From assembly GCF_017873815.1 (NCBI RefSeq), contig NZ_JAGGKQ010000007.1, forward strand, positions 1 through 64,000: a stretch of DNA of 64,000 nucleotides. Reading direction: 5' to 3'. The stretch comes from Halorubrum alkaliphilum (GTDB taxonomy: Archaea > Halobacteriota > Halobacteria > Halobacteriales > Haloferacaceae). The position numbers and the translations under genes are program-made. Below, piece after piece: positions 1 through 64,000 of the stretch (position 1 is its first letter; each line of letters begins with the position of its first letter). A model generated the notes under the pieces. That model searched no databases. It had not been told where the DNA came from and was given only the letters and a program-made list of their open reading frames with translations.

Positions 1-205
1 CGGAGCAGGCTGGGGCTTTGGAAGTGTTCACCGACGATCCGTACTCAACCACTTATAAATGAACAGTTAGAGATGTGGAACTGTTCACCACAGCATCATC
101 TACTTATAAACAGCCGCCAGCAACATCACTAACCCACTTATAAACGCTCACTCCAACGTATTGCGAGACCCACTCCCGATATCACTCAAAAGGCAGTCGC
201 TACCG
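1..205 (+). repeat. Dispersed non-coding repeat, copy 1 (truncated by the window edge)
   Basis: This stretch has no convincing ORF. It matches the 3' parts of copies near 17.3 kb and 56.0 kb in the same order: a GGCTTTGG..GTG block (about 14), a TTCACCG.CGATCC block, ACTTATAAA (about 51), CAGCCGCCAGCA (about 104) and further CACTTATAAAC boxes (about 110-145), ending with GTATTGCGAG. Specific to this copy is an inverted repeat with arms GAACAGTT and AACTGTTC (62-88). The 5' half of the element lies outside the window. Function unknown; the TATA-like boxes could be promoters for the thioesterase gene downstream or for an RNA. Confidence 0.75.
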
Positions 206-285
206 GCTCGTTGTTTCACCGGATCCGGGCGGTCCGTTCCGACGAAAGCCGACGCGTACATACGACTTCGGGACGAGGCCCCCGT

Positions 286-681
286 ATGAGCACGTACGTC
301 ACCGAGATTCCCGTTCGGTTCCGCGATATCGACGCGATGGGCCACGTGAACAACGCCGTCTACGCGACCTATCTCGAGCAGGCTCGTACGGCGTACGTCC
401 GGGACGTGCTCGGGGCGGACCTCTCGTCGATCCCGACGGTACTCGCGTCCCTGTCTCTGGAGTTTCGTCGTCCGGTTCTGCTGGAGGACGGTTCCGTGAC
501 CGTCGAGATCGACGTTCCCGAACTGGGCGAATCGAGCGTCCCGATGACCTACGAGATCCGGGCCGAGGACGGCGTCGTCGCCGAGGCGGAGTCGGTCCAG
601 GTCGCCGTCGACGACGAGGGGTCCTCCCGACCGATCTCCGAGGACCACCGGACGGCGATCGAGTCCTATCACGGGCTCTGA
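286..681 (+). CDS. Acyl-CoA thioesterase, 4-hydroxybenzoyl-CoA thioesterase (hotdog) family
   Basis: A 131-residue single hotdog domain, the normal size for the family. Residues 11-23 read RFRDIDAMGHVNN, the 4HBT signature; Asp16 corresponds to the catalytic Asp of the Pseudomonas-type enzyme. Members hydrolyse acyl-CoA thioesters in the cytoplasm; the substrate cannot be read from the sequence. I start at ATG 286 because the hotdog motif begins a few residues later; the upstream in-frame extension to 211 runs into repeat-like, non-conserved sequence. It is followed after about 90 bases by the glutaredoxin-PduO pair on the same strand, with no clear functional link. Confidence 0.85.
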   Translation: MSTYVTEIPVRFRDIDAMGHVNNAVYATYLEQARTAYVRDVLGADLSSIPTVLASLSLEFRRPVLLEDGSVTVEIDVPELGESSVPMTYEIRAEDGVVAEAESVQVAVDDEGSSRPISEDHRTAIESYHGL

Positions 682-772
682 TCCACGAATCCATGGATCG
701 GGTTCGCTCCGACTCGTATCGGTTGGATCCGCGAGCCGTACCTTCTTGCCCGCGGACATCGATCGATCGGGT

Positions 773-1012
773 ATGTCTATCCGACTGTACGCGCTGGACG
801 GCTGCCCGTGGTGTGAGAAGGTGAGCGACGCGCTCGACGAGTTGGACGTCGAGTACGAGACGACGTGGGTCGACGCGTTACACTCCGACCGCAACGAGGT
901 GAAACGCGTGAGCGGGCAGCGCGGCGTTCCCGTTCTCGTCGACGAGGAGCGCGGCGTGACGATGGCAGAGAGCGCGAACGTCTTGGAGTACGTCGAGCGG
1001 ACCCTCGCATGA
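773..1012 (+). CDS. Glutaredoxin-like thiol-disulfide protein
   Basis: A 79-residue thioredoxin-fold protein. It has the redox motif C11-P-W-C14 directly after the first beta strand, and a cis-Pro loop (GVPVL, Pro53) before the last strands. That is the minimal glutaredoxin/NrdH layout. It probably reduces disulfides or mixed disulfides of low-molecular-weight thiols in the cytoplasm; haloarchaea use gamma-glutamylcysteine rather than glutathione (family knowledge). ATG 773 places CPWC at the usual position near residue 11. Its TGA overlaps the ATG of the next gene (ATGA), so the two are probably translationally coupled. Confidence 0.9.
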   Translation: MSIRLYALDGCPWCEKVSDALDELDVEYETTWVDALHSDRNEVKRVSGQRGVPVLVDEERGVTMAESANVLEYVERTLA

Positions 1013-1542
1013 CGGTGTACACCGGCCGCGGCGACGAGGGGAAGACGGACTTACGCGACTTGAGCCGGGTGTCGAAGTCCAGCCCGCGGATCGAGGCGTA
1101 CGGGACCGTCGATGAGGCGAACGCGCTGATCGGGACGGTCCGACCGACCGGCCACGACGACCTCGACGATCTGCTGGCGGCCGTCCAGAACCACCTCCAC
1201 GTCGTCCAAGCGGATCTGGCGAACCCCGATCCCGACCCCGACGACCCGCAGGTGGAGCCGTCACACGCGACCGAGTTGGAGGACGCGATCGACGACCTCG
1301 ACGAGGAGTTGGAGCCGCTCCGGTCGTTCGTGTTGCCGGGCGGCGGTGAGGCGGGTTCGAAGCTCCATTACGCTCGGACGGTCGTCAGGCGAGCCGAGCG
1401 TCGGGTCGTCGCGCTCGCCGGAGCTGAACCTATAAACGAAGCGGTCGTCACGTATCTCAACCGACTCTCCGATCTCCTCTTTACTCTCGGACGCGTCGCG
1501 AACGCGCGTGACGGCGAACCGGAGGAGTCCCCCTCGTACTGA
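1009..1542 (+). CDS. pduO: Cob(I)alamin adenosyltransferase, PduO type
   Basis: A 177-residue protein. It transfers the 5'-deoxyadenosyl group of ATP to cob(I)alamin to make adenosylcobalamin. The N-terminal ATP-binding motif (VYTGRGDEGKTDL, residues 3-15) and the C-terminal arginine-rich helix RTVVRRAERRVV with the following NEAVVTYLNRLSD are diagnostic of the trimeric PduO/MMAB class. Haloarchaea are known to salvage corrinoids through this enzyme. ATG 1009 overlaps the glutaredoxin stop by 4 bases. Its product would serve the B12-dependent mutase whose small subunit and MeaB chaperone lie at 52-53.5 kb. Confidence 0.93.
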   Translation: MTVYTGRGDEGKTDLRDLSRVSKSSPRIEAYGTVDEANALIGTVRPTGHDDLDDLLAAVQNHLHVVQADLANPDPDPDDPQVEPSHATELEDAIDDLDEELEPLRSFVLPGGGEAGSKLHYARTVVRRAERRVVALAGAEPINEAVVTYLNRLSDLLFTLGRVANARDGEPEESPSY

Positions 1543-1627
1543 CGGGACACACTTTCGGGCGGATGATCGACCGCTTTTCATGCCTCCTCCCGCAAAGCAT
1601 TTATCTGTCCTTCGCCAAAGGGCAGAT

Positions 1628-1909
1628 ATGAGCAAACACTTCGAAGACGCGCGATACTACCTCGGCCGAGCGACCGAACACGCGAAAGCCGGCATTAAGG
1701 AGGAGTTGGAGCCGCTTCAGGAGCGAGTCTCGAAGCTCGTCGGTGACGAGCCCGAGGAGGGGCCCGAGCCCTCGCGGCTCGACAAGCTTCAGGCTGACCT
1801 CAAGGACCTCGAAGAGCGTGCCGAGGGCGAGGCCCGTGAGGCTGTGGCATCGGCTCGCGAGCGCGTCGACGCCTACCGGAGCCGAAACGACGACCAGCCG
1901 ATCGAATAA
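1628..1909 (+). CDS. Conserved haloarchaeal small acidic helical protein (probably DUF7553)
   Basis: 93 residues, almost entirely predicted amphipathic helix, with heptad-like Leu/Ala spacing (EELEPLQERVSKL, LDKLQADLKDLEERAEG). It starts MSKHFEDARYYLGRATEHAK. No catalytic motif or membrane segment is visible. I recognise the type as a widespread haloarchaeal protein of unknown function, probably DUF7553; the number is from memory. ATG 1628 is preceded by a TATA-like GCATTTATC near 1597-1605, fitting a leaderless transcript. A near-palindrome with arms CTGTCCTT and AAGGGCAG sits directly before the start. Confidence 0.8.
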   Translation: MSKHFEDARYYLGRATEHAKAGIKEELEPLQERVSKLVGDEPEEGPEPSRLDKLQADLKDLEERAEGEAREAVASARERVDAYRSRNDDQPIE

Positions 1910-2041
1910 CTCCTCCTTTTACCGACCAACGGTCACTCGTCGGCGATCACTCGATTTTCCGTCGGGTGTGACGACGTACCCTACTCCATTTCGTTCGAAC
2001 CGATCACCCCATGATAGTTGAATCCGAGCGACAAAGCAACC

Positions 2042-2048
2042 CTTAAGT
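2042..2048 (+). promoter_or_regulatory. TATA-like box for tRNA-Val(CAC)
   Basis: CTTAAGT is centred about 31 bases before the mature tRNA 5' end at 2076, the usual distance for archaeal tRNA promoters. The surrounding 1910-2075 stretch has no ORF with haloarchaeal codon bias. Confidence 0.5.
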
Positions 2049-2075
2049 TCTGACGACGGAAAAACTGGAGCACGC

Positions 2076-2150
2076 GGGTCGGTGGTCTAGTCCGGTTATG
2101 ACGGCTCCTTCACACGGAGCAGGCCGGCGGTTCGAATCCGCCCCGACCCA
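2076..2150 (+). tRNA. tRNA-Val, anticodon CAC
   Basis: A 75-nt cloverleaf. The acceptor stem GGGTCGG pairs with CCGACCC and the discriminator is A. The D-stem is GTC/GAC. The anticodon stem GCTCC/GGAGC encloses loop TTCACAC with anticodon CAC, reading GUG. The T-stem GGCGG/CCGCC encloses loop TTCGAAT. CCA is not encoded, as is normal for haloarchaea. A TTTT run (2155-2158) just downstream may terminate transcription. The 3' end is copied again 119 bases downstream. Confidence 0.97.
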
Positions 2151-2333
2151 CTGTGTTTTGGTGTTGATGAGGGAGCCGGAACAGGCCGGCGTTCCCGCCG
2201 AGCGAAGCGAGGCGGGAAGCAGCGGATGACCGGAGGGAATCCGCTAGCGTTCGAATCCGCCCCGACCCACTGTGTTTTGGTGTTGACGAGGGATCCGGAG
2301 CAGGCCGGCGTTCCCGCCGAGCGAAGCGAGGCG
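2130..2333 (+). repeat. Tandem duplication of the tRNA-Val 3' end plus its flank
   Basis: An 85-base segment starting inside the tRNA T-arm (2130-2214) is repeated at 2249-2333 with three mismatches, a period of 119 bases. Each unit holds the tRNA 3' end (TTCGAATCC to CCGACCCA), a TGTGTTTTGG tail, a second partial tRNA-like segment (GAGCAGGCCGGCG in unit 2) and a GC-rich TTCCCGCC..GAGCGAAGCGAG hairpin half. The 34-base spacer contains an AGCGGA/TCCGCT inverted repeat. It looks like an att-type scar of an integrated element or a slippage duplication; no integrase is present nearby. Confidence 0.9.
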
Positions 2334-2414
2334 CGCCGAAGGGTTCATATATCGCCCGGTCGCCGAGGCGGTGAACAGCAAAGCCTAATGAGGAGGGGCC
2401 TGAACAAACAAGTG

Positions 2415-2804
2415 ATGCCCACTGTAGAATACCTTAACTACGAAGTGCTCGACGACCACGGCTGGTCGATGGACGACGACGACCTCTTCGAGGAGGCGGC
2501 CGACGCCGATCTCGGCGACGAGGACTACGGCAGTCTCGAAGTGAACCAAGGCGAGTACATCCTCGAAGCGGCCGAGGCGCAGGGCTACGACTGGCCCTTC
2601 TCGTGTCGTGCCGGCGCGTGCGCGAACTGCGCGTCCATCGTCAAGGAGGGCGAGATCGAGATGGACATGCAACAGATCCTCTCCGACGAGGAAGTCGAAG
2701 AAAAGAACGTTCGGCTGACCTGTATCGGTAGCCCCGCGGCCGACGAGGTCAAGATCGTCTACAACGCGAAACACCTCGATTACCTCCAGAACCGCGTCAT
2801 CTAA
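2415..2804 (+). CDS. fer: 2Fe-2S ferredoxin, haloarchaeal (plant-like) type
   Basis: A 129-residue cytoplasmic electron carrier, the partner of pyruvate and 2-oxoglutarate ferredoxin oxidoreductases in haloarchaea. Cluster ligands are Cys64, Cys69, Cys72 ([10 protein letters not shown]) and Cys103 (LTCIG). The acidic insertion between strands 1 and 2 (residues 13-38, rich in Asp/Glu) is the known halophilic feature of Halobacterium and Haloarcula ferredoxins, and the length matches them. ATG 2415 starts the conserved [10 protein letters not shown]. An upstream extension would run through the tRNA-derived duplication and is rejected. TATA-like TTCATATAT near 2344-2352 and a GGAGG stretch at 2392-2396 suggest a short leader. 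Confidence 0.96.
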
Positions 2805-2839
2805 CGTCCGACGAGTCCCGTGAACCCGGGTATTCGCCG

Positions 2840-2865
2840 CGACACCCGTTTTCGGGCGCGTGTCG
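2840..2865. terminator. Stem-loop downstream of ferredoxin
   Basis: CGACAC (2840-2845) pairs with GTGTCG (2860-2865), with an inner CCCG-TTTT-CGGG stem. It lies about 35 bases after the ferredoxin stop and before the convergent zinc finger gene. Possible terminator; there is no clear T-run after it. The rest of 2805-2997 holds nothing I recognise. Confidence 0.3.
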
Positions 2866-2997
2866 GAAACCGTACTTCTCGCACCCTCCAGTCTCACGTC
2901 TCCACGCGGTCGGAGATTCGCATGAAACCTGCCGGGGAGATGTGCCTCGGTCGTGGCGGCGTCCTCGGTCCGGCGAACGTCGACTACCGCAGAACGA

Positions 2998-3648
2998 CTA
3001 CCACGCGGACCACGCGGTCAGGCTCTCGTCGCGGCCGTACACCCGCTTGAGGTCCTTCGCGTACGCCATGTCGCCGGCGTGGTCGAGCTTCTCGTGGCGG
3101 TACTCGGGCGCGTCCTCTCGGATGTGGAGTCCCTCGATGGTGAACTCCTCCTCGCCGAACTCGACGGTGTCGCCGACGACGAACTCCATGTCGCCCGGGA
3201 CGTTCACCTCGATCGACCGGGTGCGATCGGCGTCGCCGTCCTTCGGGTGAAGCGTGACGTCGATGGCGACGTTGTCGATCGCGCGAGTCCAGAGCGTGTC
3301 GACGCTGGTGATCGCGGCGTCCTCGACGCGGTGTTCCGGGCCGAGTTCGATGCCGGTGATCCGGACCTGCATCAGCGCGTCTTCGGTGTCGACGACGAAC
3401 TCCTCGCCGGTCTCGATTCCCCCCTCGGCGGGAACCTCCATCTCCGTGGAAAAGGATTCGCCGTCCTGAGAGACGATGATCGTCAGATCGGTCGTCTCGG
3501 GTTCGGGGATCTCGGTTTTGTGCGTGTGATCGCAGTCGGTACACCGGACGGTGGCTTGGCCGCCGGGTTTCAGTACTTCGTGGACGGTCTCCTCGCCCGG
3601 GGAACAGGACGGGCAGGGGAGACCGACTCGGTCTCCGGTTTCGCTCAT
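2998..3648 (-). CDS. HVO_0476-family zinc finger protein
   Basis: 216 residues. An N-terminal zinc ribbon (C12-P-S-C15 and C36-T-D-C39) is followed by a roughly 170-residue beta-rich region containing FVVGDTVEFGEEEFTIEGLHIR and ending in RVYGRDESLTAW. This matches the archaeal HVO_0476 family, a conserved protein of unknown function sometimes suggested to act on nucleic acids. The ATG at 3648 immediately precedes the zinc ribbon, and a TATA-like ATATTTACG (3671-3679, minus strand) lies about 25 bases upstream, so the transcript is probably leaderless. The longer in-frame extension upstream lies over the prs gene and is rejected. Confidence 0.88.
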   Translation of the reverse strand: MSETGDRVGLPCPSCSPGEETVHEVLKPGGQATVRCTDCDHTHKTEIPEPETTDLTIIVSQDGESFSTEMEVPAEGGIETGEEFVVDTEDALMQVRITGIELGPEHRVEDAAITSVDTLWTRAIDNVAIDVTLHPKDGDADRTRSIEVNVPGDMEFVVGDTVEFGEEEFTIEGLHIREDAPEYRHEKLDHAGDMAYAKDLKRVYGRDESLTAWSAW

Positions 3649-3823
3649 TACGGCACTCTTCCCGCCCCGAGCGTAAATATCCGCCTTTGTGGCCGCCGTG
3701 TGTGGATGGCTGCCGCGGGGTCGGCGGTGGGAGGCGGGGTCGGCGGTGGGAGACGAGATCGATGGTGTCACGCGGGATCGGTGCGTGGCGATCGCTTCCA
3801 CATCGCGGCCGAGTACAGAAACT

Positions 3824-3830
3824 GGTTTAC
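3824..3830 (+). promoter_or_regulatory. TATA-like box of prs
   Basis: GGTTTAC centred about 27 bases before ATG 3854 fits a leaderless prs transcript. Confidence 0.4.
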
Positions 3831-3853
3831 CGATGACTGCGGAACGAACGCCT

Positions 3854-4729
3854 ATGATCGTACCCGGGTCGAGTTCCCAACAGCTGGCGGCCGCGCTCGC
3901 CGACGAGACGGATCGACCGCTGGCGACGGCGACGTACGACCGGTTTCCGGACGACGAGCGCCTCGCAGCCGTACCCGAGTTCGACGGCGAAACGGCGACC
4001 GTGGTGGCGACGACCGACTCCGATTCCGCGTGGGTCGAACTGCTCCAGCTACAGGACGCGGTCCGGGAGGCGGGAGCGGAACACGTCACAACCGTGATCC
4101 CGTACATGGGCTACGCGAGACAAGACCAGTCGTTTACCGACGGACAGCCGGTCTCAGCGCGGGCCATGGCTCGCGCAATATCGACAGGAACCGACCGGGT
4201 CGTGCTAGTAAACCCCCACGAGTCCGCAGTCAGCGAGTTCTACGCGGTTCCTGTCGAGATCGTCGACGCCGCAAGCGTCCTCGCGGACCCGCTGGCGAGC
4301 GATCTTACCGAGCCGCTGTTTCTCGCGCCCGATGAGGGTGCTGTCGAGATCGCCAGAACTGTCCGTGACGCGTACGGGACGGGCGAGACCGACTACTTCG
4401 AGAAACACCGCGACCGCGAGACGGGCGCGGTCGAGGTGTCTCCCTCGGATGCGTCCGTCTCCGGACGGGATGTCGTCGTCGTCGACGACATCGTCGCCAC
4501 CGGCTCCACGATGAGCGAGGCGGTTGGGGTGTTAACTGATCGGGGTGCGTCGCGCATCGTCGCCGCGTGCGTCCACCCGATGCTCGCCGCAAACGCCGTG
4601 ACAAAGCTCCGTGATGCGGGCGTCGACCGGATCGTCGGGACCGATACGATCGAACGCGGCTGTAGCGTTGCGAGCGTCGCGCCGGTGCTCGCTGATACCC
4701 TCGTCGCCGACGCGGCCACAGGCAACTAA
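3854..4729 (+). CDS. prs: Ribose-phosphate pyrophosphokinase (PRPP synthetase)
   Basis: 291 residues. It makes PRPP from ribose 5-phosphate and ATP for purine, pyrimidine, His, Trp and NAD synthesis. Tandem phosphoribosyltransferase folds are visible: the N-terminal half carries VIPYMGYARQDQSF (the conserved YxRQD of the ATP-binding flexible loop), and the C-terminal half carries the PRPP loop VVVVDDIVATGSTMSEA near residues 206-222. Archaeal class PRS enzymes are slightly shorter than the 310-320 residues of bacterial ones, as here. ATG 3854 precedes the conserved start MIVPGSSSQQL; longer in-frame starts lie over non-conserved sequence. Confidence 0.95.
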   Translation: MIVPGSSSQQLAAALADETDRPLATATYDRFPDDERLAAVPEFDGETATVVATTDSDSAWVELLQLQDAVREAGAEHVTTVIPYMGYARQDQSFTDGQPVSARAMARAISTGTDRVVLVNPHESAVSEFYAVPVEIVDAASVLADPLASDLTEPLFLAPDEGAVEIARTVRDAYGTGETDYFEKHRDRETGAVEVSPSDASVSGRDVVVVDDIVATGSTMSEAVGVLTDRGASRIVAACVHPMLAANAVTKLRDAGVDRIVGTDTIERGCSVASVAPVLADTLVADAATGN

Positions 4730-4844
4730 TCCTCAATCTGGCTGTCACGGGCAGGTGGCTCCAGATCCACCGGCCGCGCAACTCGGACCCAGAAACACAC
4801 GCTGCTCCGCAACCACTAAACGGCACTCGCGCGTTCCTTCGACA

Positions 4845-6383
4845 ATGGCCGACTGGACGGAGAGATACCGCCCGAGCACGCTCTCGGAGGTCCGCGGCAA
4901 CGACAAGGCACGCGACGCGTTCGCGGAGTGGGCCCGCTCGTGGGACGACCATCGAGAGGCCGTCATCCTCCATGGCAGTCCCGGCGTTGGGAAGACGAGT
5001 GCGGCCCACGCGCTCGCGAGCGACATGGACTGGGAGACGGTCGAGTTGAACGCCTCCGACCAGCGAACCGCCGATGTTATCGAGCGCTTTGCCGGGCGCG
5101 CGGCCCGGAACGCGACCCTCGGCGGGAGCGCCGCCGGCGGCGGGGCAAGCGGCGGCGACACCGCCTCCAGACAGCTCGTGATTCTCGACGAGGCGGACAA
5201 CATCCACGGCAACTACGACCGCGGTGGGGCGTCCGCGATCACGGAACTCGTCAAGGAGTCGGGGCAACCCATCGTCCTCATCGCCAACGAGTTCTACGAC
5301 ATCTCGCGAGGGCTCCGGAACGCGTGTCAGGACATCGAGTTCCGCGACGTCTCCGCGCGCTCCATCGTTCCCGTGCTCCGGGACGTCTGCCGCAAGGAGG
5401 GGATCGAGTTCGAGTCCGACGCGCTCGAACGCATCGCCGAGCGGAACCGTGGCGACCTGCGTGGCGCGATAAACGACCTTCAAGCCGCCTGCGAGGGTCG
5501 GTCGTCGATCGCAGTCGAGGACGTCGTCACCGCGGACCGCGACAAGGCGATGGGGATCTTCCCGTTTCTCGACGCAGTCTTAAAAGAGGAGTCCGCAGAG
5601 GAGGCGCTTCAGTCGGCGTACGCCGTCGACGAGACGCCGGACGACCTCACGAAGTGGGTCGAGGACAATATGCTGGACGTGTACGAGCCGATGGAGGCGG
5701 TCCGCGCGTACGACTTCCTCGCGAACGCCGACGTCTGGCTCGGCCGCGTGCGCGCCTCACAGAACTACTCCTACTGGCGCTACGCGACCGACAACGCGGC
5801 CGCCGGGGTCGCGGCCGCCCGCGATGGGACCAAGGGCGGATGGACACGGTACGGTCGCCCGCAGTTCTGGCCCTCCTCGGACGCGACTGCCGACGAGGTG
5901 GTCGGCCGGATCGCGGCCGCGAGCGGGTGTAGCGTCGCGACCGCCCGCCGCGAGGTGCTACCGTTCCTCGCGACGGTCACACACCACTGTAAACCGCGGG
6001 ATCTGACCGTCGCGATGGCGGCCGCGTACGACCTCGACGAGGCCGGTGTCGCGTTCGTCACGGGATCGGGAGAGTCGACGAACAAGGTGGCTTCGATAGT
6101 CGAGGACGCCCAGGAACGCAGAGAACAGCGACTGGAGGAGAACGCGGGTGGCGCGTTCGCCGGGACTCCCTCCGGGAGCCTCGACGACGGGAAACCGTCC
6201 GAGACCGACCGATCGTCCGACACGGGAGGCGACGGTTCGGGGGCTGCCGCCGCCGGAGTGAACGAAGAGAGCGGGGTCGACGCCGCAGCGGGTCAGGAAG
6301 CGACGGACGACGTAACTGATGGCGACGACGCGGACGGCGAGGAAGCTGGCGACGATCAGGCGGGACTGGGCGACTTCGTCTGA
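4845..6383 (+). CDS. rfcL: Replication factor C large subunit (clamp loader)
   Basis: 512 residues. An AAA+ ATPase which, with RFC small subunits, loads PCNA onto primed DNA. It starts WTERYRPSTLSEVRGND. The Walker A motif GSPGVGKT is at residues 44-51 and Walker B LVILDEADN at about 111-119; sensor and lid regions follow (NRGDLRGAINDLQA). The collar-type C-terminal domain ends near residue 420 and is followed by a long Gly/Asp/Glu-rich linker. The last residues QAGLGDFV resemble a PIP box (QxxLxxF), which would bind PCNA. A Gly/Ala/Ser-rich insert (residues 91-108) precedes Walker B. ATG 4845 fits the conserved N-terminus. Confidence 0.96.
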   Translation: MADWTERYRPSTLSEVRGNDKARDAFAEWARSWDDHREAVILHGSPGVGKTSAAHALASDMDWETVELNASDQRTADVIERFAGRAARNATLGGSAAGGGASGGDTASRQLVILDEADNIHGNYDRGGASAITELVKESGQPIVLIANEFYDISRGLRNACQDIEFRDVSARSIVPVLRDVCRKEGIEFESDALERIAERNRGDLRGAINDLQAACEGRSSIAVEDVVTADRDKAMGIFPFLDAVLKEESAEEALQSAYAVDETPDDLTKWVEDNMLDVYEPMEAVRAYDFLANADVWLGRVRASQNYSYWRYATDNAAAGVAAARDGTKGGWTRYGRPQFWPSSDATADEVVGRIAAASGCSVATARREVLPFLATVTHHCKPRDLTVAMAAAYDLDEAGVAFVTGSGESTNKVASIVEDAQERREQRLEENAGGAFAGTPSGSLDDGKPSETDRSSDTGGDGSGAAAAGVNEESGVDAAAGQEATDDVTDGDDADGEEAGDDQAGLGDFV

Positions 6384-6413
6384 CCGGGAGCCCCGCGCCA
6401 CGTGGCGATCAGC

Positions 6414-7538
6414 TCACTCTGCCGAGGAGCGTCCGGAGTCGTCGGCGACCGGGTCGTCGGTCGCTCCCGATCCCTCGAACACGTCGACATCGACGAACTC
6501 GAACCGAGCGCCCCCGGCCCGGCTCTCGGCAATCGAGACGGACCAGCCATGTGCTTCCGCGACACGTTCGACGATGGCAAGCCCGAATCCCGTTCCGTCG
6601 TCCGCCGTCGTGTGCCCGGGCTCGAAGACGGCCTCGCGCTGCTCGGGAGCGATCCCCGGTCCGTCGTCGGCGACATAGAAGCCGTCCGGCGTTCGACCGA
6701 CGCGGACGCGAACGTCGCCGTCGGTACCGTCGTCGTCGGCCGCGTCGTCGAACGTTCCGGGGGGAACCCCGTCGGTCGGTCCGGCGGCTTCCGTGGCGGG
6801 AGCGACTGCGTCCGGATCGCTCTCGGTTCCGTGCTCGACGGCGTTCCGGAACAGGTTCTCCAACGCCTGTCGGAGCCGGCTCCGATCACAGTCGATCGAC
6901 GGGAGCTCGTCGTCGACGACGAGTTCGGCGCTCGCGGTCCCGCCGATCGTCGACCACGCGCGATCGACGACCGATCGGAGGTCGGCTTCGGCGGTCGATT
7001 CGACGGTCCGGCCCTCCCGTGCGAGCGAGAGGAGGTCGGAGATGAGTTCGTCCATTCTATCCAGCGCGTCCATCGCACGGTCGACGCGCTCGTCGGCCGC
7101 CTCGCCCTCGAACTCGCGGGCCAGTTCGAGGTTGCCGACGGCGACCGACATGGGGTTCCGAAGGTCGTGTGAGACGACGCTCGCGAACTCGTCGAGTCGC
7201 TCGCGCTGCCGCTCGAGCTGTTGCTGTCGTCGGACACGATCGGACGCTGGAAAGAGATATCCGACGACGTCGCCGTCGTCGGCCCGCCGACCGTGTTCTT
7301 GGACCCATGTCGGGTCGGACCCGGTCTGGATTCGATACGTGATATCGACTTCGGTCGTGTCGAGTTCCTCGCGAAGCTGTGTCCGATCCGATGGATGGAC
7401 CGCCGCGAGCCACTCGGTCCGTGGTAGCTCATCGACGGAGAGGTCGGAGTCGCCGTTCGATTCGACTTGGAGGCGGTTCGGATCACCGTCCGGTCGACGA
7501 TAGGCGATCCCCGGCCGGGGATCCGTCCGCGGAGACAT
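6414..7538 (-). CDS. PAS-type sensor histidine kinase
   Basis: 374 residues, cytoplasmic, with no membrane segment. Residues 1-100 form a short PAS-like sensor region (WLAAVHPSDRTQLREEL). A coiled linker (RRQQQLERQRERLDEF) leads to the HisKA dimerisation helix with phospho-acceptor His124 (VVSHDLRNP). The HATPase domain shows an N box (ENLFRNAVEHG), G1 box (DDGPGIAPE) and G2 box (GTGFGLAIVERV), with a low-complexity insertion between N and G1. It would phosphorylate a response regulator not encoded next to it (orphan kinase). ATG 7538 is chosen because a TATA-like ATTTATTG (minus strand, about 7563-7570) sits about 28 bases upstream. Confidence 0.9.
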   Translation of the reverse strand: MSPRTDPRPGIAYRRPDGDPNRLQVESNGDSDLSVDELPRTEWLAAVHPSDRTQLREELDTTEVDITYRIQTGSDPTWVQEHGRRADDGDVVGYLFPASDRVRRQQQLERQRERLDEFASVVSHDLRNPMSVAVGNLELAREFEGEAADERVDRAMDALDRMDELISDLLSLAREGRTVESTAEADLRSVVDRAWSTIGGTASAELVVDDELPSIDCDRSRLRQALENLFRNAVEHGTESDPDAVAPATEAAGPTDGVPPGTFDDAADDDGTDGDVRVRVGRTPDGFYVADDGPGIAPEQREAVFEPGHTTADDGTGFGLAIVERVAEAHGWSVSIAESRAGGARFEFVDVDVFEGSGATDDPVADDSGRSSAE

Positions 7539-7775
7539 TACCGCCAATTCGTTTCGCGATCGCAATAAATCTTGCTTGAATAACATTTCACTCGCCGACG
7601 GGTCAGGACCGATATCCCCGAATACGACGCCCAAAGCTACCGGTAACGCGTTCTTAGACTATCGGAGTTGAAACAACTAGACAAATGTAATTTATAAATA
7701 ACTATCTCGCTCGGGGTGGCCGCTCGTCGACCACGGGACCCGAACGGTTTTTTTCACCCGGCCAATAGAGTCGGT

Positions 7776-8345
7776 ATGACGGAGCACGCGGACCGCTCGG
7801 TGGCCGAGCAGATCGAATACCGCCGGAACAACGCGGTCGACCCGGAGGACTTCCTGTTCGAGGCGGAGGCGATCGAGTTCGACACGGTCGACGACGATCT
7901 CACCCTCACCGACGAGTTCCTCGAGGCGGTTGAAGCCGAGATCGAGACGCTGCTCGACCGGGGTCACTCGTCCGCTGACGTGGCCAGACTGTTCAGCGCC
8001 CGGGAGGCGGAGACTCACGTGGCGGATCGGGAGTATCTCGCGTACAAGACCGGCGACATCGTCCGCAACTGGCCCTCCGAGGAGGCGCTCTACTTCGACC
8101 TCGCGGTCGACGGTGCGCTCCGTGAGTCCCACGCGGATTGGGAGGCGGTTCCGCCCCGCCAACGGCAGCGGATCGTCCAGTCGCTGCGCACGTTCCAGGA
8201 CGAGTGTCCGTTCTGTGCCGGAACCGTCGGGGTGAGCAACGACAAGGTCGAGTCCTGCTGTGACGAGAACCTAGTCCACGTCATCCACTGTACCGGCTGC
8301 GAGACGCGGTTCTTCGAGTTCTCGCCCGGTTCCGTTCCAGTCTGA
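7776..8345 (+). CDS. Conserved haloarchaeal protein with C-terminal zinc ribbon
   Basis: 189 residues of unknown function. The N-terminal two thirds are acidic and helical (VAEQIEYRRNNAVDPEDFLFEAEAIEF). The C-terminus carries a probable four-cysteine zinc site, CPFCAG.. and CTGCETRFF, plus an extra CC pair (VESCCDENLVHVIHC). No DNA-binding helix-turn-helix is evident. ATG 7776 follows a GGTTTTTTTCAC tract about 30 bases upstream. It is divergent from the histidine kinase (237-base shared promoter region), so co-regulation is possible but not shown. Confidence 0.75.
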   Translation: MTEHADRSVAEQIEYRRNNAVDPEDFLFEAEAIEFDTVDDDLTLTDEFLEAVEAEIETLLDRGHSSADVARLFSAREAETHVADREYLAYKTGDIVRNWPSEEALYFDLAVDGALRESHADWEAVPPRQRQRIVQSLRTFQDECPFCAGTVGVSNDKVESCCDENLVHVIHCTGCETRFFEFSPGSVPV

Positions 8346-8348
8346 GAT

Positions 8349-8390
8349 CCTCTGGACTGAACCACGAGGCTTCCTCCCCGATCCTCCGTA
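8349..8390 (+). repeat. Degenerate hairpin-plus-GGCTTCCTCC end sequence, copy A
   Basis: Just after the preceding stop lies a stretch with TGG..ACTGAA..CCA pairing followed by GGCTTCCTCC and ATCCTCCGT. The same arrangement (hairpin, GGCTTCCTCC, TTCCTCCGT) occurs at the end of rlmE (24617-24660). It resembles the terminal hairpin of IS200/IS605-type elements or derived palindromic elements, but no transposase is present. Confidence 0.45.
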
Positions 8391-8421
8391 CGCCGGATAC
8401 GTGTGCGCCGGAGACGGCGTT

Positions 8422-8958
8422 TCACTCCACGGTGATCGTCGTCTCGTCGGCCAGCCCCTTCCCGTCCGGATCCGCGACGTTCACTGCGACGCGAAGCGTG
8501 TGCTCCCCTCGGTCGGCACGGTCCCACTCGCGGTCGGAGATCCTGAACAGTCCCGACCACTCCCTGCGGAACCGTCGTCTCTCGCCTCGATCGAGGTTCA
8601 GGTAGGCGGTTCCGTCCGGGGGGTCGTGTACTGGAACGCGTGAGGCCTCCACGTGACCGTCGACCGACCACGTCCATAGGAGCGGGGAGCGTACTTCCAC
8701 CGAGACGGGGATCGGCAGGCGATTGGTGAACGTGACGGTGAACGGGACGGACTCCGCCGGACCGACGTGCGTGCGCTCGGCCGTTACGTCGACCGTGACG
8801 ACTCGGTGGCGAAGCCAGTGTGGGAGGAGTCGCTTGCTCCAGGCCGAACTCGTGATCGACCGGGCCGCCTGCGGTTCGACCCCCTCCTCGGCGTCACCGG
8901 GTCGAAACGGGTCCGACCGATCCCGCTCGACGGCGTCCGACTCGTAGATCCGGCGCAT
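8422..8958 (-). CDS. Conserved haloarchaeal beta-sandwich protein of unknown function (possibly DUF7974)
   Basis: 178 residues. A basic/aromatic N-terminus (WSKRLLPHWLRHRVV) is followed by an immunoglobulin-like region, with alternating strands TVDVTAERTHVGPAESVPFTV, FTNRLPIPVSVEV and LRVAVNVADPDGKGLADETTITVE. This resembles cytoplasmic CARDB-like or DUF7974 proteins of haloarchaea. There is no signal peptide or membrane segment. The start is the second in-frame methionine (8958, MRRIYESDAVERD); the longer form begins at 8982. The gene stands alone on the minus strand downstream of the unrelated ABC operon. Confidence 0.7.
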   Translation of the reverse strand: MRRIYESDAVERDRSDPFRPGDAEEGVEPQAARSITSSAWSKRLLPHWLRHRVVTVDVTAERTHVGPAESVPFTVTFTNRLPIPVSVEVRSPLLWTWSVDGHVEASRVPVHDPPDGTAYLNLDRGERRRFRREWSGLFRISDREWDRADRGEHTLRVAVNVADPDGKGLADETTITVE

Positions 8959-9026
8959 TACCCGTAAGACCGTGACGCACACGCAAAAAAGTGCGGCGTC
9001 TCAACGGACGAGATACCTCACGTGCA

Positions 9027-10403
9027 CTACTTCGCGTCCCCGACCGCGGGGCGGTCGCCGGGTGCGTCGGCATCGTACCGGAGACACGCTATCTCGTGGG
9101 TGTTCCGGATGTGGTTCGACGACGGATGTCGAGTCTCACACGGCGACTCGAAGACGGCCTCGAGCCGGTCGTTCGCCGCGTCGACCTCGCCGTCGACCAA
9201 CAGACGGACCGCGTCCGAGACCGCGTCGTCCGCCTCACCGTCGCCGATCCACTCCGGGATGTCGAACGTGTTTCGGACTAGCGCCTCCGCCGACTCGACG
9301 TCCATGGCGGTCACGTCCTCGACGCCGCCGGCATCGGTGTCGGTGTCGGCCGTCGTAACCAGACCGTCGGCCGCTTCCAGTCCGGAGAGCCGAAGTCGAA
9401 GGTCCATCACTCCGCGGAACGCCGGCTGATCGACGTCGAGGTCCGTCGGCGGGATGACCCGCGGACACCGGGTGTGGAACCGACAGCCGCTCGGCGGATT
9501 CATCGGTGACGGCACCTCCCCCCGAAGGAAGATCTGGTTCCCCTCCCACAGCGGATCCGGCTCGGGGATCGCCGACAGCAGTGCCTCCGTGTACGGGTGA
9601 TACGGCTCGGCGAAGATCTCCTCGGTCGTTCCCACCTCGGCGAGTTCGCCGAGGTACATCACCGCTATCCGGTCGGAGATGTGCTCGACGACGCTTAGAT
9701 CGTGTGCGATGAACACGTACGCGAGGTCGAACTCTTCCTGGAGGTCCTCCAAGAGGTTGAGGATCTGTGCCTGTACCGAAACGTCGAGTGCCGACACCGG
9801 CTCGTCACAGACGATCAGCTCGGGGTCGACGGCGAGCGCGCGAGCGATCCCGATTCGCTGACGCTGTCCGCCGGAGAACTCGTGCGGATAGCGGTTGGCA
9901 TGGCTCGGGTTGAGCCCCACCGTCTCCAGCAACTCGTAGATGCGTCGTTCGCGTTCCTCGCCCTCGAGGATCCCGTGGATGTCCAGCGGCTCGCCGACGA
10001 TATCACCGACGGTGAGCCGCGGGTTGAGACTGGAGAACGGATCCTGGAAGATGTACTGTACGTCCGTCCGTAGATCTCGGAGTTCGCTTCCCGAGAGGTC
10101 GGTGATCTCGATCGTCTCGTTCTCGCCGGTCTCCTCGTTGCGTTTGTGGTACGTAACGGATCCACCGGTCGGCTCGATGAGCCGGAGCATCGACCGACCG
10201 AGCGTCGTCTTCCCGCAGCCGGATTCCCCGACGACGCCGAGCGTCTCCCCGGGGTACACTTCGAGGTCGACGCCGTCGACCGCCTTCACCTGGTCCGCAC
10301 GGTTGAGAAAGCTCTCGATGAATCCGGACGAGGTCTCGTAATACTTCTGGAGCCCCTCGGTCCGGAGAAGCGGATCGCCACTACGGTCGGGACCGGTGCT
10401 CAT
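9027..10403 (-). CDS. dppF: Dipeptide/oligopeptide-type ABC transporter, ATP-binding protein (DppF/OppF)
   Basis: 458 residues, the last gene of the five-gene importer operon. It has Walker [10 protein letters not shown]-loop [12 protein letters not shown], signature [15 protein letters not shown], Walker [13 protein letters not shown] and the H-loop. The C-terminal oligo_HPY Cys motif is split: [10 protein letters not shown] is followed by about 100 acidic residues before [15 protein letters not shown], which explains the length (330-350 is usual). Similar insertions occur in haloarchaeal homologues as I recall. Its ATG overlaps the stop of the preceding ATPase gene by 4 bases. Substrate unknown (peptides, nickel or others). 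Confidence 0.92.
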
Positions 10404-11458
10404 TGGGACCCCTCCGTGGGTGCGGCAGCGTCGTCACGCACCGTGACGTCGTAGTCGAGCCCGCCGTTGAGCTCTCCCGTGTATTCCAGACAGCGCGCGC
10501 TGCGCTCGCTACCGACCGTCGCCGGCTTCCCCGTTTCCGGTTCGGTGAGCGCCGGCTCCGTCCGGCGGCACGCCTCCTCGGCGTACGGGCACCGCGGATG
10601 GAACGAGCAGCCGGTCGGCGTGCTGATGAGGTCCGGCATCGAACCGGGGATCGTCTGGAGCCGGTCCCGGTCGTCACCGATTCGGGGAATGGAACTCATC
10701 AACCCTACCGTGTACGGGTGTTTGGGATCGTAGAACAGGTCCTCTGCCGACGCACGCTCGACGGACTTGCCCGCGTACATCACCATCACCCGGTCACAGA
10801 GGTCCGCAACGACGCCGAGGTCGTGAGTGATGAGCTGTACTGCCGTGTCGAACTCCTCCGCGAGGTCCTCGAGTTCCGCGAGGATCTTCGCCTCCGTCGT
10901 CACGTCGAGTGCGGTGGTCGGCTCGTCGGCAACCAACAGGTCCGGATCACACGACAGTGCCATGGCGATGACGGCACGCTGTTGCATTCCGCCGGAGAAC
11001 TCGTGTGGGTAATCGGAGTATCTGGCCTCCGCGTCCGGTATCCCGACTCGATCGAGGAGTTCGATCGCGCGTTCCCGTGCTTCCTCGTCGGTGTGATCGA
11101 GATGATGACGGATCGCCTCCGATATCTGGTCGCCGACGGTGTACACGGGATTCAACGCCGTCTGTGCGTCTTGGAAGATCATGGCGACACGGTTGCCACG
11201 AACCTCCTGTATCTCCGTTTCGGTCATTTCGAGGAGGTCATCGCCGTCAAGCAGGATCTCCCCGCTCTCGATGCGCCCCGGACTCTCGATGAGCCGAAGC
11301 AGGGAGAGTGCAGTGACGCTCTTTCCGGCACCGCTCTCGCCGACGACGCCGAACTTCTCGCCGGCCTCGATGGAGTACGAGAGGTCGTCGACGGCCGTCA
11401 CGACGCCTTCCGCGGTGTAGAACGTGACCGTGAGATCACGCACTTCGAGGAGCGCCAT
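10400..11458 (-). CDS. dppD: Dipeptide/oligopeptide-type ABC transporter, ATP-binding protein (DppD/OppD)
   Basis: 352 residues. It has Walker [10 protein letters not shown]-loop [13 protein letters not shown], signature [16 protein letters not shown], Walker [13 protein letters not shown] and H-loop LITHDLGVV. The C-terminal oligo_HPY region holds four cysteines (CSFHPRC, EAC, ARC), which in DppD structures bind a 4Fe-4S cluster. It pairs with the neighbouring DppF-like ATPase as the cytoplasmic motor. It overlaps dppC by one base and dppF by four, so the operon is probably translationally coupled. Confidence 0.94.
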
Positions 11459-12489
11459 TATCCGCCACCTCCCCGAACGTCATCGACCTGTACGTCCAGT
11501 GCGTCGTTCACCGCGTCACCAACCATGTTGATCGACATCACGAAGAGGAAGATCATCATTCCCGGGAAGACGGTAGTCCACCAGAACCAGGTGCCGCCCG
11601 CCCCGGTGATGAGCGTGTCGCGTTCCGCGTCCAGCATCGTCCCCCACTCCGGAGTACCGGGGTCGAAGCCGAGACCGAGGAAGCCGAGCGCAGCGACGCC
11701 GATCACGACCGTCCCGATCGACAGCGTCGCCTGTACGACGACCGGCGCGATCGCGTTCGGGATGATGTGTCTGAACAGTACGGACTTGTCCCGAGCGCCG
11801 AGCGCCTTCGCGGCCATCACGTACTCGTTCTGTTTCACTTTCAGGATCTCACCGCGGATGATCCGAGCGTAGCTCGCCCAGCCGACGAGCGCGAACGCCC
11901 CGACCAGCGGGATGAATCCGCCCCCGAAAAGCGAGACGAGGATCATCGCCAGCACGAGCGCAGGGAACGCGAATATGACGTCGACGAGCCGCATCATCAC
12001 GCCGTCAGTCGTGCCGCCGAAGTAGCCGGACACACCGCCGTAGATCACGCCGAAACTCGCGGCGAGCGCGGTCACCACGAAACCGATGGTGACGCTGTAT
12101 CGCGAGCCGGCGACCACCCGCGAGAACGTGTCACGACCGAGTCGATCGGTCCCCATCGGGTGCGTCAGCGACGGCGAGTCGTATCGATCGCCGACGCCGG
12201 TCTGTGCGGGGTCGTACGGCGTGAGACTGAGCGGCTGGACGGTGACGTCACCAACCACGATCGGGCGGGAGAACACCGCCACGAACAGCATCACGACGAC
12301 GACGGCCATCCCAGTCAGTGCGAGCCGATCGCGTTTCAACTGGTGGATCACACGAACCCAGCGGTTCTGGACCTCCGGGTCGTCCTCTGCTTCCTCGGCG
12401 TCGTCGCCGGTCGGTTCCGCCGCGTCGTGGTCCGCGATCCGTTCCGTCTCGAACCCCGACACCCGAATGCGGCCTCGTTCAGTTGACAT
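11458..12489 (-). CDS. dppC: Dipeptide/oligopeptide-type ABC transporter, permease (DppC)
   Basis: 343 residues, with about six membrane segments. The first is LALTGMAVVVVMLFVAVFS; the EAA-loop region that contacts the ATPases is AKALGARDKSVLFRHIIPN. A long acidic N-terminal cytoplasmic tail (residues 1-50) and the conserved HPMGTDRLGRDTFSRV motif place it in the DppC/OppC class. It forms the channel with DppB and ends one base into dppD. Confidence 0.94.
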   Translation of the reverse strand: MSTERGRIRVSGFETERIADHDAAEPTGDDAEEAEDDPEVQNRWVRVIHQLKRDRLALTGMAVVVVMLFVAVFSRPIVVGDVTVQPLSLTPYDPAQTGVGDRYDSPSLTHPMGTDRLGRDTFSRVVAGSRYSVTIGFVVTALAASFGVIYGGVSGYFGGTTDGVMMRLVDVIFAFPALVLAMILVSLFGGGFIPLVGAFALVGWASYARIIRGEILKVKQNEYVMAAKALGARDKSVLFRHIIPNAIAPVVVQATLSIGTVVIGVAALGFLGLGFDPGTPEWGTMLDAERDTLITGAGGTWFWWTTVFPGMMIFLFVMSINMVGDAVNDALDVQVDDVRGGGG

Positions 12490-12510
12490 TGGTGCGTATC
12501 TGAGACATTG

Positions 12511-13467
12511 TTAGTAGTCGTGTCGAATCCGCGGGTCGAGCAGCGCGTAGACGATGTCGGCGAGCAGGTTCGCGAGCACGATGAACACGCCGGTGAAAAG
12601 CGTGATCACAAGAATCAGGTTGATCTCGCGGACGTTGATCGCTTCCACGAACAGGATCCCGAGCCCGGGCCACCCGAACACGGTCTCGACGACGACCGAC
12701 CCGGAGACGATCGAGGCCGTCAGGAACGCCGCGATCGTCGTCACGGAGATGAGCGAGTTCCGGAGCACGTGTTTCAGTACCACCGTGCGCTCGGGAAGCC
12801 CCTTCGCGCGCGCAGCGGTGACGTACTCCTTGTTCAGTTCCTCGGCCATCGACGTGCGCATGATCCGCATCAGGTTCGCGGACGCGGCGGTGCCGATGGT
12901 GACGCCGGGCAGGACGAGCCACCACAGCATCGACGTCGAGAGCAGCGGCTCCTGTGGATCCAGCGTCGGGAACAGGTTCAACTGTACCGAGAAGACGGCG
13001 ATGAGCATCAACCCGAGCCAGAAGTTCGGAATGGAGATGCCGGATAGCGCCGCGAAACGGCTAACGTCGTCACCGATCTCGCCCCGGTTGATCGCGGCGT
13101 ATATGCCGCCGGGAATGGCGATCAGCAGGGCGAACACCCAGCCGAACAGGCCGAGCGCGAGCGTCTCCGGCAGCCGCGCCCACACGAGCGCACTCACGTC
13201 GCGACCGGAGGTGAAGTGCTCACCGAAATCGCCGGTGAGGACGTCACCGAGCCAATTAATATACTGTACCCAGACCGGGTCATCGAGCCCGAACTCTCGA
13301 CGAAGTCGTACGGCGTCGGCCTGTGACGCGTCGGGGTTCGCCGCCACGAGCTGTGAGACCACGTCTCCGGGAGTCAGGTGTACGAGCCCGAACGTGATCA
13401 CTGACACCCCGAACAACACGGGTATCGACGCCAGCGTACGGCGAACGGTGAATTTCAGTAAGTCCAT
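12511..13467 (-). CDS. dppB: Dipeptide/oligopeptide-type ABC transporter, permease (DppB)
   Basis: 318 residues, the usual length for DppB/OppB. The N-terminal membrane segment is LASIPVLFGVSVITFGLVHL; a periplasmic-type loop with LRREFGLDDPVWVQY is followed by five further membrane segments and the EAA loop AARAKGLPERTVVLKHVLRN. It ends 21 bases before dppC and follows the substrate-binding protein by 69 bases. Confidence 0.94.
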   Translation of the reverse strand: MDLLKFTVRRTLASIPVLFGVSVITFGLVHLTPGDVVSQLVAANPDASQADAVRLRREFGLDDPVWVQYINWLGDVLTGDFGEHFTSGRDVSALVWARLPETLALGLFGWVFALLIAIPGGIYAAINRGEIGDDVSRFAALSGISIPNFWLGLMLIAVFSVQLNLFPTLDPQEPLLSTSMLWWLVLPGVTIGTAASANLMRIMRTSMAEELNKEYVTAARAKGLPERTVVLKHVLRNSLISVTTIAAFLTASIVSGSVVVETVFGWPGLGILFVEAINVREINLILVITLFTGVFIVLANLLADIVYALLDPRIRHDY

Positions 13468-13536
13468 GAGGGTATCGAACGCATTGTTCCGGGATCAGGG
13501 TCCATGGTGGATGGTCGTCGGATCGGGACGGGAGAC

Positions 13537-15549
13537 CTACCGGTCGAGGTAGGCTATCTGCTCGTCGAGCGGCGCATAGACAGCGTACGTGAAGATCGAC
13601 TGCGTGTTGGGATGACAGTTGACTCCGGCCACGTCCTCGTTGAACGTCAGCGTCGTCAACGAGTAGTCGACGATGGTGTTCGCCATCAAGTCGGTGTGCG
13701 CCTCCCAGAACTCGTCGTACCGCTCGCGACGCAGGTCCGGATCCTCCGCGACGTCCGCGCCGAAGCGGCAGCCGTTGAGCAGGTCGACGAACTCGTCGTC
13801 GAACGTCCCCGGCGGGAAGTAGAAGTTACAACACCCGTTCCAGTTCTCCGGGTCGTGGATCGCCTCGATGTAGCCGTGGGGGTCGAACCCCGTCGCGAGT
13901 CCGATGACGGCACACGCGTTGTTCTCCGCGTCGTCGATGTGTGCTTCGTCCGTGTAGAGGTCCCCGGTCGTCCAATCGCCGAGTGCGGCCGGCGTCTCGA
14001 GCTCCGCATCGAAGAGGCCGCTCTGGTTGAGCTGGTCGACGACCAGCGACATCTTGTCGATGCGCTCGTCGTCGTCGGCGTTCGTCTGGATGGTGACCTC
14101 GATGGGCGCTTCGAAGCTGGACTGCTCGATCAGCTCCGTTGCTCGCTCCTCGTCGGGCTCGACGCTGTACGCGAACTCCTGTTCGATGAGCTCGTCGTAC
14201 CCCATCGCGGTCCCGAAGTCGGAGGCCGGCTCGGGGATGGGTGCCTGTGCGGGCGAGCCCCACCCCTGCTCGACGACGTCGACGATGGTCTGGCGCGGCA
14301 TGAGCGCGCTAACCGCCTGTCGAACTTCGGCCTCGGCAAAAGCCCCGCCCTCGTCGGTGTCCTCCAGCGGGAACTGCATGAACTTGTACCCGGTACTCTC
14401 CTGTGCGGAGACGTCGAAGTCGTCCGACTGCATGAAGTTGTTCCGGGCGTCGGATGCCAGCTCGTACGTTACGTCGAGGTCGCCGTCCTCCAATGCGGCC
14501 GAGCGCTGGGAACTCTCCGGGACGAACCGGACGTTAATCTCCTCGATCGCCGGACGCTCCGGGAAGTCGGCGGGACCGTCGTAGTCGGGCAGGTTCTCGA
14601 GACCGACCTCCTCGACCCAGTAGTTGTCGGTGCGTTCGAGCCGGAGCACCGAGCCCTCGTCGAACTCGGCGATCTCGTACGGCCCGGTTCCGACCGGGAC
14701 CGGACCGCCGGCCCGCGGCTCCAGCTCACCAGGTCCGAGGTCGTGGTGCTCCTCCGGGAAGAGGTCGATCGGCGGGAGCTCCACGAAGGCGGCCGCGTCC
14801 GGCTCCAGCGAGTAGAGATTGAACTCGTACCCGTCGTCGCCGTCGGGCGCTTCCGCGTACATGAACGCGTCGAACACCTGACCCTGATTGGTCGAGCCGA
14901 CGTACCGGTCGTACGACCCGACGATGTCGCCGGCGGTACACTCGTCGCCGTTGTGGAACTCGATACCCTCGTGGAGGCGACCGGACACCTGCGTTCCGTA
15001 CACGCCGTCGTCGACGGCGTCCTCCGCCTCGTGGCGGGTGAGTACGCGAACCTCGTCTCCCTCCTCCGCACCCTCGAGGTCTTCGGGGTGCTGGAGGAGG
15101 ACGAGGTTGAGGTCGTCGTCGAGATCGAATATCGGTATTCCACCGTCGATCTCGACGATCTCCTCCTCGCGCATGTACTCCTCGTAGTCCTCGTAGTCCA
15201 CGTTCTGGGAGTCGACGGCGTCGTACTCCTCGGCCATCCACAGCTCGGTGGTTCCCTCCGCGTCCGTCGTAAGCAGGTTGTCGTACACCAGCGAGAACAC
15301 CGCGGTGTCCTCCGCGGCACTGCTCTCGGCGGCGTCGTAATCGTCGATGCTGTCGCGGGGAATGGAAACCTCTAGCGTGCCGCCGTCCTGGATCTCGTCG
15401 ACGTCGATATCGTTTCGTTCGAGCGCGGGATCGATGTCGACCTCGTCGTCATCGTCTTCCCCCAGACAGCCGGCCATTCCGACGACGGATGCACCGGCAA
15501 TACCTTGTAGTACTTTGCGACGGTCAACTGATGGGTCTGCTGAACTCAT
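13537..15549 (-). CDS. ABC transporter substrate-binding lipoprotein, DppA/OppA family (SBP family 5)
   Basis: 670 residues, the first gene of the importer operon. The N-terminus has a twin-arginine signal (D-R-R-K-V-L-Q, residues 9-15) ending in a lipobox (MAGC), typical of haloarchaeal Tat-exported lipoproteins anchored outside the membrane. An acidic linker follows, then a long SBP_bac_5 domain with GTGPYEIAEFDEG and LPDYDGPADFPERP. It should capture peptides or a similar ligand and deliver it to DppBC; specificity cannot be deduced. ATG 15549 puts the RR motif at the right distance; the longer in-frame start would bury it. Confidence 0.93.
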   Translation of the reverse strand: MSSADPSVDRRKVLQGIAGASVVGMAGCLGEDDDDEVDIDPALERNDIDVDEIQDGGTLEVSIPRDSIDDYDAAESSAAEDTAVFSLVYDNLLTTDAEGTTELWMAEEYDAVDSQNVDYEDYEEYMREEEIVEIDGGIPIFDLDDDLNLVLLQHPEDLEGAEEGDEVRVLTRHEAEDAVDDGVYGTQVSGRLHEGIEFHNGDECTAGDIVGSYDRYVGSTNQGQVFDAFMYAEAPDGDDGYEFNLYSLEPDAAAFVELPPIDLFPEEHHDLGPGELEPRAGGPVPVGTGPYEIAEFDEGSVLRLERTDNYWVEEVGLENLPDYDGPADFPERPAIEEINVRFVPESSQRSAALEDGDLDVTYELASDARNNFMQSDDFDVSAQESTGYKFMQFPLEDTDEGGAFAEAEVRQAVSALMPRQTIVDVVEQGWGSPAQAPIPEPASDFGTAMGYDELIEQEFAYSVEPDEERATELIEQSSFEAPIEVTIQTNADDDERIDKMSLVVDQLNQSGLFDAELETPAALGDWTTGDLYTDEAHIDDAENNACAVIGLATGFDPHGYIEAIHDPENWNGCCNFYFPPGTFDDEFVDLLNGCRFGADVAEDPDLRRERYDEFWEAHTDLMANTIVDYSLTTLTFNEDVAGVNCHPNTQSIFTYAVYAPLDEQIAYLDR

Positions 15550-15636
15550 GGGTGTTAGTAGCAGTCGTCGTTGTCGAACAGCGTCCGTACGCGGGGCGGG
15601 GCAGAACACTGTTCACTGTTGTCAATGCTACCTACC

Positions 15637-15663
15637 ACTATATATTCCATATCTCTTAAAAAA
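15637..15663 (-). promoter_or_regulatory. AT-rich promoter region of the dpp operon
   Basis: On the minus strand there are two TATA-like boxes, AATATATAG (about 15638-15646) and a TTTTTAAGAG tract (about 15653-15663). These are the only strongly AT-rich sequence in the 251-base gap 15550-15800. They imply a 60-90-base leader before ATG 15549. Confidence 0.45.
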
Positions 15664-15800
15664 CTGTCCAAATTTCTTCGGGAACACCGTGTGATACGAT
15701 TACTCGTCACCGAATCAATCGTTAGTCAACGACTCTTTCGTATAACTGAGATCGGTCCGAGCCCGAGTCGGCGATCGTCGCTCGCGTGTCGGAACGGTGT

Positions 15801-16697
15801 TCAGTCGCCGCCGACGGGCGTGGGGGTTCCCGACACCGACTCCGCGCTCCGCAGGACCCATGCCGCACCGAGCGCGAGCGCAAGCGCGGCCCCCAGCGCC
15901 ACGAGGTTGACCTGCTGCCAGAAGCCGTCGTACAACACGAGGTCACGTCCGAGAAGCAGGGTGGTGACGAGCGCCGCCATCGACCCGGCCGCGAGCGTCC
16001 GCACCGTTCGTGCCGTCGACGCGTCGATATCGGTACGCTCGCCACGAACCCCTGCCGTCGCGCCGACCATGGCTACGATCAGCCCGAGGTGTGCCGCCAG
16101 TCCGGCAATATAAAAGGCGGCCTGTGCGCCCGGCGAATACGTTACGAACCGGACCGCCCGGGAGAAGACGGCGCTCGCGAGTACGCCGACGAGAGCGATC
16201 CCGACGGCAGCACGGAGGAGCCGAGGAGACGCACCGCGGTCCCCGCCCCAGACGGTCGCCAGCGTGAGCAGCGTGAAGATACACAGCGCGACGATCAGGT
16301 GGGCGGCGTGCGTCGAGACGGTGTAGCCGCCCGGGACCAGTCCGCCGACGGTGACGGTGATCGCCCCGACCGTGATCTGGAACGGCAGGATCGCCACTGC
16401 GAGCGTCGCCGCCAGCCGCGTCCGGCGGTCGAACCCGCCGCGCCACGCCCAGCCGGCGACACCGATGATGAGGAAGCCGGTGATCATCGCCCAGACGCGA
16501 TGGAACCACTCGATGAAGTCGGGGTTGATCGTGAGCGCCGGGATTAGCTGGTCGGAACACAGCGGCCACTGGGCCTGACACGCCAGCCCGGACCCGGTCG
16601 CCGCGGTGTACACGCCGAGCGCGAACAGCGACAGCGTCATCGCGGTCGTCGCCGCCGCGTACCGCCGGAAGGTCAACCACGCGGGCCGAAGACTCAT
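15801..16697 (-). CDS. ctaA: Heme A synthase (COX15/CtaA family)
   Basis: 298 residues, eight predicted membrane segments. It oxidises heme O to heme A for aa3-type terminal oxidases. Two four-helix halves are visible. His ligands appear in EWFHRVWAM and STHAAHLIVAL of the first half and in GLAAHLGLI of the second. At the expected position of the fourth conserved His, the last helix reads WQQVNLVALG, so a His seems replaced by Asn. A Cys pair (GLACQAQWPLC) lies in the first extracellular loop as in Bacillus CtaA. ATG 16697 has a TATA-like CTAAGTAC (minus strand, about 16716-16723) upstream. Confidence 0.9.
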   Translation of the reverse strand: MSLRPAWLTFRRYAAATTAMTLSLFALGVYTAATGSGLACQAQWPLCSDQLIPALTINPDFIEWFHRVWAMITGFLIIGVAGWAWRGGFDRRTRLAATLAVAILPFQITVGAITVTVGGLVPGGYTVSTHAAHLIVALCIFTLLTLATVWGGDRGASPRLLRAAVGIALVGVLASAVFSRAVRFVTYSPGAQAAFYIAGLAAHLGLIVAMVGATAGVRGERTDIDASTARTVRTLAAGSMAALVTTLLLGRDLVLYDGFWQQVNLVALGAALALALGAAWVLRSAESVSGTPTPVGGD

Positions 16698-16759
16698 TGG
16701 ATGTGATCGGGTTCGCGCGTACTTAGACCGTTCGGACGGTCCACGCGAGCGGGAACGGC

Positions 16760-16772
16760 GGTATATAAAAAC
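16760..16772 (+). promoter_or_regulatory. Strong orphan TATA box
   Basis: GTATATAAAAAC on the plus strand is one of the best archaeal TATA matches in the window, but no ORF with haloarchaeal codon bias follows. A second TATA-like CGTATAAGT lies near 16829-16837. Predicted transcription would start near 16795 and run into the repeat element, so an untranslated RNA is possible. Confidence 0.45.
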
Positions 16773-16854
16773 TCGAACGGGTCCGTTGAAACAACTATTA
16801 CGCGACAGCTCTGATTCGGCTCCGGCCCGTATAAGTACGGCAATGATCGATGTC

Positions 16855-17465
16855 GGGAGTGAGTGTATCAGACCGCTGGCGACGAGATCGTATTTAAGGG
16901 GAGTATGAGCGGTGGTGACGATCATTTATAAATAAACACTGCGGTGGCGCGCCCCGGTGAGCGGCCCGAAGGGCCGCGAACCGACGGTGCGAGGTCGCCG
17001 GCGCGACGCGCCGGCTGTCACCGGGCGAAGCCCGGTTGCCCGAGGGACTCTGTCCCTCGCTGCCAGAGGAACCAGAGGTTCCTCGCTGGAGCCCGGAACG
17101 GCGCTTATAAGCGCCGTTCCGGCGAGGCTGGGGAGGTGTGAGGTGCGGTGCGGCTGTGGGGCGGGGTGGGACTCAAAGGGGCAGTCGCGAGGACGAAGCA
17201 CGCTGCAGCAAGCACCGCAGGAACGAGCAGTGAGGGACCGAAGGTCCCTCTGGCAGCCGGCGGCAGAGCCGCCGGCGACAACGCGAGTGACGAGGAGCGC
17301 AGCAAAGCGCGCGAGTCCTCGCGACTGGGGCTTTGGAGGTCGTCACCGATCCGCCACCAACCACGTATACACAGCCGCCAGCACCACCCACATCCGACTT
17401 ATAAACAACCGATCATCCATATCGATATACCTACTCTCGCTGTCGCTCACGGAACGATCCCGTTC
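16855..17465 (+). repeat. Dispersed non-coding repeat, copy 2 (longest copy)
   Basis: The left part (16855-16955: GGGAGTGAGT, GATCGTATTTAA, CATTTATAAAT, GTGGCG) matches copy 3 at about 55820-55915. The right part (17325-17465: GGGGCTTTGGAGGT, CACCGATCC, CAGCCGCCAGCA, ACTTATAAAC, TCGCTCACGGAACG) matches copies 1 and 3. Between them lies a roughly 370-base insert made mostly of perfect short hairpins, much longer than in copy 3. No plausible protein is encoded; the open frame running through it is explained by high GC content. This and its left flank make up the 910-base gap before the Sua5-type gene. Confidence 0.8.
16961..17276 (+). ncRNA. Array of at least eight perfect stem-loops (candidate structured RNA)
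   Basis: Hairpins, arm length and loop: 16961-16977 (7 bp, GAA); 16997-17015 (9 bp around one base); 17020-17036 (7 bp, GAA); 17041-17059 (8 bp, TCT); 17066-17084 (8 bp, AGA); 17093-17122 (perfect 30-base palindrome with CTTATAAG at its centre); 17232-17250 (8 bp, GAA); 17256-17276 (9 bp, AGA). Several are separated by short CTG-containing linkers. Stems differ in sequence but share architecture, and copy 3 has a different hairpin at the same point. That suggests a selected RNA or DNA structure. Whether it is transcribed is unknown. Confidence 0.5.
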
Positions 17466-17577
17466 GGGGAAGCCGTTTCGTACGTATTCATGGATCGAGA
17501 ATGAGTGCTCAGCGAGTCCACCGAAACGGACGCTACGGGATCGCGATCCACGGATGGATCCGATCGGAGCCGCTACC

Positions 17578-17587
17578 CTTTTTATAC
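17578..17587 (+). promoter_or_regulatory. TATA-like box deciding the start of the Sua5-type gene
   Basis: CTTTTTATAC is centred about 25 bases before GTG 17608, which supports a leaderless transcript starting at that GTG and not at ATG 17554, which lies upstream of the box. Confidence 0.5.
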
Positions 17588-17607
17588 TGACTCGCCAAGC
17601 GATCGCC

Positions 17608-18258
17608 GTGACCGACGACGGCGAGCACTCGAACGATCCGACCCCCGAAGGCGATCTGTCGCTGGCGACGCGCGAGTCGATCGGGCGGGCAGCGAGAGCG
17701 GTCTCGGCCGGCGACTGCGTCGTCTATCCCACCGAGACGGTGTACGGGCTGGGTGCGGACGCGCTCGACCCCGACGCGGTCGAGATGGTCTTCGAGACGA
17801 AGGGTCGCGACCGCGACGCCCCGCTCTCCATGGGCGTCGCGGGCGTCGACGACGCGCTTGAACACGCTCGACCGTCACCGACCGCGCTGGCGTTCATGCG
17901 GGCGTTCCTTCCGGGTCCGATAACCGTTATCGTGCGGCGCGGGCGGGAGGTCCCGGACGCGCTGACGGCCGGTCGCGACCGCGTCGGCGTCCGCGTCCCC
18001 GACCATCCGATCGCACGGAGACTGGCCGCCGACGCGGGACCGATTACGGCGACGAGCGCCAACGTCTCAGGCGCGGGGAGCGTCACCCGCCCTACCGACC
18101 TCGACGACCGGATCCGGGAGCGCGCCGCTGTCGTGGTCGACGGCGGCGAGACGCCGGGAGCCGAGAGCACGGTCGCCGACCCCGAGGCCGGTCGGATCCA
18201 TCGCCGCGGCGCGATGGCGGGCGCGGTGGAGGCGTGGCTCGCCGACTCGTCGGAGTGA
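17608..18258 (+). CDS. tsaC: L-threonylcarbamoyladenylate synthase (Sua5/YciO/YrdC family)
   Basis: 216 residues. It makes threonylcarbamoyl-AMP from Thr, bicarbonate and ATP, the first step of tRNA t6A37 synthesis. The YrdC motifs are clear: VVYPTETVYGLGADA, KGRDRDAPLS, LPGPITVIVRR, VGVRVPDHP and ITATSANVSG. It is the short form lacking the C-terminal Sua5 domain. GTG 17608 is chosen from the TATA spacing; ATG 17554 (18 residues longer) is the alternative. The acidic N-terminal tail before the YrdC core is normal for halophiles. Confidence 0.92.
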   Translation: MTDDGEHSNDPTPEGDLSLATRESIGRAARAVSAGDCVVYPTETVYGLGADALDPDAVEMVFETKGRDRDAPLSMGVAGVDDALEHARPSPTALAFMRAFLPGPITVIVRRGREVPDALTAGRDRVGVRVPDHPIARRLAADAGPITATSANVSGAGSVTRPTDLDDRIRERAAVVVDGGETPGAESTVADPEAGRIHRRGAMAGAVEAWLADSSE

Positions 18259-18291
18259 AACGTCGAAGAGATACCGATCGTCGCAGCGCGA

Positions 18292-18558
18292 CTAGACGGA
18301 GAGGTCGCCCTTGGCTTTGATCACGTCGAGCGCCTCGGCATCGACGGTGTCGACGTCGAGCCAGTGAGGGACGTACTCGCGTTTGTCGTAGACCTCACGC
18401 TCTTCTTCGGTGCCGACCGTACACCAGAGTTGGGGCTCGTCCGGGCCGTGCCAGTCGCCCTGTTTGTTGATCCCGAAACAGACCAGCTCCTCGCCCTCGT
18501 ACTCGATGATCGCGTCCTTACGGATGCCGGGGTCCCCGCGGACGATGAGGTGTCGCAT
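18292..18558 (-). CDS. HAH_0734-family conserved protein
   Basis: 88 residues. It starts MRHLIVRGDPGIRKDAIIEYEGEEL and contains CFGINKQGDWHGPDEPQLWCTVG and EYVPHWLDVDTVDAEAL. This matches the small haloarchaeal HAH_0734 family of unknown function. Two cysteines are separated by about 20 residues, with no zinc motif. It is convergent with the Sua5-type gene, 33 bases apart. Confidence 0.85.
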   Translation of the reverse strand: MRHLIVRGDPGIRKDAIIEYEGEELVCFGINKQGDWHGPDEPQLWCTVGTEEEREVYDKREYVPHWLDVDTVDAEALDVIKAKGDLSV

Positions 18559-18641
18559 GCGCGGCCGTTAGCGGGTTCCGCGCTTAATCGCTTCGATACC
18601 GCCGATCGATCCGTGATCCGATACTACCGATCGATCCGTGG

Positions 18642-19385
18642 TCACCACCCCTTCTCGATGTCCTCGACGAGCGCGTCGAGTATCGATTCCGTCGTGTCGG
18701 CAACGATCCGTTCCATCGCCTCCGGATCGCTCGCGGTCGGGTCGCCGAGCCCGCCGAGTTCGGTCACGTCGTCGAAGTACTCGTAGCTCCGCGTCCGCGG
18801 AAACGGCTCGGCGTTCTGTGGCTCCTTGCGATCGGTTCGCACGAGATCGGGCCGGTACAGCTCGACGAAACTCGTCTCGTGGTCGCCCGCGTGGCCCCAC
18901 CCCTCCCCGAACGTTTCCGTAAGGTCCTCACGCGCAAAGTCCGTCCAGTGGAGGAAATGAACCGTGAGATCGGTGTCTCGACCGAGACGATCCGCGGCGA
19001 TCGAGAGCGGATCTCGGTTCCCACCGTGACAGTTCACGATCAGGAGCCGGTCGAGTCCGTGTGTCGCCACCGATTCGCCGATATCTCGAATGACGTCGAC
19101 GTACGTCTCCGTCGAGAGCGTCACCGTTCCCGGGAACCGCATGTGGTGTTCCGACTGGCCGTACGGTAGCGGCGGGAGCCTGAGGAGGTCGAGGTCGAAC
19201 TCGGGGGCGGCCGCCACCAGTTCGGCGGTGAGGTGGTCCGCTCGTAGCGTGTCGGTCGAAACGGGGAGATGTGTCGAGTGTTGTTCGATGCTTCCGGTCG
19301 GGAGAACGCCGAAGTCAGCGTCGTCGATGGCGTCGCCCGCCTCCTCGTGAGTCAGTCCGAACAGGTCGGCGTCGGTTTCGGGCAT
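18642..19385 (-). CDS. Creatininase-family amidohydrolase (possible ArfB formamide hydrolase)
   Basis: 247 residues. Creatininase-fold metal ligands are visible: GSIEQHSTHLPVSTDT (E, H, D), the NCHGG motif and GHAGDHETS (H, E). Members include creatininase, mycofactocin MftE and archaeal ArfB, which deformylates the first pyrimidine intermediate of F420 and riboflavin synthesis. Haloarchaea need ArfB and usually assign it to this family, so that role is plausible but not proved. ATG 19385 begins the conserved MPETDADLFGLTHEEA. Confidence 0.85.
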   Translation of the reverse strand: MPETDADLFGLTHEEAGDAIDDADFGVLPTGSIEQHSTHLPVSTDTLRADHLTAELVAAAPEFDLDLLRLPPLPYGQSEHHMRFPGTVTLSTETYVDVIRDIGESVATHGLDRLLIVNCHGGNRDPLSIAADRLGRDTDLTVHFLHWTDFAREDLTETFGEGWGHAGDHETSFVELYRPDLVRTDRKEPQNAEPFPRTRSYEYFDDVTELGGLGDPTASDPEAMERIVADTTESILDALVEDIEKGW

Positions 19386-19484
19386 ACTCCCGTGCGGAAC
19401 GTCCGAGCCTATAGGGGTCGGGGTAGCGGCGACCGACTCACCAGTTGGCGAGGGGGATCGAAACGGGTCCGTGGCGAACCGGCC

Positions 19485-21305
19485 TCAGGGCGCGTAGTAG
19501 TACTCGCCGTCCCGCTTCTGCTGGCGGTCCTTCTGGGACTCGGGCTTGTTGATCCGGGGACGGCCGGTGCGCTCGTCGCGGCGGAACGTGATGTCCAGAT
19601 CCGCGAGGAACTCGTTCATCCCCTCGCGCATCTCCTGTGGCGGCGTGGCGTGACCGCGCTGTGCCGGCTCGCCGTCGAACACCATTAGCCGGTCCGCGAG
19701 GAGGTCGATCATGTAGATGTCGTGGTCGATCACCATCACGGTCGCGTCGTGGTTCTCGGCGTACCGACGGATCGCGGTCGTCGCGCGGACACGCTGTTCC
19801 ACGTCGAGGTGCGCGGAGGGCTCGTCCAATACGTACAGATCCGCGTCCTCAGAGAGACACGCCGCGATGGCGACTCGCTGACGCTCGCCGCCCGAGAGGT
19901 CGACCAGATCCTGCTCCATGATCCGGTCGAGCTGGAGCGGCTGGGCGATCTCGGTGTTCCAGTAGGAGGTGCCGAACTCGTCGGTGATCGAGGAGAGGAA
20001 CGCGTCGACGCGCATCGGCTGGTCGATCTCGATGTACTGTGGCTTGTACGCGATGTCGAGCTGGAAGTCGAGTTCTCCGACGTCGGGCTCCAACGACCCC
20101 GCGAACAGCTTCGCGAGCGTGGACTTCCCGATCCCGTTCGGTCCGACGATCCCGAGGACCTCGGACTCGTGGATCGCGCCGCCGTCGACGTGGAGTTCGA
20201 ACTCCCCGTCGCCGTAGGACTTCTCGAGGTCGGGGTACTCGACGAGCGGCGTTCCCTTCGAGGAGACTCGGGGCGCGTGCTCCTCGAAGGTGATCGCCGA
20301 CGGACGGATCCGCATGTTCTCGTTGTCGAGGTATCCCTTGAGGTACTCGTTGATGCCGTTTCGGACCGATTTCGGATCCGTAATGACGCCGTACGCGCCG
20401 GGCTCACCGTACGCGACGTGGAGGGTGTCGGCGAGGAGATCGAGGATAGCGAGGTCGTGCTCGACGACGAGCATCGAGCGTTCGGCGTTCTCGTCGTTCG
20501 CCAGCTCCTGGATGAGCCGGGCGGCGACCATCCGCTGGCCGATGTCCAGGTACGGCGTGATCTCGTCGAGGAAGTAGAAGTCGGCGTCGCGGGCGAGACA
20601 CGCCGCGATGGCGACACGCTGGAGCTCCCCGCCGGAGATCGAGTCGATGCTCTGGTCCATCACCGGCCGGATGTTGAGCCGGTCGATGAGGGTGTCGAGC
20701 TCGCCGCGTTCGTCAGTTTGCTCCAACAGCTCGCGGGTGTTGCCGTCGAACTGCTTCGGTATCTGGTCGACGTACTGCGGCTTGCGGGCGACGGTGACCT
20801 CTCCGTCCTTCAACGATTCGAGGTAGTTCTGGAGGCCGGTCCCGCGGAACCGGTCGAGCACGCGTTCCCAGCCGGGCTCGTCCTCGTGGTCACCGAGATT
20901 GGGGACTCGTTCGCCCGCGAGCGCGTGGACAGCGGTCGACTTTCCGATCCCGTTCGGGCCGAGGATCCCGGTGACGCTGCCGGGCTCTGGGGTCGGGAGG
21001 CCGTACAGCGCGAACGCGTTCTCGCCGTAGCGGTGGACGGGCTCCTCCTCCAACTCGGAGGGGAGGTTGATTATCTCGATGGCATCGAACGGACACTTCT
21101 CGACGCAGATGCCACAGGTCTCGCCGAGACACAGCTCCTCGGAGATGTGGATCTGGTCCGGGTCGCCCTCGGCGGTGTCCTCGCCGCGCTCGGTGATACA
21201 CTCCTTGCCCGTCCGGTTGGGCGGACAGTAGTTGGCACACTCGTAGTTACAGCGGTCGGGCTGGCACCGATCCAGATCGACCACTGCGATGCTGTCGTCG
21301 GCCAT
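19485..21305 (-). CDS. rli1: Ribosome recycling/biogenesis ATPase ABCE1 (Rli1)
   Basis: 606 residues, the normal length. It splits post-termination ribosomes into subunits. The N-terminus holds two 4Fe-4S sites (first cluster within CQPDRCNYECANYC and the KEC segment; ferredoxin-like CLGETCGICVEKCPFDAI). Twin ABC domains follow: NBD1 Walker A GPNGIGKST, signature SGGELQRVAIAACL, Walker B YFLDEITPYLD; NBD2 Walker A GPNGIGKST, signature SGGERQRVAIAACL, Walker B YVLDEPSAHLD. It is essential in archaea. It starts one base after the stop of the EMC6-like gene, so the two form an operon. Confidence 0.97.
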   Translation of the reverse strand: MADDSIAVVDLDRCQPDRCNYECANYCPPNRTGKECITERGEDTAEGDPDQIHISEELCLGETCGICVEKCPFDAIEIINLPSELEEEPVHRYGENAFALYGLPTPEPGSVTGILGPNGIGKSTAVHALAGERVPNLGDHEDEPGWERVLDRFRGTGLQNYLESLKDGEVTVARKPQYVDQIPKQFDGNTRELLEQTDERGELDTLIDRLNIRPVMDQSIDSISGGELQRVAIAACLARDADFYFLDEITPYLDIGQRMVAARLIQELANDENAERSMLVVEHDLAILDLLADTLHVAYGEPGAYGVITDPKSVRNGINEYLKGYLDNENMRIRPSAITFEEHAPRVSSKGTPLVEYPDLEKSYGDGEFELHVDGGAIHESEVLGIVGPNGIGKSTLAKLFAGSLEPDVGELDFQLDIAYKPQYIEIDQPMRVDAFLSSITDEFGTSYWNTEIAQPLQLDRIMEQDLVDLSGGERQRVAIAACLSEDADLYVLDEPSAHLDVEQRVRATTAIRRYAENHDATVMVIDHDIYMIDLLADRLMVFDGEPAQRGHATPPQEMREGMNEFLADLDITFRRDERTGRPRINKPESQKDRQQKRDGEYYYAP

Positions 21306-21306
21306 C

Positions 21307-21609
21307 TCAGAACCCCACTTCGGAGGTGAGGAGGACAGTGTAGCTGATGAACCACAGCGTGAACGTCATGAACGCCACGTAGAGGTTGTCCTTGACGCCG
21401 AAGTCGCCGACGCCGATGACCTTGTACAGCGGGTACTGGACGAGCACGAACGCGCCCATCACGAGGACGGCGGTCGTGCTCGTGGCGGCGGCATCGCCGG
21501 TCCCGACGTACGCAGTCGACACCACGCCCGCGGCGATCCCTGCGAGACAACAGATCGTGGTGACGACCACGCTCCGGGCGTGGCCGGTGATTCCCGAGTC
21601 GTCGCTCAT
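21307..21609 (-). CDS. EMC6-like small membrane protein
   Basis: 100 residues with three hydrophobic segments: VVVTTICCLAGIAAGVVSTAYV, AVLVMGAFVLVQYPLYKVIGV and LYVAFMTFTLWFISYTVLL. This fits the archaeal EMC6-like family, related to a core subunit of the eukaryotic ER membrane protein complex. It may assist membrane protein insertion; that role is inferred from the family. The start at ATG 21609 (MSDDSGITGHARS) precedes the first membrane helix. The upstream in-frame extension is Arg-rich shadow sequence. It is the first gene of an operon with rli1. Confidence 0.82.
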   Translation of the reverse strand: MSDDSGITGHARSVVVTTICCLAGIAAGVVSTAYVGTGDAAATSTTAVLVMGAFVLVQYPLYKVIGVGDFGVKDNLYVAFMTFTLWFISYTVLLTSEVGF

Positions 21610-21780
21610 ACCTACGGTTCCGCAACCGCCGGTGAAAAGCCGTTCGTTCCGTCCCCTTCGGTCGAACCGCCCGTTTCGACTCCTACAGCGGGCTTCAGGA
21701 ACCGGTCGAACCGCGTGAACCATGGGAGCCTCCCCATGATCGCGGGGTCGCTCGGAGGGACCCCCCCGTGTCGCCATCGC

Positions 21781-21835
21781 GATCGTCACGGTCCGGTCGA
21801 GATCGTCACGGTCCGGTCGAGATCGTCACGATCCG
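21781..21835 (+). repeat. 20-bp tandem repeat, about 2.5 copies
   Basis: The unit GATCGTCACGGTCCGGTCGA starts at 21781 and repeats exactly at 21801; a partial third copy (GATCGTCACG) starts at 21821. It lies in the roughly 400-base gap 21610-22010 between the EMC6-like gene and the winged-helix gene. No ORF of haloarchaeal type is seen there. Confidence 0.9.
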
Positions 21836-21867
21836 GGATCGAGGGATCGCGCGCGAGAAATATGACT

Positions 21868-21883
21868 GACTGACTAGTCAGTC
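21868..21883. promoter_or_regulatory. 16-bp perfect palindrome, candidate repressor operator
   Basis: GACTGACTAGTCAGTC is perfectly symmetric and sits in the AT-richer upstream region of the winged-helix gene. Its layout resembles operators of TetR/AcrR-type regulators. No such regulator is encoded next to it. Confidence 0.5.
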
Positions 21884-22010
21884 TACGGGAGATATGCGGA
21901 AGTTATTGCTGGTTATTCGCACACTTATCGGCAATAGTGTCTGGTACTTGGGACGAAACGGCGGGTTTTCCATCAACATTTATCCCGATGTGCGGTTTCA
22001 AATTGTACTG

Positions 22011-22292
22011 ATGGCTGGAACCCAAACGGAGGGTCTCGACGACCTCCCACCGAGCGCCAAACTCGTCTTCAAGGTACTCGAATACAACGGAGCGCTGACG
22101 CAGAAGGGGATCGTCGAGGAGTCGATGTTGTCGGCTCGAACCGTCCGCTACGCGCTCGAACGACTCGAGGGGATCGACGTGGTCGACGAGGACGTCTACT
22201 TCGCCGACGCCCGACAGAGCCTTTATAAACTCACCGACCCCGCACAGGAGTTCACGAGCGATGACGGTGACGTGTCCTGTACCGCGGACTAA
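22011..22292 (+). CDS. Winged-helix (MarR/TrmB-like) transcriptional regulator, short
   Basis: 93 residues that are essentially a single winged helix-turn-helix: LPPSAKLVFKVLEYNGALTQ (helix 1 and 2), KGIVEESMLSARTVRYALERL (recognition helix) and DVVDEDVYFADARQSLYKL (wing). No effector domain. The same small protein is common in haloarchaea, annotated as MarR or HTH family. ATG 22011 is chosen because the conserved sequence begins LDDLPPSAKL shortly after it and a TATA-like CATTTATC lies about 30 bases upstream; the longer form from 21894 is AT-rich and non-conserved. It overlaps the convergent neighbour's 3' end by 4 bases. Confidence 0.82.
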   Translation: MAGTQTEGLDDLPPSAKLVFKVLEYNGALTQKGIVEESMLSARTVRYALERLEGIDVVDEDVYFADARQSLYKLTDPAQEFTSDDGDVSCTAD

Positions 22293-22630
22293 CCGCGTTC
22301 GGCATCCGTGACCTCACGCGCCCCGCGAACCGCCTCCAGAACGGTGAGTGCTATCGCGACCAACAACGACAGCGTCGCCGCCAGCACGAACGCCAGCAGG
22401 AGAAACCAGACGTCCGGACTGAACAGGGGGTACTCACGGGTCTCGACCAGGGACCACGGAAGGAGTTCCAGCGTCCGAACGAGGTATAGCGCCACCGCGG
22501 CGATCGCCCCGACGACGACGCCTGTACGGACGTTCCGATAGAACTCCAGCGACTCGAGGAGGACGAGCATCGGGGGTTTCTCCGACGAGGCTTCCGATGT
22601 CGGTCGGTTCTCGGACGTATCGTCGCTCAC
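22289..22630 (-). CDS. Haloarchaeal two-helix membrane protein of unknown function
   Basis: 113 residues from GTG 22630 (TTG 22657 would add 9). A polar N-terminal tail leads to two membrane helices, TGVVVGAIAAVALYLVRTL and VWFLLLAFVLAATLSLLVAIALTVL, with a short loop between (FSPDVW). It resembles small haloarchaeal DUF-type membrane proteins (DUF7536-like by memory). No catalytic motif. Convergent with the winged-helix gene. Confidence 0.7.
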   Translation of the reverse strand: MSDDTSENRPTSEASSEKPPMLVLLESLEFYRNVRTGVVVGAIAAVALYLVRTLELLPWSLVETREYPLFSPDVWFLLLAFVLAATLSLLVAIALTVLEAVRGAREVTDAERG

Positions 22631-22770
22631 GCGCGCCTGTTGTAGCCGTGTCAGCAAAGAGGCGTCGAAACGCGTTAGAGGAGCGATCCGCGGTCGCCCG
22701 GTCGATGTCGACGATCACCCCGCCGACGCGATCGGTAGGCATCAAGTACGGGGACCCCGTACCCGTACAC

Positions 22771-23751
22771 ATGAAACGCGTTCTGCTCTCCGAGTTCCCG
22801 ATGATCGACCCGGAAACGTACCGGACGCGGCTCGGGACCGCGGTCGACGAGGACGTCGAGATCGAGGTCGCGCCGCTCGGCTCCACGGAGCGGCTGATCG
22901 ACGCCGCTCAGGGGTTTGATGCCGTCGTTACCGACATCAACACGCCGGTCACCGCGGAGGCAATCGCGGCGCTCTCGCCGGAGCTCGACGTCGTCGTCCG
23001 GTCGGCGGTCGGCGTCGACAACGTCGACGTCGCGGCCGCGGCCGACGCCGGAGTGACCGTAACGCGGGTCCCCGACTACTGTACCGACGAGGTCGCGACC
23101 CACTCGGTTTCGCTGTTGTTGAGCTGTCTCCGATCGCTGAAAGCGTACGACGACGCGGTCGCGACCGGCGGCTGGAGCTGGGAGGACGGTCGCCCGATCC
23201 GCCGGCTGAGGGCGTCGACCGTGGGGCTCCTCTCGTTCGGCCCCATCGCGCAGCGGGCAGCCGAACAGCTCTCCGGGTTCGACGCGGAGCTCGTCGCGTA
23301 CGACCCGTTCGCCGACGCCGAGGCGATGGACCCGTATGGCGTCGAGAAGGTCGAGTTCGACGAGCTGTTCGATCGGAGCGACCACGTCGCGGTATACGCC
23401 CCCCTGACGGACTCCACTCGGGGGATGGTCGACGCGGACGCGCTCGCGCGACTCACACCTGATTCGGTCGTCGTCAACGTGGGTCGCGGCCCCGTGATCG
23501 ACGAGGACGCACTCCTCGACGCGCTCGACTCGGGGACGATCAAGGCCGCGGGGCTGGACGTGCTCGCCGAGGAGCCGCCCGCGGACGACCCCCTCGTCGG
23601 ACGACCGGACACGGTGGTCACCCCCCACGCCGCGTGGTACAGCGAGGACGCCTACGACGACCTGAACCGGAGCGCCGCGGACGACGTCGCCGCCGTATTG
23701 AACGGCGAGGTGCCGGCCGGCCGGGTCGACCCGGACGCGGACTGGGTGTAG
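22771..23751 (+). CDS. C-terminal binding protein-like D-2-hydroxyacid dehydrogenase
   Basis: 326 residues. NAD-dependent dehydrogenase of the D-isomer 2-hydroxyacid family, CtBP-like group. Substrate domain motifs (VRSAVGVDNVDVAAA), Rossmann region (STVGLLSFGPIAQRAAEQL), and catalytic Arg, Glu and His regions (VNVGRGPVIDEDAL, DVLAEEPP, TPHAAWYSEDAY) are visible. The nucleotide loop reads GLLSFGPIA, with the second glycine of the usual GxGxxG replaced by Ser, as seen in CtBP-like members. Substrate unknown. ATG 22771 begins MKRVLLSEFPMIDPE. Confidence 0.88.
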   Translation: MKRVLLSEFPMIDPETYRTRLGTAVDEDVEIEVAPLGSTERLIDAAQGFDAVVTDINTPVTAEAIAALSPELDVVVRSAVGVDNVDVAAAADAGVTVTRVPDYCTDEVATHSVSLLLSCLRSLKAYDDAVATGGWSWEDGRPIRRLRASTVGLLSFGPIAQRAAEQLSGFDAELVAYDPFADAEAMDPYGVEKVEFDELFDRSDHVAVYAPLTDSTRGMVDADALARLTPDSVVVNVGRGPVIDEDALLDALDSGTIKAAGLDVLAEEPPADDPLVGRPDTVVTPHAAWYSEDAYDDLNRSAADDVAAVLNGEVPAGRVDPDADWV

Positions 23752-23830
23752 CAACCTCGACCGCACCAATATACGAACGCGTCGCGCTCGAACGACGCCG
23801 ATAAACCGACAGCGGGCCTATGGAAACCAA

Positions 23831-24631
23831 ATGGGAGGCAAAGACGACTACTACAACCGGTCGAAACAGCAGGGGTATCGGAGCCGCTCCTCGTACAAGC
23901 TGAAACAGTTGGACGAGGACGCGGACCTCCTCGGCCACGGCGACACCGTCGTCGACCTCGGGGCCGCGCCGGGCGGTTGGCTTCAGGTCGCCGCCGAAGC
24001 GGTCGGCGAGACGGGCACCGTCGTCGGCGTCGACCTCCAGCGGATCGAGGACCTCGACGAGCACGACGTGGAGACCATCCGCGGAGATATGACCGAGGAG
24101 CGCACCCGACACTACCTTCGGGAGGCGGTCGGCGAGGGCGGTGCCGACGTCGTCGTGAGCGACATGGCCCCCAACATGACCGGCGAGTACTCGCTGGATC
24201 ACGCCCGGTCGGTCCACCTCGCGCGGCAGGCGTTCGATGTCGCACTGGAGCTCCTCGAACCGGGCGGCGACTTCGTCGTGAAGGTGTTCCAAGGGGAGGA
24301 CCTCGACGCGCTCCGCGCGGACGTGAGCGAGGAGTTCGAGTACGTCAAGACGAACTCCCCGCCCGCGTCGCGTGACGCCTCCTCGGAGGTGTACCTCGTC
24401 GCGAAGGGGTTGCTCACCGCGCCCGTCGAGATCGGCGATCGGATCGAAGTCACCGTCGAGGAGCGCGGCGAGGAAGGAGACGGTATCGCCTACGTCGAGG
24501 GATACTCGATCTTCGTCCCTGACGTTGAACCCGGCGAGACCGTCGAAGTCGTCGTCGACGACGTGAAACCGCGGTTCGGGTTCGCCGAGCGGATCGATCC
24601 GGACGCGGAGTCGGATTCCTCCCACGACTGA
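23831..24631 (+). CDS. rlmE: 23S rRNA uridine-2'-O-methyltransferase RlmE (FtsJ/RrmJ) with TRAM domain
   Basis: 266 residues. It methylates the ribose of U2552-equivalent in the A-loop of 23S rRNA using SAM. The FtsJ catalytic tetrad fits: K in RSSYKLKQ, D in VVSDMAPN, K in FVVKVFQG, and a C-terminal acidic residue in the SSEVYLVAKG segment. SAM motif LGAAPGGWLQV. Residues about 200-255 form a TRAM RNA-binding domain (VTVEERGEEGDGIAYVEGYSIFV), the archaeal architecture. The last codons overlap an IS200/605-like end sequence. Confidence 0.95.
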   Translation: MGGKDDYYNRSKQQGYRSRSSYKLKQLDEDADLLGHGDTVVDLGAAPGGWLQVAAEAVGETGTVVGVDLQRIEDLDEHDVETIRGDMTEERTRHYLREAVGEGGADVVVSDMAPNMTGEYSLDHARSVHLARQAFDVALELLEPGGDFVVKVFQGEDLDALRADVSEEFEYVKTNSPPASRDASSEVYLVAKGLLTAPVEIGDRIEVTVEERGEEGDGIAYVEGYSIFVPDVEPGETVEVVVDDVKPRFGFAERIDPDAESDSSHD

Positions 24632-24663
24632 AGCCGTGGGCTTCCTCCTCGTTCCTCCGTGAA
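24617..24663 (+). repeat. IS200/IS605-like terminal hairpin sequence, copy B
   Basis: CCCACG (24621-24626) pairs with CGTGGG (24635-24640) around ACTGAAGC, followed by CTTCCTCCTCGTTCCTCCGT. It overlaps the rlmE stop codon (TGA 24629-24631). Comparable hairpins flank IS605/IS1341 elements and palindrome-associated elements in haloarchaea (from memory). No transposase gene is nearby, so it would be a solo end or remnant. A degenerate relative lies at 8349-8390. Confidence 0.5.
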
Positions 24664-24743
24664 CGAGCATCTCACTCGCGACGGGGCACACCGGAGCCGT
24701 CCGGACGGACTCATCTCGGTGTACCGAGCGGCTGAGAAACCGG

Positions 24744-25418
24744 TCAGTACAGCAGTTCGTCGTCGTTCTCGATCATGTACAGCGCGCGAGCCGCGATGTT
24801 AACCGCGTGGTCGCCGACCCGTTCGAGGTCGCGGATCGTGAGCAGCAGCCGGGAGACGTTCTCCATCGTCGCCTCCACGTCCTCGTCGTCGCGGAACCGG
24901 TCCTCTTCGATGAGGTCGCGGACGACGAGGTCGCTGGCGGCCTCGCACGCCGCGTCGATGTCGTCGTCCATCTCCGCGACCTCGTAACACCGGGCTGGGT
25001 CGGACTCCGCGTACGCCTCCATCGCGATCTCGAGCATCTCTAGGGTGTCGACGCCGATCCGTTGAACGTCGACGTCCGGAAACACCTCACGCTCGGCCGT
25101 GCCGGCGTAGCGGCCGAGGTTGGTCGCCAGGTCGGCGATCCGTTCGAGATCGGTGATGATCTTGAACGACGCGGCAATGAACCGGAGATCGCCCGCGACC
25201 GGCTGTTGGAGCGCGATGAGGTCGGTACACTCACCTTCCAGCTCCAAGTAGAGCTCGTTGATCTCGGCGTCACCGGTGATGACCTCCTCGCCGAGTTCGC
25301 CGTCCTGCTGTTCTAACGCGTCGAGGGCGAGCCGAAGCCGGTCCGCGACGAGTTCGCTCATGTAGAGCACGTCGTCGCGGAGTCCCTCGAGTTTCGTCTG
25401 ATACTGTTCGCGTGGCAT
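24744..25418 (-). CDS. phoU: Phosphate-uptake regulator PhoU
   Basis: 224 residues, all-helical, with two PhoU repeats: each has an E/D-rich metal motif (around TDLERIADLATNL and RDLERVGDHAVNIAARAL). It usually links Pst transport to phosphate signalling; in haloarchaea several phoU paralogues occur. No pst genes are nearby. ATG 25418 (MPREQYQTKLEGL) starts the first helix; the longer frame overlaps a non-coding region close to the tRNA. Confidence 0.93.
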   Translation of the reverse strand: MPREQYQTKLEGLRDDVLYMSELVADRLRLALDALEQQDGELGEEVITGDAEINELYLELEGECTDLIALQQPVAGDLRFIAASFKIITDLERIADLATNLGRYAGTAEREVFPDVDVQRIGVDTLEMLEIAMEAYAESDPARCYEVAEMDDDIDAACEAASDLVVRDLIEEDRFRDDEDVEATMENVSRLLLTIRDLERVGDHAVNIAARALYMIENDDELLY

Positions 25419-25565
25419 GGTCTTGGTCGATGAGTGGAGTCGACGAATAAAAACACGTCGCACACGTGACGATCCGGAGGATCGTTCAGGAGGTATACCG
25501 TCCGAACTCGTGGCTCGCAGGGTCGGCACGGACGCCGGTCTCCTCGACACGAGCGTTCACAGAAA

Positions 25566-25640
25566 TGGGTTGGGGCGGATTTGAACCGCCGGCCTCCTCC
25601 ATGTCAAGGAGGTGTCATAACCGGACTAGACTACCAACCC
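25566..25640 (-). tRNA. tRNA-Val, anticodon GAC
   Basis: A 75-nt cloverleaf on the minus strand. Acceptor GGGTTGG/CCAACCC with discriminator A, D-stem GTC/GAC, anticodon stem CCTCC/GGAGG with loop TTGACAT (anticodon GAC, reading GUC/GUU), T-stem GGCGG/CCGCC with loop TTCAAAT. It differs from the Val(CAC) gene at 2076 by compensating changes in the acceptor and anticodon stems. CCA not encoded. No intron. Confidence 0.97.
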
Positions 25641-25800
25641 GCCGGGGCTTACTGACGCATTTCGAGGTACCCGGGGGACGTAATTGAACCTTTCGGAACG
25701 GGGTCCGGCGTGGGGATCCAACCCACGAACGGGGACCGTGGACGAGCGTGACACGCCACGCGATCGACCGGTTTTACTGGGTCGCCGCGAGTCCTTCCGT

Positions 25801-26922
25801 ATGGTCGATCTCTCAGCGCGTGCGGAGCGGTTGGACTCCTATCTCGAGACGCGCGGACTCGAAGCGGTCTGGTTCGCCCGGCCGAACGGCTTCGCGTGGC
25901 TGGTCGGCGGCGACAACGTCGTCGACGCGGACGCCCCCCACGGCGTCGCCGCCGCCGGCTACGACGGCGAGTTCCGGGTCATTACCGACGACATCGAGGC
26001 CGACCGACTCGTCGACGAGGAACTCCCGGAGGCCGTGGCCACCGAGTCGTTCCCGTGGCACACGGACTCGCTCGCGGGAGCCGTCGCCGAGCGCTCTCCG
26101 GCTCCCGCCGCAGCCGACTTCGACGTCCCCGGGTTCGAGGACGCGGACGCGAGCGCGCTCCGCCAGCCGCTCACCGACGACGACGTGGAGCGCTATCGCG
26201 AACTCGGCCGCGAGGTCGCCGCCGCGGTCGAGACCGTCTGTCGGAACCTCGAACCCGAGGACCCCGAGTACGAGGTGGCTGCCGGGATCGACATCTCGCT
26301 GTCCTCCCGTGACGTGAACACCCCGGTCGTGCTCGTCGGGGGCAGCGAGCGCGCCCGGACGTACCGACACTTCACCCCGAGCGACGCGACCCTCGACGAC
26401 TACGCGCTCGTCTCCGTCACGGCCGAACGAGCCGGGCTGTACGCCTCGATCACTCGGACCGTCGCGTTCGACGCCCCGGAGTGGCTGGAGGAGCGACATC
26501 GCGCCGCCGCCCGAGTCGAAGCGACCGCGCTCGCAGCGACCCGGGCCGCCGCGACCGGCGATCTCGGCGACGGCAACGGACACGGAACCGCCGGCGACGT
26601 GTTCGACGCGATCCGGGAAGCGTACGCCGCCGTCGGGTTCGAGGGGGAGTGGAAACGCCACCACCAGGGCGGCGCGGCGGGGTTCGACGGCCGCGAGTGG
26701 ATCGCGACCCCCGAGAGCGACGAACCGGTGACCGAGCCGATGGGCTACGCGTGGAACCCCACGATACAGGGGGCGAAAAGCGAGGACACGTACCTCGTCG
26801 CGAGGGATCGATACGAGACGCTGACGAAGACCGGCCAGTGGCCGACCCACGAGGTGGAGTCAGTGGCAGTCGACGGCGTTCCGAGCGAGACGTTCGAGCG
26901 ACACGCGCCGGTGATTCGCTGA
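25801..26922 (+). CDS. M24 (pita-bread) family protein, probably lacking the metal site
   Basis: 373 residues, resembling Xaa-Pro dipeptidases: an N-terminal creatinase-like domain (YLETRGLEAVWFARPNGFAWLVGG) and a C-terminal pita-bread domain (residues about 150-370). In active M24 enzymes two Asp ligands lie in patterns like LLDxG and SDxTRT. Here the matching segment reads LVSVTAERAGLYASITRT, with Ser at both positions, so metal binding looks lost. A HHQGGAAGF segment and the NPTIQGAKSED region remain. Probably a non-peptidase homologue. ATG 25801 starts MVDLSARAERLDSYL; upstream in-frame sequence is non-conserved. Confidence 0.82.
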   Translation: MVDLSARAERLDSYLETRGLEAVWFARPNGFAWLVGGDNVVDADAPHGVAAAGYDGEFRVITDDIEADRLVDEELPEAVATESFPWHTDSLAGAVAERSPAPAAADFDVPGFEDADASALRQPLTDDDVERYRELGREVAAAVETVCRNLEPEDPEYEVAAGIDISLSSRDVNTPVVLVGGSERARTYRHFTPSDATLDDYALVSVTAERAGLYASITRTVAFDAPEWLEERHRAAARVEATALAATRAAATGDLGDGNGHGTAGDVFDAIREAYAAVGFEGEWKRHHQGGAAGFDGREWIATPESDEPVTEPMGYAWNPTIQGAKSEDTYLVARDRYETLTKTGQWPTHEVESVAVDGVPSETFERHAPVIR

Positions 26923-26975
26923 GACGGGCGTCGCGGTCGCCGGACGTTGCGACCGACGAGTGCGACAGTTGCCGA

Positions 26976-28364
26976 TCAGTAGACGTACTCGTCCTCGCGG
27001 ATCGTCACGTAGTCCCGTTTTGTCTTCCGCTTGTTCCACTTGTAGCCGAGCAGGAGCTTCATCGACTCCCAGCCCGAGCGGTACGGCTGTGAGAGCAGTC
27101 CGTCGCTCGTCTCGGCACCGAGCATCGCGTCCGCCGCGCCGATGACGCGGTTCCAGTCGTCCGGGTCGTACTCGGCGACCATGTCCGCCATCGTGACGTT
27201 CCGGACGATCTCGTCGCCGATCGCCTCCTTCCAGCGACGGTTGTAAGCGGCCAGGTCGCCTTCGGCCGCCAACTCGCCCGCGATCGCTCCCGTCCGAACG
27301 GCGACGTGGTCGCCGCCTTCGTGGAACGCCGAGGTCGTCCCCATCGCACCGCCGACGACCGCGATCCCCGCCTCGACCGGCGAGTCGATCGGGCGAGTCG
27401 ACGAGATCGGATACGTCTCCGTGCCGTTCCGTTTGCCCCCGTCCTCGACGACGGGGAACGCCGACTCGATGTCGTACTCGTCGCCGTACTGCCATTCGAG
27501 CAGCCGGTCGATGTACTCTGAGCCGCTCGGGATCGAGTCGTCGTCCACGGAGAGCAACTCGTACTCGTCGGCGTCGAACGCGTCGATGTCCATCCCGATC
27601 GGCATCGTCAGCCCGATCCGGCAGACGCGGTCGGCGTTGGGGAAGATCCACGGATAAGCGGTCTCGCCGGGTATCACGCCCCACCAGAAGACGATCGCGT
27701 CGTCGAACTCCGCGTACACCTCCTCGGGGACCCGTCGATACTCCTGATACGCGATGTGGTTCGCCTCCGGGGGCGCGAGCCGATCCGAGCCGCCCTCGCC
27801 CGCGGGGAGGTACTCGTCGAGCACCCGGTTCGTGACGGTTCGCTGTGGCCCGTCGGCGAGCACGACGAAGCCGGCGCCGATCGACTCGCCGGAGGCGAGT
27901 TCGAGAGTGTGGCGGGGCTCCTCGTCGCCGGGATCGACCGAAAGGTCCGTGTCGACGCCGCGAACCGACTCGCCGACCCGGTACTCCGCACCGGCGTCCT
28001 CGGCGCGGTCGCGCATCCAGTCGTCGAAGCGTGCGCGCTGGAAGGTGTAGCCGAACCCGTCATAGGAGGACTCGATGCCGGTGGAGTACAGCGTCGCCGA
28101 CTCGCTCGGCCCGCGGAACTCCGCCCGGTTCAGTTCCCGCTGGAGGATCCCGTCGTCGAACTCGTCGGGGTGGATCCCCATGATGTCCACCCAGTAGTCC
28201 AGGATTCCGGCGGCGTCGGTCGAGTCCGGACCCAGCCCCTCTCGGTCGGCCCGCGGCACCCCCTTCTCGAGGGCGAGGGCGTCGGCACCGGCACGTGCGG
28301 CCGCGTGCGCCGCAGCGGAGCCGGCCGGACCGCCACCAACGATGGCGACGTCTACGCGTTCCAT
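26976..28364 (-). CDS. Geranylgeranyl reductase family FAD-dependent oxidoreductase
   Basis: 462 residues. N-terminal FAD site VAIVGGGPAGSAAAHAAARAG, then the family motif region (YTFQRARFDDWMRDRA) and a second FAD motif GIAVVGGAMGTTSAFHEGG. The family includes digeranylgeranylglycerophospholipid reductase, which saturates archaeal lipid isoprenoids, and menaquinone or chlorophyll chain reductases. The C-terminal 60 residues (SMKLLLGYKWNKRKTKRDYV) are basic and may touch the membrane. The substrate is not certain. ATG 28364 (MERVDVAIVGGG) places the dinucleotide motif at the extreme N-terminus, as usual. Confidence 0.86.
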   Translation of the reverse strand: MERVDVAIVGGGPAGSAAAHAAARAGADALALEKGVPRADREGLGPDSTDAAGILDYWVDIMGIHPDEFDDGILQRELNRAEFRGPSESATLYSTGIESSYDGFGYTFQRARFDDWMRDRAEDAGAEYRVGESVRGVDTDLSVDPGDEEPRHTLELASGESIGAGFVVLADGPQRTVTNRVLDEYLPAGEGGSDRLAPPEANHIAYQEYRRVPEEVYAEFDDAIVFWWGVIPGETAYPWIFPNADRVCRIGLTMPIGMDIDAFDADEYELLSVDDDSIPSGSEYIDRLLEWQYGDEYDIESAFPVVEDGGKRNGTETYPISSTRPIDSPVEAGIAVVGGAMGTTSAFHEGGDHVAVRTGAIAGELAAEGDLAAYNRRWKEAIGDEIVRNVTMADMVAEYDPDDWNRVIGAADAMLGAETSDGLLSQPYRSGWESMKLLLGYKWNKRKTKRDYVTIREDEYVY

Positions 28365-28522
28365 GTTCGGAGAGGTCGCCGTTCCAGTATTAAATTCACG
28401 GTGTTCCCGGGCCGGTCTCTCCTCTCGGCGCGGAGTCGGCGTCACGAACGGGAACGAACGACGAAACACGGCCACAACCGTGTCTAAACCCTTATGAGCA
28501 CGGGCGTGCCAGTCTCAGCCGT

Positions 28523-29218
28523 ATGAGCGACCTCCCGGACGACTTCGACTGTACCGTCACCAACTGGGAGTACATCTATGGGCTCTGTCGAAACGTCTCT
28601 AATGGCGTGAAACGCGACGAGTTCCAACCCGACGTCGTCGTCGCGCTCGCGCGCGGTGGATGGTTCGCGGGGCGGTGTATCTGTGACTTCCTCGGGCTCG
28701 ACGACCTCACGAGTCTCAAGATGGAACACTACGTCGGAACCGCCGAGAAGGCGGACGAGCCGCAGATACGCTACCCGATGCCGGAGGGAAGCGTCGAGGG
28801 GAAGGACGTCCTCATCATCGACGACATCGCCGACACCGGCGGGTCGATCCGACGCGCCGAGGAGTACGTCGAGGACCGGAACGCCGGCTCGGTGCGCACG
28901 GCGACCCTCCAACTGCTCGGGACCTCGGAGTTCGAGCCCGACTTCGTCGGCGAGCGTCTCGAACGGTGGACGTGGGTCGTCTACCCGTGGAACTTCATCG
29001 AGGACATGATAGACATCATCGAGGGGGCAATGGAGCGTGCCGACGCGACGACGTTCGACCGCGAGGCGATCCGCCATCACCTTGACGCGGACCACGGCGT
29101 CGGCCGGATCGAGATGGAGGTCGCACAGCCGGGCCGGCTCGACGAAGTACTCGACGAGATGGTCCGTCGCGACGTGCTCGAACGGACCGGCATCGAGCAG
29201 TGGACGCTCGTCGAGTGA
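28523..29218 (+). CDS. Phosphoribosyltransferase (purine salvage type)
   Basis: 231 residues. Type I PRTase fold with hood region (NWEYIYGLCRNVSNG), VVVALARGGWFAGR, and the PRPP-binding loop VLIIDDIADTGGSIRRAEEY. The C-terminal 70 residues ([27 protein letters not shown]..) look like an added small winged or helical domain. It probably transfers PRPP ribose-phosphate to a purine base such as guanine, xanthine or hypoxanthine. A TATA-like CCCTTATG lies about 30 bases before ATG 28523, consistent with a leaderless transcript. Confidence 0.88.
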   Translation: MSDLPDDFDCTVTNWEYIYGLCRNVSNGVKRDEFQPDVVVALARGGWFAGRCICDFLGLDDLTSLKMEHYVGTAEKADEPQIRYPMPEGSVEGKDVLIIDDIADTGGSIRRAEEYVEDRNAGSVRTATLQLLGTSEFEPDFVGERLERWTWVVYPWNFIEDMIDIIEGAMERADATTFDREAIRHHLDADHGVGRIEMEVAQPGRLDEVLDEMVRRDVLERTGIEQWTLVE

Positions 29219-29246
29219 CCGCGGGGGAAATGAACGATAGATCCGA

Positions 29247-29315
29247 ATGAGCGACCGCGATATCGACGTCGCCGAAGTCGACGACGACCCGGTTCCCACC
29301 GAGGCCGACGACTGA
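29247..29315 (+). CDS. Possible 22-residue acidic microprotein
   Basis: ATG AGC GAC.. to TGA encodes MSDRDIDVAEVDDDPVPTEA plus DD. The codons are GC3-rich and typical of this genome, and the composition is that of haloarchaeal protein. It follows the phosphoribosyltransferase by 28 bases. It could be a real short gene or the 3' remnant of one; no homologue is known to me. Confidence 0.3.
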   Translation: MSDRDIDVAEVDDDPVPTEADD

Positions 29316-29333
29316 CTCGCTGACGCACGTCGG

Positions 29334-30743
29334 CTACGGCTCCTTCTCGTCCGTTTCGTCCGCGAACGTCTCCCGAAGGAGTCGGATGGCCGTCCGCTTC
29401 GTCCCCTCCGGAACGAACACGAAGGGGATCGGCACGTCGAACGCGCGGTCGCCGTACAACCCCCACTCGCCGACTGAGCGGGTCGTTCCCCCGTACGCGA
29501 TGGGGATGTCCTCCAACTCGTCCGGGTCGTACGCGGGCACGTACGAGCGGTCGATCCACACCTCGTGTGTCGGTACGTCCAGCGCCTCCGCGAGCATCCG
29601 CTCCAGCCGGTCGTCCTCCGCAACCAGCCACGCGGTGAAATCGTCGAGGTCGCCAGTACGGCCGCCGAGTTCGGATCCGATCCGGTCGGCGAGTGCGATC
29701 CGGTGTTTCCAACAGGTGTCGGGGAATCGCCGCCCGCGGAAGCGGTCGTACATCGAGGCCAGCGTGGAGTCCGGGTTCTCTCGGGCGGCGATCCGAAGCC
29801 GTTCGAGCACCGTGTTGTCGTCCAACTCGCGACCGAGAACGCCGTCGACCGTGACGGGGCTCTCGCCGGTTTCCGCCTCGTACTCGCCGAGCATCGCTTG
29901 GAGGAGACGGTTCGCGTACACCGCCTTGTGGTGTTGTGTGACCCACATGTACAACGCGATGCGGCCTTCGAGGTAGTTGCCGATCGTCGACAGTGCCTTC
30001 TCGGTGAGCGCCAACCCCTCCTCGGGATGGGCGGTGTACGCGTCGACCATCCGGTCGACGTCGAAGCTCAACACGCCCGCGCCGGTCATGCGGTTGTCGC
30101 GGGTGATGTAGTCGAGCCGATCGACATCGATCGGCGAGTGGAGGAGCTGCGCGCCGACGCCGTACTGCCACGCCTCACCGCGCTCGTACGCGAGGCTGTA
30201 GCCGAGCACGTACCCGCACACTTCGAAGGGGTCGACGTCGAACGCCCGGATCGCGTCGCCGTACTCCTCGACGATCAGCACGCAGCCGAGCAGCTCGTGG
30301 GGGCTCGCGGCGCGGAGCGGCTCGCCACCGACGCCCGCCTCGTCGAAGGCGTCGACCAGCCCGGTGTCGACGATCCGCTCGCGCAGCGTCGTCTCGTCGA
30401 GTAACCCTTCGGATAGGTGTGAGAAGGGCGGATGGCCGACGTCATGGAGCAGGCACGCACACTCCAAGGTGCGCTGGATCTCCTCGATCTCGTCGATGTC
30501 GGCGTCCCGCGTGAAGTACGACTGCCCGCGGAGGTTCTCGAAGACGGTTCGCCCGAGGTGGTAGACCCCGAGCGAGTGCTCGAAGCGGGTGTGGTTCGCG
30601 CCGGGATACACGAGATGGGTGGCCGAGAGCTGTCGGACGTATCGCAGCCGCTGGAACGGGCGGGTGTCGACGACGCCGTCGACGAGCGCGTCCGGCAACT
30701 CCACGTAGCCGTGTACCGGGTCCTTGATCTGTGTGATCCCCAT
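29334..30743 (-). CDS. HD-domain phosphohydrolase (SAMHD1/dNTPase-like)
   Basis: 469 residues. It starts MGITQIKDPVHGYVELP, typical of the archaeal and SAMHD1-like HD group. HD metal ligands: HTRFEHSLGVYHL, then HDVGHPPFSH, and Asp in SPIDVDRLDYITRDN. The C-terminal region (about 330-469) is helical and acidic and ends in an alpha/beta segment (VWIDRSYVPAYDPDEL). Likely a metal-dependent phosphohydrolase of (d)NTPs or related nucleotides; the actual substrate is unknown. ATG 30743 precedes the conserved start. Confidence 0.88.
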   Translation of the reverse strand: MGITQIKDPVHGYVELPDALVDGVVDTRPFQRLRYVRQLSATHLVYPGANHTRFEHSLGVYHLGRTVFENLRGQSYFTRDADIDEIEEIQRTLECACLLHDVGHPPFSHLSEGLLDETTLRERIVDTGLVDAFDEAGVGGEPLRAASPHELLGCVLIVEEYGDAIRAFDVDPFEVCGYVLGYSLAYERGEAWQYGVGAQLLHSPIDVDRLDYITRDNRMTGAGVLSFDVDRMVDAYTAHPEEGLALTEKALSTIGNYLEGRIALYMWVTQHHKAVYANRLLQAMLGEYEAETGESPVTVDGVLGRELDDNTVLERLRIAARENPDSTLASMYDRFRGRRFPDTCWKHRIALADRIGSELGGRTGDLDDFTAWLVAEDDRLERMLAEALDVPTHEVWIDRSYVPAYDPDELEDIPIAYGGTTRSVGEWGLYGDRAFDVPIPFVFVPEGTKRTAIRLLRETFADETDEKEP

Positions 30744-30837
30744 CGAACGGTCCGATCGACGTCGCCTCACGACCTCGGTCTTTCGGTTCCGGACGCGGTC
30801 GTCGCGGGTCGACCGCGGGCCGACCGCGTCGATTCCG

Positions 30838-30847
30838 TCCGTATAAG
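30838..30847 (+). promoter_or_regulatory. TATA-like box of the small membrane protein/YeiH operon
   Basis: CCGTATAAGT lies about 28 bases before ATG 30872, fitting a leaderless transcript covering both genes. Confidence 0.45.
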
Positions 30848-30871
30848 TAACGAGAGCCGCGACGGTCGGGT

Positions 30872-31066
30872 ATGGTATCGGACGGGCGCGAGGCGAGCGA
30901 GGCCGACGGACCGGACGGCCGGGAACCGGCCGGCGATGACGGAACCGGCTCCCCCATCGTCGACCGATGGCTCGCGCTCGACCGCGGCTGGCAGGCGCTC
31001 GCGCTCGGACTCGGTATCGTCGCAGTCCACGTCGCGATAGGGGTCGCGGCCGCACCGTTCCGATGA
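30872..31066 (+). CDS. Small single-span membrane protein upstream of YeiH-type transporter
   Basis: 64 residues. An acidic, polar N-terminal half (residues 1-30) is followed by WQALALGLGIVAVHVAIGVAAA, one membrane helix, and a short FR end. Its TGA overlaps the ATG of the transporter gene (ATGA), so it is probably translated with it and may be an accessory subunit; that is inference. No family recognised. Confidence 0.65.
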   Translation: MVSDGREASEADGPDGREPAGDDGTGSPIVDRWLALDRGWQALALGLGIVAVHVAIGVAAAPFR

Positions 31067-32058
31067 GCGTCGTCGACGCCGCTCGTCCGTACGCGCCCGG
31101 CCTCGCGCTGCTCGTCGCCGGCGCGGTCGGCGCGCACCTTCTCGCGGGCGCGGTCGACGGACTCCAGCCGCTCGTCGTCGCCGTCGCGCTCGGCGTCGTC
31201 GGCGGCAACACCGTCGGGACGCCGGCGGCGGCGGAGCCGGGAGTCGACGTCGACAAGCTCTGTTTGGAGACCGGAATCGTGCTGCTCGGCGCGGCGGTCG
31301 TCGTCGACGAGTTCCTTGCCGCCGGGCCGACCGTGCTGGGACTCGTTCTCGGGACGGTCGCCGGCGGACTCCTGCTCGCCGAACTGATCGCCCGGCTCCT
31401 CTTTCGACTGGACGGGACGACGCCGTCGCTGCTCGCGGCGGGGACGAGCATCTGCGGGGTCTCCGCGGTCGTCGCCGTCGGGCGCGTGCTCGACGCGCGC
31501 GGCGCAGCGATCACCTTTGCGGCGGCAACGATCCTGCTTTTCGACGCGATCACCCTCGTCGCGTTCCCGCTCGCCGGCGAGTGGCTCGGACTGACGAGCC
31601 GGGAGTTCGGCGTCTGGGCCGGCCTCAGCATGTTCTCAACCGGTCCCGTCGCCGCGGCGGGGTTCGCCCACTCGCCGGAGGCCGGCCAGTGGGCGACCGT
31701 GACGAAGCTCGCGCGCAACTCGCTTCTCGGCGGCGTCGCGATCGCCTACTCGGTGGCGTACACCGCCCGATCGGCGACTGAACCCGGCGTGCGCCGGCTG
31801 TGGGCGGAGTTCCCGAAGTTCCTCCTCGGCTTTCTCGTCGTCGCCGCCGTCGCCAACAGCGGGCTGCTCTCGCCGGCCGCGCTCGACTCGATCGGCCGCA
31901 TCTCCGACGCGCTCTTTACCCTCGCGTTCGTCGGTCTCGGCCTCTCGATCCGGCTCCGCGAGATGCGAGCGGTCGGCGGGGCGGCCGTCGGAGCCGTCCT
32001 CATCCACCTGCTCGTCGTCAGCGCGGTGACGCTGGCGGCGGTGCGGTGGCTGCTGTGA
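31063..32058 (+). CDS. YeiH-family putative sulfate exporter (UPF0324)
   Basis: 331 residues, about ten membrane helices. The family signatures are visible: LCLETGIVLLGAAVVVDEF in the first half and LLAAGTSICGVSAVVAVGRV in the second, followed by WATVTKLARNSLLGG. YeiH proteins are annotated as putative sulfate or organosulfonate exporters on the basis of limited evidence, so the substrate is uncertain. It is coupled to the preceding small membrane gene by a 4-base overlap. Confidence 0.9.
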   Translation: MSVVDAARPYAPGLALLVAGAVGAHLLAGAVDGLQPLVVAVALGVVGGNTVGTPAAAEPGVDVDKLCLETGIVLLGAAVVVDEFLAAGPTVLGLVLGTVAGGLLLAELIARLLFRLDGTTPSLLAAGTSICGVSAVVAVGRVLDARGAAITFAAATILLFDAITLVAFPLAGEWLGLTSREFGVWAGLSMFSTGPVAAAGFAHSPEAGQWATVTKLARNSLLGGVAIAYSVAYTARSATEPGVRRLWAEFPKFLLGFLVVAAVANSGLLSPAALDSIGRISDALFTLAFVGLGLSIRLREMRAVGGAAVGAVLIHLLVVSAVTLAAVRWLL

Positions 32059-32122
32059 GCGTGACCGACCTGTTCCGGTGCCCGCCGCGAGACCGTCGGC
32101 CGCGCGCCGCCCTCGTTCACTC

Positions 32123-32130
32123 CTTATAAG
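32123..32130 (+). promoter_or_regulatory. TATA box of mtnP
   Basis: CTTATAAG is centred about 28 bases before ATG 32155, the spacing for a leaderless transcript, and decides that start over TTG 32149. Confidence 0.5.
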
Positions 32131-32154
32131 TAGCGAGCGGCCGAGCACTTGATC

Positions 32155-33021
32155 ATGAGCACTATCGGCTTCATCGGCGGCAGCGGTATCTACGAGGCGC
32201 TCCCGCTCAACGACGTTCGCGAGGTCGAGTACGACACGCCGTACGGCGAGCCGAGCGACGCGGTCACGATCGGCGAGTTCGGCGAGACGGGCAAGGAGGT
32301 CGCCTTTCTCCCGCGACACGGGTCGAACCACGGCGTCTCGCCGACGGACCTCCCGTACCGCGCGAACATGTACGCCTTAAAACAGGCGGGCGTCACCCAC
32401 GTGTTCGCCTCGAACGCGGTCGGCAGTTTAAAAGAGGAGCTGGAGCCCGGCACCCTCGTCGTCCCCGATCAGATCTACGACCGGACGAAGCACCGCGACC
32501 TCTCCTTTTACGGCGACGGCGTCGTCGTCCACCAGCCGTTCGCGGACCCGTACAGCCCCGAACTCGTCGACCACCTCTCCGTCGCCGCGGCGTCGACGAC
32601 CGACGACGACACGAAGGTCGTGAAAGGCGGTACCTACGTCTGTATCGAGGGACCGCAGTACTCCACCCGTGCCGAGTCGGAGTTTTATAAGTCGCAGGGG
32701 TGGGATCTGGTCGGGATGACGGCGATCCCCGAGGCGAAACTCGCCCGCGAGGCGGAGATCGCGTACGCGACGATCGCCGGCGTCACCGACTACGACGTCT
32801 GGAAGGCGGACAGCGAGGTGACGCTCGCGGAGGTCCTAGAGAACGCCGAGCAGAACCAGAAAGCGATCAAGGCCACTGTCGAGGAGGCCGTTCGGACGCT
32901 TCCCGACGACCACACCTGTGAGGCACACACGGCACTTGCGGGCACCGTCAACACGCCCACCGAGGCGATCCCCGAGACGACCCGCGAGCGCGTCGAGCCG
33001 CTGCTGGGCGAGTACTTATAA
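32155..33021 (+). CDS. mtnP: S-methyl-5'-thioadenosine phosphorylase
   Basis: 288 residues. It cleaves methylthioadenosine with phosphate to adenine and methylthioribose 1-phosphate in methionine salvage. PNP/MTAP family 2 motifs: GFIGGSGIY, FLPRHGSNHGVSPTDLPYRANMYAL, the GGTYVCIEGPQYSTRAES block and the purine site VGMTAIPEAKLAREAEI. The gene's TAA lies inside an ACTTATAAGTGAG string resembling the TATA boxes of the dispersed repeat; a second GCTTATAAG is 45 bases on. It is convergent with the glycosyltransferase gene. Confidence 0.95.
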   Translation: MSTIGFIGGSGIYEALPLNDVREVEYDTPYGEPSDAVTIGEFGETGKEVAFLPRHGSNHGVSPTDLPYRANMYALKQAGVTHVFASNAVGSLKEELEPGTLVVPDQIYDRTKHRDLSFYGDGVVVHQPFADPYSPELVDHLSVAAASTTDDDTKVVKGGTYVCIEGPQYSTRAESEFYKSQGWDLVGMTAIPEAKLAREAEIAYATIAGVTDYDVWKADSEVTLAEVLENAEQNQKAIKATVEEAVRTLPDDHTCEAHTALAGTVNTPTEAIPETTRERVEPLLGEYL

Positions 33022-33076
33022 GTGAGCGGCCGGAGCGTCGGCCGGACGACCCCGTCGTATCGCTTATAAGACCCTC

Positions 33077-34321
33077 TCAGTCGTCGAAGACGTCGAACGT
33101 GAACTCCGCGTCGGACTCACGGGTCAGCCGCTCGGAGCCGTCGTGCTCGTGGAGTTCGCCCGGTTCCATCGACTCGTGGACCCGCTCGATCACCTCCGGC
33201 GTCACTTTCTCCGTCACCTCGAACGTCGTCACCGGGCTGACGACGCCCCACAGCGCGCCGATCGAGTGGACCAGGAAGGCGATCGGCGTCAGAATGAGAT
33301 ACACCGGCCACGTGAGCGGGTGTTTGTCGTAGCTGGCGGCACCGACGAGCGTGTAGACGAACAGGATGCCGAACAGCGCGAGCGACGCGGTCCGATACCA
33401 CTCCGCTCCCGGCGCGGTGCCCGGGAGGAGGATCGAAGCGAGGACCAGAAGCGGTACCAGCGGCGAGAATGCCCACGCGACGATCCGGGTGTAGTACACC
33501 GGCCGGTACGCGAGCGGGAGTAGGTGGCCGTCGGCGCGCGTGCCCGAGATCCACCGGCGGCGCTGCTTGGCCATCGCGCGCAGCGAGGGCGGAGCCTGGT
33601 TTCGGAATCGGACGTCGAGTACGGCGAAGGAGACGCCGGTTTGATCGGCGGCCCGCCAGATGAAGTTCGTGTCCTCGGTGATCGTCGCGGTGTCCCACGT
33701 GATCGCGTTCTCCAGCGAGTGACGGACCGCGACGCCGCCACCCCACGCGTACAGGGGGTAGCGAAGGCGATGGAACGCGAACTGCTCGTACTGGTAACCG
33801 ACCCGGAACACCTCGCTGAGGTACGCGAGCCGAGAGCCCGTGTACAGCGGCTTCTCCGTGAACTGGACCACGTCGGTGTCCGGGAGGCCTTGGAACCCCG
33901 CCATGATCGTGTCCTCGTCGAGGTAGAGCACGTACTCGCGGTCACAGGAGACGTTGCGTCGCGCCCACTCGACCGCCCGGCCCTTGTTCGTCGCCTTACA
34001 CTCGAACGATTCCGGCACGACGTGAACCGACGCCCCGTCTATCTCCATCGGCGTTTCGGCGATCACGCGCACGTCGTCGAGGCCGTCCGGCACCGAGTCG
34101 ACCGTCGCCTGGACGACCGCCTCCGCGTCGATCGTCAGGATCCGCACCTGTACGTCGTCGTATCCCCACTCGATCTCGTCGGGATCGACGCGCCCGCCGC
34201 GCGCGAGCACGACCGACTCGAACAGCCACCACAACGCCGAGAGCCCGTACAGCACTAACGCGATCCACAGCGCGGCGACGACGGTCGCGAGCACGGGGTC
34301 GGCAGCGACGAACTCGATCAC
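33077..34321 (-). CDS. Membrane glycosyltransferase, family 2
   Basis: 414 residues. An N-terminal membrane helix (VLATVVAALWIALVLYGLSALWWLF) is followed by a GT2 catalytic domain with YVLYLDEDTIM (DxD-type), TITEDTNFIWRA (ED) and KQRRRWISG (QxxRW), then about four C-terminal membrane helices. This QxxRW/multispan layout resembles processive or egghead-like GT2 enzymes of envelope polysaccharide or glycolipid synthesis. Donor and acceptor unknown. The start is GTG 34321, about 25 bases after a minus-strand TATA-like CTTATCGG (34342-34349). Confidence 0.88.
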   Translation of the reverse strand: MIEFVAADPVLATVVAALWIALVLYGLSALWWLFESVVLARGGRVDPDEIEWGYDDVQVRILTIDAEAVVQATVDSVPDGLDDVRVIAETPMEIDGASVHVVPESFECKATNKGRAVEWARRNVSCDREYVLYLDEDTIMAGFQGLPDTDVVQFTEKPLYTGSRLAYLSEVFRVGYQYEQFAFHRLRYPLYAWGGGVAVRHSLENAITWDTATITEDTNFIWRAADQTGVSFAVLDVRFRNQAPPSLRAMAKQRRRWISGTRADGHLLPLAYRPVYYTRIVAWAFSPLVPLLVLASILLPGTAPGAEWYRTASLALFGILFVYTLVGAASYDKHPLTWPVYLILTPIAFLVHSIGALWGVVSPVTTFEVTEKVTPEVIERVHESMEPGELHEHDGSERLTRESDAEFTFDVFDD

Positions 34322-34377
34322 GACTCGTCATACTTCCGAGCCGATAAGAAAACACCGACCTGTCCCGACCGATCGAC

Positions 34378-35379
34378 TCAGTCCGCGATCGCCTCGGACT
34401 CGCCGGCCGTCGCCGCGGGGTCTTTGACCCACAGGTCGCCGAACAGGTCGTCCTGCTGGAGTCGCACCGAGCCGCGATGAGCCATGAACAGCAGCGCGAG
34501 GTACGTCATAAAGGGGCGTCCACCCGCGGTCTCGATCTCCGTGAACAGCACCTCCGTGCGCCCGCGGTCGAAGCGGGTGCGGAGAGCGTTGTCGATGTCG
34601 ACGATCACCTCCTCGATGTCCTCGTCGTGGGTGCGGTCCGTGGCCTCCCCGGCGGTCGGCTCGCCGTCCTGACGGAACTCGTCACCGGCGTGGTAATCGA
34701 GCGTCTGCGTGCCGCGGGCGTGCCCGCTCGGCGACTCGGAGGTGTCGTACTCGCGGGAGTCCTTCCACCACGAGCCGCGCTCCGCCTCCCGGAGCTCGCG
34801 GACCAGCTCGTCGAGCGTCTCCGGTGACCCCCGTGTGTTCTTCCGTTCAAGCCGGCGGTCCATCTCCGCCTCCAACTGCTCGACGGGGTCGAAGCCGGGG
34901 TCGGCCGGGTCGTCCGCGCCGCCCTCCATCGCGATCTCCCACGGCTCGGCGGCCGGCTCCTCCGTCTCGTCGTCATCCGCGAGCATCCCGTCGCTTTTCA
35001 TCCGGAGCAGGACGCTGGCGTAAAACAGCGCTCGGCCGGTCGTCCGAAGGTCCGTCTCGTCGAGCTTCTCGAGGAACGCGTCGGTGACCTGAACGATGTC
35101 GATGTCCCACGGCTCGATCTCGCCCTCCTCGGCCAACTGGACGAGCAGTTCGACGGGCTCGACCTCGTCGTCGTCCGCCGACCCCGACCCGCCGTCGACC
35201 CCCTCGCTCACGACGTCGGGTTTCGCGTCGGCAGCGACGTCCGAGTCCGGATCGGCAGCGACGTCCGAGTCCGCGTCGCCCGTATCCGTCGCGCTGCCGT
35301 CGGCGTCACCGCCGAACGCAGGGGTCGATCCCTCCCGTTCGGTCGTCAGGTCGAGATCCGGAACGCCCTCCTCAGTCAT
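34378..35379 (-). CDS. scpA: Segregation and condensation protein A (kleisin ScpA)
   Basis: 333 residues. Kleisin partner that bridges SMC heads. After an acidic N-terminal region of about 80 residues, the ScpA domain starts VEPVELLVQLAEEGEIEPWDIDIVQVTDAFL; the C-terminal winged helix ends near VRLQQDDLFGDLWVKD. The acidic tail includes a 24-base tandem repeat. It overlaps smc by 8 bases at its start, so translation is probably coupled. No scpB is seen in the window. Confidence 0.93.
   Translation of the reverse strand: MTEEGVPDLDLTTEREGSTPAFGGDADGSATDTGDADSDVAADPDSDVAADAKPDVVSEGVDGGSGSADDDEVEPVELLVQLAEEGEIEPWDIDIVQVTDAFLEKLDETDLRTTGRALFYASVLLRMKSDGMLADDDETEEPAAEPWEIAMEGGADDPADPGFDPVEQLEAEMDRRLERKNTRGSPETLDELVRELREAERGSWWKDSREYDTSESPSGHARGTQTLDYHAGDEFRQDGEPTAGEATDRTHDEDIEEVIVDIDNALRTRFDRGRTEVLFTEIETAGGRPFMTYLALLFMAHRGSVRLQQDDLFGDLWVKDPAATAGESEAIAD
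35228..35273 (-). repeat. 24-base tandem repeat inside scpA
   Basis: The 22-base segment beginning TCGGCAGCGACG at 35228 recurs at 35252. It encodes the duplicated SDVAADPD/SDVAADAK stretch of the disordered N-terminal tail. Probably neutral expansion in a low-complexity linker. Confidence 0.8.
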
Positions 35380-38300
35380 CCGCGCTCGCCTCCTCGCCGA
35401 ACTGCATCCCGGTCACCGCCGAGAGGTTGTCCCCCTGCATCGTGACGCCGATGGCACGGTCGGATCGCTCGAGCAGCGCGGAGCGGTGGCCGACGACGAC
35501 GAACTGCGCCTCCTCGGCCAGTTCCTCGATCATCTCGCCGACGCGTTCGGCGTTGACCGCGTCGAGGAACGCGTCGATCTCGTCGAGCGCGTAGAACGGT
35601 GCGGGGTTGTGCCGCTGGACCGCGAAGATGAACGACAGCGCGGTCAGCGACTTCTCTCCGCCGCTCATCGCCGCCAGTCGCTGGACCGGCTTGTCCGCCG
35701 GCTGTGCTTTCATCGTCAGCCCCTCCTCGAAGGGGTCGTCGGGGTTCTCCAAGACGAGCTCCCCGCTGCCGGCCGACAGCCGCGAGAAGATGTCCCGGAA
35801 GTGGTCGTTTATCGACTCGAACGTCTCCATGAACGTCGCCTTCTTCTCGGCCTCGTACCCCTCGATCCGCTCGGTGATCGCGTCGCGCTCCTCGACGAGC
35901 ACGTCCCGACGCTCCTGAAGCTGGTCGAGCTCCGCCTCCACTTCGTCGTACTCGTCGATTGCGAGCATGTTGACGGGCTCTAACGTTTCCATCTCTGTTT
36001 CTAGCTCCTCGATCCGCGACTCCACCTCCGAGATGTCCGGGACCTCCTCGGGGTCGTGCTCGCCGACCTGCGACTCCAGCTCGTCGACCTCCCACTCCAG
36101 CCGGTCGCGTCGGTCGGTCAGGTCCTCGAGGTCGGACTCCGCGTCGGCGACGAGCGAACGCTGCTCGTCGCGCTCGCGGGTCGCGTCCGCGATCTCCTCG
36201 CGCAGCGTCTCGCGTTCGTCTTTCAGCTCCGCGAGCTCTTCTTCCAGATCGGCGATCGACTCCTTTTTTTCCGCCAGCAGCTCCTCCTTCTCCGCGATCG
36301 TCTCCTCGTGCTCTGCGATCGCCTCCTCCGCCTCGCTCTTCCGGTTCTGTGCCGTCTCGACCGTATCGTGGAGGTCGTCGACCGCGTCCTCGGCGTATCC
36401 CTTCTCCAACTCGAGCTCGTTCCGCCGTGCGTCGAGGTCGTCCATTCGCTCGTCCAACTCGTCGATCTCCGCGCGGATCTCGTCGGCACGTTCGGAGAGC
36501 TCCGGGATCTTCGAGTCGGCGAGTTCCGCCTCGATCGACTCGACGTCGGCTTCCAAGGCGTCGATGTCGGTCTCCAGCGCGCCGATGGTCTCGTCGATCC
36601 CGTCCATCTCCTCGTCGACGGACTCGCGTTCGGTACGGAGCTCGTCGAGTTCGTCCTCTAGGTCGTCGATCCGCGTTTCGGCCTCCGCGAGCTCCCCTTC
36701 GGCGCGTTCGACGTCGGCTTCCAGCGACCGGACCCGGTCCGCAGCGTCCGCCTTCCGATCGCGGGCGTCGTCGATATCGGTCTCCAGCTCCTCGATCTCG
36801 GATTCGACCGCGCGCCGGTCGTCCTCGAGGGCCGATATCTCCTCGGCGAGCCGTTCGAGCTTCCCGCCGCCCGACTTGGTGAACGCGTACCGGGAGCCGC
36901 CGCCAGAGCCGCCGGTCATCGCTCCCGACTTCTCGACGAGGTCTCCGTCGAGCGTCACCATTCGGTAGTCGCCCATCAGATCGCGGGCGGTCGCCATGTC
37001 CTCGACGACGAGCGTCGAGCCGAGCACGTACGAGAAGATCGTCTCGTACCGCGAGTCGTAGTCGACGAGGTTCCGCGCGAAGTCGACCACGCCGGGCAGC
37101 GACGGTTTCCGCGGGAGCCCCCGGTCGTCCATCTCCGTGATCGGGAGGAACGTCGCCTGCCCCGCGTTCCGGCGCTTGAGGTAGTCGATACACGTCGAAC
37201 CGACCCCGTCGTCGTCGACGACGACGTTCGCGAGCCGGCCGCCGGCCGCGGTCTCACACGCCTCGGCGTACTCTGCGTCGACCGAGCCGAGCTCGCCGAC
37301 CGCGCCGTGGACGCCGTCGATGTCACCGTTCTTCACCTCCGTCACCGCACGCGGCCACGAGGTGTCGCCGCGCTCGCTGGCGGCCGCTTCCAGCTTGGCG
37401 TACTCGTTCTGCTTCTCGCGGAGGTCCTCCTCGATCGCCTCCAGACGCTCGTTCCGTTCAGCCTTCTCCGCGAACAGGTCGGCGACGACATCCTCGATCT
37501 TCGACTGGTTCTTTCGCGCTTTGTCGAGCTCCCCGTGGAGCTCCGAGATCCGCGCTTTCAACTCGGGGACCTCCTCGTGGGCGGCGTCGAGCGCCTCGCG
37601 CGTCTCCTCGACGGCGTTCGAGCGGCGACGCGCCTCATCGAGCAGCCGGTCCTTCTCGCGTTGGGCCTCGTGTTTCTCCTCGCGAAGCGTCTCGGCGCGC
37701 TCCTTCTTCTCGGCGAGCTCCTCTTTCAGCTCGTCGAACTCGGTGTCCGCGCCCTCGATCTCGGCTTCCACGTCGGCGAGCTCGGAGCGTTCCGTCGCGA
37801 TCTCGGATTTGATCGACGCCTGTTCGACCTTCACGTCGCGGATCTCCGACTCCAGATCGTCGATCGTCTCCTGTTTCCGGTCGATCTGGACGAACGCGTT
37901 CCGGCGCTCGGTCTCGGCCTCCGCGGCACGGTCCTCGGCGGCCTCGATCTTGTCCTCCAACCGGGATATCTCGCCTTTGATCTCCTCTATCTCCGCGCGG
38001 ATCTCGATCTGCTCGTCCTCGCCCTTCGTCTCGATCTCGTGGGTGAGATCGGCCAGATCCTCCTCCAGTCGCGTAAGCGTCCCCTGTCTCGTGTCGAGCT
38101 CGGCGCGCAGCTCCTCGAGTTCCGCCTCCGTCTCGTCGATCTCGGACTGGACGGCCGCGAGCGAATCGCGTTTGTCCGCCAGCTCGGAAGCCTTGCGGTA
38201 CCCGCGATACTCCTCTACCTCCTCGCGGAGCGACTGGTATTCGAGGGCCGTCTCACGCTCGTCGGACAGCCGTTCGAGCCGGTCCTCTTTCTCGCCGATC

Positions 38301-38941
38301 CGAAGGTCCGCCTCCCCGATCCGGTCTTTCACCGTATCGAGCTCCTCGTAGGCGGCCTCCTTCTTTTCGTCGAACTCCGCGACGCCGGCGATCTCGTCGA
38401 TGATCCCCCGGCGCTGATACGGGGTCATGTTGATGATCTCGGTGACGTCGCCCTGCATGACGACGTTGTACCCCTCCGGCGTGACGCCGGCGGCCGCCAG
38501 CAGGTCCCGGATGTCCGAGAGGTTCACCGAGCGCCCGTTGAGGTAGTAGTAGGAGTAGTAGTTGTCCTCGGTCTCCTTCACCCGGCGTTTGATCGTGATC
38601 TCTGAGACGTCGCCGACGTTCTCCGAGCCGGCGGCGGAGACGACCTGTGAGCGGTCGAGCGTCCCGTCCTCGTTGGAGAGCACGACCGTGACCGACGCTT
38701 CCGAGGGGCCGTCACCCCCCTCACCGTCGTCGTGGCCGGGGTTGTAGATGAGGTCGGTGAGCTTCTTCGCTCTGATCCCGCGGGTGCGTGCCAGCCCGAG
38801 CGCGAACAGGACCCCGTCGATGATGTTCGACTTGCCGGAACCGTTCGGCCCGGTGACGACGGTGAAGTCCTCATAAAAGGGGATCCTCGTCGTCCGCCCG
38901 AAGCTCTTGAACCCGTCCAGAACGACTTCCGTGATGTGCAT
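35372..38941 (-). CDS. smc: Chromosome segregation ATPase SMC
   Basis: 1189 residues, full length. N-terminal ABC half with Walker A GPNGSGKSNIIDGVLF (about residues 31-46), a long coiled coil, a hinge (about 520-660, with ANVVVDDDGVGSTCIDYLK and MTGGSGGGSR), the return coiled coil, and the C-terminal half with signature LAAMSGGEKSLTAL and Walker B FYALDEIDAFLD. It organises and segregates the chromosome with ScpA. ATG 38941 begins MHITEVVLDGFKSFG, the universal SMC start. It is the middle gene of a three-gene operon (DUF7518, smc, scpA). Confidence 0.98.
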   Translation of the reverse strand: MHITEVVLDGFKSFGRTTRIPFYEDFTVVTGPNGSGKSNIIDGVLFALGLARTRGIRAKKLTDLIYNPGHDDGEGGDGPSEASVTVVLSNEDGTLDRSQVVSAAGSENVGDVSEITIKRRVKETEDNYYSYYYLNGRSVNLSDIRDLLAAAGVTPEGYNVVMQGDVTEIINMTPYQRRGIIDEIAGVAEFDEKKEAAYEELDTVKDRIGEADLRIGEKEDRLERLSDERETALEYQSLREEVEEYRGYRKASELADKRDSLAAVQSEIDETEAELEELRAELDTRQGTLTRLEEDLADLTHEIETKGEDEQIEIRAEIEEIKGEISRLEDKIEAAEDRAAEAETERRNAFVQIDRKQETIDDLESEIRDVKVEQASIKSEIATERSELADVEAEIEGADTEFDELKEELAEKKERAETLREEKHEAQREKDRLLDEARRRSNAVEETREALDAAHEEVPELKARISELHGELDKARKNQSKIEDVVADLFAEKAERNERLEAIEEDLREKQNEYAKLEAAASERGDTSWPRAVTEVKNGDIDGVHGAVGELGSVDAEYAEACETAAGGRLANVVVDDDGVGSTCIDYLKRRNAGQATFLPITEMDDRGLPRKPSLPGVVDFARNLVDYDSRYETIFSYVLGSTLVVEDMATARDLMGDYRMVTLDGDLVEKSGAMTGGSGGGSRYAFTKSGGGKLERLAEEISALEDDRRAVESEIEELETDIDDARDRKADAADRVRSLEADVERAEGELAEAETRIDDLEDELDELRTERESVDEEMDGIDETIGALETDIDALEADVESIEAELADSKIPELSERADEIRAEIDELDERMDDLDARRNELELEKGYAEDAVDDLHDTVETAQNRKSEAEEAIAEHEETIAEKEELLAEKKESIADLEEELAELKDERETLREEIADATRERDEQRSLVADAESDLEDLTDRRDRLEWEVDELESQVGEHDPEEVPDISEVESRIEELETEMETLEPVNMLAIDEYDEVEAELDQLQERRDVLVEERDAITERIEGYEAEKKATFMETFESINDHFRDIFSRLSAGSGELVLENPDDPFEEGLTMKAQPADKPVQRLAAMSGGEKSLTALSFIFAVQRHNPAPFYALDEIDAFLDAVNAERVGEMIEELAEEAQFVVVGHRSALLERSDRAIGVTMQGDNLSAVTGMQFGEEASADD

Positions 38942-38959
38942 GTGGCGGTGGATCCGACC

Positions 38960-39421
38960 TTACGCGACGATGATGTCGCTGTCGTCGGACTCGTCCTCGT
39001 TTGCCTCGTCCCCGTCCGCCTCCGACGAGGCGGCCTCGGCGTCGGGCGTCGTGGCTCCCCGCTCCGGGACGACCACGTCGTCGCCGGCGTCCGCGATCGC
39101 CTCGGAAGTGGGCTCGTCGGCACTCTCGGCCGGGGAGTCGGTCCGCTCGACGACCTCGACGTGGTCGTCGGAGTGGGTCCGATGTTCGCCGCCGCTCCGA
39201 CTCGCATCGCCCGTCGCGTCTGCCGGCGTGTCGGACGTCTCGTCGATGTCGGCGGGAGCGTCGGACGCGGCATCCTCGGTGTCGGTCTCGACCGCCACCT
39301 CCTGTGCGTCCTCGACCTGTCGGACGCGCTCTTTCATTTCGACGAGCTCCTCGGTAAGCCCGTTGACCGCCGCCTGTAGCTCCGCGACCTGTCGTTCGAG
39401 GTCCTCGACGCGGTTGCTCAT
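38960..39421 (-). CDS. Small coiled-coil protein heading the smc operon (probably DUF7518)
   Basis: 153 residues. The first 45 (MSNRVEDLERQVAELQAAVN, then GLTEELVEMKERVRQVEDA) form a clear heptad coiled coil. The rest is a disordered, highly acidic tail ending DSDIIVA. This protein directly precedes smc in haloarchaea as I recall. Function unknown; the position suggests an SMC-ScpA accessory factor. ATG 39421 has GTATAAAT on the plus strand (39447-39454, read as ATTTATAC on the minus) about 30 bases upstream. The longer start at 39469 would put this box inside the gene. Confidence 0.8.
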   Translation of the reverse strand: MSNRVEDLERQVAELQAAVNGLTEELVEMKERVRQVEDAQEVAVETDTEDAASDAPADIDETSDTPADATGDASRSGGEHRTHSDDHVEVVERTDSPAESADEPTSEAIADAGDDVVVPERGATTPDAEAASSEADGDEANEDESDDSDIIVA

Positions 39422-39433
39422 GTACTCATGTAT

Positions 39434-39454
39434 GCCCGCGCGGGCCGTATAAAT
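39434..39454 (-). promoter_or_regulatory. smc operon promoter with GC palindrome
   Basis: ATTTATAC (minus strand, 39447-39454) is the TATA box. Directly downstream lies the perfect palindrome GCCCGCGCGGGC (39434-39445), between TATA and start codon, a position suited to a repressor or to a short RNA hairpin. Confidence 0.4.
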
Positions 39455-39567
39455 CTGCGTCAGACACATGTGTGATCATGTATCATGGGGCGGTCGGATC
39501 ACGACGCGTCAGTCAGCCGTCGGACGGTGAGAAAAATACTTGTACCCGCCACGGATACCGACAGTCG

Positions 39568-40158
39568 ATGAGCAAGATCACGTTCCGGGCCGACGACGAT
39601 CTCGTCGAGCGGCTGGAATCGTGTGACGCTTCCAAAAGCGAGGTGATGCGCCAGGCGCTTCGTGCGCACCTCGACGCGAATGACGATCCCGCGGACGGCG
39701 ATCCCGCGGACGGCAGTGTCGACGCCGCGGTCGCCGACCGCGTCGATGACCTCATCGCGGACCGGCTGGACGCCGCGTTGGACGAACGGCTCGGGACGGC
39801 ACGCTCCGCGCCTGAAAACGCGTATACACCGTCTGGAACCGGTGAGATCAACGTAAACGTCACTCTCGACGCCCCTGCTGCCTCGGAGTCCGACACTCGT
39901 GTGACGCGTGAGACGGTCGAGGAGGACGAGTCGAAAACGCGTAAGACGCCGACGAGATCCGGGATGCAAACGGCCGAAAACGTGTGTGGCGGATGCGGCG
40001 AAAACGTTCCGGAGGACCACGTTTACTGCCCGAACTGTGGAGAAAAGCAGTCCCATAGGGCGTTCTGTGAGTGCGGCGACGAGGTCCGAACCGACTGGGC
40101 GTTCTGTCCGGGATGCGGTCGTCGAACCCCCGCAGCAGACGTTCTGAAGGACAAATAA
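39568..40158 (+). CDS. cdrL: CdrL: ribbon-helix-helix regulator with C-terminal zinc ribbons
   Basis: 196 residues. Residues 1-40 (MSKITFRADDDLVERLESCD, then ASKSEVMRQALRAHL) are a ribbon-helix-helix DNA-binding domain. A disordered acidic middle follows, then a double zinc ribbon with paired CxxC motifs (CGGC, CPNC, the CECG segment and CPGC). In Halobacterium and Haloferax the long RHH protein CdrL is encoded upstream of cdrS-ftsZ2 and regulates it; that is established family knowledge. Here it is separated from cdrS by 217 bases rich in inverted repeats. ATG 39568 begins the RHH strand. Confidence 0.88.
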   Translation: MSKITFRADDDLVERLESCDASKSEVMRQALRAHLDANDDPADGDPADGSVDAAVADRVDDLIADRLDAALDERLGTARSAPENAYTPSGTGEINVNVTLDAPAASESDTRVTRETVEEDESKTRKTPTRSGMQTAENVCGGCGENVPEDHVYCPNCGEKQSHRAFCECGDEVRTDWAFCPGCGRRTPAADVLKDK

Positions 40159-40207
40159 CCGTCGTATACAAGCCCATACTGCCCGCATACGGGCGATCCG
40201 AAAATGT

Positions 40208-40360
40208 GTCTTACACCCGCCGGTAGTTTTATATATATAGCCTCGGTGACTACAATCGCGTAAGACGGTCGTCTTACAGCCGGTGCCCGCAAGCGGGGAT
40301 GTCTCCGCAGTCGGGCGATCCGACGCTGTAAGACGCACGACGCGGGTCGTGCCGTCTTAC
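40208..40360 (+). promoter_or_regulatory. cdrS-ftsZ2 promoter with GTAAGAC/GTCTTAC operator-like repeats
   Basis: The TATA box TTTTATATATATAG is at 40227-40240. GTCTTAC occurs upstream of it at 40208-40214. An inverted repeat GTAAGAC-GGTC-GTCTTAC (40260-40277) sits at the predicted transcription start. A second pair, GTAAGAC (40328-40334) and GTCTTAC (40354-40360), encloses an inner GCACGAC/GTCGTGC stem. The phrase CGGGCGATCCGA precedes a GTCTTAC or GTAAGAC at two places. Likely sites for CdrL or CdrS, or leader RNA structure; both are inference. Confidence 0.6.
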
Positions 40361-40375
40361 CGGGGGAATATACAA

Positions 40376-40555
40376 ATGGAGCGTGTGACACTACGGATCC
40401 CGAAACAGCAGATAGACGAGGTCGAACAGATGGTCGAGACGGGGGAGTTCCCGAACCGGAGCGAGGCGATCCGGTCGGCCGTCCGCGACATGTTGAACGA
40501 ACAGGACGGCGAGCGCGAGGAGCGCGGCCGCAACCGCAGCTGGGCCAAGGTGTAG
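40376..40555 (+). CDS. cdrS: CdrS: short ribbon-helix-helix cell division regulator
   Basis: 59 residues: [20 protein letters not shown], then [20 protein letters not shown] and a charged tail ending in RSWAKV. A single RHH domain. It matches CdrS, shown in Halobacterium to regulate ftsZ2 and cell division. It ends 4 bases before ftsZ2 and is surely co-transcribed with it. The leader upstream (from about 40260) contains the inverted repeats described separately. ATG 40376 starts the RHH strand; upstream in-frame extension runs into the operator region. Confidence 0.94.
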
Positions 40556-40559
40556 AACG

Positions 40560-41768
40560 ATGCAGGATCTCGTTCAGGACGCCCTCGACAACGCGGAAGC
40601 GGAGAAGCGCGACATGGACGTCGACATGGACGACGACGAGTTCGGGGACCCCCGAATCGTCATCGTCGGTGCCGGAGGTGCCGGGAACAACACCGTCAAT
40701 CGACTGTACAACATCGGCGTCGACGGCGCGGACACCGTCGCCATCAACACGGACAAACAGCACCTCAAGATGGTCGAGGCCGACACCAAGATCCTCGTGG
40801 GCAAGTCGCTCACGCAGGGTCTGGGTGCCGGCGGCGACCCCAAGATGGGCGAGCGCGCGACCGAGATGGCGCAGGGGACCATCAAGGAAGTGCTCGGCGA
40901 CGCGGACCTCGTCTTCGTCACCGCCGGCATGGGTGGCGGAACCGGAACCGGCGCAGCGCCCGTCGTCTCGAAGATCGCCAAGGAGCAGGGAGCTATCGTC
41001 GTTGGGATGGTCTCGACGCCGTTCAACGTCGAGCGCGCCCGCACGGTGAAAGCCGAGGAAGGGCTAGAGAGCCTCCGCAACGAGGCCGATTCGATCATCG
41101 TGCTCGATAACAACCGGCTGCTCGACTACGTCCCGAACCTGCCGATCGGCAAGGCCTTTTCCGTGATGGACCAGATCATCGCGGAGACGGTCAAGGGGAT
41201 CTCCGAGACGATCACCCAGCCGAGCCTCATCAACCTCGACTACGCGGACATGTCGACCATCATGAACCAAGGCGGCGTTGCCGTCATGTTGGTCGGCGAG
41301 ACGCAGGACAAGAACAAGACCCAGGAGGTGGTCAACGACGCGATGAACCACCCGCTGCTCGACGTCGACTACCGCGGTGCCTCCGGCGGACTCGTCCATA
41401 TCACGGGCGGTCCGGACCTCACGCTGAAGGAGGCGGAGGGGATCGCGAACAACATCACCGAACGCCTCGAAGCGAGCGCCAACGTGATCTGGGGCGCACG
41501 CATCCAGGACGAGTACAAGGGGAAGGTCCGCGTCATGGCGATCATGACCGGCGTCCAGAGCGCGCAGGTGCTCGGCCCGTCGACACAGAAGCAGGCCGAT
41601 AAGTCCCGCGCCGCGGTGGACGCCGACGACCTCGGCGACTCCCGTTCGCGGGCCACCGAGACCGGCTCGGCAGTCCAGGGATCCGGCGGTGCCGACCGTG
41701 CGGCGTGGGAGTCCGATGGCGGCACCGAGCCCGTCGAGAAGAACAACGGGCTCGACGTCATCCGGTAG
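40560..41768 (+). CDS. ftsZ2: Tubulin homologue FtsZ2
   Basis: 402 residues. GTPase needed for constriction at mid-cell in haloarchaea, acting with FtsZ1 and SepF. GTP-binding motifs: [17 protein letters not shown], tubulin signature [14 protein letters not shown], and T7 loop region with [12 protein letters not shown]. The N-terminal tail ([20 protein letters not shown]) and the C-terminal ENNGLDVIR-like end are the FtsZ2 type rather than FtsZ1. It follows cdrS after 4 bases. A TATA-less start suggests it depends on the cdrS promoter. Confidence 0.96.
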
Positions 41769-41953
41769 TCGGCGGACCCCCGCGGGCGAACACCCGAGGC
41801 TTTTTTCGACACGCGATCCGCCGAGCGACCGTACCTCGACGCGAGGGCTTAAGGTCGAAACGTGCGTAGGATCCGTGTAGTGTGTCACCGACGAACTCGA
41901 ATCCCGCGATGCCCCGCGGGTGTCGAACGTGACTGGTTCCGGGTGACCGAACG

Positions 41954-42943
41954 ATGACCGACGAGGCCCTCTATTTTACCGCTCCGGAAACGGTCGAGCG
42001 CCGATCCGTGACGATCGGTCCCCCCGACGCCGACGAACTCCTCGTCGACACCCGCGTGTCCGCGATCAGTGCGGGGACGGAGCTGCTGGTGTATCGCGAC
42101 GAGACGCCGTCGGGAATCCCCGTCGACGAGACGATAGACGCGCTCGACGGCGAGTTCTCGTATCCGCTGCGATACGGATACGCCGCGAGCGGGGTCGTCC
42201 GTGAGGTCGGCCGCGAGGTGGACGAGAGCTGGCTCGGCCGGACGGTGTTCTCGTTCGTACCCCATCAGACCCGGTTTCGCACCGATCCGGAGTCCGTGGT
42301 TCCCCTCCCGGACGGGATGGACCCGGAGACCGGATCGATGTTACCGTCCGTCGAGACGGCAACGAACATCGTTCTCGACGCCGCTCCTCGGCTGGGCGAG
42401 CGTGTCGTCGTCCTCGGTGCGGGGACCATCGGACTGTGCGTGACTGAGGTGTTGTCGTCGTTCCCGCTTGGCGATCTTGTCGTCGTCGACCCGATCGACC
42501 ATCGGCGTGAGCTTGCCCGAGAGATGGGAGCACATCGGACTGAAACACCAGAAACCATCACCGAGGCGACCGATGATGCCGATCTCGTCGTCGAGATCTC
42601 CGGGCAGCCGTCGGCGCTCGACGACGCGATCGATGTTGTCGGCTACGACGGCCGGATCGTCGTCGGCTCGTGGTACGGATCGAAACGCGCGCCGATCGAC
42701 CTCGGTGGGCGGTTTCATCGGGATCGGATCGACATCGTTTCCAGTCAGGTGAGCACAATCGCTCCCGAGCTTCGCGGCCGGTGGGATCGTGATCGGCGGA
42801 CCGACGCTGCGCTCGACCGTCTGACACGGATCGATGCCGACGCGCTCGTCACTGACCGTGTTCCGTTCGAGCGCGCCGCCGAGGCGTACGAACTGTTGGA
42901 CGTGAGTCCCGAATCAACGGTTCAGGTGGTGTTGGAGTACTGA
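41954..42943 (+). CDS. Zinc-independent MDR-family alcohol dehydrogenase
   Basis: 329 residues. Medium-chain dehydrogenase fold: N-terminal GroES-like domain (VDTRVSAISAGTELLVYRD) and Rossmann domain (ERVVVLGAGTIGLCVTEVL, then VVVDPIDHRRELAREMGA). The catalytic and structural zinc cysteines of classical ADH are absent. Members of this clade sit in pterin, chlorophyll or sugar biosynthesis clusters. Here it converges on the PTPS/GT4 cluster and overlaps the next gene by one base. A TATA-like GGGCTTAAGG (about 41846-41855) implies a leader of about 80 bases. Substrate unknown. Confidence 0.86.
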   Translation: MTDEALYFTAPETVERRSVTIGPPDADELLVDTRVSAISAGTELLVYRDETPSGIPVDETIDALDGEFSYPLRYGYAASGVVREVGREVDESWLGRTVFSFVPHQTRFRTDPESVVPLPDGMDPETGSMLPSVETATNIVLDAAPRLGERVVVLGAGTIGLCVTEVLSSFPLGDLVVVDPIDHRRELAREMGAHRTETPETITEATDDADLVVEISGQPSALDDAIDVVGYDGRIVVGSWYGSKRAPIDLGGRFHRDRIDIVSSQVSTIAPELRGRWDRDRRTDAALDRLTRIDADALVTDRVPFERAAEAYELLDVSPESTVQVVLEY

Positions 42944-43521
42944 TGCGGTTCTGCCGGCACGTCCGCAACCGCGTACGCGATGTCTCGATGCGGGCGGCAG
43001 GTATCACCCTCCTGCTCGTGGTGCTGGTCGTTGCGTCATCGGTTCCGCTCTGGCGCATCCGCGCGGCTGCGGCACGGGTGTCTGACCGCGCTCCAGACCG
43101 TTTCATTCCGTACCCGCTTTCCGTGTTGCCGCCGCCGGACCGGGAATATGCCGGGGTGTGGTCGGTTTCCCCCGAGACGGCGCGGAAGCGATTGACGAAC
43201 GAGTACGGGTTCAGCCAGCAGCTTCGGGCGTATCTCCACGCGTACGAACGCGGCGGTGAAACCGTGTACGAGGCCGCGAGCTGTGCGTATCGCCCGAACG
43301 GGTTCACGAGCGAGTGGCAGCTTCACGTCCGGCTGTTTCCGACGCCTGACGGTCAGACCGATGTCTGGTGTCACTGGGAGCGAAACCCGAACGTCTCCCC
43401 ACTTGCGCATCTCAGACAGGACGGCTACGACCCCGCGGAGGGAATCCGCCGGCTCCGCGGACTCGTTTCGGAGCCGATCCGAATGGACGGACCGATTGCT
43501 GAACGGACCCACGAGGAGTAA
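42943..43521 (+). CDS. Single-span membrane protein of unknown function
   Basis: 192 residues. An N-terminal membrane anchor MRAAGITLLLVVLVVASSVPLW is followed by an extracytoplasmic-looking domain (FIPYPLSVLPPPDREYAGVW to SEPIRMDGPIAE) with three or four cysteines scattered and a YEAASCAYRPNGFTSEWQLHVRLFPT core. No known family. It overlaps the dehydrogenase stop by one base, so the pair forms an operon. The codon bias is somewhat weaker than in neighbouring core genes (more T/A-ending codons). Confidence 0.75.
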   Translation: MRFCRHVRNRVRDVSMRAAGITLLLVVLVVASSVPLWRIRAAAARVSDRAPDRFIPYPLSVLPPPDREYAGVWSVSPETARKRLTNEYGFSQQLRAYLHAYERGGETVYEAASCAYRPNGFTSEWQLHVRLFPTPDGQTDVWCHWERNPNVSPLAHLRQDGYDPAEGIRRLRGLVSEPIRMDGPIAERTHEE

Positions 43522-43538
43522 CAGCGGCTCGACTCGAA

Positions 43539-43567
43539 ACAAAAATGACGGCTCGGATCCGAGCCGT
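43539..43567 (-). terminator. Palindromic terminator between convergent operons
   Basis: A 20-base perfect palindrome, ACGGCTCGGA followed by its reverse complement (43548-43567), ends in a T-run on the minus strand (CAAAAA at 43539-43544 reads TTTTTG). That is the layout of an intrinsic-type terminator for the minus-strand methyltransferase operon. On the plus strand no T-run follows. Confidence 0.55.
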
Positions 43568-43621
43568 GACGACGACCCACACGGTTGTCCGAGCCGACTA
43601 TCCGCCACGCAGCTGGTCCGG

Positions 43622-44524
43622 TTACAGTTCTGGGCGGAGACGAGCGAGAATATCGAGGTGGTGTGCGACCATCCCGAACTCCTCGTTTGCCAGCTGCGTT
43701 CGACGGGTCGAGACCCATTCCCCGCGGACCGACGGGTCCAGATCGGCCGGGGCGTAGTCGGCGAGCGCGCCGTCGATCGTCTCAAGCAGGTGTTCGAGGA
43801 ACGCCGCCTCTTCAGCCGGGTACGTGCCGGTCCGCGCCCCAACGACCCAGTCGCAGCCACCGGTCGCCGTCACGGTGTATTCGTGTTTCGGTGCCTGCTC
43901 GATGACATCTCGTGCTGCTCGACTGCTCCCGGGCAGCTCGCGTATTTCGTCCATGTGTCGGTGGTAGAGACGTTCGATCCGGTCGTCGTCGGGGTGAGCC
44001 GGCGAGAAGTGGGTTGCCCCATCGAAGGTACACGGGGCGTAAAGCATCCCACCGGGCCGGAGAACATCGTGAAGCGAGGGGAGGAGACGAGCCGGATCGA
44101 CGATGTCGAGAAACGCCGCGGCGATCACGGCGTCGGCCTCATCTCTGACCGTTCGAGCATCCGCGCACTCGACGGTGATCTCGAAGCGCGTGTCGCCCTG
44201 CTCGGCTATCAGTGTCTCGTCGTCGACCGTCGTGGCGTAGCCCGCCGCTGAGAGCCACTCCGGAACACGCTCGCGGGCGGCCGACACACAGGCGTCGTCG
44301 ACATCGACAGCGCGGTACGAGATGGTCCCGGTGAGCTGTTCCCAATCGCCGAGACGGGCGATCATCGAGCCGACGCCGGCACCGAGTTCGACGATCCGGA
44401 TGGGCCGATCGACCCCGGACGCGCGACTCTCCAGTCCCGAGACAAACTGATCCCACACCCGGCGGTTCAGCGCTCGATCGTCCACGGTCCGTTTGGCGGT
44501 GAGGTACGGAATGAGGTCGCTCAC
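43622..44524 (-). CDS. Class I SAM-dependent methyltransferase
   Basis: 300 residues. The Rossmann SAM motif is IRIVELGAGVGSMIARL, followed by acidic motif II (ISYRAVDVDDACV) and motif VLRPGGMLYAPCTF. It resembles small-molecule methyltransferases; the target is unknown. The C-terminal region (residues 200-300) adds a helical substrate-binding part with NEEFGMVAHHLDILARL. GTG 44524 overlaps the GT4 stop codon by 4 bases (GTGA), so this is the last gene of the minus-strand pterin-like cluster. Confidence 0.85.
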   Translation of the reverse strand: MSDLIPYLTAKRTVDDRALNRRVWDQFVSGLESRASGVDRPIRIVELGAGVGSMIARLGDWEQLTGTISYRAVDVDDACVSAARERVPEWLSAAGYATTVDDETLIAEQGDTRFEITVECADARTVRDEADAVIAAAFLDIVDPARLLPSLHDVLRPGGMLYAPCTFDGATHFSPAHPDDDRIERLYHRHMDEIRELPGSSRAARDVIEQAPKHEYTVTATGGCDWVVGARTGTYPAEEAAFLEHLLETIDGALADYAPADLDPSVRGEWVSTRRTQLANEEFGMVAHHLDILARLRPEL

Positions 44525-45897
44525 TCGTTGCCACCTCCGGTACCGTCCGTGGCCCGTCTCGGTCGGACCGGTCTCGACACATCTGTCTTGGTATCGTGCG
44601 CGCCCGTGGCCGCGGTTCGTTGGGGGTCGGTCTGCCCGTCGTCGACGAGCGACCGGAGCCACGCACGGATCCGGTCGGTCGTCTCCGCCCAATCGGGATG
44701 CGTCTCGGCGGTGTGAAGCGCCGCGACACCGAGCGCAGCGAGCCGGTCGCGGTCAGCCGCGAGGCGTTCCAGCCGCTCGGCGATCGATCGGTGATCCTCG
44801 GGGTCGACGAGGAATCCGTTCGTTCCGTCACGGAGGAACTCGTCGGTCCCCCCAACGGTTCCGGCTATCGGGACCGTCCCGTGTTCCATCGCCTCCAGAT
44901 GGACCATGCCGAACGCCTCGTACCGAGCTGGGACACAACAGACGTGGCTCTCCGCCATCGTCGACGCGAGCGCGTCGTCGGAGAGCTCGCCGGCGAACTC
45001 GACGCGGTCGTCGAGTCCGAACCGTTCAGTCCGCGTCCGGAGTCGGTCGGCGTACGACGGGGCAGCGTCCAAGCTCCCGACGACTGTTGCCCGCCAGCCG
45101 ACGCCGGCTCCCGTCGATCGATCGAGTCGCGAGAGCGCGTCGATGAGCGTCTCAAGGTTCTTTCGTGGAACGACGTTACCGACGAAAACAACGCGTAATG
45201 GGCCTCGCCGCGCCCGCGCCCGAACCCGTTCGACGGTCGTTGCTGGTCCTTCCGTGCGTCCTGCTGGGGGAGCGACGACTGACGGGTCGGTCGCGGTCGA
45301 CGGAGTAATCTGTGCCACGCGGTCCCGCGTGAACCGGCTCGTCGTGATCGTCGCGTCGACGGATCCGAAAAAACGCCGCTCGAACGGTTGTATCAGTGGC
45401 GCGTACCGATCGGTCGGATCATCGGAGCGGACGTGGTGGACGAGGCCAACGACCGCGTCAGGTCCCGTCAGTTGGCGATTATGCCGCCAAACGGACGGGT
45501 GACAGAGACCGTCCTCAATAAGCACATCGACGTCACGGTTCAGCCGGTCTCGAACGCGAGGATCGAGCGTGTCGGCGAGCCCTCGGCCGTAGCTCCGCCA
45601 CGGAAGGGAGATCACCTCTACCGAGTCACCACGTTCGCGGAGTCCGGAAACGACCTCCCTATCGTATCGGAATCCTCCGGAGGTAGCGTTGATGTCACCG
45701 TATACGACGAGGCATATCTCCATCGGTGGTCCGTCATCCACGGCTTCAGAACCGTCGCTAGCAACGGTTCTCGCGCGGTCGATACTCGGATCAGTGTCCT
45801 CCTCGCGCGGCTCGCCGGTCTGGGATGAGCCGGTAGTCAACGATGCGACATCGTCCTCGGATGAGCCGGTTCCAGTCGATGGCGGTAGGGATGGCAC
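44521..45897 (-). CDS. Glycosyltransferase family 4
   Basis: 458 residues from GTG 45897, which gives only a 2-base gap to the PTPS-like gene. Alternatively ATG 45723 (400 residues) starts exactly at the Rossmann strand MEICLVVYGDINATSGGFRYD. GT-B fold: the C-terminal half has LRVVFVGNVVPRKNLETLIDAL, the EX7E motif in PARYEAFGMVHLEAMEHG, and VGGTDEFLRDGTNGFLVDP. It retains configuration and uses a nucleotide sugar. The C-terminal 40 residues are a disordered tail. Acceptor unknown; the neighbourhood suggests a pterin or lipid-like metabolite. Confidence 0.84.
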   Translation of the reverse strand: MPSLPPSTGTGSSEDDVASLTTGSSQTGEPREEDTDPSIDRARTVASDGSEAVDDGPPMEICLVVYGDINATSGGFRYDREVVSGLRERGDSVEVISLPWRSYGRGLADTLDPRVRDRLNRDVDVLIEDGLCHPSVWRHNRQLTGPDAVVGLVHHVRSDDPTDRYAPLIQPFERRFFGSVDATITTSRFTRDRVAQITPSTATDPSVVAPPAGRTEGPATTVERVRARARRGPLRVVFVGNVVPRKNLETLIDALSRLDRSTGAGVGWRATVVGSLDAAPSYADRLRTRTERFGLDDRVEFAGELSDDALASTMAESHVCCVPARYEAFGMVHLEAMEHGTVPIAGTVGGTDEFLRDGTNGFLVDPEDHRSIAERLERLAADRDRLAALGVAALHTAETHPDWAETTDRIRAWLRSLVDDGQTDPQRTAATGAHDTKTDVSRPVRPRRATDGTGGGNE

Positions 45898-45899
45898 GG

Positions 45900-46277
45900 T
45901 CAGATCGCTCGTTTGTGGACGACCTCGGCGACCTCGTCCTCACGGACACGGACGGAGAGCTCCGTTGCGGTTTCTGGATCTAGTCGGTCGAGTAGCTGAT
46001 CGCCGACGTGTTTCGCCAGCCGCTCCGCGCTCGGATTCTGTCCTTCAAACGCGGACATATCGTTGAGCGTTCGGTCGCGAACCTCGCCGACCACTGCTTC
46101 GAGCGCGGCGATGACGGCGTCGATATCGACGAGGTAGCCGTACTCGTTGAGTTCTGGACCGTGGAACGATGCTTCGATGTCGAATCGATGCGAGTGGAGG
46201 GTTCCTTCGGGGCCCGGGTCCGGGACGGTGAGGTAGTGCTGTGCGATACAGGCGCGGGAGACGGACACCGAGTACAT
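45900..46277 (-). CDS. 6-pyruvoyl-tetrahydropterin synthase/QueD family protein
   Basis: 125 residues, a T-fold protein. It starts MYSVSVSRACIAQHYL. Zinc His ligands are visible: H14 in AQHYL, and H28 and H30 in TLHSHRF. The region expected to hold the catalytic Cys between them (C..HGH in PTPS and QueD) reads PDPGPEGTLHSH with no Cys there; the only Cys is residue 10. The C-terminal ENPS-type motif reads GQNPSAERLAKHV. It may act on 7,8-dihydroneopterin triphosphate, but altered chemistry is possible. Confidence 0.87.
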   Translation of the reverse strand: MYSVSVSRACIAQHYLTVPDPGPEGTLHSHRFDIEASFHGPELNEYGYLVDIDAVIAALEAVVGEVRDRTLNDMSAFEGQNPSAERLAKHVGDQLLDRLDPETATELSVRVREDEVAEVVHKRAI

Positions 46278-46329
46278 ACGTCATCGTTGCCCCCTAGACG
46301 CTTAGTTTCGTTCCCCCCGGAAACGCGTG

Positions 46330-47106
46330 TTACTCGCCGAACTCCTCGGCGTATCGTTCCCGGAACCCCTCGTACGCCTCCGGTTGGACGTCGACACAGA
46401 CGTATCTCGCGTCGTCGCCGAACACCCTCCGTGCCGCAAGCGCGGCGGGAGCAGTCCCCGCACACGGCACGAGTATGAGTTCTCCTTCGTCAACGAGGCC
46501 GTCGATCCACGCCTCGTACGGGCCGATCGGTTTCGCCCGACCGCCCCGTCCGTAAGTCCGCTCGGGCCACCTCGCTACCTGTCGTGCGGAGACATCCGTC
46601 CGGCGATCGGTCGGTCCGTCGTGGGCGAACAGCACGGTGTACCCGCCGGTCGTGAGGTGGTCGCCGTGGGTCTTGCGGTCCGGCGCTCCGTCGTTTGTCA
46701 GATACGTTACCCCTCCGAGCTTTCGGAAGCCGCCGCCGCCGTCAGGGCTCGCGGCGGCGTCTCCCCACTCCGAGCGGAGGTACTCGACAAACCGGGGGAA
46801 CAGCCAATCGTCGGCGTCGGCGACGAGCCACCCACCATCGACGAGCGCATCGCGTGCCGCGTCGATGATCTCCGCGGTGGTGAGCGTCTCGTCGACATCG
46901 CCGTCGGCGGCGTGATCTTCGTCGAAGGGATGAAGATCGTACGCGAGTCCCTCCTGTTGGACGCGTCCCGGCCGCGCCCACGCATCGTCAAGAAAGACGG
47001 CCACGGCTTCCTCTCGGTACTCGGCGAGTACCTCAACCGCGTCGCCTACGACGTACACCTCGCCGTCATCGATCTCGTGTCGAACCGCGTCATCGGGAAG
47101 TCCCAT
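46330..47106 (-). CDS. Degenerate DNA-methyltransferase-like protein
   Basis: 258 residues with the layout of an N4/N6 beta-class DNA methylase: VYVVGDAVEVLAEY, then the position of DPPY reads VAVFLDDAWARP, and the C-terminal SAM motif region (usually DPFxGSGTT) reads ILVPCAGTAPAALAARRVF followed by YVCVDVQPEAYEGFRERY. The catalytic tetrapeptide is lost, so base methylation of the usual kind seems unlikely. It may be a repurposed methyltransferase. It lies between the PTPS-like and CDP-alcohol genes, 51 and 113 bases away. Confidence 0.65.
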   Translation of the reverse strand: MGLPDDAVRHEIDDGEVYVVGDAVEVLAEYREEAVAVFLDDAWARPGRVQQEGLAYDLHPFDEDHAADGDVDETLTTAEIIDAARDALVDGGWLVADADDWLFPRFVEYLRSEWGDAAASPDGGGGFRKLGGVTYLTNDGAPDRKTHGDHLTTGGYTVLFAHDGPTDRRTDVSARQVARWPERTYGRGGRAKPIGPYEAWIDGLVDEGELILVPCAGTAPAALAARRVFGDDARYVCVDVQPEAYEGFRERYAEEFGE

Positions 47107-47219
47107 CGGACAGCGTCGATCCGACTGCTATTCGCATCAACCTTCCGTTGGTGCCGTCCGTCCGGCAAACGGCCACGGGAGAGAGTGCGATCGAGTCGTC
47201 TGCGCCACGCGACACCTGC

Positions 47220-47981
47220 TTAGCCGAGTCGTCCGGACACCGTCAGCCAGTCCCAGATAAAGTGTGCCAACACGGGGACCGAAACGAACCACGCAACCGT
47301 CCGTGAGACCGCCGGTCCAGGTACCGGAAGCAGCGCGAGGAAGACGGTCGACATGATCACGGCACCGGTCGCCCGGCGGAACTGGCTCGGATGAAGTTCT
47401 TTCACGGGCAGTCCACGATGACGACGCCACCGGATGCCGGCCGTAAACCCGTATCGCGCCACGCCAACCGCGAGGAAGATAGCCGGAGCCGTCCCCGCGA
47501 GCACGACCGTTACGGCACCGACAGCGACGAGCAAAGCGTCGATCTCGGTGTCGAGATTACCCCCGAACTCGGTGACGGAGTCCGTTCGACGCGCTACTGC
47601 GCCGTCGGCCGCGTCAAGGAGCGCTGCCGTCGCGAAGAGTCCGGCTGGGACCCAGGTCGCGGCACCGCCCGGCGGGTCAGTGAAAACAAATCCGGCAAAC
47701 GCGGTCACCAGTCCACCACGAACGATAGTCACCCACGTTGCGACGGTAATAAGCTGCGCACCGTCAACCGCTCGTGCGCGAACCAACGATCGGTACGTGA
47801 CGGCAGAAACAATGAGGAGGGTAATACAGACCCCGACGATGAAGCGTAACGTCGGCTTCCCATCCCACGCTACGCCGGAACCGACGAGCGCAAGCAGGGC
47901 GACGACACCCGTCCCCGCGACCGTCAACGGAAACTGCCGACTGGTGATGCCGGCCGCCGGCGACCGTGAGGTTCCTGTCAT
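47220..47981 (-). CDS. CDP-alcohol phosphatidyltransferase family membrane protein
   Basis: 253 residues, about six membrane helices. The diagnostic CDP-OH-P motif is complete: DAADGAVARRTDSVTEFGGN then LDTEID, i.e. D-x2-DG-x2-AR-x8-G-x3-D-x3-D. The family joins a CDP-linked alcohol to an acceptor alcohol at the membrane, for example in phospholipid or archaeal inositol-phosphate synthesis. In this cluster it may attach a lipid or phospho group to the cluster product (inference). Confidence 0.88.
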   Translation of the reverse strand: MTGTSRSPAAGITSRQFPLTVAGTGVVALLALVGSGVAWDGKPTLRFIVGVCITLLIVSAVTYRSLVRARAVDGAQLITVATWVTIVRGGLVTAFAGFVFTDPPGGAATWVPAGLFATAALLDAADGAVARRTDSVTEFGGNLDTEIDALLVAVGAVTVVLAGTAPAIFLAVGVARYGFTAGIRWRRHRGLPVKELHPSQFRRATGAVIMSTVFLALLPVPGPAVSRTVAWFVSVPVLAHFIWDWLTVSGRLG

Positions 47982-48018
47982 TTTGCGATCACCGCTCTGT
48001 CAATCTGGTCCGGCGGCA

Positions 48019-48843
48019 TCAACCCATCAACCCAAATTGTTTTTTATTTTTGTGTCTCGCTGGTACGGTCTCGCGGTTGGTCGCTTCGCGAAGGTCGGGA
48101 TGGACCGCAGTTGCGCATCCAGCCGATCTGTCGGTCGCGTCCCGAACCGCCTGCCACGCTGCGTGTCGGCGGTGGACGATCACGGGCACGGAGTCGATAT
48201 CAAGCAGGGTCGCGAGCGCGAGTCGATGCTGACCGTACGAACGCCAGTATATCTCTCCCTCACGACCGATATCGACGTTTATTTCGTCGAATCGAGCTGT
48301 CGTCGCGTACCCGTCGGGGCCATGAAGGTCCTCCTGTCGGCGATAGCCGCCATCGCGGATCGAGTCGTGAAGGCGGTCGATCTCTCGACATCGCTCCGAG
48401 AACTCGGCTTCATCGGTGTATCCCCATGCGTTGCCGAACCGGTTGAGCTGGTCGCGAAAGGCGTCGAACAGCGCCGTGTCCCGCCAGTTGCGACCCCCCA
48501 GATATCGTTGTTCGATCCCCTGTGGGACCGCGCGCTCGTGAAACGGCTCCCACTCCGACTCCCAGTCGCCGTCGACGACCCGTCCCCACTGTGGAACCCG
48601 TGGCGCGACTTCGAGAAGGCTTCGGCGAATACGCCCGGGGTCGACGTACAACAACCGAAACGGCGGCGCGTCGGTGTACCGATGCGGCCGTAGCCGACGC
48701 CGTACTCGATGTCCAGCCGAAAGCGGCGCGAGCGGAGCGATGCGACGTATCGGCGACGATACCCGTGACTGGAACGCCGAAACGACCCGCCCGCGAAGCT
48801 GTCGAACGGTGCCAATAGACTCTTTGCGCGCAGACCGGGTCAC
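48019..48843 (-). CDS. ParB-like domain protein of a haloarchaeal envelope or glycosylation-cluster family
   Basis: 274 residues from GTG 48843, whose GTGA overlaps the stop of the preceding gene. A basic N-terminal 45 residues precede FRLLYVDPGRIRRSLLEVA; in the middle lie WGRVVDGDWESEWEPF and RYLGGRNWRDTALFDAF; near the C-terminus comes WRSYGQHRLALATLLDIDSV, then PVIVHRRHAAWQAVRD. The last segment resembles the GxHRLAxAxxLG core of ParB/sulfiredoxin domains. Such proteins are found near glycosyltransferases in archaea. Biochemical role unknown. No ATG is available; the overlap decides the start. Confidence 0.7.
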   Translation of the reverse strand: MTRSARKESIGTVRQLRGRVVSAFQSRVSSPIRRIAPLAPLSAGHRVRRRLRPHRYTDAPPFRLLYVDPGRIRRSLLEVAPRVPQWGRVVDGDWESEWEPFHERAVPQGIEQRYLGGRNWRDTALFDAFRDQLNRFGNAWGYTDEAEFSERCREIDRLHDSIRDGGYRRQEDLHGPDGYATTARFDEINVDIGREGEIYWRSYGQHRLALATLLDIDSVPVIVHRRHAAWQAVRDATDRSAGCATAVHPDLREATNRETVPARHKNKKQFGLMG

Positions 48844-49232
48844 GTCTCGCGGGCGTACAGGGCAATGAGGACGACGACCAACACGGTCTGTGCGACCTTG
48901 TCGACGACGTCGATGGCACCGAGATCGGCGAGTCCGGGTTGTCCGTTGAGTTGGTACCACAACACGATCTGTCCGGCAGTAAAGGGGATCCCGAGGAGGT
49001 AGGTTAGACGACGCCGGATGTCCATCAACACGGCGACAATTCCGACGGCAAACCCTGCGGTCGCTCCGGCGAACGAGAGGCCAAGCACTCCGGGGATCGT
49101 GACCGCGAGCACCAGATGAACGACCGCTGAGACGACCGCCATCGTCACCCCGAGCCAATGTAGTGGTGTGAGTTCATCAGCCCGGATCCGTCCCGTGATA
49201 CTCATTGCCGTACTAATGGACTCTACTGACAT
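48840..49232 (-). CDS. Four-helix membrane protein (probably DUF7475)
   Basis: 130 residues from ATG 49232 (ATG 49205 gives 121). Hydrophobic segments: LGVTMAVVSAVVHLVLAVTI, GATAGFAVGIVAVLMDI, TYLLGIPFTAGQIVLWYQL and VAQTVLVVVLIALYA. The GIPFTAGQIVLWYQLNG motif and the VVDKVAQ segment match a small haloarchaeal family I remember as DUF7475. Function unknown. It heads the minus-strand cluster and overlaps the ParB-like gene. Confidence 0.72.
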   Translation of the reverse strand: MSVESISTAMSITGRIRADELTPLHWLGVTMAVVSAVVHLVLAVTIPGVLGLSFAGATAGFAVGIVAVLMDIRRRLTYLLGIPFTAGQIVLWYQLNGQPGLADLGAIDVVDKVAQTVLVVVLIALYARET

Positions 49233-49297
49233 AATTGTTTCACCACCTGTATCTGGACACCCGCCTAGTCTCTGGATTCTCCGTACAGAACGGTACG

Positions 49298-50317
49298 TCA
49301 CACCGCCTCGATCGAGTCAAGCAGCCGGCACTTCCGACAGACGTCGCGGCTGGTTTTTGACCCACATCGCTCGCACTCGCGGAGCGTTGGCTGGCCGTCG
49401 TCCCCTTGAGTATCCCTGCCCTCGCTGCTCCGATCGCTCTCGTCGGCGGCGGTTCCCTGGTATCGGTCCGCGACGATTCCGGATATCTCCTCGTAGCCGG
49501 CCATGATCGAGTGGCGGGTTCCGGGGTGGTTCTCCTCCAGATCGTGAAGCAGCGACTGGACCTCTCCCCGGTACGCCTCCGAGGCGTGGGGACACTCCGC
49601 CATGTGAACCGGGAGGTCACGGACGTGACAGTAGAGCGCGATCTCCTTTTCAGGAACGTCGCGGAGCGGCTTCGCCCGCGGGACGAACTGGTCGGTATCG
49701 CCGCGCTCGTCGAACGGACCGAGCGAGGCGTCAAAGTGTTTCGCGACCTGACGCACGTCCCCTTCGAGGACGTTCATCAGGGCGGTTTGGGCCTCGTCGT
49801 CGAGGTTGTGGCCGGTGAGCAGTTTGTCGGCGTCGAACTCGGCGGCGTACCGCTCCAACACGTCCCGACGGAACACGCCACAGTACGCGCAGGGGGCCAT
49901 GTTCTCGGGATCTTTTTCAACGACGTCGTCCATGCGGACGCCGAACTCGTCGTCGTAGGAGACGATCTCGTGGCGGATCGTTCTGTCGGCGGTCAACTCA
50001 ACGCAGGCGTCGAGGCTCTCGTCACGGTACCCCTCGATCCCCTCGTGGATCGTGAGCGCGAGCATCTCGACGCGGCGGTCCTTTCCGAACACGTCGTCCA
50101 GGATGTGCGTCAACACGACGCTGTCCTTCCCGCCGGAGAGGCCGATCACCCACCGGTCGGGCTCCTCGGGAGTTGCGTCCGGATCGAGCAGAGTATCCTC
50201 GCGGACCCGGCGTTTCACGCGCTTCTCGACCGAGCGACAGAGGTGCTCGCCACAGAGATGTGCCCCCGAATAGGCGGCGTGGTGGATCGCGTCGTCTCCG
50301 CACTTGTCACACTCCAT
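49298..50317 (-). CDS. ncsA: tRNA 2-thiolation protein NcsA (TtuA/Ncs6 family)
   Basis: 339 residues. PP-loop ATPase that thiolates U34 of tRNA using the ubiquitin-like SAMP2 in haloarchaea. Features: N-terminal zinc site (CDKCGDD.. CGEHLC), PP-loop VIGLSGGKDSVVL, the CAYCGVFRR pair and later ECPHASEAYRG Cys that bind the 4Fe-4S cluster in TtuA, and a C-terminal zinc ribbon (CERCGSKTSRDVCRKC). A disordered acidic insert precedes the last ribbon. ATG 50317 is preferred; GTG 50320 would add one residue. Confidence 0.94.
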   Translation of the reverse strand: MECDKCGDDAIHHAAYSGAHLCGEHLCRSVEKRVKRRVREDTLLDPDATPEEPDRWVIGLSGGKDSVVLTHILDDVFGKDRRVEMLALTIHEGIEGYRDESLDACVELTADRTIRHEIVSYDDEFGVRMDDVVEKDPENMAPCAYCGVFRRDVLERYAAEFDADKLLTGHNLDDEAQTALMNVLEGDVRQVAKHFDASLGPFDERGDTDQFVPRAKPLRDVPEKEIALYCHVRDLPVHMAECPHASEAYRGEVQSLLHDLEENHPGTRHSIMAGYEEISGIVADRYQGTAADESDRSSEGRDTQGDDGQPTLRECERCGSKTSRDVCRKCRLLDSIEAV

Positions 50318-50365
50318 CACCCTCCGGTTGCCGACGGGTAGTCATACGGGTTTCGGGCCGCAGGC

Positions 50366-50965
50366 GTGCCCGCCGACTCCGACAACACCTCGTCGGTTGG
50401 TTCGCGTTCCGACACGGGTTTGCCCGCGGAACCCCGCGCCTACGACGTGAGGGATACCCCGACCGGCCTCGACCGCGATCCCGATCCGAACCCGATCGAC
50501 CCGGATCCACCGGCCGAAAGCCGCCGGACGAAGCTGTGGCGCTACGGGTTCAACCTCCTCCCCGCCTACCGTGGAACCGGCGCGCGAGTCGAGCACATCG
50601 CCGACGGCTGGCGATACGTTCGTGTCCGGATCCCGTTCAACTGGCGGACGAGGAACGGCGTCGGAACGATCTTCGGCGGGAGCCTCTACGGCGCGGTTGA
50701 TCCGGTGTACATGACGATGTTCCAGCGGATCCTCGGCGACGAGTTTACAATCTGGGACAAGTCGGCCGCCATCGAATTCATCGAACCCGGACGCGAGACG
50801 CTGTACGCGGAGTTTGAACTCGACGAGGCGGAAACGACGGGAATCGAGGACTCACTCGACCCCGGCGAGTCGACAGACCGAGACTATCTCGTTCCGATCG
50901 TCGACGACGGGGGAACGGTCCACGCGCTCTGTCGAAAAACGCTGTACGTACGACGGGACGAGTGA
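50366..50965 (+). CDS. DUF4442 hotdog-fold (thioesterase-like) protein
   Basis: 199 residues. A disordered N-terminal 55 residues (Asp/Pro-rich) precede a hotdog domain: KLWRYGFNLLPAYRGTGARVEHI, the VRIPFNWRTRNGVGTIFGG motif and SLYGAVDPVYMTMFQRIL, typical of DUF4442. Likely an acyl-CoA thioesterase relative; activity unproved. The start is GTG 50366; a TATA-like TCATACGG lies about 22 bases upstream. The gene is divergent from ncsA by 48 bases. Confidence 0.8.
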   Translation: MPADSDNTSSVGSRSDTGLPAEPRAYDVRDTPTGLDRDPDPNPIDPDPPAESRRTKLWRYGFNLLPAYRGTGARVEHIADGWRYVRVRIPFNWRTRNGVGTIFGGSLYGAVDPVYMTMFQRILGDEFTIWDKSAAIEFIEPGRETLYAEFELDEAETTGIEDSLDPGESTDRDYLVPIVDDGGTVHALCRKTLYVRRDE

Positions 50966-50975
50966 GCGTCCCGGT

Positions 50976-51908
50976 TCAGGCGGTCGCTCCGGCGACGAGG
51001 CTCTCCCGGACGGTTTCGAGGAACCGGTTCGGGTGCTCGACGTGCGGGAGTAGCTTCGCACGGTCGAACACGACCAGCCGTACGTCTGCCGCGTCGGCGA
51101 GTTCTCTCCCGTCCGTTAACGGACTCACCTCGGCTTCCCGCCCCCAGACGATCGTCGGGGGAACGTCGAGATCTGCGAGCGCGGCCGCCAGATCGATGTC
51201 GCTGTTGAGGTAGCCGGAGACGAACGAGGCGGGTGCGAACCGCGCGTTCTCGACGTGAGTCGTCCGCCACTCGTACTCTATCCACTCCTCCGTCGCGTTC
51301 GTGGGGTCGTCGTAGCCGTGATCGGCGTTGAAATACCGAATCGATGGTTTTGAACTGATCAGGTTGAACACCGCCTCACCGACCAGCGGCGCTCGGATCA
51401 GCTCGCGGACCGGAGACTTCGGCGGGCTCGGCCCCGCCCTCGTCGTCGGACAGATCGCGACGAATCCGGAGAAGTCGACGTCGTCGGCCGCGGCGGCGTA
51501 CGCCGCCGACAGCGACGAGGCGACCACGGCGGGATCGTCGAACGTCGAGAGGAAGTCCCGAACGAAATCCTCGTACAGCGTCGCCGAGTAGCGCAGCGGC
51601 GGTCGGTCCGACCGACCGTATCCCGGGAAGTCCGGTGCGACGACGTGGTAGTCCGCGGTGAGGTCGCCGAAAACCTCGCGCCACTCGCCCGAGGAGCCGG
51701 CCGCGTTGATGCCGTGTAACAACACCAGATCGGGATCGTCGGGGTCGCCGCCCTCCGTGTAGGCAACATCCATCCCGCGCCAGCGGAACGTTTCCTCGTT
51801 GCCAACGAGGGGAGATTCGAGTTCACCGTCGTAACGGAGCCCGGTATTCGCCAGTGCTATCGATCCGATACCGAGGAGGGCGGTTCCTGCGAGGTTCCTG
51901 AGCTTCAT
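50976..51908 (-). CDS. Alpha/beta hydrolase
   Basis: 310 residues. An N-terminal hydrophobic segment (LAGTALLGIGSIALANTGL) may be a membrane anchor or signal. Core motifs: oxyanion strand DLVLLHGINAAGSS, VVAPDFPGYGRSDRP, nucleophile elbow VVASSLSAAYAAAA (Ser in SxSxA rather than GxSxG), acid region IVWGREAEVSPL and catalytic His LLPHVEHP. Substrate unknown; haloalkane/epoxide-hydrolase-like fold. Convergent with the DUF4442 gene. Confidence 0.85.
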   Translation of the reverse strand: MKLRNLAGTALLGIGSIALANTGLRYDGELESPLVGNEETFRWRGMDVAYTEGGDPDDPDLVLLHGINAAGSSGEWREVFGDLTADYHVVAPDFPGYGRSDRPPLRYSATLYEDFVRDFLSTFDDPAVVASSLSAAYAAAADDVDFSGFVAICPTTRAGPSPPKSPVRELIRAPLVGEAVFNLISSKPSIRYFNADHGYDDPTNATEEWIEYEWRTTHVENARFAPASFVSGYLNSDIDLAAALADLDVPPTIVWGREAEVSPLTDGRELADAADVRLVVFDRAKLLPHVEHPNRFLETVRESLVAGATA

Positions 51909-51959
51909 AGAAACCTGTTGGTTCGCGGGCGACTTATAATACGTGGGCAGCGAGGTGTT

Positions 51960-53144
51960 TCACTCATCGTCCCGACCGATCCCGCGGTCGTCTGTCGCCG
52001 CGTCGTCACGCTTGCCTGTCACTGTTTCGTCGTCGTCACCGGCACACGACGCAATCGGGTCAACGATAGCAGCGGCGACGCTGTACGGATCCGTCTCGCG
52101 GCGGCGGACGCGCTCGGCGAGGGTATCGATGCCACCGCGTCGGTCGATCGCTGCCGTCGCGAGCGATCCGATGTCCGACCGAACGAGGGTGCGGATCTCC
52201 TCGGCGTAGCGCTCGCGCTGAGTCCGGTCGAGCGTACCCGACTCGCGGAGATACTGTGCGTGTGCGTCGAACGCGTCGATCAGCGCCTCGACGCCCTCCC
52301 CCGTTTTCGCCACGGTCCCGAGCACGTCGGGAGTCCACTCGGTGGGCCTGTCCGCATTCGCCTCGGAGTCGGTCTCGGCGTCAGTGTCGTCCGGACCGTC
52401 AGGGGTCTCGAAGCCGTGGTGGCCCGTGTCGAGCCCCTTCGTCGGACTCTCGCGTCGGTGAACCATCTCTTCCAGCTCGGCGAGAGTTCGATCCGCACCG
52501 TCCATATCGGCCTTGTTGACGACGAACACGTCGCCGATTTCGAGGATTCCGGCCTTCAGCGTCTGTACGTCGTCGCCCGAGCCCGGTTGGACGAGGACCG
52601 CGACCGTGTCGGCGGTCCGAACGATGTCGACCTCGTTCTGCCCGGCCCCGACCGTCTCGATGATGACAGTGTCCTTCCCGAAGGCGTCGAGCGCTTTCAC
52701 CGCGTCCGCGGTCGCCATCGAGAGCCCGCCGAGTTGGCCGCGGGCGCTCATCGACCGGAAGAACACGTCCATGTCGCCTACGTTCGAGGCCATCCGGATC
52801 CGGTCGCCCAGCAACGCGCCGCCCGTGTACGGCGACGAGGGGTCGACGGCGACGACGCCGACCGTGTCGCCGCGCTCGCGGTAGGCCGCCGCGAGCTTGT
52901 CGACGAGCGTGGACTTGCCCGCGCCGGGCGCACCCGTGACGCCGATCACGTCCGCGCCGCCGGTGTGCTCGTGAAGCGCCCCCACGATCCCGCGATACCC
53001 GGGCGACCGGTTCTCGATCCGCGTTATCACTCGGGCGAGCGCGCGGTGGCTCCCGTCGAGGAGGTCGGCGACCAGCTCCGCGTCGACGTCCCGGAGCTCG
53101 GCGGTCGTCGCGGACGTGTCCGCGTCTCCATCGTGCCCGTCCAT
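51960..53144 (-). CDS. meaB: Methylmalonyl-CoA mutase-associated GTPase MeaB
   Basis: 394 residues. G3E P-loop GTPase that protects and reloads the B12-dependent mutase. Walker A GVTGAPGAGKSTLVDKL, base recognition VNKADMD, Walker B-like VIIETVGAGQNEVD, and family motif VAVDPSSPYTGGALLGDRIRM. A disordered acidic insert (about 260-290) and tail are halophilic additions. It starts directly after the stop of the B12-binding subunit gene (no gap), a clear operon. Confidence 0.95.
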   Translation of the reverse strand: MDGHDGDADTSATTAELRDVDAELVADLLDGSHRALARVITRIENRSPGYRGIVGALHEHTGGADVIGVTGAPGAGKSTLVDKLAAAYRERGDTVGVVAVDPSSPYTGGALLGDRIRMASNVGDMDVFFRSMSARGQLGGLSMATADAVKALDAFGKDTVIIETVGAGQNEVDIVRTADTVAVLVQPGSGDDVQTLKAGILEIGDVFVVNKADMDGADRTLAELEEMVHRRESPTKGLDTGHHGFETPDGPDDTDAETDSEANADRPTEWTPDVLGTVAKTGEGVEALIDAFDAHAQYLRESGTLDRTQRERYAEEIRTLVRSDIGSLATAAIDRRGGIDTLAERVRRRETDPYSVAAAIVDPIASCAGDDDETVTGKRDDAATDDRGIGRDDE

Positions 53145-53564
53145 CTACGCGCGCTCCGGGACGTTCGTCCGGACGAATTCGATGGTCTCCTCCATCGGCG
53201 TCCCCGGGCCGAACACCTCGGCGACGCCGAGCTCCTTCAGCTCCGCCTCGTCGTCGTCGGGGATGATCCCGCCGACGATGATCAGCGTGTCCTCGAACGC
53301 GCCGTACTCCTTCAGCCCCTCGATCACCTTGGGTACGAGCGTGTTGTGTGCCCCCGAGAGGATCGAGATCCCGAGGACGTCGACGTCCTCCTGGACCGCG
53401 GCCTGAACGATGTCGTCGGGCGCACGATGTAGCCCGGAGTAGACGACCTCGAAGCCGGCGTCACGAAACGCTCGCGCGATCACGTGTGCTCCCCGGTCGT
53501 GTCCGTCGAGCCCGACCTTTGCGACCAGACAGCGGATGGCCCGTTCCTCGGTTTCGACGCTCAT
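53145..53564 (-). CDS. Methylmalonyl-CoA mutase, cobalamin-binding small subunit
   Basis: 139 residues. It carries the base-off B12-binding signature: K-V-G-L-D-G-H-D-R-G (His as the lower axial ligand), then the GISILSGAHN (SxL) segment and the GG at VGGIIPDDDEAEL. In haloarchaea the mutase is split and this domain is a separate small subunit of about 140 residues. It isomerises methylmalonyl-CoA to succinyl-CoA with a large subunit not in the window. It needs adenosylcobalamin, which PduO at 1.0 kb can provide. Confidence 0.94.
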   Translation of the reverse strand: MSVETEERAIRCLVAKVGLDGHDRGAHVIARAFRDAGFEVVYSGLHRAPDDIVQAAVQEDVDVLGISILSGAHNTLVPKVIEGLKEYGAFEDTLIIVGGIIPDDDEAELKELGVAEVFGPGTPMEETIEFVRTNVPERA

Positions 53565-53626
53565 ACCCCATCTGGGCCCGGAGACCGTTTGATTCTAACG
53601 GAAGATCGGGATGGATCGCACCGCGT

Positions 53627-54463
53627 TCACAGTCGATCCGTGATGTCGAACTCCCCGTCGCCTTCGCCATTCGTGTCGTCGGTGTCGTCATCGTCGTTCC
53701 CGGCCTCGCCGCCGTTTTCGGTCTCTTCACCGCCGTTCTCGGCGTCGTCGCCGCCGGATTCGTCGATTCCCGCGGCGAGCCCCTCGCCGAGACCGTAGGT
53801 GTCACGGACGGTCCGCGCGAGCACGCCGTCGCGCTCGAACACGACGTAGACCGCGACGAAGTCGTGCGCCGCCGGCCGCAACACGAACACCTCCCGGGGA
53901 GCGTCGTCCGCTCGCCGGTCGTTAACGCGTTCGATCAGCGGTTCGATCGGCAGCCGTCCCGTCTTCACCTCGTCGAACGTGTCGGTTCCGGGACCGTCGG
54001 CGAACAGATACAACGCGCCGTTCGGCTCGCCGTCGGTCGACTTCGTCGTGATCGACCCCATTGCCTCGCCGTCGGCACGTATTCCCTGCCACGCCTCAAC
54101 GGCGGCTTCGAACATTCCTTCGACGTCGTCCGCGAACCGGAAGCGGCTCTCGCGAACGACGGACAGCTCCGTGACCCGTGCGCTTCCGTCGTCCCAAGCC
54201 AGCGTGGCGTCGACGACGGTGCCGGGGTCGAGGGCGTCGATCCGGTCGGCCAGATCGCCCTCGTACCCCTCCGCGGTCGCGTACAGGGGGTCGTACGCCT
54301 CGTCCGCATCCGGATCGGCCGGGTCGACGGGCGTTTCGGGCAGCTCTACCAACACGAACTCCGCGGACGGATCGGCGTCCCCGTCGGTCGGTCGGGGGCG
54401 TCGATCGTGGACGCGGAACCGGCCGCTCGTCGTCGGATCCATGTCCGCCCCTTGGTCGGCCAT
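53627..54463 (-). CDS. Conserved haloarchaeal protein of unknown function (possibly DUF6663)
   Basis: 278 residues. The folded part (about 15-225) has beta segments FRVHDRRPRPTDG, AEFVLVELPETPVD, VVDATLAWDDGSARVTEL, and FRFADDVEGMFEAAVEAWQG. The last 50 residues are a low-complexity Gly/Asp/Glu/Asn tail. No catalytic motif. I recall a haloarchaeal DUF6663 of this type, with low certainty on the number. ATG 54442 (MDPTTSG) is an alternative start. It lies between the mutase operon and the methyltransferase gene. Confidence 0.72.
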   Translation of the reverse strand: MADQGADMDPTTSGRFRVHDRRPRPTDGDADPSAEFVLVELPETPVDPADPDADEAYDPLYATAEGYEGDLADRIDALDPGTVVDATLAWDDGSARVTELSVVRESRFRFADDVEGMFEAAVEAWQGIRADGEAMGSITTKSTDGEPNGALYLFADGPGTDTFDEVKTGRLPIEPLIERVNDRRADDAPREVFVLRPAAHDFVAVYVVFERDGVLARTVRDTYGLGEGLAAGIDESGGDDAENGGEETENGGEAGNDDDDTDDTNGEGDGEFDITDRL

Positions 54464-54542
54464 CGGATAAGCCGGCCGGATCCGTGTCGTTGTGCGGCCG
54501 GATCCGTGTCGTTATGGGAGTGGATCCCCAATCGATCGGTAA

Positions 54543-55166
54543 ATGGGGATCCTCGAGGACAAGTCGAACGCGCGTCTGTTCTACAAGTACCTCTCGAAGG
54601 TGTACGACCAAGTCAACCGGTTCAACTGGAACGACGAGATGCGCTCGGAGGCGCTCTCCTGGCTGGAGTTCGGCGACGACGACCGGGTGCTCGACGTCGG
54701 GTGTGGAACCGGCTTCGGAACCGAGGGCCTGCTCGAACACGCCGACGACGTCCACGGACTCGACCAGAGCATCCACCAGATGGAGAAAGCGTTCGAGAAG
54801 TTCGGCAAGCGTGATCGCGTGAACTTCTACCGCGGGGACGCCGAGCGGCTCCCCTTCGTCGACGACACGTTCGACATCGTCTGGTCGTCGGGCTCGATCG
54901 AGTACTGGCCGGACCCCGTTCAGGGGCTCGCGGAGCTACGCCGCGTCGCGAAGCCCGGCGGCCAAGTGCTCGTCGTCGGTCCCGACTACCCGCACAACCG
55001 CGTGTTCCAGCGCATCGCCGACGCGATCATGCTGTTCTACGACGAGGAGGAGGCGGACCGGATGTTCGAGGAAGCCGGCTACGAGTCGTTCGAACACCAC
55101 ATCCAGCAGGCGACGCCCCGGAGCCCGCGAGCGATAACGACCGTCGCACGGGTCCCTGAGTCGTAG
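54543..55166 (+). CDS. SAM-dependent methyltransferase, MPBQ/MSBQ (quinone) type
   Basis: 207 residues. SAM motif VLDVGCGTGFGTEGLL, motif II VHGLDQSIHQM, motif IV DAERLPFVDDTFDIVWSSGS and the specific IEYWPDPVQGLAEL. The SGSIEYWPDP sequence is characteristic of plant 2-methyl-6-phytylquinol methyltransferase relatives, so the enzyme probably methylates menaquinone or its precursor to the methylated menaquinones common in haloarchaea (inference). ATG 54543 (MGILEDKSNARLFYKYLSKV) is the family start. Confidence 0.88.
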   Translation: MGILEDKSNARLFYKYLSKVYDQVNRFNWNDEMRSEALSWLEFGDDDRVLDVGCGTGFGTEGLLEHADDVHGLDQSIHQMEKAFEKFGKRDRVNFYRGDAERLPFVDDTFDIVWSSGSIEYWPDPVQGLAELRRVAKPGGQVLVVGPDYPHNRVFQRIADAIMLFYDEEEADRMFEEAGYESFEHHIQQATPRSPRAITTVARVPES

Positions 55167-55238
55167 AACGGTTCGAGCCCCCCGCCGACCGCGAGGGGCC
55201 ACGTTGGTGTTATAAGAACCGCCGAGAGCCCTCGTCGA

Positions 55239-55733
55239 TCACCCCGGGTCAACGGTCGCCCGCATCGTCGCTATCGGCTGTTCCCGGACGGAAAGCCGTA
55301 TCTCAACGACGTCACCGGCCCCCGGCGTCGGCTCGTTCGTCCCGGCGACCGCGAACGACGCGGATCCCCCGACGACCCATTCGTCGTCGCTCGCAGTGTT
55401 GAACGGTCCGTTCGGACCCGGACGGAACCCCGACGCGGAGAAGAACGGTACCGGGGGCTGTCGGGCCAGCGGCTCGTCGTTCACCGACACGTGGACGGTC
55501 AGATCGTCGACCGGAACCGGGTCGCCGCCCTCGTGTGTGAGCGTGAGCTGCGTACCCTCCGCCGAGAGCGAGAACGTCGCGGTCGGCGCGGGTTCGGCCG
55601 GCGCGTCGAGCGCGGCGGTCACCACTCCGCCGGCGAGGAGGACGGTGATGGCGACGAGGAGCACGCCCGCGAGGGGTGCGACGGCTCTGGACGCCGACCG
55701 AAACCGGGTCGCGAGTCGAGACCGGATCAACAC
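55239..55733 (-). CDS. Type IV pilin-like protein
   Basis: 164 residues. Archaeal class III/IV prepilin N-terminus: a short basic leader ending RSASRAVAPLAG and a hydrophobic helix VLLVAITVLLAGGVVTAAL, the DUF1628-type pattern. The rest is a beta-rich extracellular domain (TATFSLSAEGTQLTLTHEG). It would be processed by PibD and assembled into pili or surface adhesins. The start is GTG 55733; a minus-strand CCTTTTTAACC (about 55754-55764) is the likely TATA region 25 bases upstream. Confidence 0.88.
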   Translation of the reverse strand: MLIRSRLATRFRSASRAVAPLAGVLLVAITVLLAGGVVTAALDAPAEPAPTATFSLSAEGTQLTLTHEGGDPVPVDDLTVHVSVNDEPLARQPPVPFFSASGFRPGPNGPFNTASDDEWVVGGSASFAVAGTNEPTPGAGDVVEIRLSVREQPIATMRATVDPG

Positions 55734-55814
55734 GGAACGACTGGCCCGGTATCGGTTAAAAAGGGTCGTGTCGCGCCGTCCACGTCGGATCGTGATCAGG
55801 GATCCGGTAAGCGA

Positions 55815-56195
55815 TGGCGGGAGTGAGTCTCTCAGATCGGTGGGGGCGGGATCGTGTTTAAAAAGACCGTGAGCGGCTGCGACGACCGTTTATAAATGAA
55901 CAACTGGGTGGCGTCGCCGACGCGTAGCGCCGGCTGTAAGCGAGAGCTTCGCTCTCGCTGGAGTCAGGGGGATCTGAGGCGCGGTTGCTGTGCGGGCTGA
56001 GGCTTTGGAGGTGTCCACCGTCGATCCACAGTCGTCGACTTATAAACGAATCAGCTGGGATCTGGACGCATCCCGTACGCGATCGGTTACTTACAAAAAG
56101 CCGCCAGCAACACCGCTATTTCACTTATAAACACTCACTCCGCCGTATTGCGAGACGTACTCCCGGTCTCGCTCACGGAACGGTCCGCAACGGCC
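55815..56195 (+). repeat. Dispersed non-coding repeat, copy 3
   Basis: Left part (GGGAGTGAGT, GATCGTGTTTAA, CGTTTATAAAT, GTGGCG) matches copy 2 at 16855-16955. Right part (GAGGCTTTGGAGGTG, CCACCG.CGATCC, GACTTATAAACGA, AAGCCGCCAGCAACACC, CACTTATAAACA, GTATTGCGAG, TCGCTCACGGAACG) matches copies 1 and 2. In the middle is a different hairpin, AGCGAGAGC-TTC-GCTCTCGCT (55939-55959), where copy 2 has its array. This fills most of the 515-base gap 55734-56248. Confidence 0.8.
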
Positions 56196-56210
56196 CACCG
56201 TTTCGGACCG
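56181..56210. terminator. Strong stem-loop near the 3' end of the envelope-protein gene
   Basis: CGGTCCG pairs with CGGACCG, and inside it AACGG pairs with CCGTT around CCCA. It lies 39 bases past the stop of the minus-strand gene at 56249, so it may act as its terminator or as the end of repeat copy 3. Confidence 0.4.
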
Positions 56211-56248
56211 CAGAACCGACGGTAACGGTCTGCTGGGGCCGATACCGC

Positions 56249-57586
56249 TCACGTTCCGCCGTCGGAACCGTCGATGTCGTCGGTACCGCCGGAGTCGTCG
56301 ACATCGTCGGTGAGACGTGGGAGTTCGAGCGGTTGTATTCCGTCCACCACGGCGACCCGCGGTTCGTCGATCACCGTGATCCGGTACGCTCCAGTCGGGG
56401 AGAGCGTCCGAACGACGCCGTTCTCGTCGGTCGTGCCGATGGAATCGCTGTCCCCGCCGCCGACGCTCTTCGTCACCGTAACGCCGGACACCGGATCGCC
56501 GCTCTCGGCGTCGTTGACGGTCACCGTTACCGGTCCGCCGGAGTAGCTCCGGTTCACGGTGACGTCGAACCCGTCCTCGGTGAGCGAACCGGTTTCGGTG
56601 TCGGGGAACCCGTCGAGATCCATCCACTGGTGTTCCACGAACACCCGCTCGCTTCCGCCGCTGACGAACGCTCGAAGCGTTCCGAACTCGTGGGGGACGG
56701 TGATCCGCTGGACGGACCCGGCACCGAACGCGTCGGGCTCACGAAGCGCCGCCGTCTCGGGATAGCTCGCGCTCGCGATGTCGATCGCGGCTTCACTGGA
56801 GAGGGTTCCACCGCCCCGGTCCCACCGATCCCGCCGGAACGACTCCCGGACGTACTCTCCGTCCTCGATGGTGGCGAGGACGACGGCGTTTGGCCCCGAC
56901 TCGACGCGGATCTCGGTGTCGTCCGCGTCCCCGCGGACGGTCCGGACCGCCCGGTCTCGAACCGGACCCTCGTACACTTGCAGTTGGACCTGTAACTCGT
57001 CGAGGCGGCTCGGCGCGCTGAAGCCTTCCGTCTCCTCGGACAGTTCGTCGAGGACGTCCAGCCGGGCGTCGAACTCCGTCGCGACCGCGGCGATACGGAC
57101 GAGTTCGTCGAGCAGCTCCCGGTCGGTGAGGTCGCCACTCGCGTGCGCATCGATCGCGGCGGTCTGGCGGCTGTCGAGGCTCACCTCGTCCTGTTCGACC
57201 TCGTTGATGGCCGCGAGGATCCGGCGCTGGCGCTCCGCGTTCGTCTCGGCCGACTCGATCCGCTGGATCGTGGTCTCGGTCCGGATCGCGGCGTCGACCT
57301 CGCCGGCCGCGAGCCCGACTGCCGTACCGAAGTTCGCGTTACGGTGATGATCCCCGGTCGTCGGGTCGATGCCCGGTGGCGTTGATAACACGCGGAACGT
57401 ACGGCTCTCCGGATCGACCGATGTCGTGTCGGTCGGCCCGTCGATGGCGTTCGCGGTCGTCGAAACGTAATCGCCGTTCACCGTTCCAGCATCGTCGGCA
57501 CCCGTCGCAGCGGGCGAGACGCCGCCGGCGACGGGGGCGACGAAGAGGAGAACGGCGACGACGACGACGGGGAGGGCTCTCATCAT
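56249..57586 (-). CDS. Secreted haloarchaeal protein (probably DUF7096 family)
   Basis: 445 residues. Signal peptide MMRALPVVVVAVLLFVAPVAGG. A helical N-terminal module has EVDAAIRTETTIQRIESAET and SLDSRQTAAIDAHASGDLTDRELLDEL; beta-rich domains follow, with an Ig-like GPVTVTVNDAESGDPVSGVT segment. The acidic C-terminus (DDVDDSGGTDD..) lacks a PGF-CTERM. I associate the N-terminal module with haloarchaeal DUF7096. Start at ATG 57586 (or 57583), about 25 bases downstream of a CTTTTTAC TATA-like box. Role unknown; it heads a block of envelope-type genes. Confidence 0.78.
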   Translation of the reverse strand: MMRALPVVVVAVLLFVAPVAGGVSPAATGADDAGTVNGDYVSTTANAIDGPTDTTSVDPESRTFRVLSTPPGIDPTTGDHHRNANFGTAVGLAAGEVDAAIRTETTIQRIESAETNAERQRRILAAINEVEQDEVSLDSRQTAAIDAHASGDLTDRELLDELVRIAAVATEFDARLDVLDELSEETEGFSAPSRLDELQVQLQVYEGPVRDRAVRTVRGDADDTEIRVESGPNAVVLATIEDGEYVRESFRRDRWDRGGGTLSSEAAIDIASASYPETAALREPDAFGAGSVQRITVPHEFGTLRAFVSGGSERVFVEHQWMDLDGFPDTETGSLTEDGFDVTVNRSYSGGPVTVTVNDAESGDPVSGVTVTKSVGGGDSDSIGTTDENGVVRTLSPTGAYRITVIDEPRVAVVDGIQPLELPRLTDDVDDSGGTDDIDGSDGGT

Positions 57587-57643
57587 CGACCGGTTTGCCG
57601 TCGAGAAGTAAAAAGCCACCTCAATGGGGTGGTGGGTCCCGCA

Positions 57644-58168
57644 TCACAGGAGTCGATACCGGCCGCGGGACTCCGATACGTCTCCGTTCCGGACGAGTTT
57701 CTCCAGGAGGTTGCGGGCGGCGTCCTCCGTAACGCCGTTCTCGGTCGCGTGCGCGACTATTTTGGACTCCGTCGGCACGTCCACCTTCCGGACGGCCTCA
57801 CGGACCGTCTCCTTGCGAGTTCGTGAGGACCCACCGTCCGACCCGCTTCCGGCTTCGAACACCGCGTCCGCGTCGAGTCCAGACTCCTCGAGGTATTCTC
57901 TGTCGTCGATCCCCGCCTCCTCTACCGCTCGCTCGAGTTCGGCCACGTGGTCGACGGCAGCAAACGCCTCGCTATCGCCGCGCTTCTTCGCGAGCAGCGC
58001 CGAGCGCGCCTCGCGAGCCGCCGCGCGGTCGTCGGACTCGAAGAGCCGCTTGAGCTTCGCCGTCCGATGCGTCTTCCCACATCGTGAACAGCGAGCGGAG
58101 TCGTTCGTCCGAGGATCGCGGAGGAGCCACAGGTTGCCACACTCGTTACAGCCGACGACCGCGTACAT
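57644..58168 (-). CDS. DUF5817-type zinc ribbon and winged-helix protein
   Basis: 174 residues. N-terminal zinc ribbon: C7 and C10 (GCNECGNLWLL), then C27 and C30 (ARCSRCGKTH). The middle is helical and charged, and the C-terminus is a winged-helix (VPTESKIVAHATENGVTEDA, ARNLLEKLVRNGDVSES, GRYRLL). This is the conserved DUF5817 layout of haloarchaea. Probably nucleic-acid binding. It is 57 bases from the end of the secreted protein gene start region and 87 bases from the next gene's stop, same strand. Confidence 0.82.
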   Translation of the reverse strand: MYAVVGCNECGNLWLLRDPRTNDSARCSRCGKTHRTAKLKRLFESDDRAAAREARSALLAKKRGDSEAFAAVDHVAELERAVEEAGIDDREYLEESGLDADAVFEAGSGSDGGSSRTRKETVREAVRKVDVPTESKIVAHATENGVTEDAARNLLEKLVRNGDVSESRGRYRLL

Positions 58169-58255
58169 ACCCGCGGGTTCGGACGGCCGTATGTTGAACT
58201 CTCGGGTTCGGACGCCCCGTGTCGGCCCTCGATCGGAACTGGCGGTTGACCTCGA

Positions 58256-59608
58256 TCAGCCCCGTGCGTCGTCACCGTCACTCGATCCGTCGTCTCCGCC
58301 GTGTGGTCCGTCACGGGCCGGGCTCGAACCGCTTCCGCCCTCCCGCGAGTCGTCGGTCTCCTCGTGGTCGGGGAACGAGATCAGGTTCTCTCGGCCGAGA
58401 CGGAGTTTCTCGACGCGATCCTCGTCCGACATCGTCGAGAGCAGTTGAGACACCTTCGCGTCCGACCAGCCCGTCTCGGAGACGATGTCGGCCTGTCGCA
58501 TCCGTCCGCCGTTTCGGTCGAGAAGCCGTTCGACCCGCTCCTCGTCCGAGAGGAGCGAGAGGTCCGGCTCCGTCCCGGTCCCGTCCGCATCGTCGCCGCC
58601 GTCGGCATCAAGGCCCACACCGTTCGACTCGCGAGACGACGCTACGGCCCCTCCGGCCGCCTCGTCCGTCCGGTCAGCGGATTCCCCGTCGTCCGTTCCG
58701 GTCTCGAATCGGCGATATCCGACGAGTCCCCCGGCGATGAGCAGGGCAGCGAGCACGATCGCGCCCGTGATGAGGGTCCACGGCGGCGTCGACGACGTCG
58801 GGGAGTAGACGACTACGACTCGGTCGTCATCCTCGAACACCCGCGGCCCCTCGATTATCACCGCGTTGTCCTGAAGCGGAACGTCCGTGTCGATAACCGA
58901 GTAGCCCTCGGGCGTCATGACCGTGATGGTCTGGCTCCCCTCCAGCGACTGGAGCCACGTTCCGTCGTCGGGAGTCGTGAAGGCATCACCTAATTCGAGG
59001 TTCTCGCCGTCCTGTGCGAGGAACCCGGTCCAGACGAACGTGAGTCGGAGTTCGCCGATCGCGACCGGCGGCTCTCCGTCGGTCGCGTCGGCATCGTCGT
59101 CGCGTGCGCTTTCGAGATCCATCTCGTCCGGATCCTCGATGACGACGACCTCGCGGTCGACGCCGGTTATGCCCATTTCACGGTCCACGTTCGCGCTCGC
59201 ATCGGCCGCGAACCGCTCGAACAGCGCCGGATCGGGTCCGATATCGCCGTTCAAGAACCGGTCTCCGACGCTCTCGAACGGTTCCGTCCGGTTCTCGTCG
59301 TCGAACTCGTACCTGACGGCGATCTCCCACCGTGCGTCGCGGTTGGGTTGTAGATCTATCCGGACCCGCGTCTCGGAGTCCGGATCGAAGGTCTCGATCT
59401 GTGACGGCGGGTCGGCTTGTGGAACCGGATCGACGGCGGTCGAACCGGTCGCGTGGACGGGTTGCGGTTCGAGCGTCGAGGACGACGTCACGTACTGGTC
59501 CGCTTCCGGGGTGGAGGGGGCGTCTCCGCTGACGACGATTCCCGCGCCGGCGACGAGGGCGACGACGAGAAACGCGACGAGGAGGGTACGGATCGCGGGG
59601 TTCCGCAT
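58256..59608 (-). CDS. Membrane-anchored winged-helix regulator (DUF7345/DUF7343-like)
   Basis: 450 residues. Signal/anchor TLLVAFLVVALVAGAGIVV, a large extracytoplasmic domain (about 30-300, VRIDLQPNRDARWEIAVRYEF..), a membrane helix PWTLITGAIVLAALLIAGGLVGY, then a cytoplasmic linker and winged helix (LSLLSDEERVERLLDRNGGR, MRQADIVSETGWSDAKVSQL, LSTMSDEDRVEKLRL). It is a one-component membrane sensor-regulator design; the ligand is unknown. ATG 59608 begins MRNPAIRTLL before the anchor. Confidence 0.82.
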   Translation of the reverse strand: MRNPAIRTLLVAFLVVALVAGAGIVVSGDAPSTPEADQYVTSSSTLEPQPVHATGSTAVDPVPQADPPSQIETFDPDSETRVRIDLQPNRDARWEIAVRYEFDDENRTEPFESVGDRFLNGDIGPDPALFERFAADASANVDREMGITGVDREVVVIEDPDEMDLESARDDDADATDGEPPVAIGELRLTFVWTGFLAQDGENLELGDAFTTPDDGTWLQSLEGSQTITVMTPEGYSVIDTDVPLQDNAVIIEGPRVFEDDDRVVVVYSPTSSTPPWTLITGAIVLAALLIAGGLVGYRRFETGTDDGESADRTDEAAGGAVASSRESNGVGLDADGGDDADGTGTEPDLSLLSDEERVERLLDRNGGRMRQADIVSETGWSDAKVSQLLSTMSDEDRVEKLRLGRENLISFPDHEETDDSREGGSGSSPARDGPHGGDDGSSDGDDARG

Positions 59609-59743
59609 ACAATGTCGGTGAACTCGGGCCCGGGCCAAAACGCTTTCCATGCCCGGTTTCGCCGACGATGAGGGCAGGCGTCCACGGATCGTAGCCGGCC
59701 GGCTCCATGTGCCGGGACGGCGGTGAGCATCCGCCGGAGAAAG

Positions 59744-59754
59744 CACTTATATAC
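59744..59754 (+). promoter_or_regulatory. TATA box of the PGF-CTERM protein operon
   Basis: CACTTATATAC lies about 25 bases before ATG 59773, fitting a leaderless transcript. Confidence 0.5.
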
Positions 59755-59772
59755 TCACGAGGATCCCCCGGT

Positions 59773-60792
59773 ATGGACGCTCGAACAACCCTCCTGGCGC
59801 TCGCCGCCGCGGTCCTTCTCGCGGGTGCGGTCGGGCTCGTCGCGGCACCGGACGCGCTCGACGACCCCCGCGACACGACCGGTCCACCCGGAGACGTTGA
59901 CCTCGTCGACGTCGTCGTCGAACCCGGAGATGTCCGCGGTGACACCGCGACGCTCGATCTCCTCGCCGATCTCGAACACGACGGATCGACCGTGGAGAAC
60001 GTCACCGTCCGCCACCGCGCCATCGGGTCCGACTCCGGCTTGCTCGTCGACGAAACAGTCGTCGAGGTCGGCGACGTCGACCGCGGCGGCGAGATGACGA
60101 TGAACGGAAGCGTCGATGTCGACCGCGACGGCGGCTATCACCTCGAAACCGTCATCTACGCCGATGGAGAGCGTCAAACGGAGCGGACGACGCGCATCGC
60201 CGGCGTGTCGGCGCTTACGCCCACGTACGCGGATTCGAACGTCGGCTTCTCCGACGGTAGCGTCTGGCCGACCATCGCAGTCTCCGTCTCGGAGGCCGGC
60301 GAGACGGAGGCGACGCTCTCGATATCGACGGCAGTAACGAACCGTGGTGACGATCTCTCCGACGGTCTCGATCTCCGAGTATTGCTCCGACAGGCCGACT
60401 CCAACGTGGTCGCCGACGAGGCGACCGAGACCGTCGGATCGGTGCGTCCCGGCCGCACCGAGACGGTGACCACGACCGTCGAGGTGCCTGACGAATACAA
60501 CTACTACGTGGACGCGGCGCTGTTCGACGACGATGTCCTGATAGACGAGACGCAGGACGTCGCCAACCTCGACCCACAGGAGACCATCGACGCGAACGAG
60601 ACCGTCGAGGACGTCGGCTTCGCAGTCGAGGACTTCACGCAGGACGAGGTGGCGGACGACCTCGACGACGCGCCCGTCCGCGACGTCGACGAGGACGACG
60701 CCACAGTCGACGACGATACCCCCGGATTCGGCGTCGTCGTCGCCGTGGCCGCGCTTCTCGTCGCGACGGTCGTCGCACGGAGGTATCGATGA
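59773..60792 (+). CDS. Secreted PGF-CTERM protein (DUF7490-like)
   Basis: 339 residues. Signal peptide LLALAAAVLLAGAVGLVAAP, two beta-sandwich-like repeats (VDLVDVVVEPGDVRGDTATL; TIAVSVSEAGETEATLSIST), an acidic linker, then TPGFGVVVAVAALLVATVVARRYR-type end, here with P-G-F, a membrane helix and basic tail: the PGF-CTERM signal processed by archaeosortase A and lipid-attached at the cell surface. Function unknown. Its stop codon overlaps the ATG of the next small ORF (ATGA). Confidence 0.85.
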   Translation: MDARTTLLALAAAVLLAGAVGLVAAPDALDDPRDTTGPPGDVDLVDVVVEPGDVRGDTATLDLLADLEHDGSTVENVTVRHRAIGSDSGLLVDETVVEVGDVDRGGEMTMNGSVDVDRDGGYHLETVIYADGERQTERTTRIAGVSALTPTYADSNVGFSDGSVWPTIAVSVSEAGETEATLSISTAVTNRGDDLSDGLDLRVLLRQADSNVVADEATETVGSVRPGRTETVTTTVEVPDEYNYYVDAALFDDDVLIDETQDVANLDPQETIDANETVEDVGFAVEDFTQDEVADDLDDAPVRDVDEDDATVDDDTPGFGVVVAVAALLVATVVARRYR

Positions 60793-60899
60793 GCGGGACC
60801 CCGCAACCGTCGGCGACCGGAGAACCGAACGAATCGACCGCTGCTATGGAGTCGAACCGACCGACCACCGACGCGACGGAAACGATCCATACCCCATGA
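60789..60899 (+). CDS. 36-residue linker ORF in a coupled operon
   Basis: ATG 60789 overlaps the previous stop (ATGA) and its own TGA (60897-60899) overlaps the ATG of the next gene (ATGA). The peptide MSGTPQPSATGEPNESTAAM.. is polar with no hydrophobic segment. Two exact 4-base overlaps in a row argue that it is translated, if only to couple its neighbours. No family known to me. Confidence 0.5.
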   Translation: MSGTPQPSATGEPNESTAAMESNRPTTDATETIHTP

Positions 60900-61285
60900 G
60901 CGACACCACGAGTACGGAACCGACCACGGACGACGGCCAAACCGAGACGGGATCGAGCGAGGAGACGACCGGCGGGAGTCGAGTCGGATTCACGCGGCTG
61001 GATTCCGAGGACCTCCGCGGGATCCTCGACCGACTGGCGCTCGCCGCGCTGGCGCTGCTCGCGCTCATTGCGGCGTGGAGCTTCTACGGCCACGCGGGCA
61101 CCGCGATCCGGACGTGGCTCGATCCGGCCTACCAGCCGATCGCCTTGGCGGCATTCAACCTGATCGTCGCGTTCCTCGCGCTCGCCGGCGTCGCCCACCA
61201 GCTATACCGGATACGGGGCAGCGACGACGGTACGCACGGGGACGGTAGCGGGACTGATGACGATAGCGAGCCACGGGCGGGGTAA
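60896..61285 (+). CDS. Two-helix membrane protein of unknown function
   Basis: 129 residues. An acidic polar N-terminus (1-40) is followed by membrane helices LALAALALLALIAAWSFYG and PIALAAFNLIVAFLALAGVAHQLY and an acidic tail. No known motif. Third gene in the operon with the PGF-CTERM protein, coupled through the 36-residue ORF; it might anchor or export it, but that is speculation. Confidence 0.75.
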   Translation: MSDTTSTEPTTDDGQTETGSSEETTGGSRVGFTRLDSEDLRGILDRLALAALALLALIAAWSFYGHAGTAIRTWLDPAYQPIALAAFNLIVAFLALAGVAHQLYRIRGSDDGTHGDGSGTDDDSEPRAG

Positions 61286-61335
61286 GCGTCGGTCATGACG
61301 TAGCCGGACGGGTGACCGTCGGTTCGTTCCCGGGG

Positions 61336-61686
61336 TCACTCGTCGGGGAGGTCCTCGGTGCGTCCCGGAATCCGCTCGACCTGGCCGGCGAGCGTCGCGG
61401 CGTCTCCGGCGACGGTCGAGGCCTCGACGCCGGCCTCGTCGGCGACCACCCGGACGTGGGCTGCCAGCAGCGCGAGCGCACGCAACCCCTCACTTTCCCC
61501 GTCGCCGTCCGTTCGTTGGGCGAACGTGGTGTCGACCTCGCCGTCGCGGACGACGCCGACGTGGACCGCCTCGATCCCCTCCGCGTCGAGGAGGTCGCGG
61601 GCACGTTCGAGTTCCGTTGCGAACGTCTCGTCGTCTTCGGAATCGTGCTCGTCAGCCGCTCCGTCGGACCCGTGCTCGTCGCTCAT
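61336..61686 (-). CDS. Small acidic conserved protein of unknown function
   Basis: 116 residues. After an Asp/Glu-rich start, FATELERARDLLDAEGIEAVHVGVVRD and LRALALLAAHVRVVADEAGV suggest an alpha/beta fold with long helices. No motif for a known enzyme. ATG 61686 (MSDEHGSDG) follows a typical acidic start; the longer frame is Arg/Ser-rich shadow sequence. It lies 83 bases downstream of the Rieske gene, possibly co-transcribed. Confidence 0.7.
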   Translation of the reverse strand: MSDEHGSDGAADEHDSEDDETFATELERARDLLDAEGIEAVHVGVVRDGEVDTTFAQRTDGDGESEGLRALALLAAHVRVVADEAGVEASTVAGDAATLAGQVERIPGRTEDLPDE

Positions 61687-61768
61687 ACGTATCCTCGGTG
61701 CGAGAGCCTGAAAAGCGCGGCGTTGCGGCGAGCGTCGGAAGCCGGGAGAGAAGGGCGGGAGGAGGGAG

Positions 61769-62602
61769 TTATTCGGGGCGGGGGCGGGCGATGAACAGGG
61801 CCTCCTCGAGCGTGAACGGGTCGTACGTCGACTGGTGGCAGACGCAGTAGGCACCGTCCTCGGCGCTGTACCGTGCCGACTCCTCCAGCTCCTTGTAGCC
61901 GGGAATACAGCAGAAGTGCGTACAGACGTTGAGATACGCCATAAATCCCTGATCGGTCGAGGCCGCCAGCCACTCGTCGTCCTCGGCCGCCTCCTCGATC
62001 CGTTCGGAGCGGATCACGACCGCGTTGAGATCGGCGTCGGCATCCTCGGAGCGCCACGTCGCCGACGCCGGCTTTCCGACCCCGTCGTTGCCGACGTTGT
62101 TCCCCCAGGAGTCGTAGTCCTCGAAGTCGTCGATGTGGATCCTATCGCCCGCGTCGTACGTCTCGTCCTGCCAGTCGTACGTGCCCGGATTCGCTCGGAA
62201 GATGTTGTCCGACTCGAAGTTCGGGCGGACGTTCTCTTGGGACTCGATGCCGCAGTACTGGAACCACTCGCCGGCGTACGTCCGGCCGCCGAGCTCCTCC
62301 CGTGCCACCTCGATCTCGAACCCCTCGTCCTCGATGGTCTGGACCTCGGGCCAGATGCCCTGTATGAAGCCGTCGTCGTCGACCCGAACCGGGATCTGCG
62401 GGAGACCGCGGGGCGCCGGACCGCCGGTGTGCTCGATCGTCATTGCGACGGTCTGTCCGCCGCCGACGCCGCCGGCCGTCGTCAGGCTGTTCACCGTCGC
62501 GGATCCCATCGCACCGACCCCTGCGAGGGTCGCACCACCGACGACGCCCTTCACGAAGCGTCGCCGTCCGGACTCGGCCGGATACTTGTCGGACATGCTC
62601 AT
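61769..62602 (-). CDS. Rieske 2Fe-2S protein, Tat-exported
   Basis: 277 residues. Twin-arginine signal S-G-R-R-R-F-V-K-G with hydrophobic GGATLAGVGAMGSATV. The Rieske cluster motifs are present: C-T-H-F-C-C-I-P-G and C-V-C-H-Q-S-T-Y-D-P-F (Cys-His ligand pairs plus the disulfide Cys). A long 150-residue beta-rich insert precedes them. It is probably the Rieske subunit of a bc1-like menaquinol oxidoreductase; cytochrome b genes are not adjacent. ATG 62602 or 62596 both fit. The signal's membrane helix probably stays as an anchor. Confidence 0.92.
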   Translation of the reverse strand: MSMSDKYPAESGRRRFVKGVVGGATLAGVGAMGSATVNSLTTAGGVGGGQTVAMTIEHTGGPAPRGLPQIPVRVDDDGFIQGIWPEVQTIEDEGFEIEVAREELGGRTYAGEWFQYCGIESQENVRPNFESDNIFRANPGTYDWQDETYDAGDRIHIDDFEDYDSWGNNVGNDGVGKPASATWRSEDADADLNAVVIRSERIEEAAEDDEWLAASTDQGFMAYLNVCTHFCCIPGYKELEESARYSAEDGAYCVCHQSTYDPFTLEEALFIARPRPE

Positions 62603-62821
62603 AGTAACAGTCGGGTGGGGCCAGTAAAAAGGGTGACGAACCATGGGACATCACGGAATACGGCGATGCCGATCCACCGCCAAGCCGAGGACTCCATCCG
62701 TACTCCTGGCCGCGAACGTCGACTCCGACGTAGCGGTCCGTGGCGCTATCGAGGTACACGACGCGCACGGCTTCGTTTCGAAAAGTTACTCGCCACCGAG
62801 GCAAGGATTCGTCCGGACGGC

Positions 62822-62829
62822 GGTTTTAA
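62822..62829. promoter_or_regulatory. TATA-like box between the Rieske and ppc genes
   Basis: GGTTTTAA, within CGGTTTTAACCGG, is centred about 30 bases before ATG 62856 of ppc. The string is nearly symmetric and could also serve a minus-strand start near 62804. The rest of 62603-62855 holds no gene I can support. Confidence 0.4.
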
Positions 62830-62855
62830 CCGGTCACGGACGTACCGTGAATGGT

Positions 62856-64000
62856 ATGGAGTTGCACGATCGGGCCGTACGAACCGATGTCCGTGAACTC
62901 GGTGCGCTGCTCGGGGACGTACTCGCCGCACAGACCTCTACTGAAGCCTTCCAGACGGTCGAGGATCTCCGGAACGCGGCGATAGACTACCGGCGGGGAG
63001 ACGCGGCGGATCGGAGTCCCCTGCACGCGTCGGTCGACGACCTCTCGACCACTCGAGAGGGGATAGTCGCCCGGGCGTTCACGACGTATTTCGAACTCAT
63101 CAACCTCGCGGAGGAGCGCGAGCGGGTTCGGGCAGTCCGGAACACGGACGCTGACGGTGCGCTACACGATTCCTTCGAGGCGACGATCGAGGAGTTCGCG
63201 GACGCCGGCGTCGACGCCGACGAACTCGAATCCCTCCTCGACGATGTGCTCATCGAGCCGACGTTCACCGCGCACCCGACGGAGGCCCGCCGCGCAACCG
63301 TGAAATCGAAGCTGCGATCCATCGCGAACCACCTCGAGGAGTTGGACGAACACCGACTCTCCGAACGCGAGCAGAACGCGGTCTGGCGCGACGTGACCGC
63401 GGAAGTGACGAGCCTCTGGGGTACTCGACAGGTCCGACAGCGCCGGCCGGAGCCGGAAGACGAGGCGCGAAACGTCCGGTGGTATCTCGAGAATACGCTG
63501 TTCGACGTCGTCGGCGACGCCTACGAGGAGTTCGAGAGAACGATCTCCGAGGAGTACGAGGACGTCGACTGTCCGAAGCTGTTCGAGTTCCGCTCGTGGG
63601 CCGGCTCCGACCGCGACGGCAACCCGTTCGTCACGCCGGAGGTCACCGACGAGACGCTGGCCGGACAGCGTTCGGTCGCGCTCGGGAAGTACCGAGAACA
63701 GTGTAAGCGTCTCTCGGCGGTGTTGAGCCAGGACGGCGAGCGATACGCGGTCAGCGATGCCTTCGCCGAGTCGCTCGCGGCCGACGCCGAGCGCTTCCCG
63801 ACGGTCGTCCAGGAAGCGCGCGAGCGGTACCCGGACGAACCGTACCGACAGAAGCTCAAGCTGATGCGCGAGCGACTCGATCGCGTCGACGACGTGCGTC
63901 CCGGCGGCTACCCCGACGGCGACGCGTTCCTCGAGGACCTCGACGTCATCGCGGAGTCGCTGTCGGCGGACCGGAACGAGGTCGTCCGGGAGTCGTTCAT
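62856..64000 (+). CDS. ppc: Phosphoenolpyruvate carboxylase, N-terminal part (runs off the window)
   Basis: 381 residues present of about 890 expected. It makes oxaloacetate from PEP and bicarbonate. It starts MELHDRAVRTDVRELGALLG. The PEPC active-site motif FTAHPTEARRATV (catalytic His) and the bicarbonate/PEP region GSDRDGNPFVTPEV are both visible; GGDRDGNP is usual, here Gly1 is Ala-Gly-Ser (WAGSDRDGNP). ATG 62856 follows the TATA-like GGTTTTAA by about 30 bases. The frame is open to the last base of the window. Confidence 0.95.
   Translation, partial: MELHDRAVRTDVRELGALLGDVLAAQTSTEAFQTVEDLRNAAIDYRRGDAADRSPLHASVDDLSTTREGIVARAFTTYFELINLAEERERVRAVRNTDADGALHDSFEATIEEFADAGVDADELESLLDDVLIEPTFTAHPTEARRATVKSKLRSIANHLEELDEHRLSEREQNAVWRDVTAEVTSLWGTRQVRQRRPEPEDEARNVRWYLENTLFDVVGDAYEEFERTISEEYEDVDCPKLFEFRSWAGSDRDGNPFVTPEVTDETLAGQRSVALGKYREQCKRLSAVLSQDGERYAVSDAFAESLAADAERFPTVVQEARERYPDEPYRQKLKLMRERLDRVDDVRPGGYPDGDAFLEDLDVIAESLSADRNEVVRESF

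Follow-up and report, generated by a model that had tools for sequence, protein, structure and literature searches.

The stretch of DNA analysed here (hereafter the window) comprises 64,000 nucleotides of the genome of Halorubrum alkaliphilum and carries three copies of a dispersed non-coding element, whose features are summarized in Table 1. The initial annotation had described the copies as a series of ordered sequence blocks, and inspection of the sequence located all of these blocks, in the order given, in the three copies. The window contains 5 occurrences of the block CTTATAAAC, against an expectation of 0.01, and each of them lies inside one of the copies, including a second box in copy 3 at 56039-56047. 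The repeat was thus correctly recognized, but its boundaries in copies 2 and 3 were not, and are better placed by an HMM of the ends as shown in Table 1. Copy 1 is incomplete because the contig begins there. Copies 2 and 3 have their ends in common, whereas most of the core is missing from copy 3 (score of 22 bits vs 112 bits for copy 2 with R1, the covariance model of domain 2). Copy 2 is flanked by divergent genes and copy 3 by two minus-strand genes; the family lies between genes genome-wide. The sole Rfam matches of the window are tRNA genes at 2076-2150 (+) and 25566-25640 (-).

Table 1. Coordinates of the element copies and their parts in the window
Feature	Position	Strand	Basis
Copy 1, 3' part only	1-188	+	sequence, BLAST, HMM of ends
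Copy 1, GGGGCTTTGGAAGTGTTCACCG	12-33	+	sequence
Copy 1, TTATAA boxes	52-60, 103-111, 137-145	+	sequence
Copy 1, 3' terminal inverted repeat	113-188	+	HMM of ends
Copy 1, R1 match	1-33	+	21 bits
Copy 2, complete element, 606 bp	16844-17449	+	paired inverted ends by HMM
Copy 2, 5' terminal inverted repeat	16844-16947	+	sequence, HMM of ends
Copy 2, 5' boxes	TTTAA 16893-16897, TTTATAAAT 16926-16934	+	sequence
Copy 2, core domain 1 (GCGGTGGCG ... GAGGCTGGGGAGGTGTGAGG), several extra perfect hairpins	16941-17165	+	sequence
Copy 2, core domain 2, GTGGGACTCAAAGGGGCAG(stem) ... (stem')CTGGGGCTTTGGAGGTCGTCACCG	17166-17348	+	R1 112.5 bits, E=2.9e-21
Copy 2, 3' terminal inverted repeat, CTTATAAAC at 17398-17406	17374-17449	+	HMM of ends
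Copy 3, ends complete, core reduced, 368 bp	55808-56175	+	paired inverted ends by HMM
Copy 3, 5' terminal inverted repeat; TTTAA 55857-55861, TTTATAAAT 55889-55897	55808-55910	+	sequence, HMM of ends
Copy 3, domain 2 remnant, GGCTTTGGAGGTG at 56001-56013	55966-56020	+	R1 22 bits
Copy 3, 3' terminal inverted repeat, CTTATAAAC at 56124-56132	56100-56175	+	HMM of ends

The 5' and 3' blocks of the element form inverted repeats, a relation that had previously gone unnoticed. In the source genome (G000), the HMM of the 5' end also recovered the 3' ends in inverted orientation, indicating that the element is bounded by imperfect inverted repeats of about 100 bp. These have the layout TGAGYGATnnCGGGAGTG...TTTAAA...TTTATAAA, and the TTTAA and TTATAA boxes pointed out by the initial annotation mostly fall within them. 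Both ends could be paired for 37 elements of this genome; these measure 166-797 bp, too short to code for a transposase. The element in Halorubrum consists of the inverted ends, domain 1, domain 2 and at least one iteron of 34 or 57 bp, each with a TTATAA box; six units with a period of 57 bp are found in Halorubrum sp. CSM-61, and the 34-bp period in one copy of the source genome. Certain core copies are entirely without inverted ends.

When the results of BLAST, the end searches and the covariance model of domain 2 (54 matches by itself) were merged, the source genome was found to have about 70 loci of the family, intergenic and on both strands, so that the common orientation noted for the three copies holds within the window and not genome-wide. 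BLAST of copy 3 against its own genome gave 96 matching pieces, with E=5e-38 for the best other copy, and at the DNA level its 3' half has matches in 42 of 53 Halorubrum genomes. A pattern scan showed that the blocks, far from being unique to the window, belong to a family present throughout Halorubrum, and the similarity is not limited to generic promoter sequence. The contig starts C7:1, C25:1, C22:1, C24:1 and C31:1 of the source genome lie inside or adjoin an element, and some of these starts lie in long poly-G/poly-C palindromes resembling assembly artefacts. Within the element copies at loci L150, L187, L194 and L340 there are unrelated insertion sequences (IS) or short IS remnants with a CGCTCTT.TGTAG.A.ATTGTTG end, which suggests that the element is a preferred target for other insertion sequences.

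The conserved part of the element has a covarying secondary structure. In an alignment of domain 2 from 60 Halorubrum copies (146 columns), RNAalifold predicted 33 pairs, with compensatory changes in 23 of them. By an independent count, 98.3% of the cells pair, compared with 25-43% after displacement of the partners by 1-3 columns, and double changes are seen in 255 cells vs 66 in shuffles. Tandem G.A/A.G mismatches are retained in 56 and 55 of the 60 rows, even as the Watson-Crick pairs beside them switch. As a mechanism that perfects palindromes would erase such mismatches, their retention argues for selection on the folding of a particular strand; the complement of this strand forms the less stable fold in 58 of the 60 copies. 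Domain 1 behaves likewise in its first hairpin, where a nearly invariant G.A tandem is surrounded by covarying pairs (10 of 16). The same fold of domain 2 was recovered from 35 sequences outside Halorubrum, with covariation at 27 of the 33 pairs and 98.4% of cells pairing, values that lean toward the model since the alignment was fitted to it. The consensus of domain 2 in these sequences is GUGGGACUGAAAGGGGC(stem)...(stem')GGGGCUUUC, and its unpaired motifs are conserved across genera. Domain 2, within and outside Halorubrum, and the first hairpin of domain 1 therefore show the covariation expected of a structured non-coding RNA family.

Some known motifs were also considered. A kink-turn was rejected for the tandem G.A pairs, as the alignment has no adjacent 3-nt bulge. 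The motif GTGGGACTGAAAG resembles the 3' portion of CRISPR repeats of haloarchaea, a likeness that was set aside because its letters are accounted for by GAAAG/CTTTC pairing. The conserved G tracts could possibly form a G-quadruplex.

The covariation also bears on the idea that the family is neutral debris of miniature inverted-repeat transposable elements (MITEs), whose near-perfect palindromes are maintained by template-switch repair instead of selection. Some of the extra hairpins inserted in the core are indeed perfect palindromes and appear to have been exchanged between copies, as this idea would have it. However, palindrome correction would not yield conserved G.A mismatches beside covarying pairs, unpaired motifs conserved across genera, or the divergent stems with which the two units of a single element each fold on themselves (described below), and we regard this explanation as highly improbable.

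The domain 2 model has matches in 299 of the 392 genomes sampled from the class (76%) and in 72 of 86 genera, leaving 24% of the sampled genomes without a match. In a phylum-wide sample, the 40 matching genomes all belong to one order, and there were 0 matches in the approximately 242 sampled genomes of the phylum outside this order. The number of matches was 1 to 63 each in 28 chosen genomes. Full or partial matches, all unannotated, were found on plasmids of Halobaculum, Natrinema, Haloarcula and Halobacterium salinarum NRC-1 (a partial match, pNRC200 318650). No match was found in a phage collection or in viral contigs. Domain 1 is supported by covariation in relatives and by a conserved motif directly upstream of domain 2 in four genera outside Halorubrum (genomes G173, G327, G386 and G211); the two-domain core thus predates Halorubrum.

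Outside Halorubrum, the unit is often present as a head-to-head pair with a spacer whose length is typical of the lineage: 30-32 bp in G254, a genome of another genus, 20-21 bp in G301 and about 120-240 bp in G173, in which domain 1 can lie within the spacer. The stems differ between the two units of one G254 element, which indicates that each unit folds on itself and not with its partner. An autonomous version, in which the two hairpin units would enclose a transposase, was not seen.

The TATA-like boxes have a regular position relative to the core. They start mostly 13-16 nt upstream of the GCGGTGGCG core start; a box lies within 60 nt of the core in 36 of 51 cores of the source genome, compared with 5% of random windows, and a box precedes 69 of 135 cores across the genus. 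Core copies without a box also exist, for example at locus L340. The boxes may be promoters, as the initial annotation had suggested. In usual archaeal promoter geometry, the distance from the box centre to the transcription start is about 26 nt. With this spacing the predicted start would be located within the core's first stem, which makes a simple promoter reading uncertain.

The fixed distance of the box, together with a fold and unpaired motifs conserved class-wide and found in 76% of the genomes sampled, would also suit a multicopy non-coding RNA gene that serves the host, for example a trans-acting, protein-binding RNA, with the transposon ends as a mere vehicle and selection acting on the cell. 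It would fit this explanation, too, that most Halorubrum termini have lost recognizable outer ends while their interior is still alignable. It is nevertheless rather unlikely in our view, because the copies per genome range from 0 to about 60, the sites are not conserved, 24% of the genomes lack a match, and the units of many G254 copies are only about 30 bp apart, which leaves scant room for a promoter there.

The gene context, determined from gene calls by a simple codon model, was compared with a role as a bidirectional transcription terminator or insulator between genes. In the source genome, 14 of 36 elements are flanked by convergent genes, compared with 28 of 145 background gaps, as such a role would predict. 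Outside Halorubrum, however, there is no such bias (2 of 37 single units and 5 of 24 pairs), and divergent gaps are also occupied, as by copy 2 of the window. Since the convergent bias is confined to the source genome, a role as dedicated terminator or promoter is unlikely, and we consider the terminator or insulator explanation very unlikely as a whole.

Comparison of Halorubrum species indicated that the element is mobile. For three elements of the source genome (locus pairs L188/L102 and L152/L134, and the second copy of L160 with L050), the orthologous gap is empty in another Halorubrum species, whereas at other orthologous gaps the element is present in both species, sometimes in opposite orientation. 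Two intergenic gaps (L150/L046 and L168/L094) that hold the element in opposite orientation in two Halorubrum species represent either independent insertion in a hotspot or inversion, and were excluded from the orthologous counts. As the sites are polymorphic between species and the gene context is mixed, the proposal that the element is a chromosome-organising site found no support.

Target-site duplications were found in G254, where perfect 8-bp duplications flank 6 of 14 elements and 2 more have one mismatch; in a control with swapped right flanks, 0 of 182 combinations were perfect. The source genome gave only one near-perfect case, TTATAACT/TTATAATT (7 of 8 positions), flanking its best-preserved element (C6:35690-36277). 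This element has GGCTCTGTTGAAATC at both ends, as does an IS5-family element (NF033579) at C24:37033-38640 of the same genome, the transposase gene of which has an in-frame stop. In G254, the element ends GTGTTCAGATAAG are those of an IS6-family element, and ends of this kind enclose an IS6-family transposase (NCBIfam NF033587) at C3:354537-355225. The element therefore shares its ends with autonomous insertion sequences of the IS5 family in the source genome and the IS6 family in G254. Only a minority of the Halorubrum copies retain IS-type ends, and recognizably similar outer flanks were found for one group of ends in the source genome (18 of 93).

The IS5-family element mentioned above (L222 2534-4141) also holds, on the minus strand, a gene for a DUF5615 PIN-like protein beside a putative DUF433-type partner, possibly a toxin-antitoxin pair captured in an insertion sequence. 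A HalOD1-domain gene (PF18545) lies between the same GGCTCTGTTGAA ends at L223 998-1456 (C18:54397-54855 of the source genome) and is another cargo of this end type.

Taken together, it is probable that these loci form one family of gene-free, non-autonomous, transposase-dependent (MITE-like) elements, the conserved part of which is a strand-specific folded nucleic acid. This part is most likely an RNA with two hairpin domains, and single-stranded DNA is the less likely alternative. Tandem G.A pairs also form in DNA, and the fold therefore does not distinguish the two. If the folding strand acted as single-stranded DNA, it might provide hairpins on a replicating strand for amplification or be bound by protein in transposition. 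The hairpins of paired units point outward, as might be expected in that case, and hairpins of single-stranded DNA are used by REPINs and IS200/IS605 elements (PMC3116915, PMC6006769). The conserved unpaired linkers and the two-domain layout nevertheless appear RNA-like, and the ends and 8-bp duplications are of the DDE insertion sequence type. DDE insertion sequences act on double-stranded ends. Action as single-stranded DNA is thus unlikely.

Under the preferred reading, that of a mobile element with a folded RNA, transposases of resident insertion sequences would mobilize the element in trans through the ends it carries. The helper ends would be of the IS5 family in the source genome, where the candidate helper gene has the in-frame stop, and of the IS6 family in G254; the same core would have been captured by at least two kinds of ends. 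Copies would shed their outer IS ends as they age. The folding strand would act as RNA, the A/T boxes may help to transcribe the core, and the structure would be retained because it aids the persistence or spread of the element. That the core constitutes an undescribed two-domain non-coding RNA family, expressed and functional, with up to tens of copies per genome in most haloarchaea, which spreads by taking on the ends of any resident insertion sequences, is our tentative suggestion.

Rfam 15 gave no relevant match to the element at gathering or relaxed thresholds, and no description was found in the literature on Halorubrum repeats, haloarchaeal MITEs, small RNAs or the motif, in a survey largely of open-access papers; some members may possibly have been described already as MITEs in ISFinder or in subscription journals. 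A screen of the non-coding RNAs in vesicles of H. volcanii reported no common motif (PMC10927574). The element resembles the MITEs of Haloquadratum walsbyi and other prokaryotes (PMC3119063, PMC10969869) in being multicopy, intergenic and without transposase, and also in its IS-shared ends, target duplication (in G254) and predicted foldable transcripts. In those MITEs the fold results incidentally from the inverted repeats of each family, whereas here one covarying two-domain fold spans an archaeal class while the ends vary (IS5 or IS6). By its mobility, including target-site duplication and insertion polymorphism, the element fits the criteria set for MITEs in the Haloquadratum study (PMC3119063); its distinguishing feature is the conserved class-wide two-domain fold.

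PATE and SMR of Haloquadratum (PMC3119063) are likewise small non-coding haloarchaeal mobile repeats with palindromes and internal-deletion forms. However, PATEs have neither terminal inverted repeats nor target duplications, and the ends of SMRs match no transposon and are accompanied by no duplication (PMC3119063). The element belongs to neither, as it has inverted ends, common to IS5/IS6-family elements, and duplications. REPINs, or REP doublets, share with it two inverted hairpin units and a short spacer typical of the lineage (20-32 bp in G301 and G254), their units being 20-40 bp long with GTAG/CGTC tags (PMC3116915, PMC3733652). The units of the present element, in contrast, are about 125 bp long, with a complex fold and IS6/IS5-type ends. 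A RAYT transposase is a further mark of REPINs. The BOX elements of Streptococcus pneumoniae are modular and dispersed; the number of their middle iterons varies, and their transcript can fold. By description only, the element is similar to these bacterial elements, which are mentioned in PMC10969869, in its modular iterons and foldability.

The initial annotation had proposed a small-RNA gene, a MITE or a chromosome-organising site. The first two guesses were each partly right and may perhaps describe one object, mobile and lacking a transposase, whose core is structured and conserved.

The family is a very widespread repeat that is unannotated in haloarchaeal genomes, with covariation of the kind known from RNA genes, and the covariance model could annotate thousands of sites. 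The family could be used to examine why a complex fold is kept for so long by a mobile element, and provides a natural system for asking how structured cargo is mobilized by archaeal transposases.
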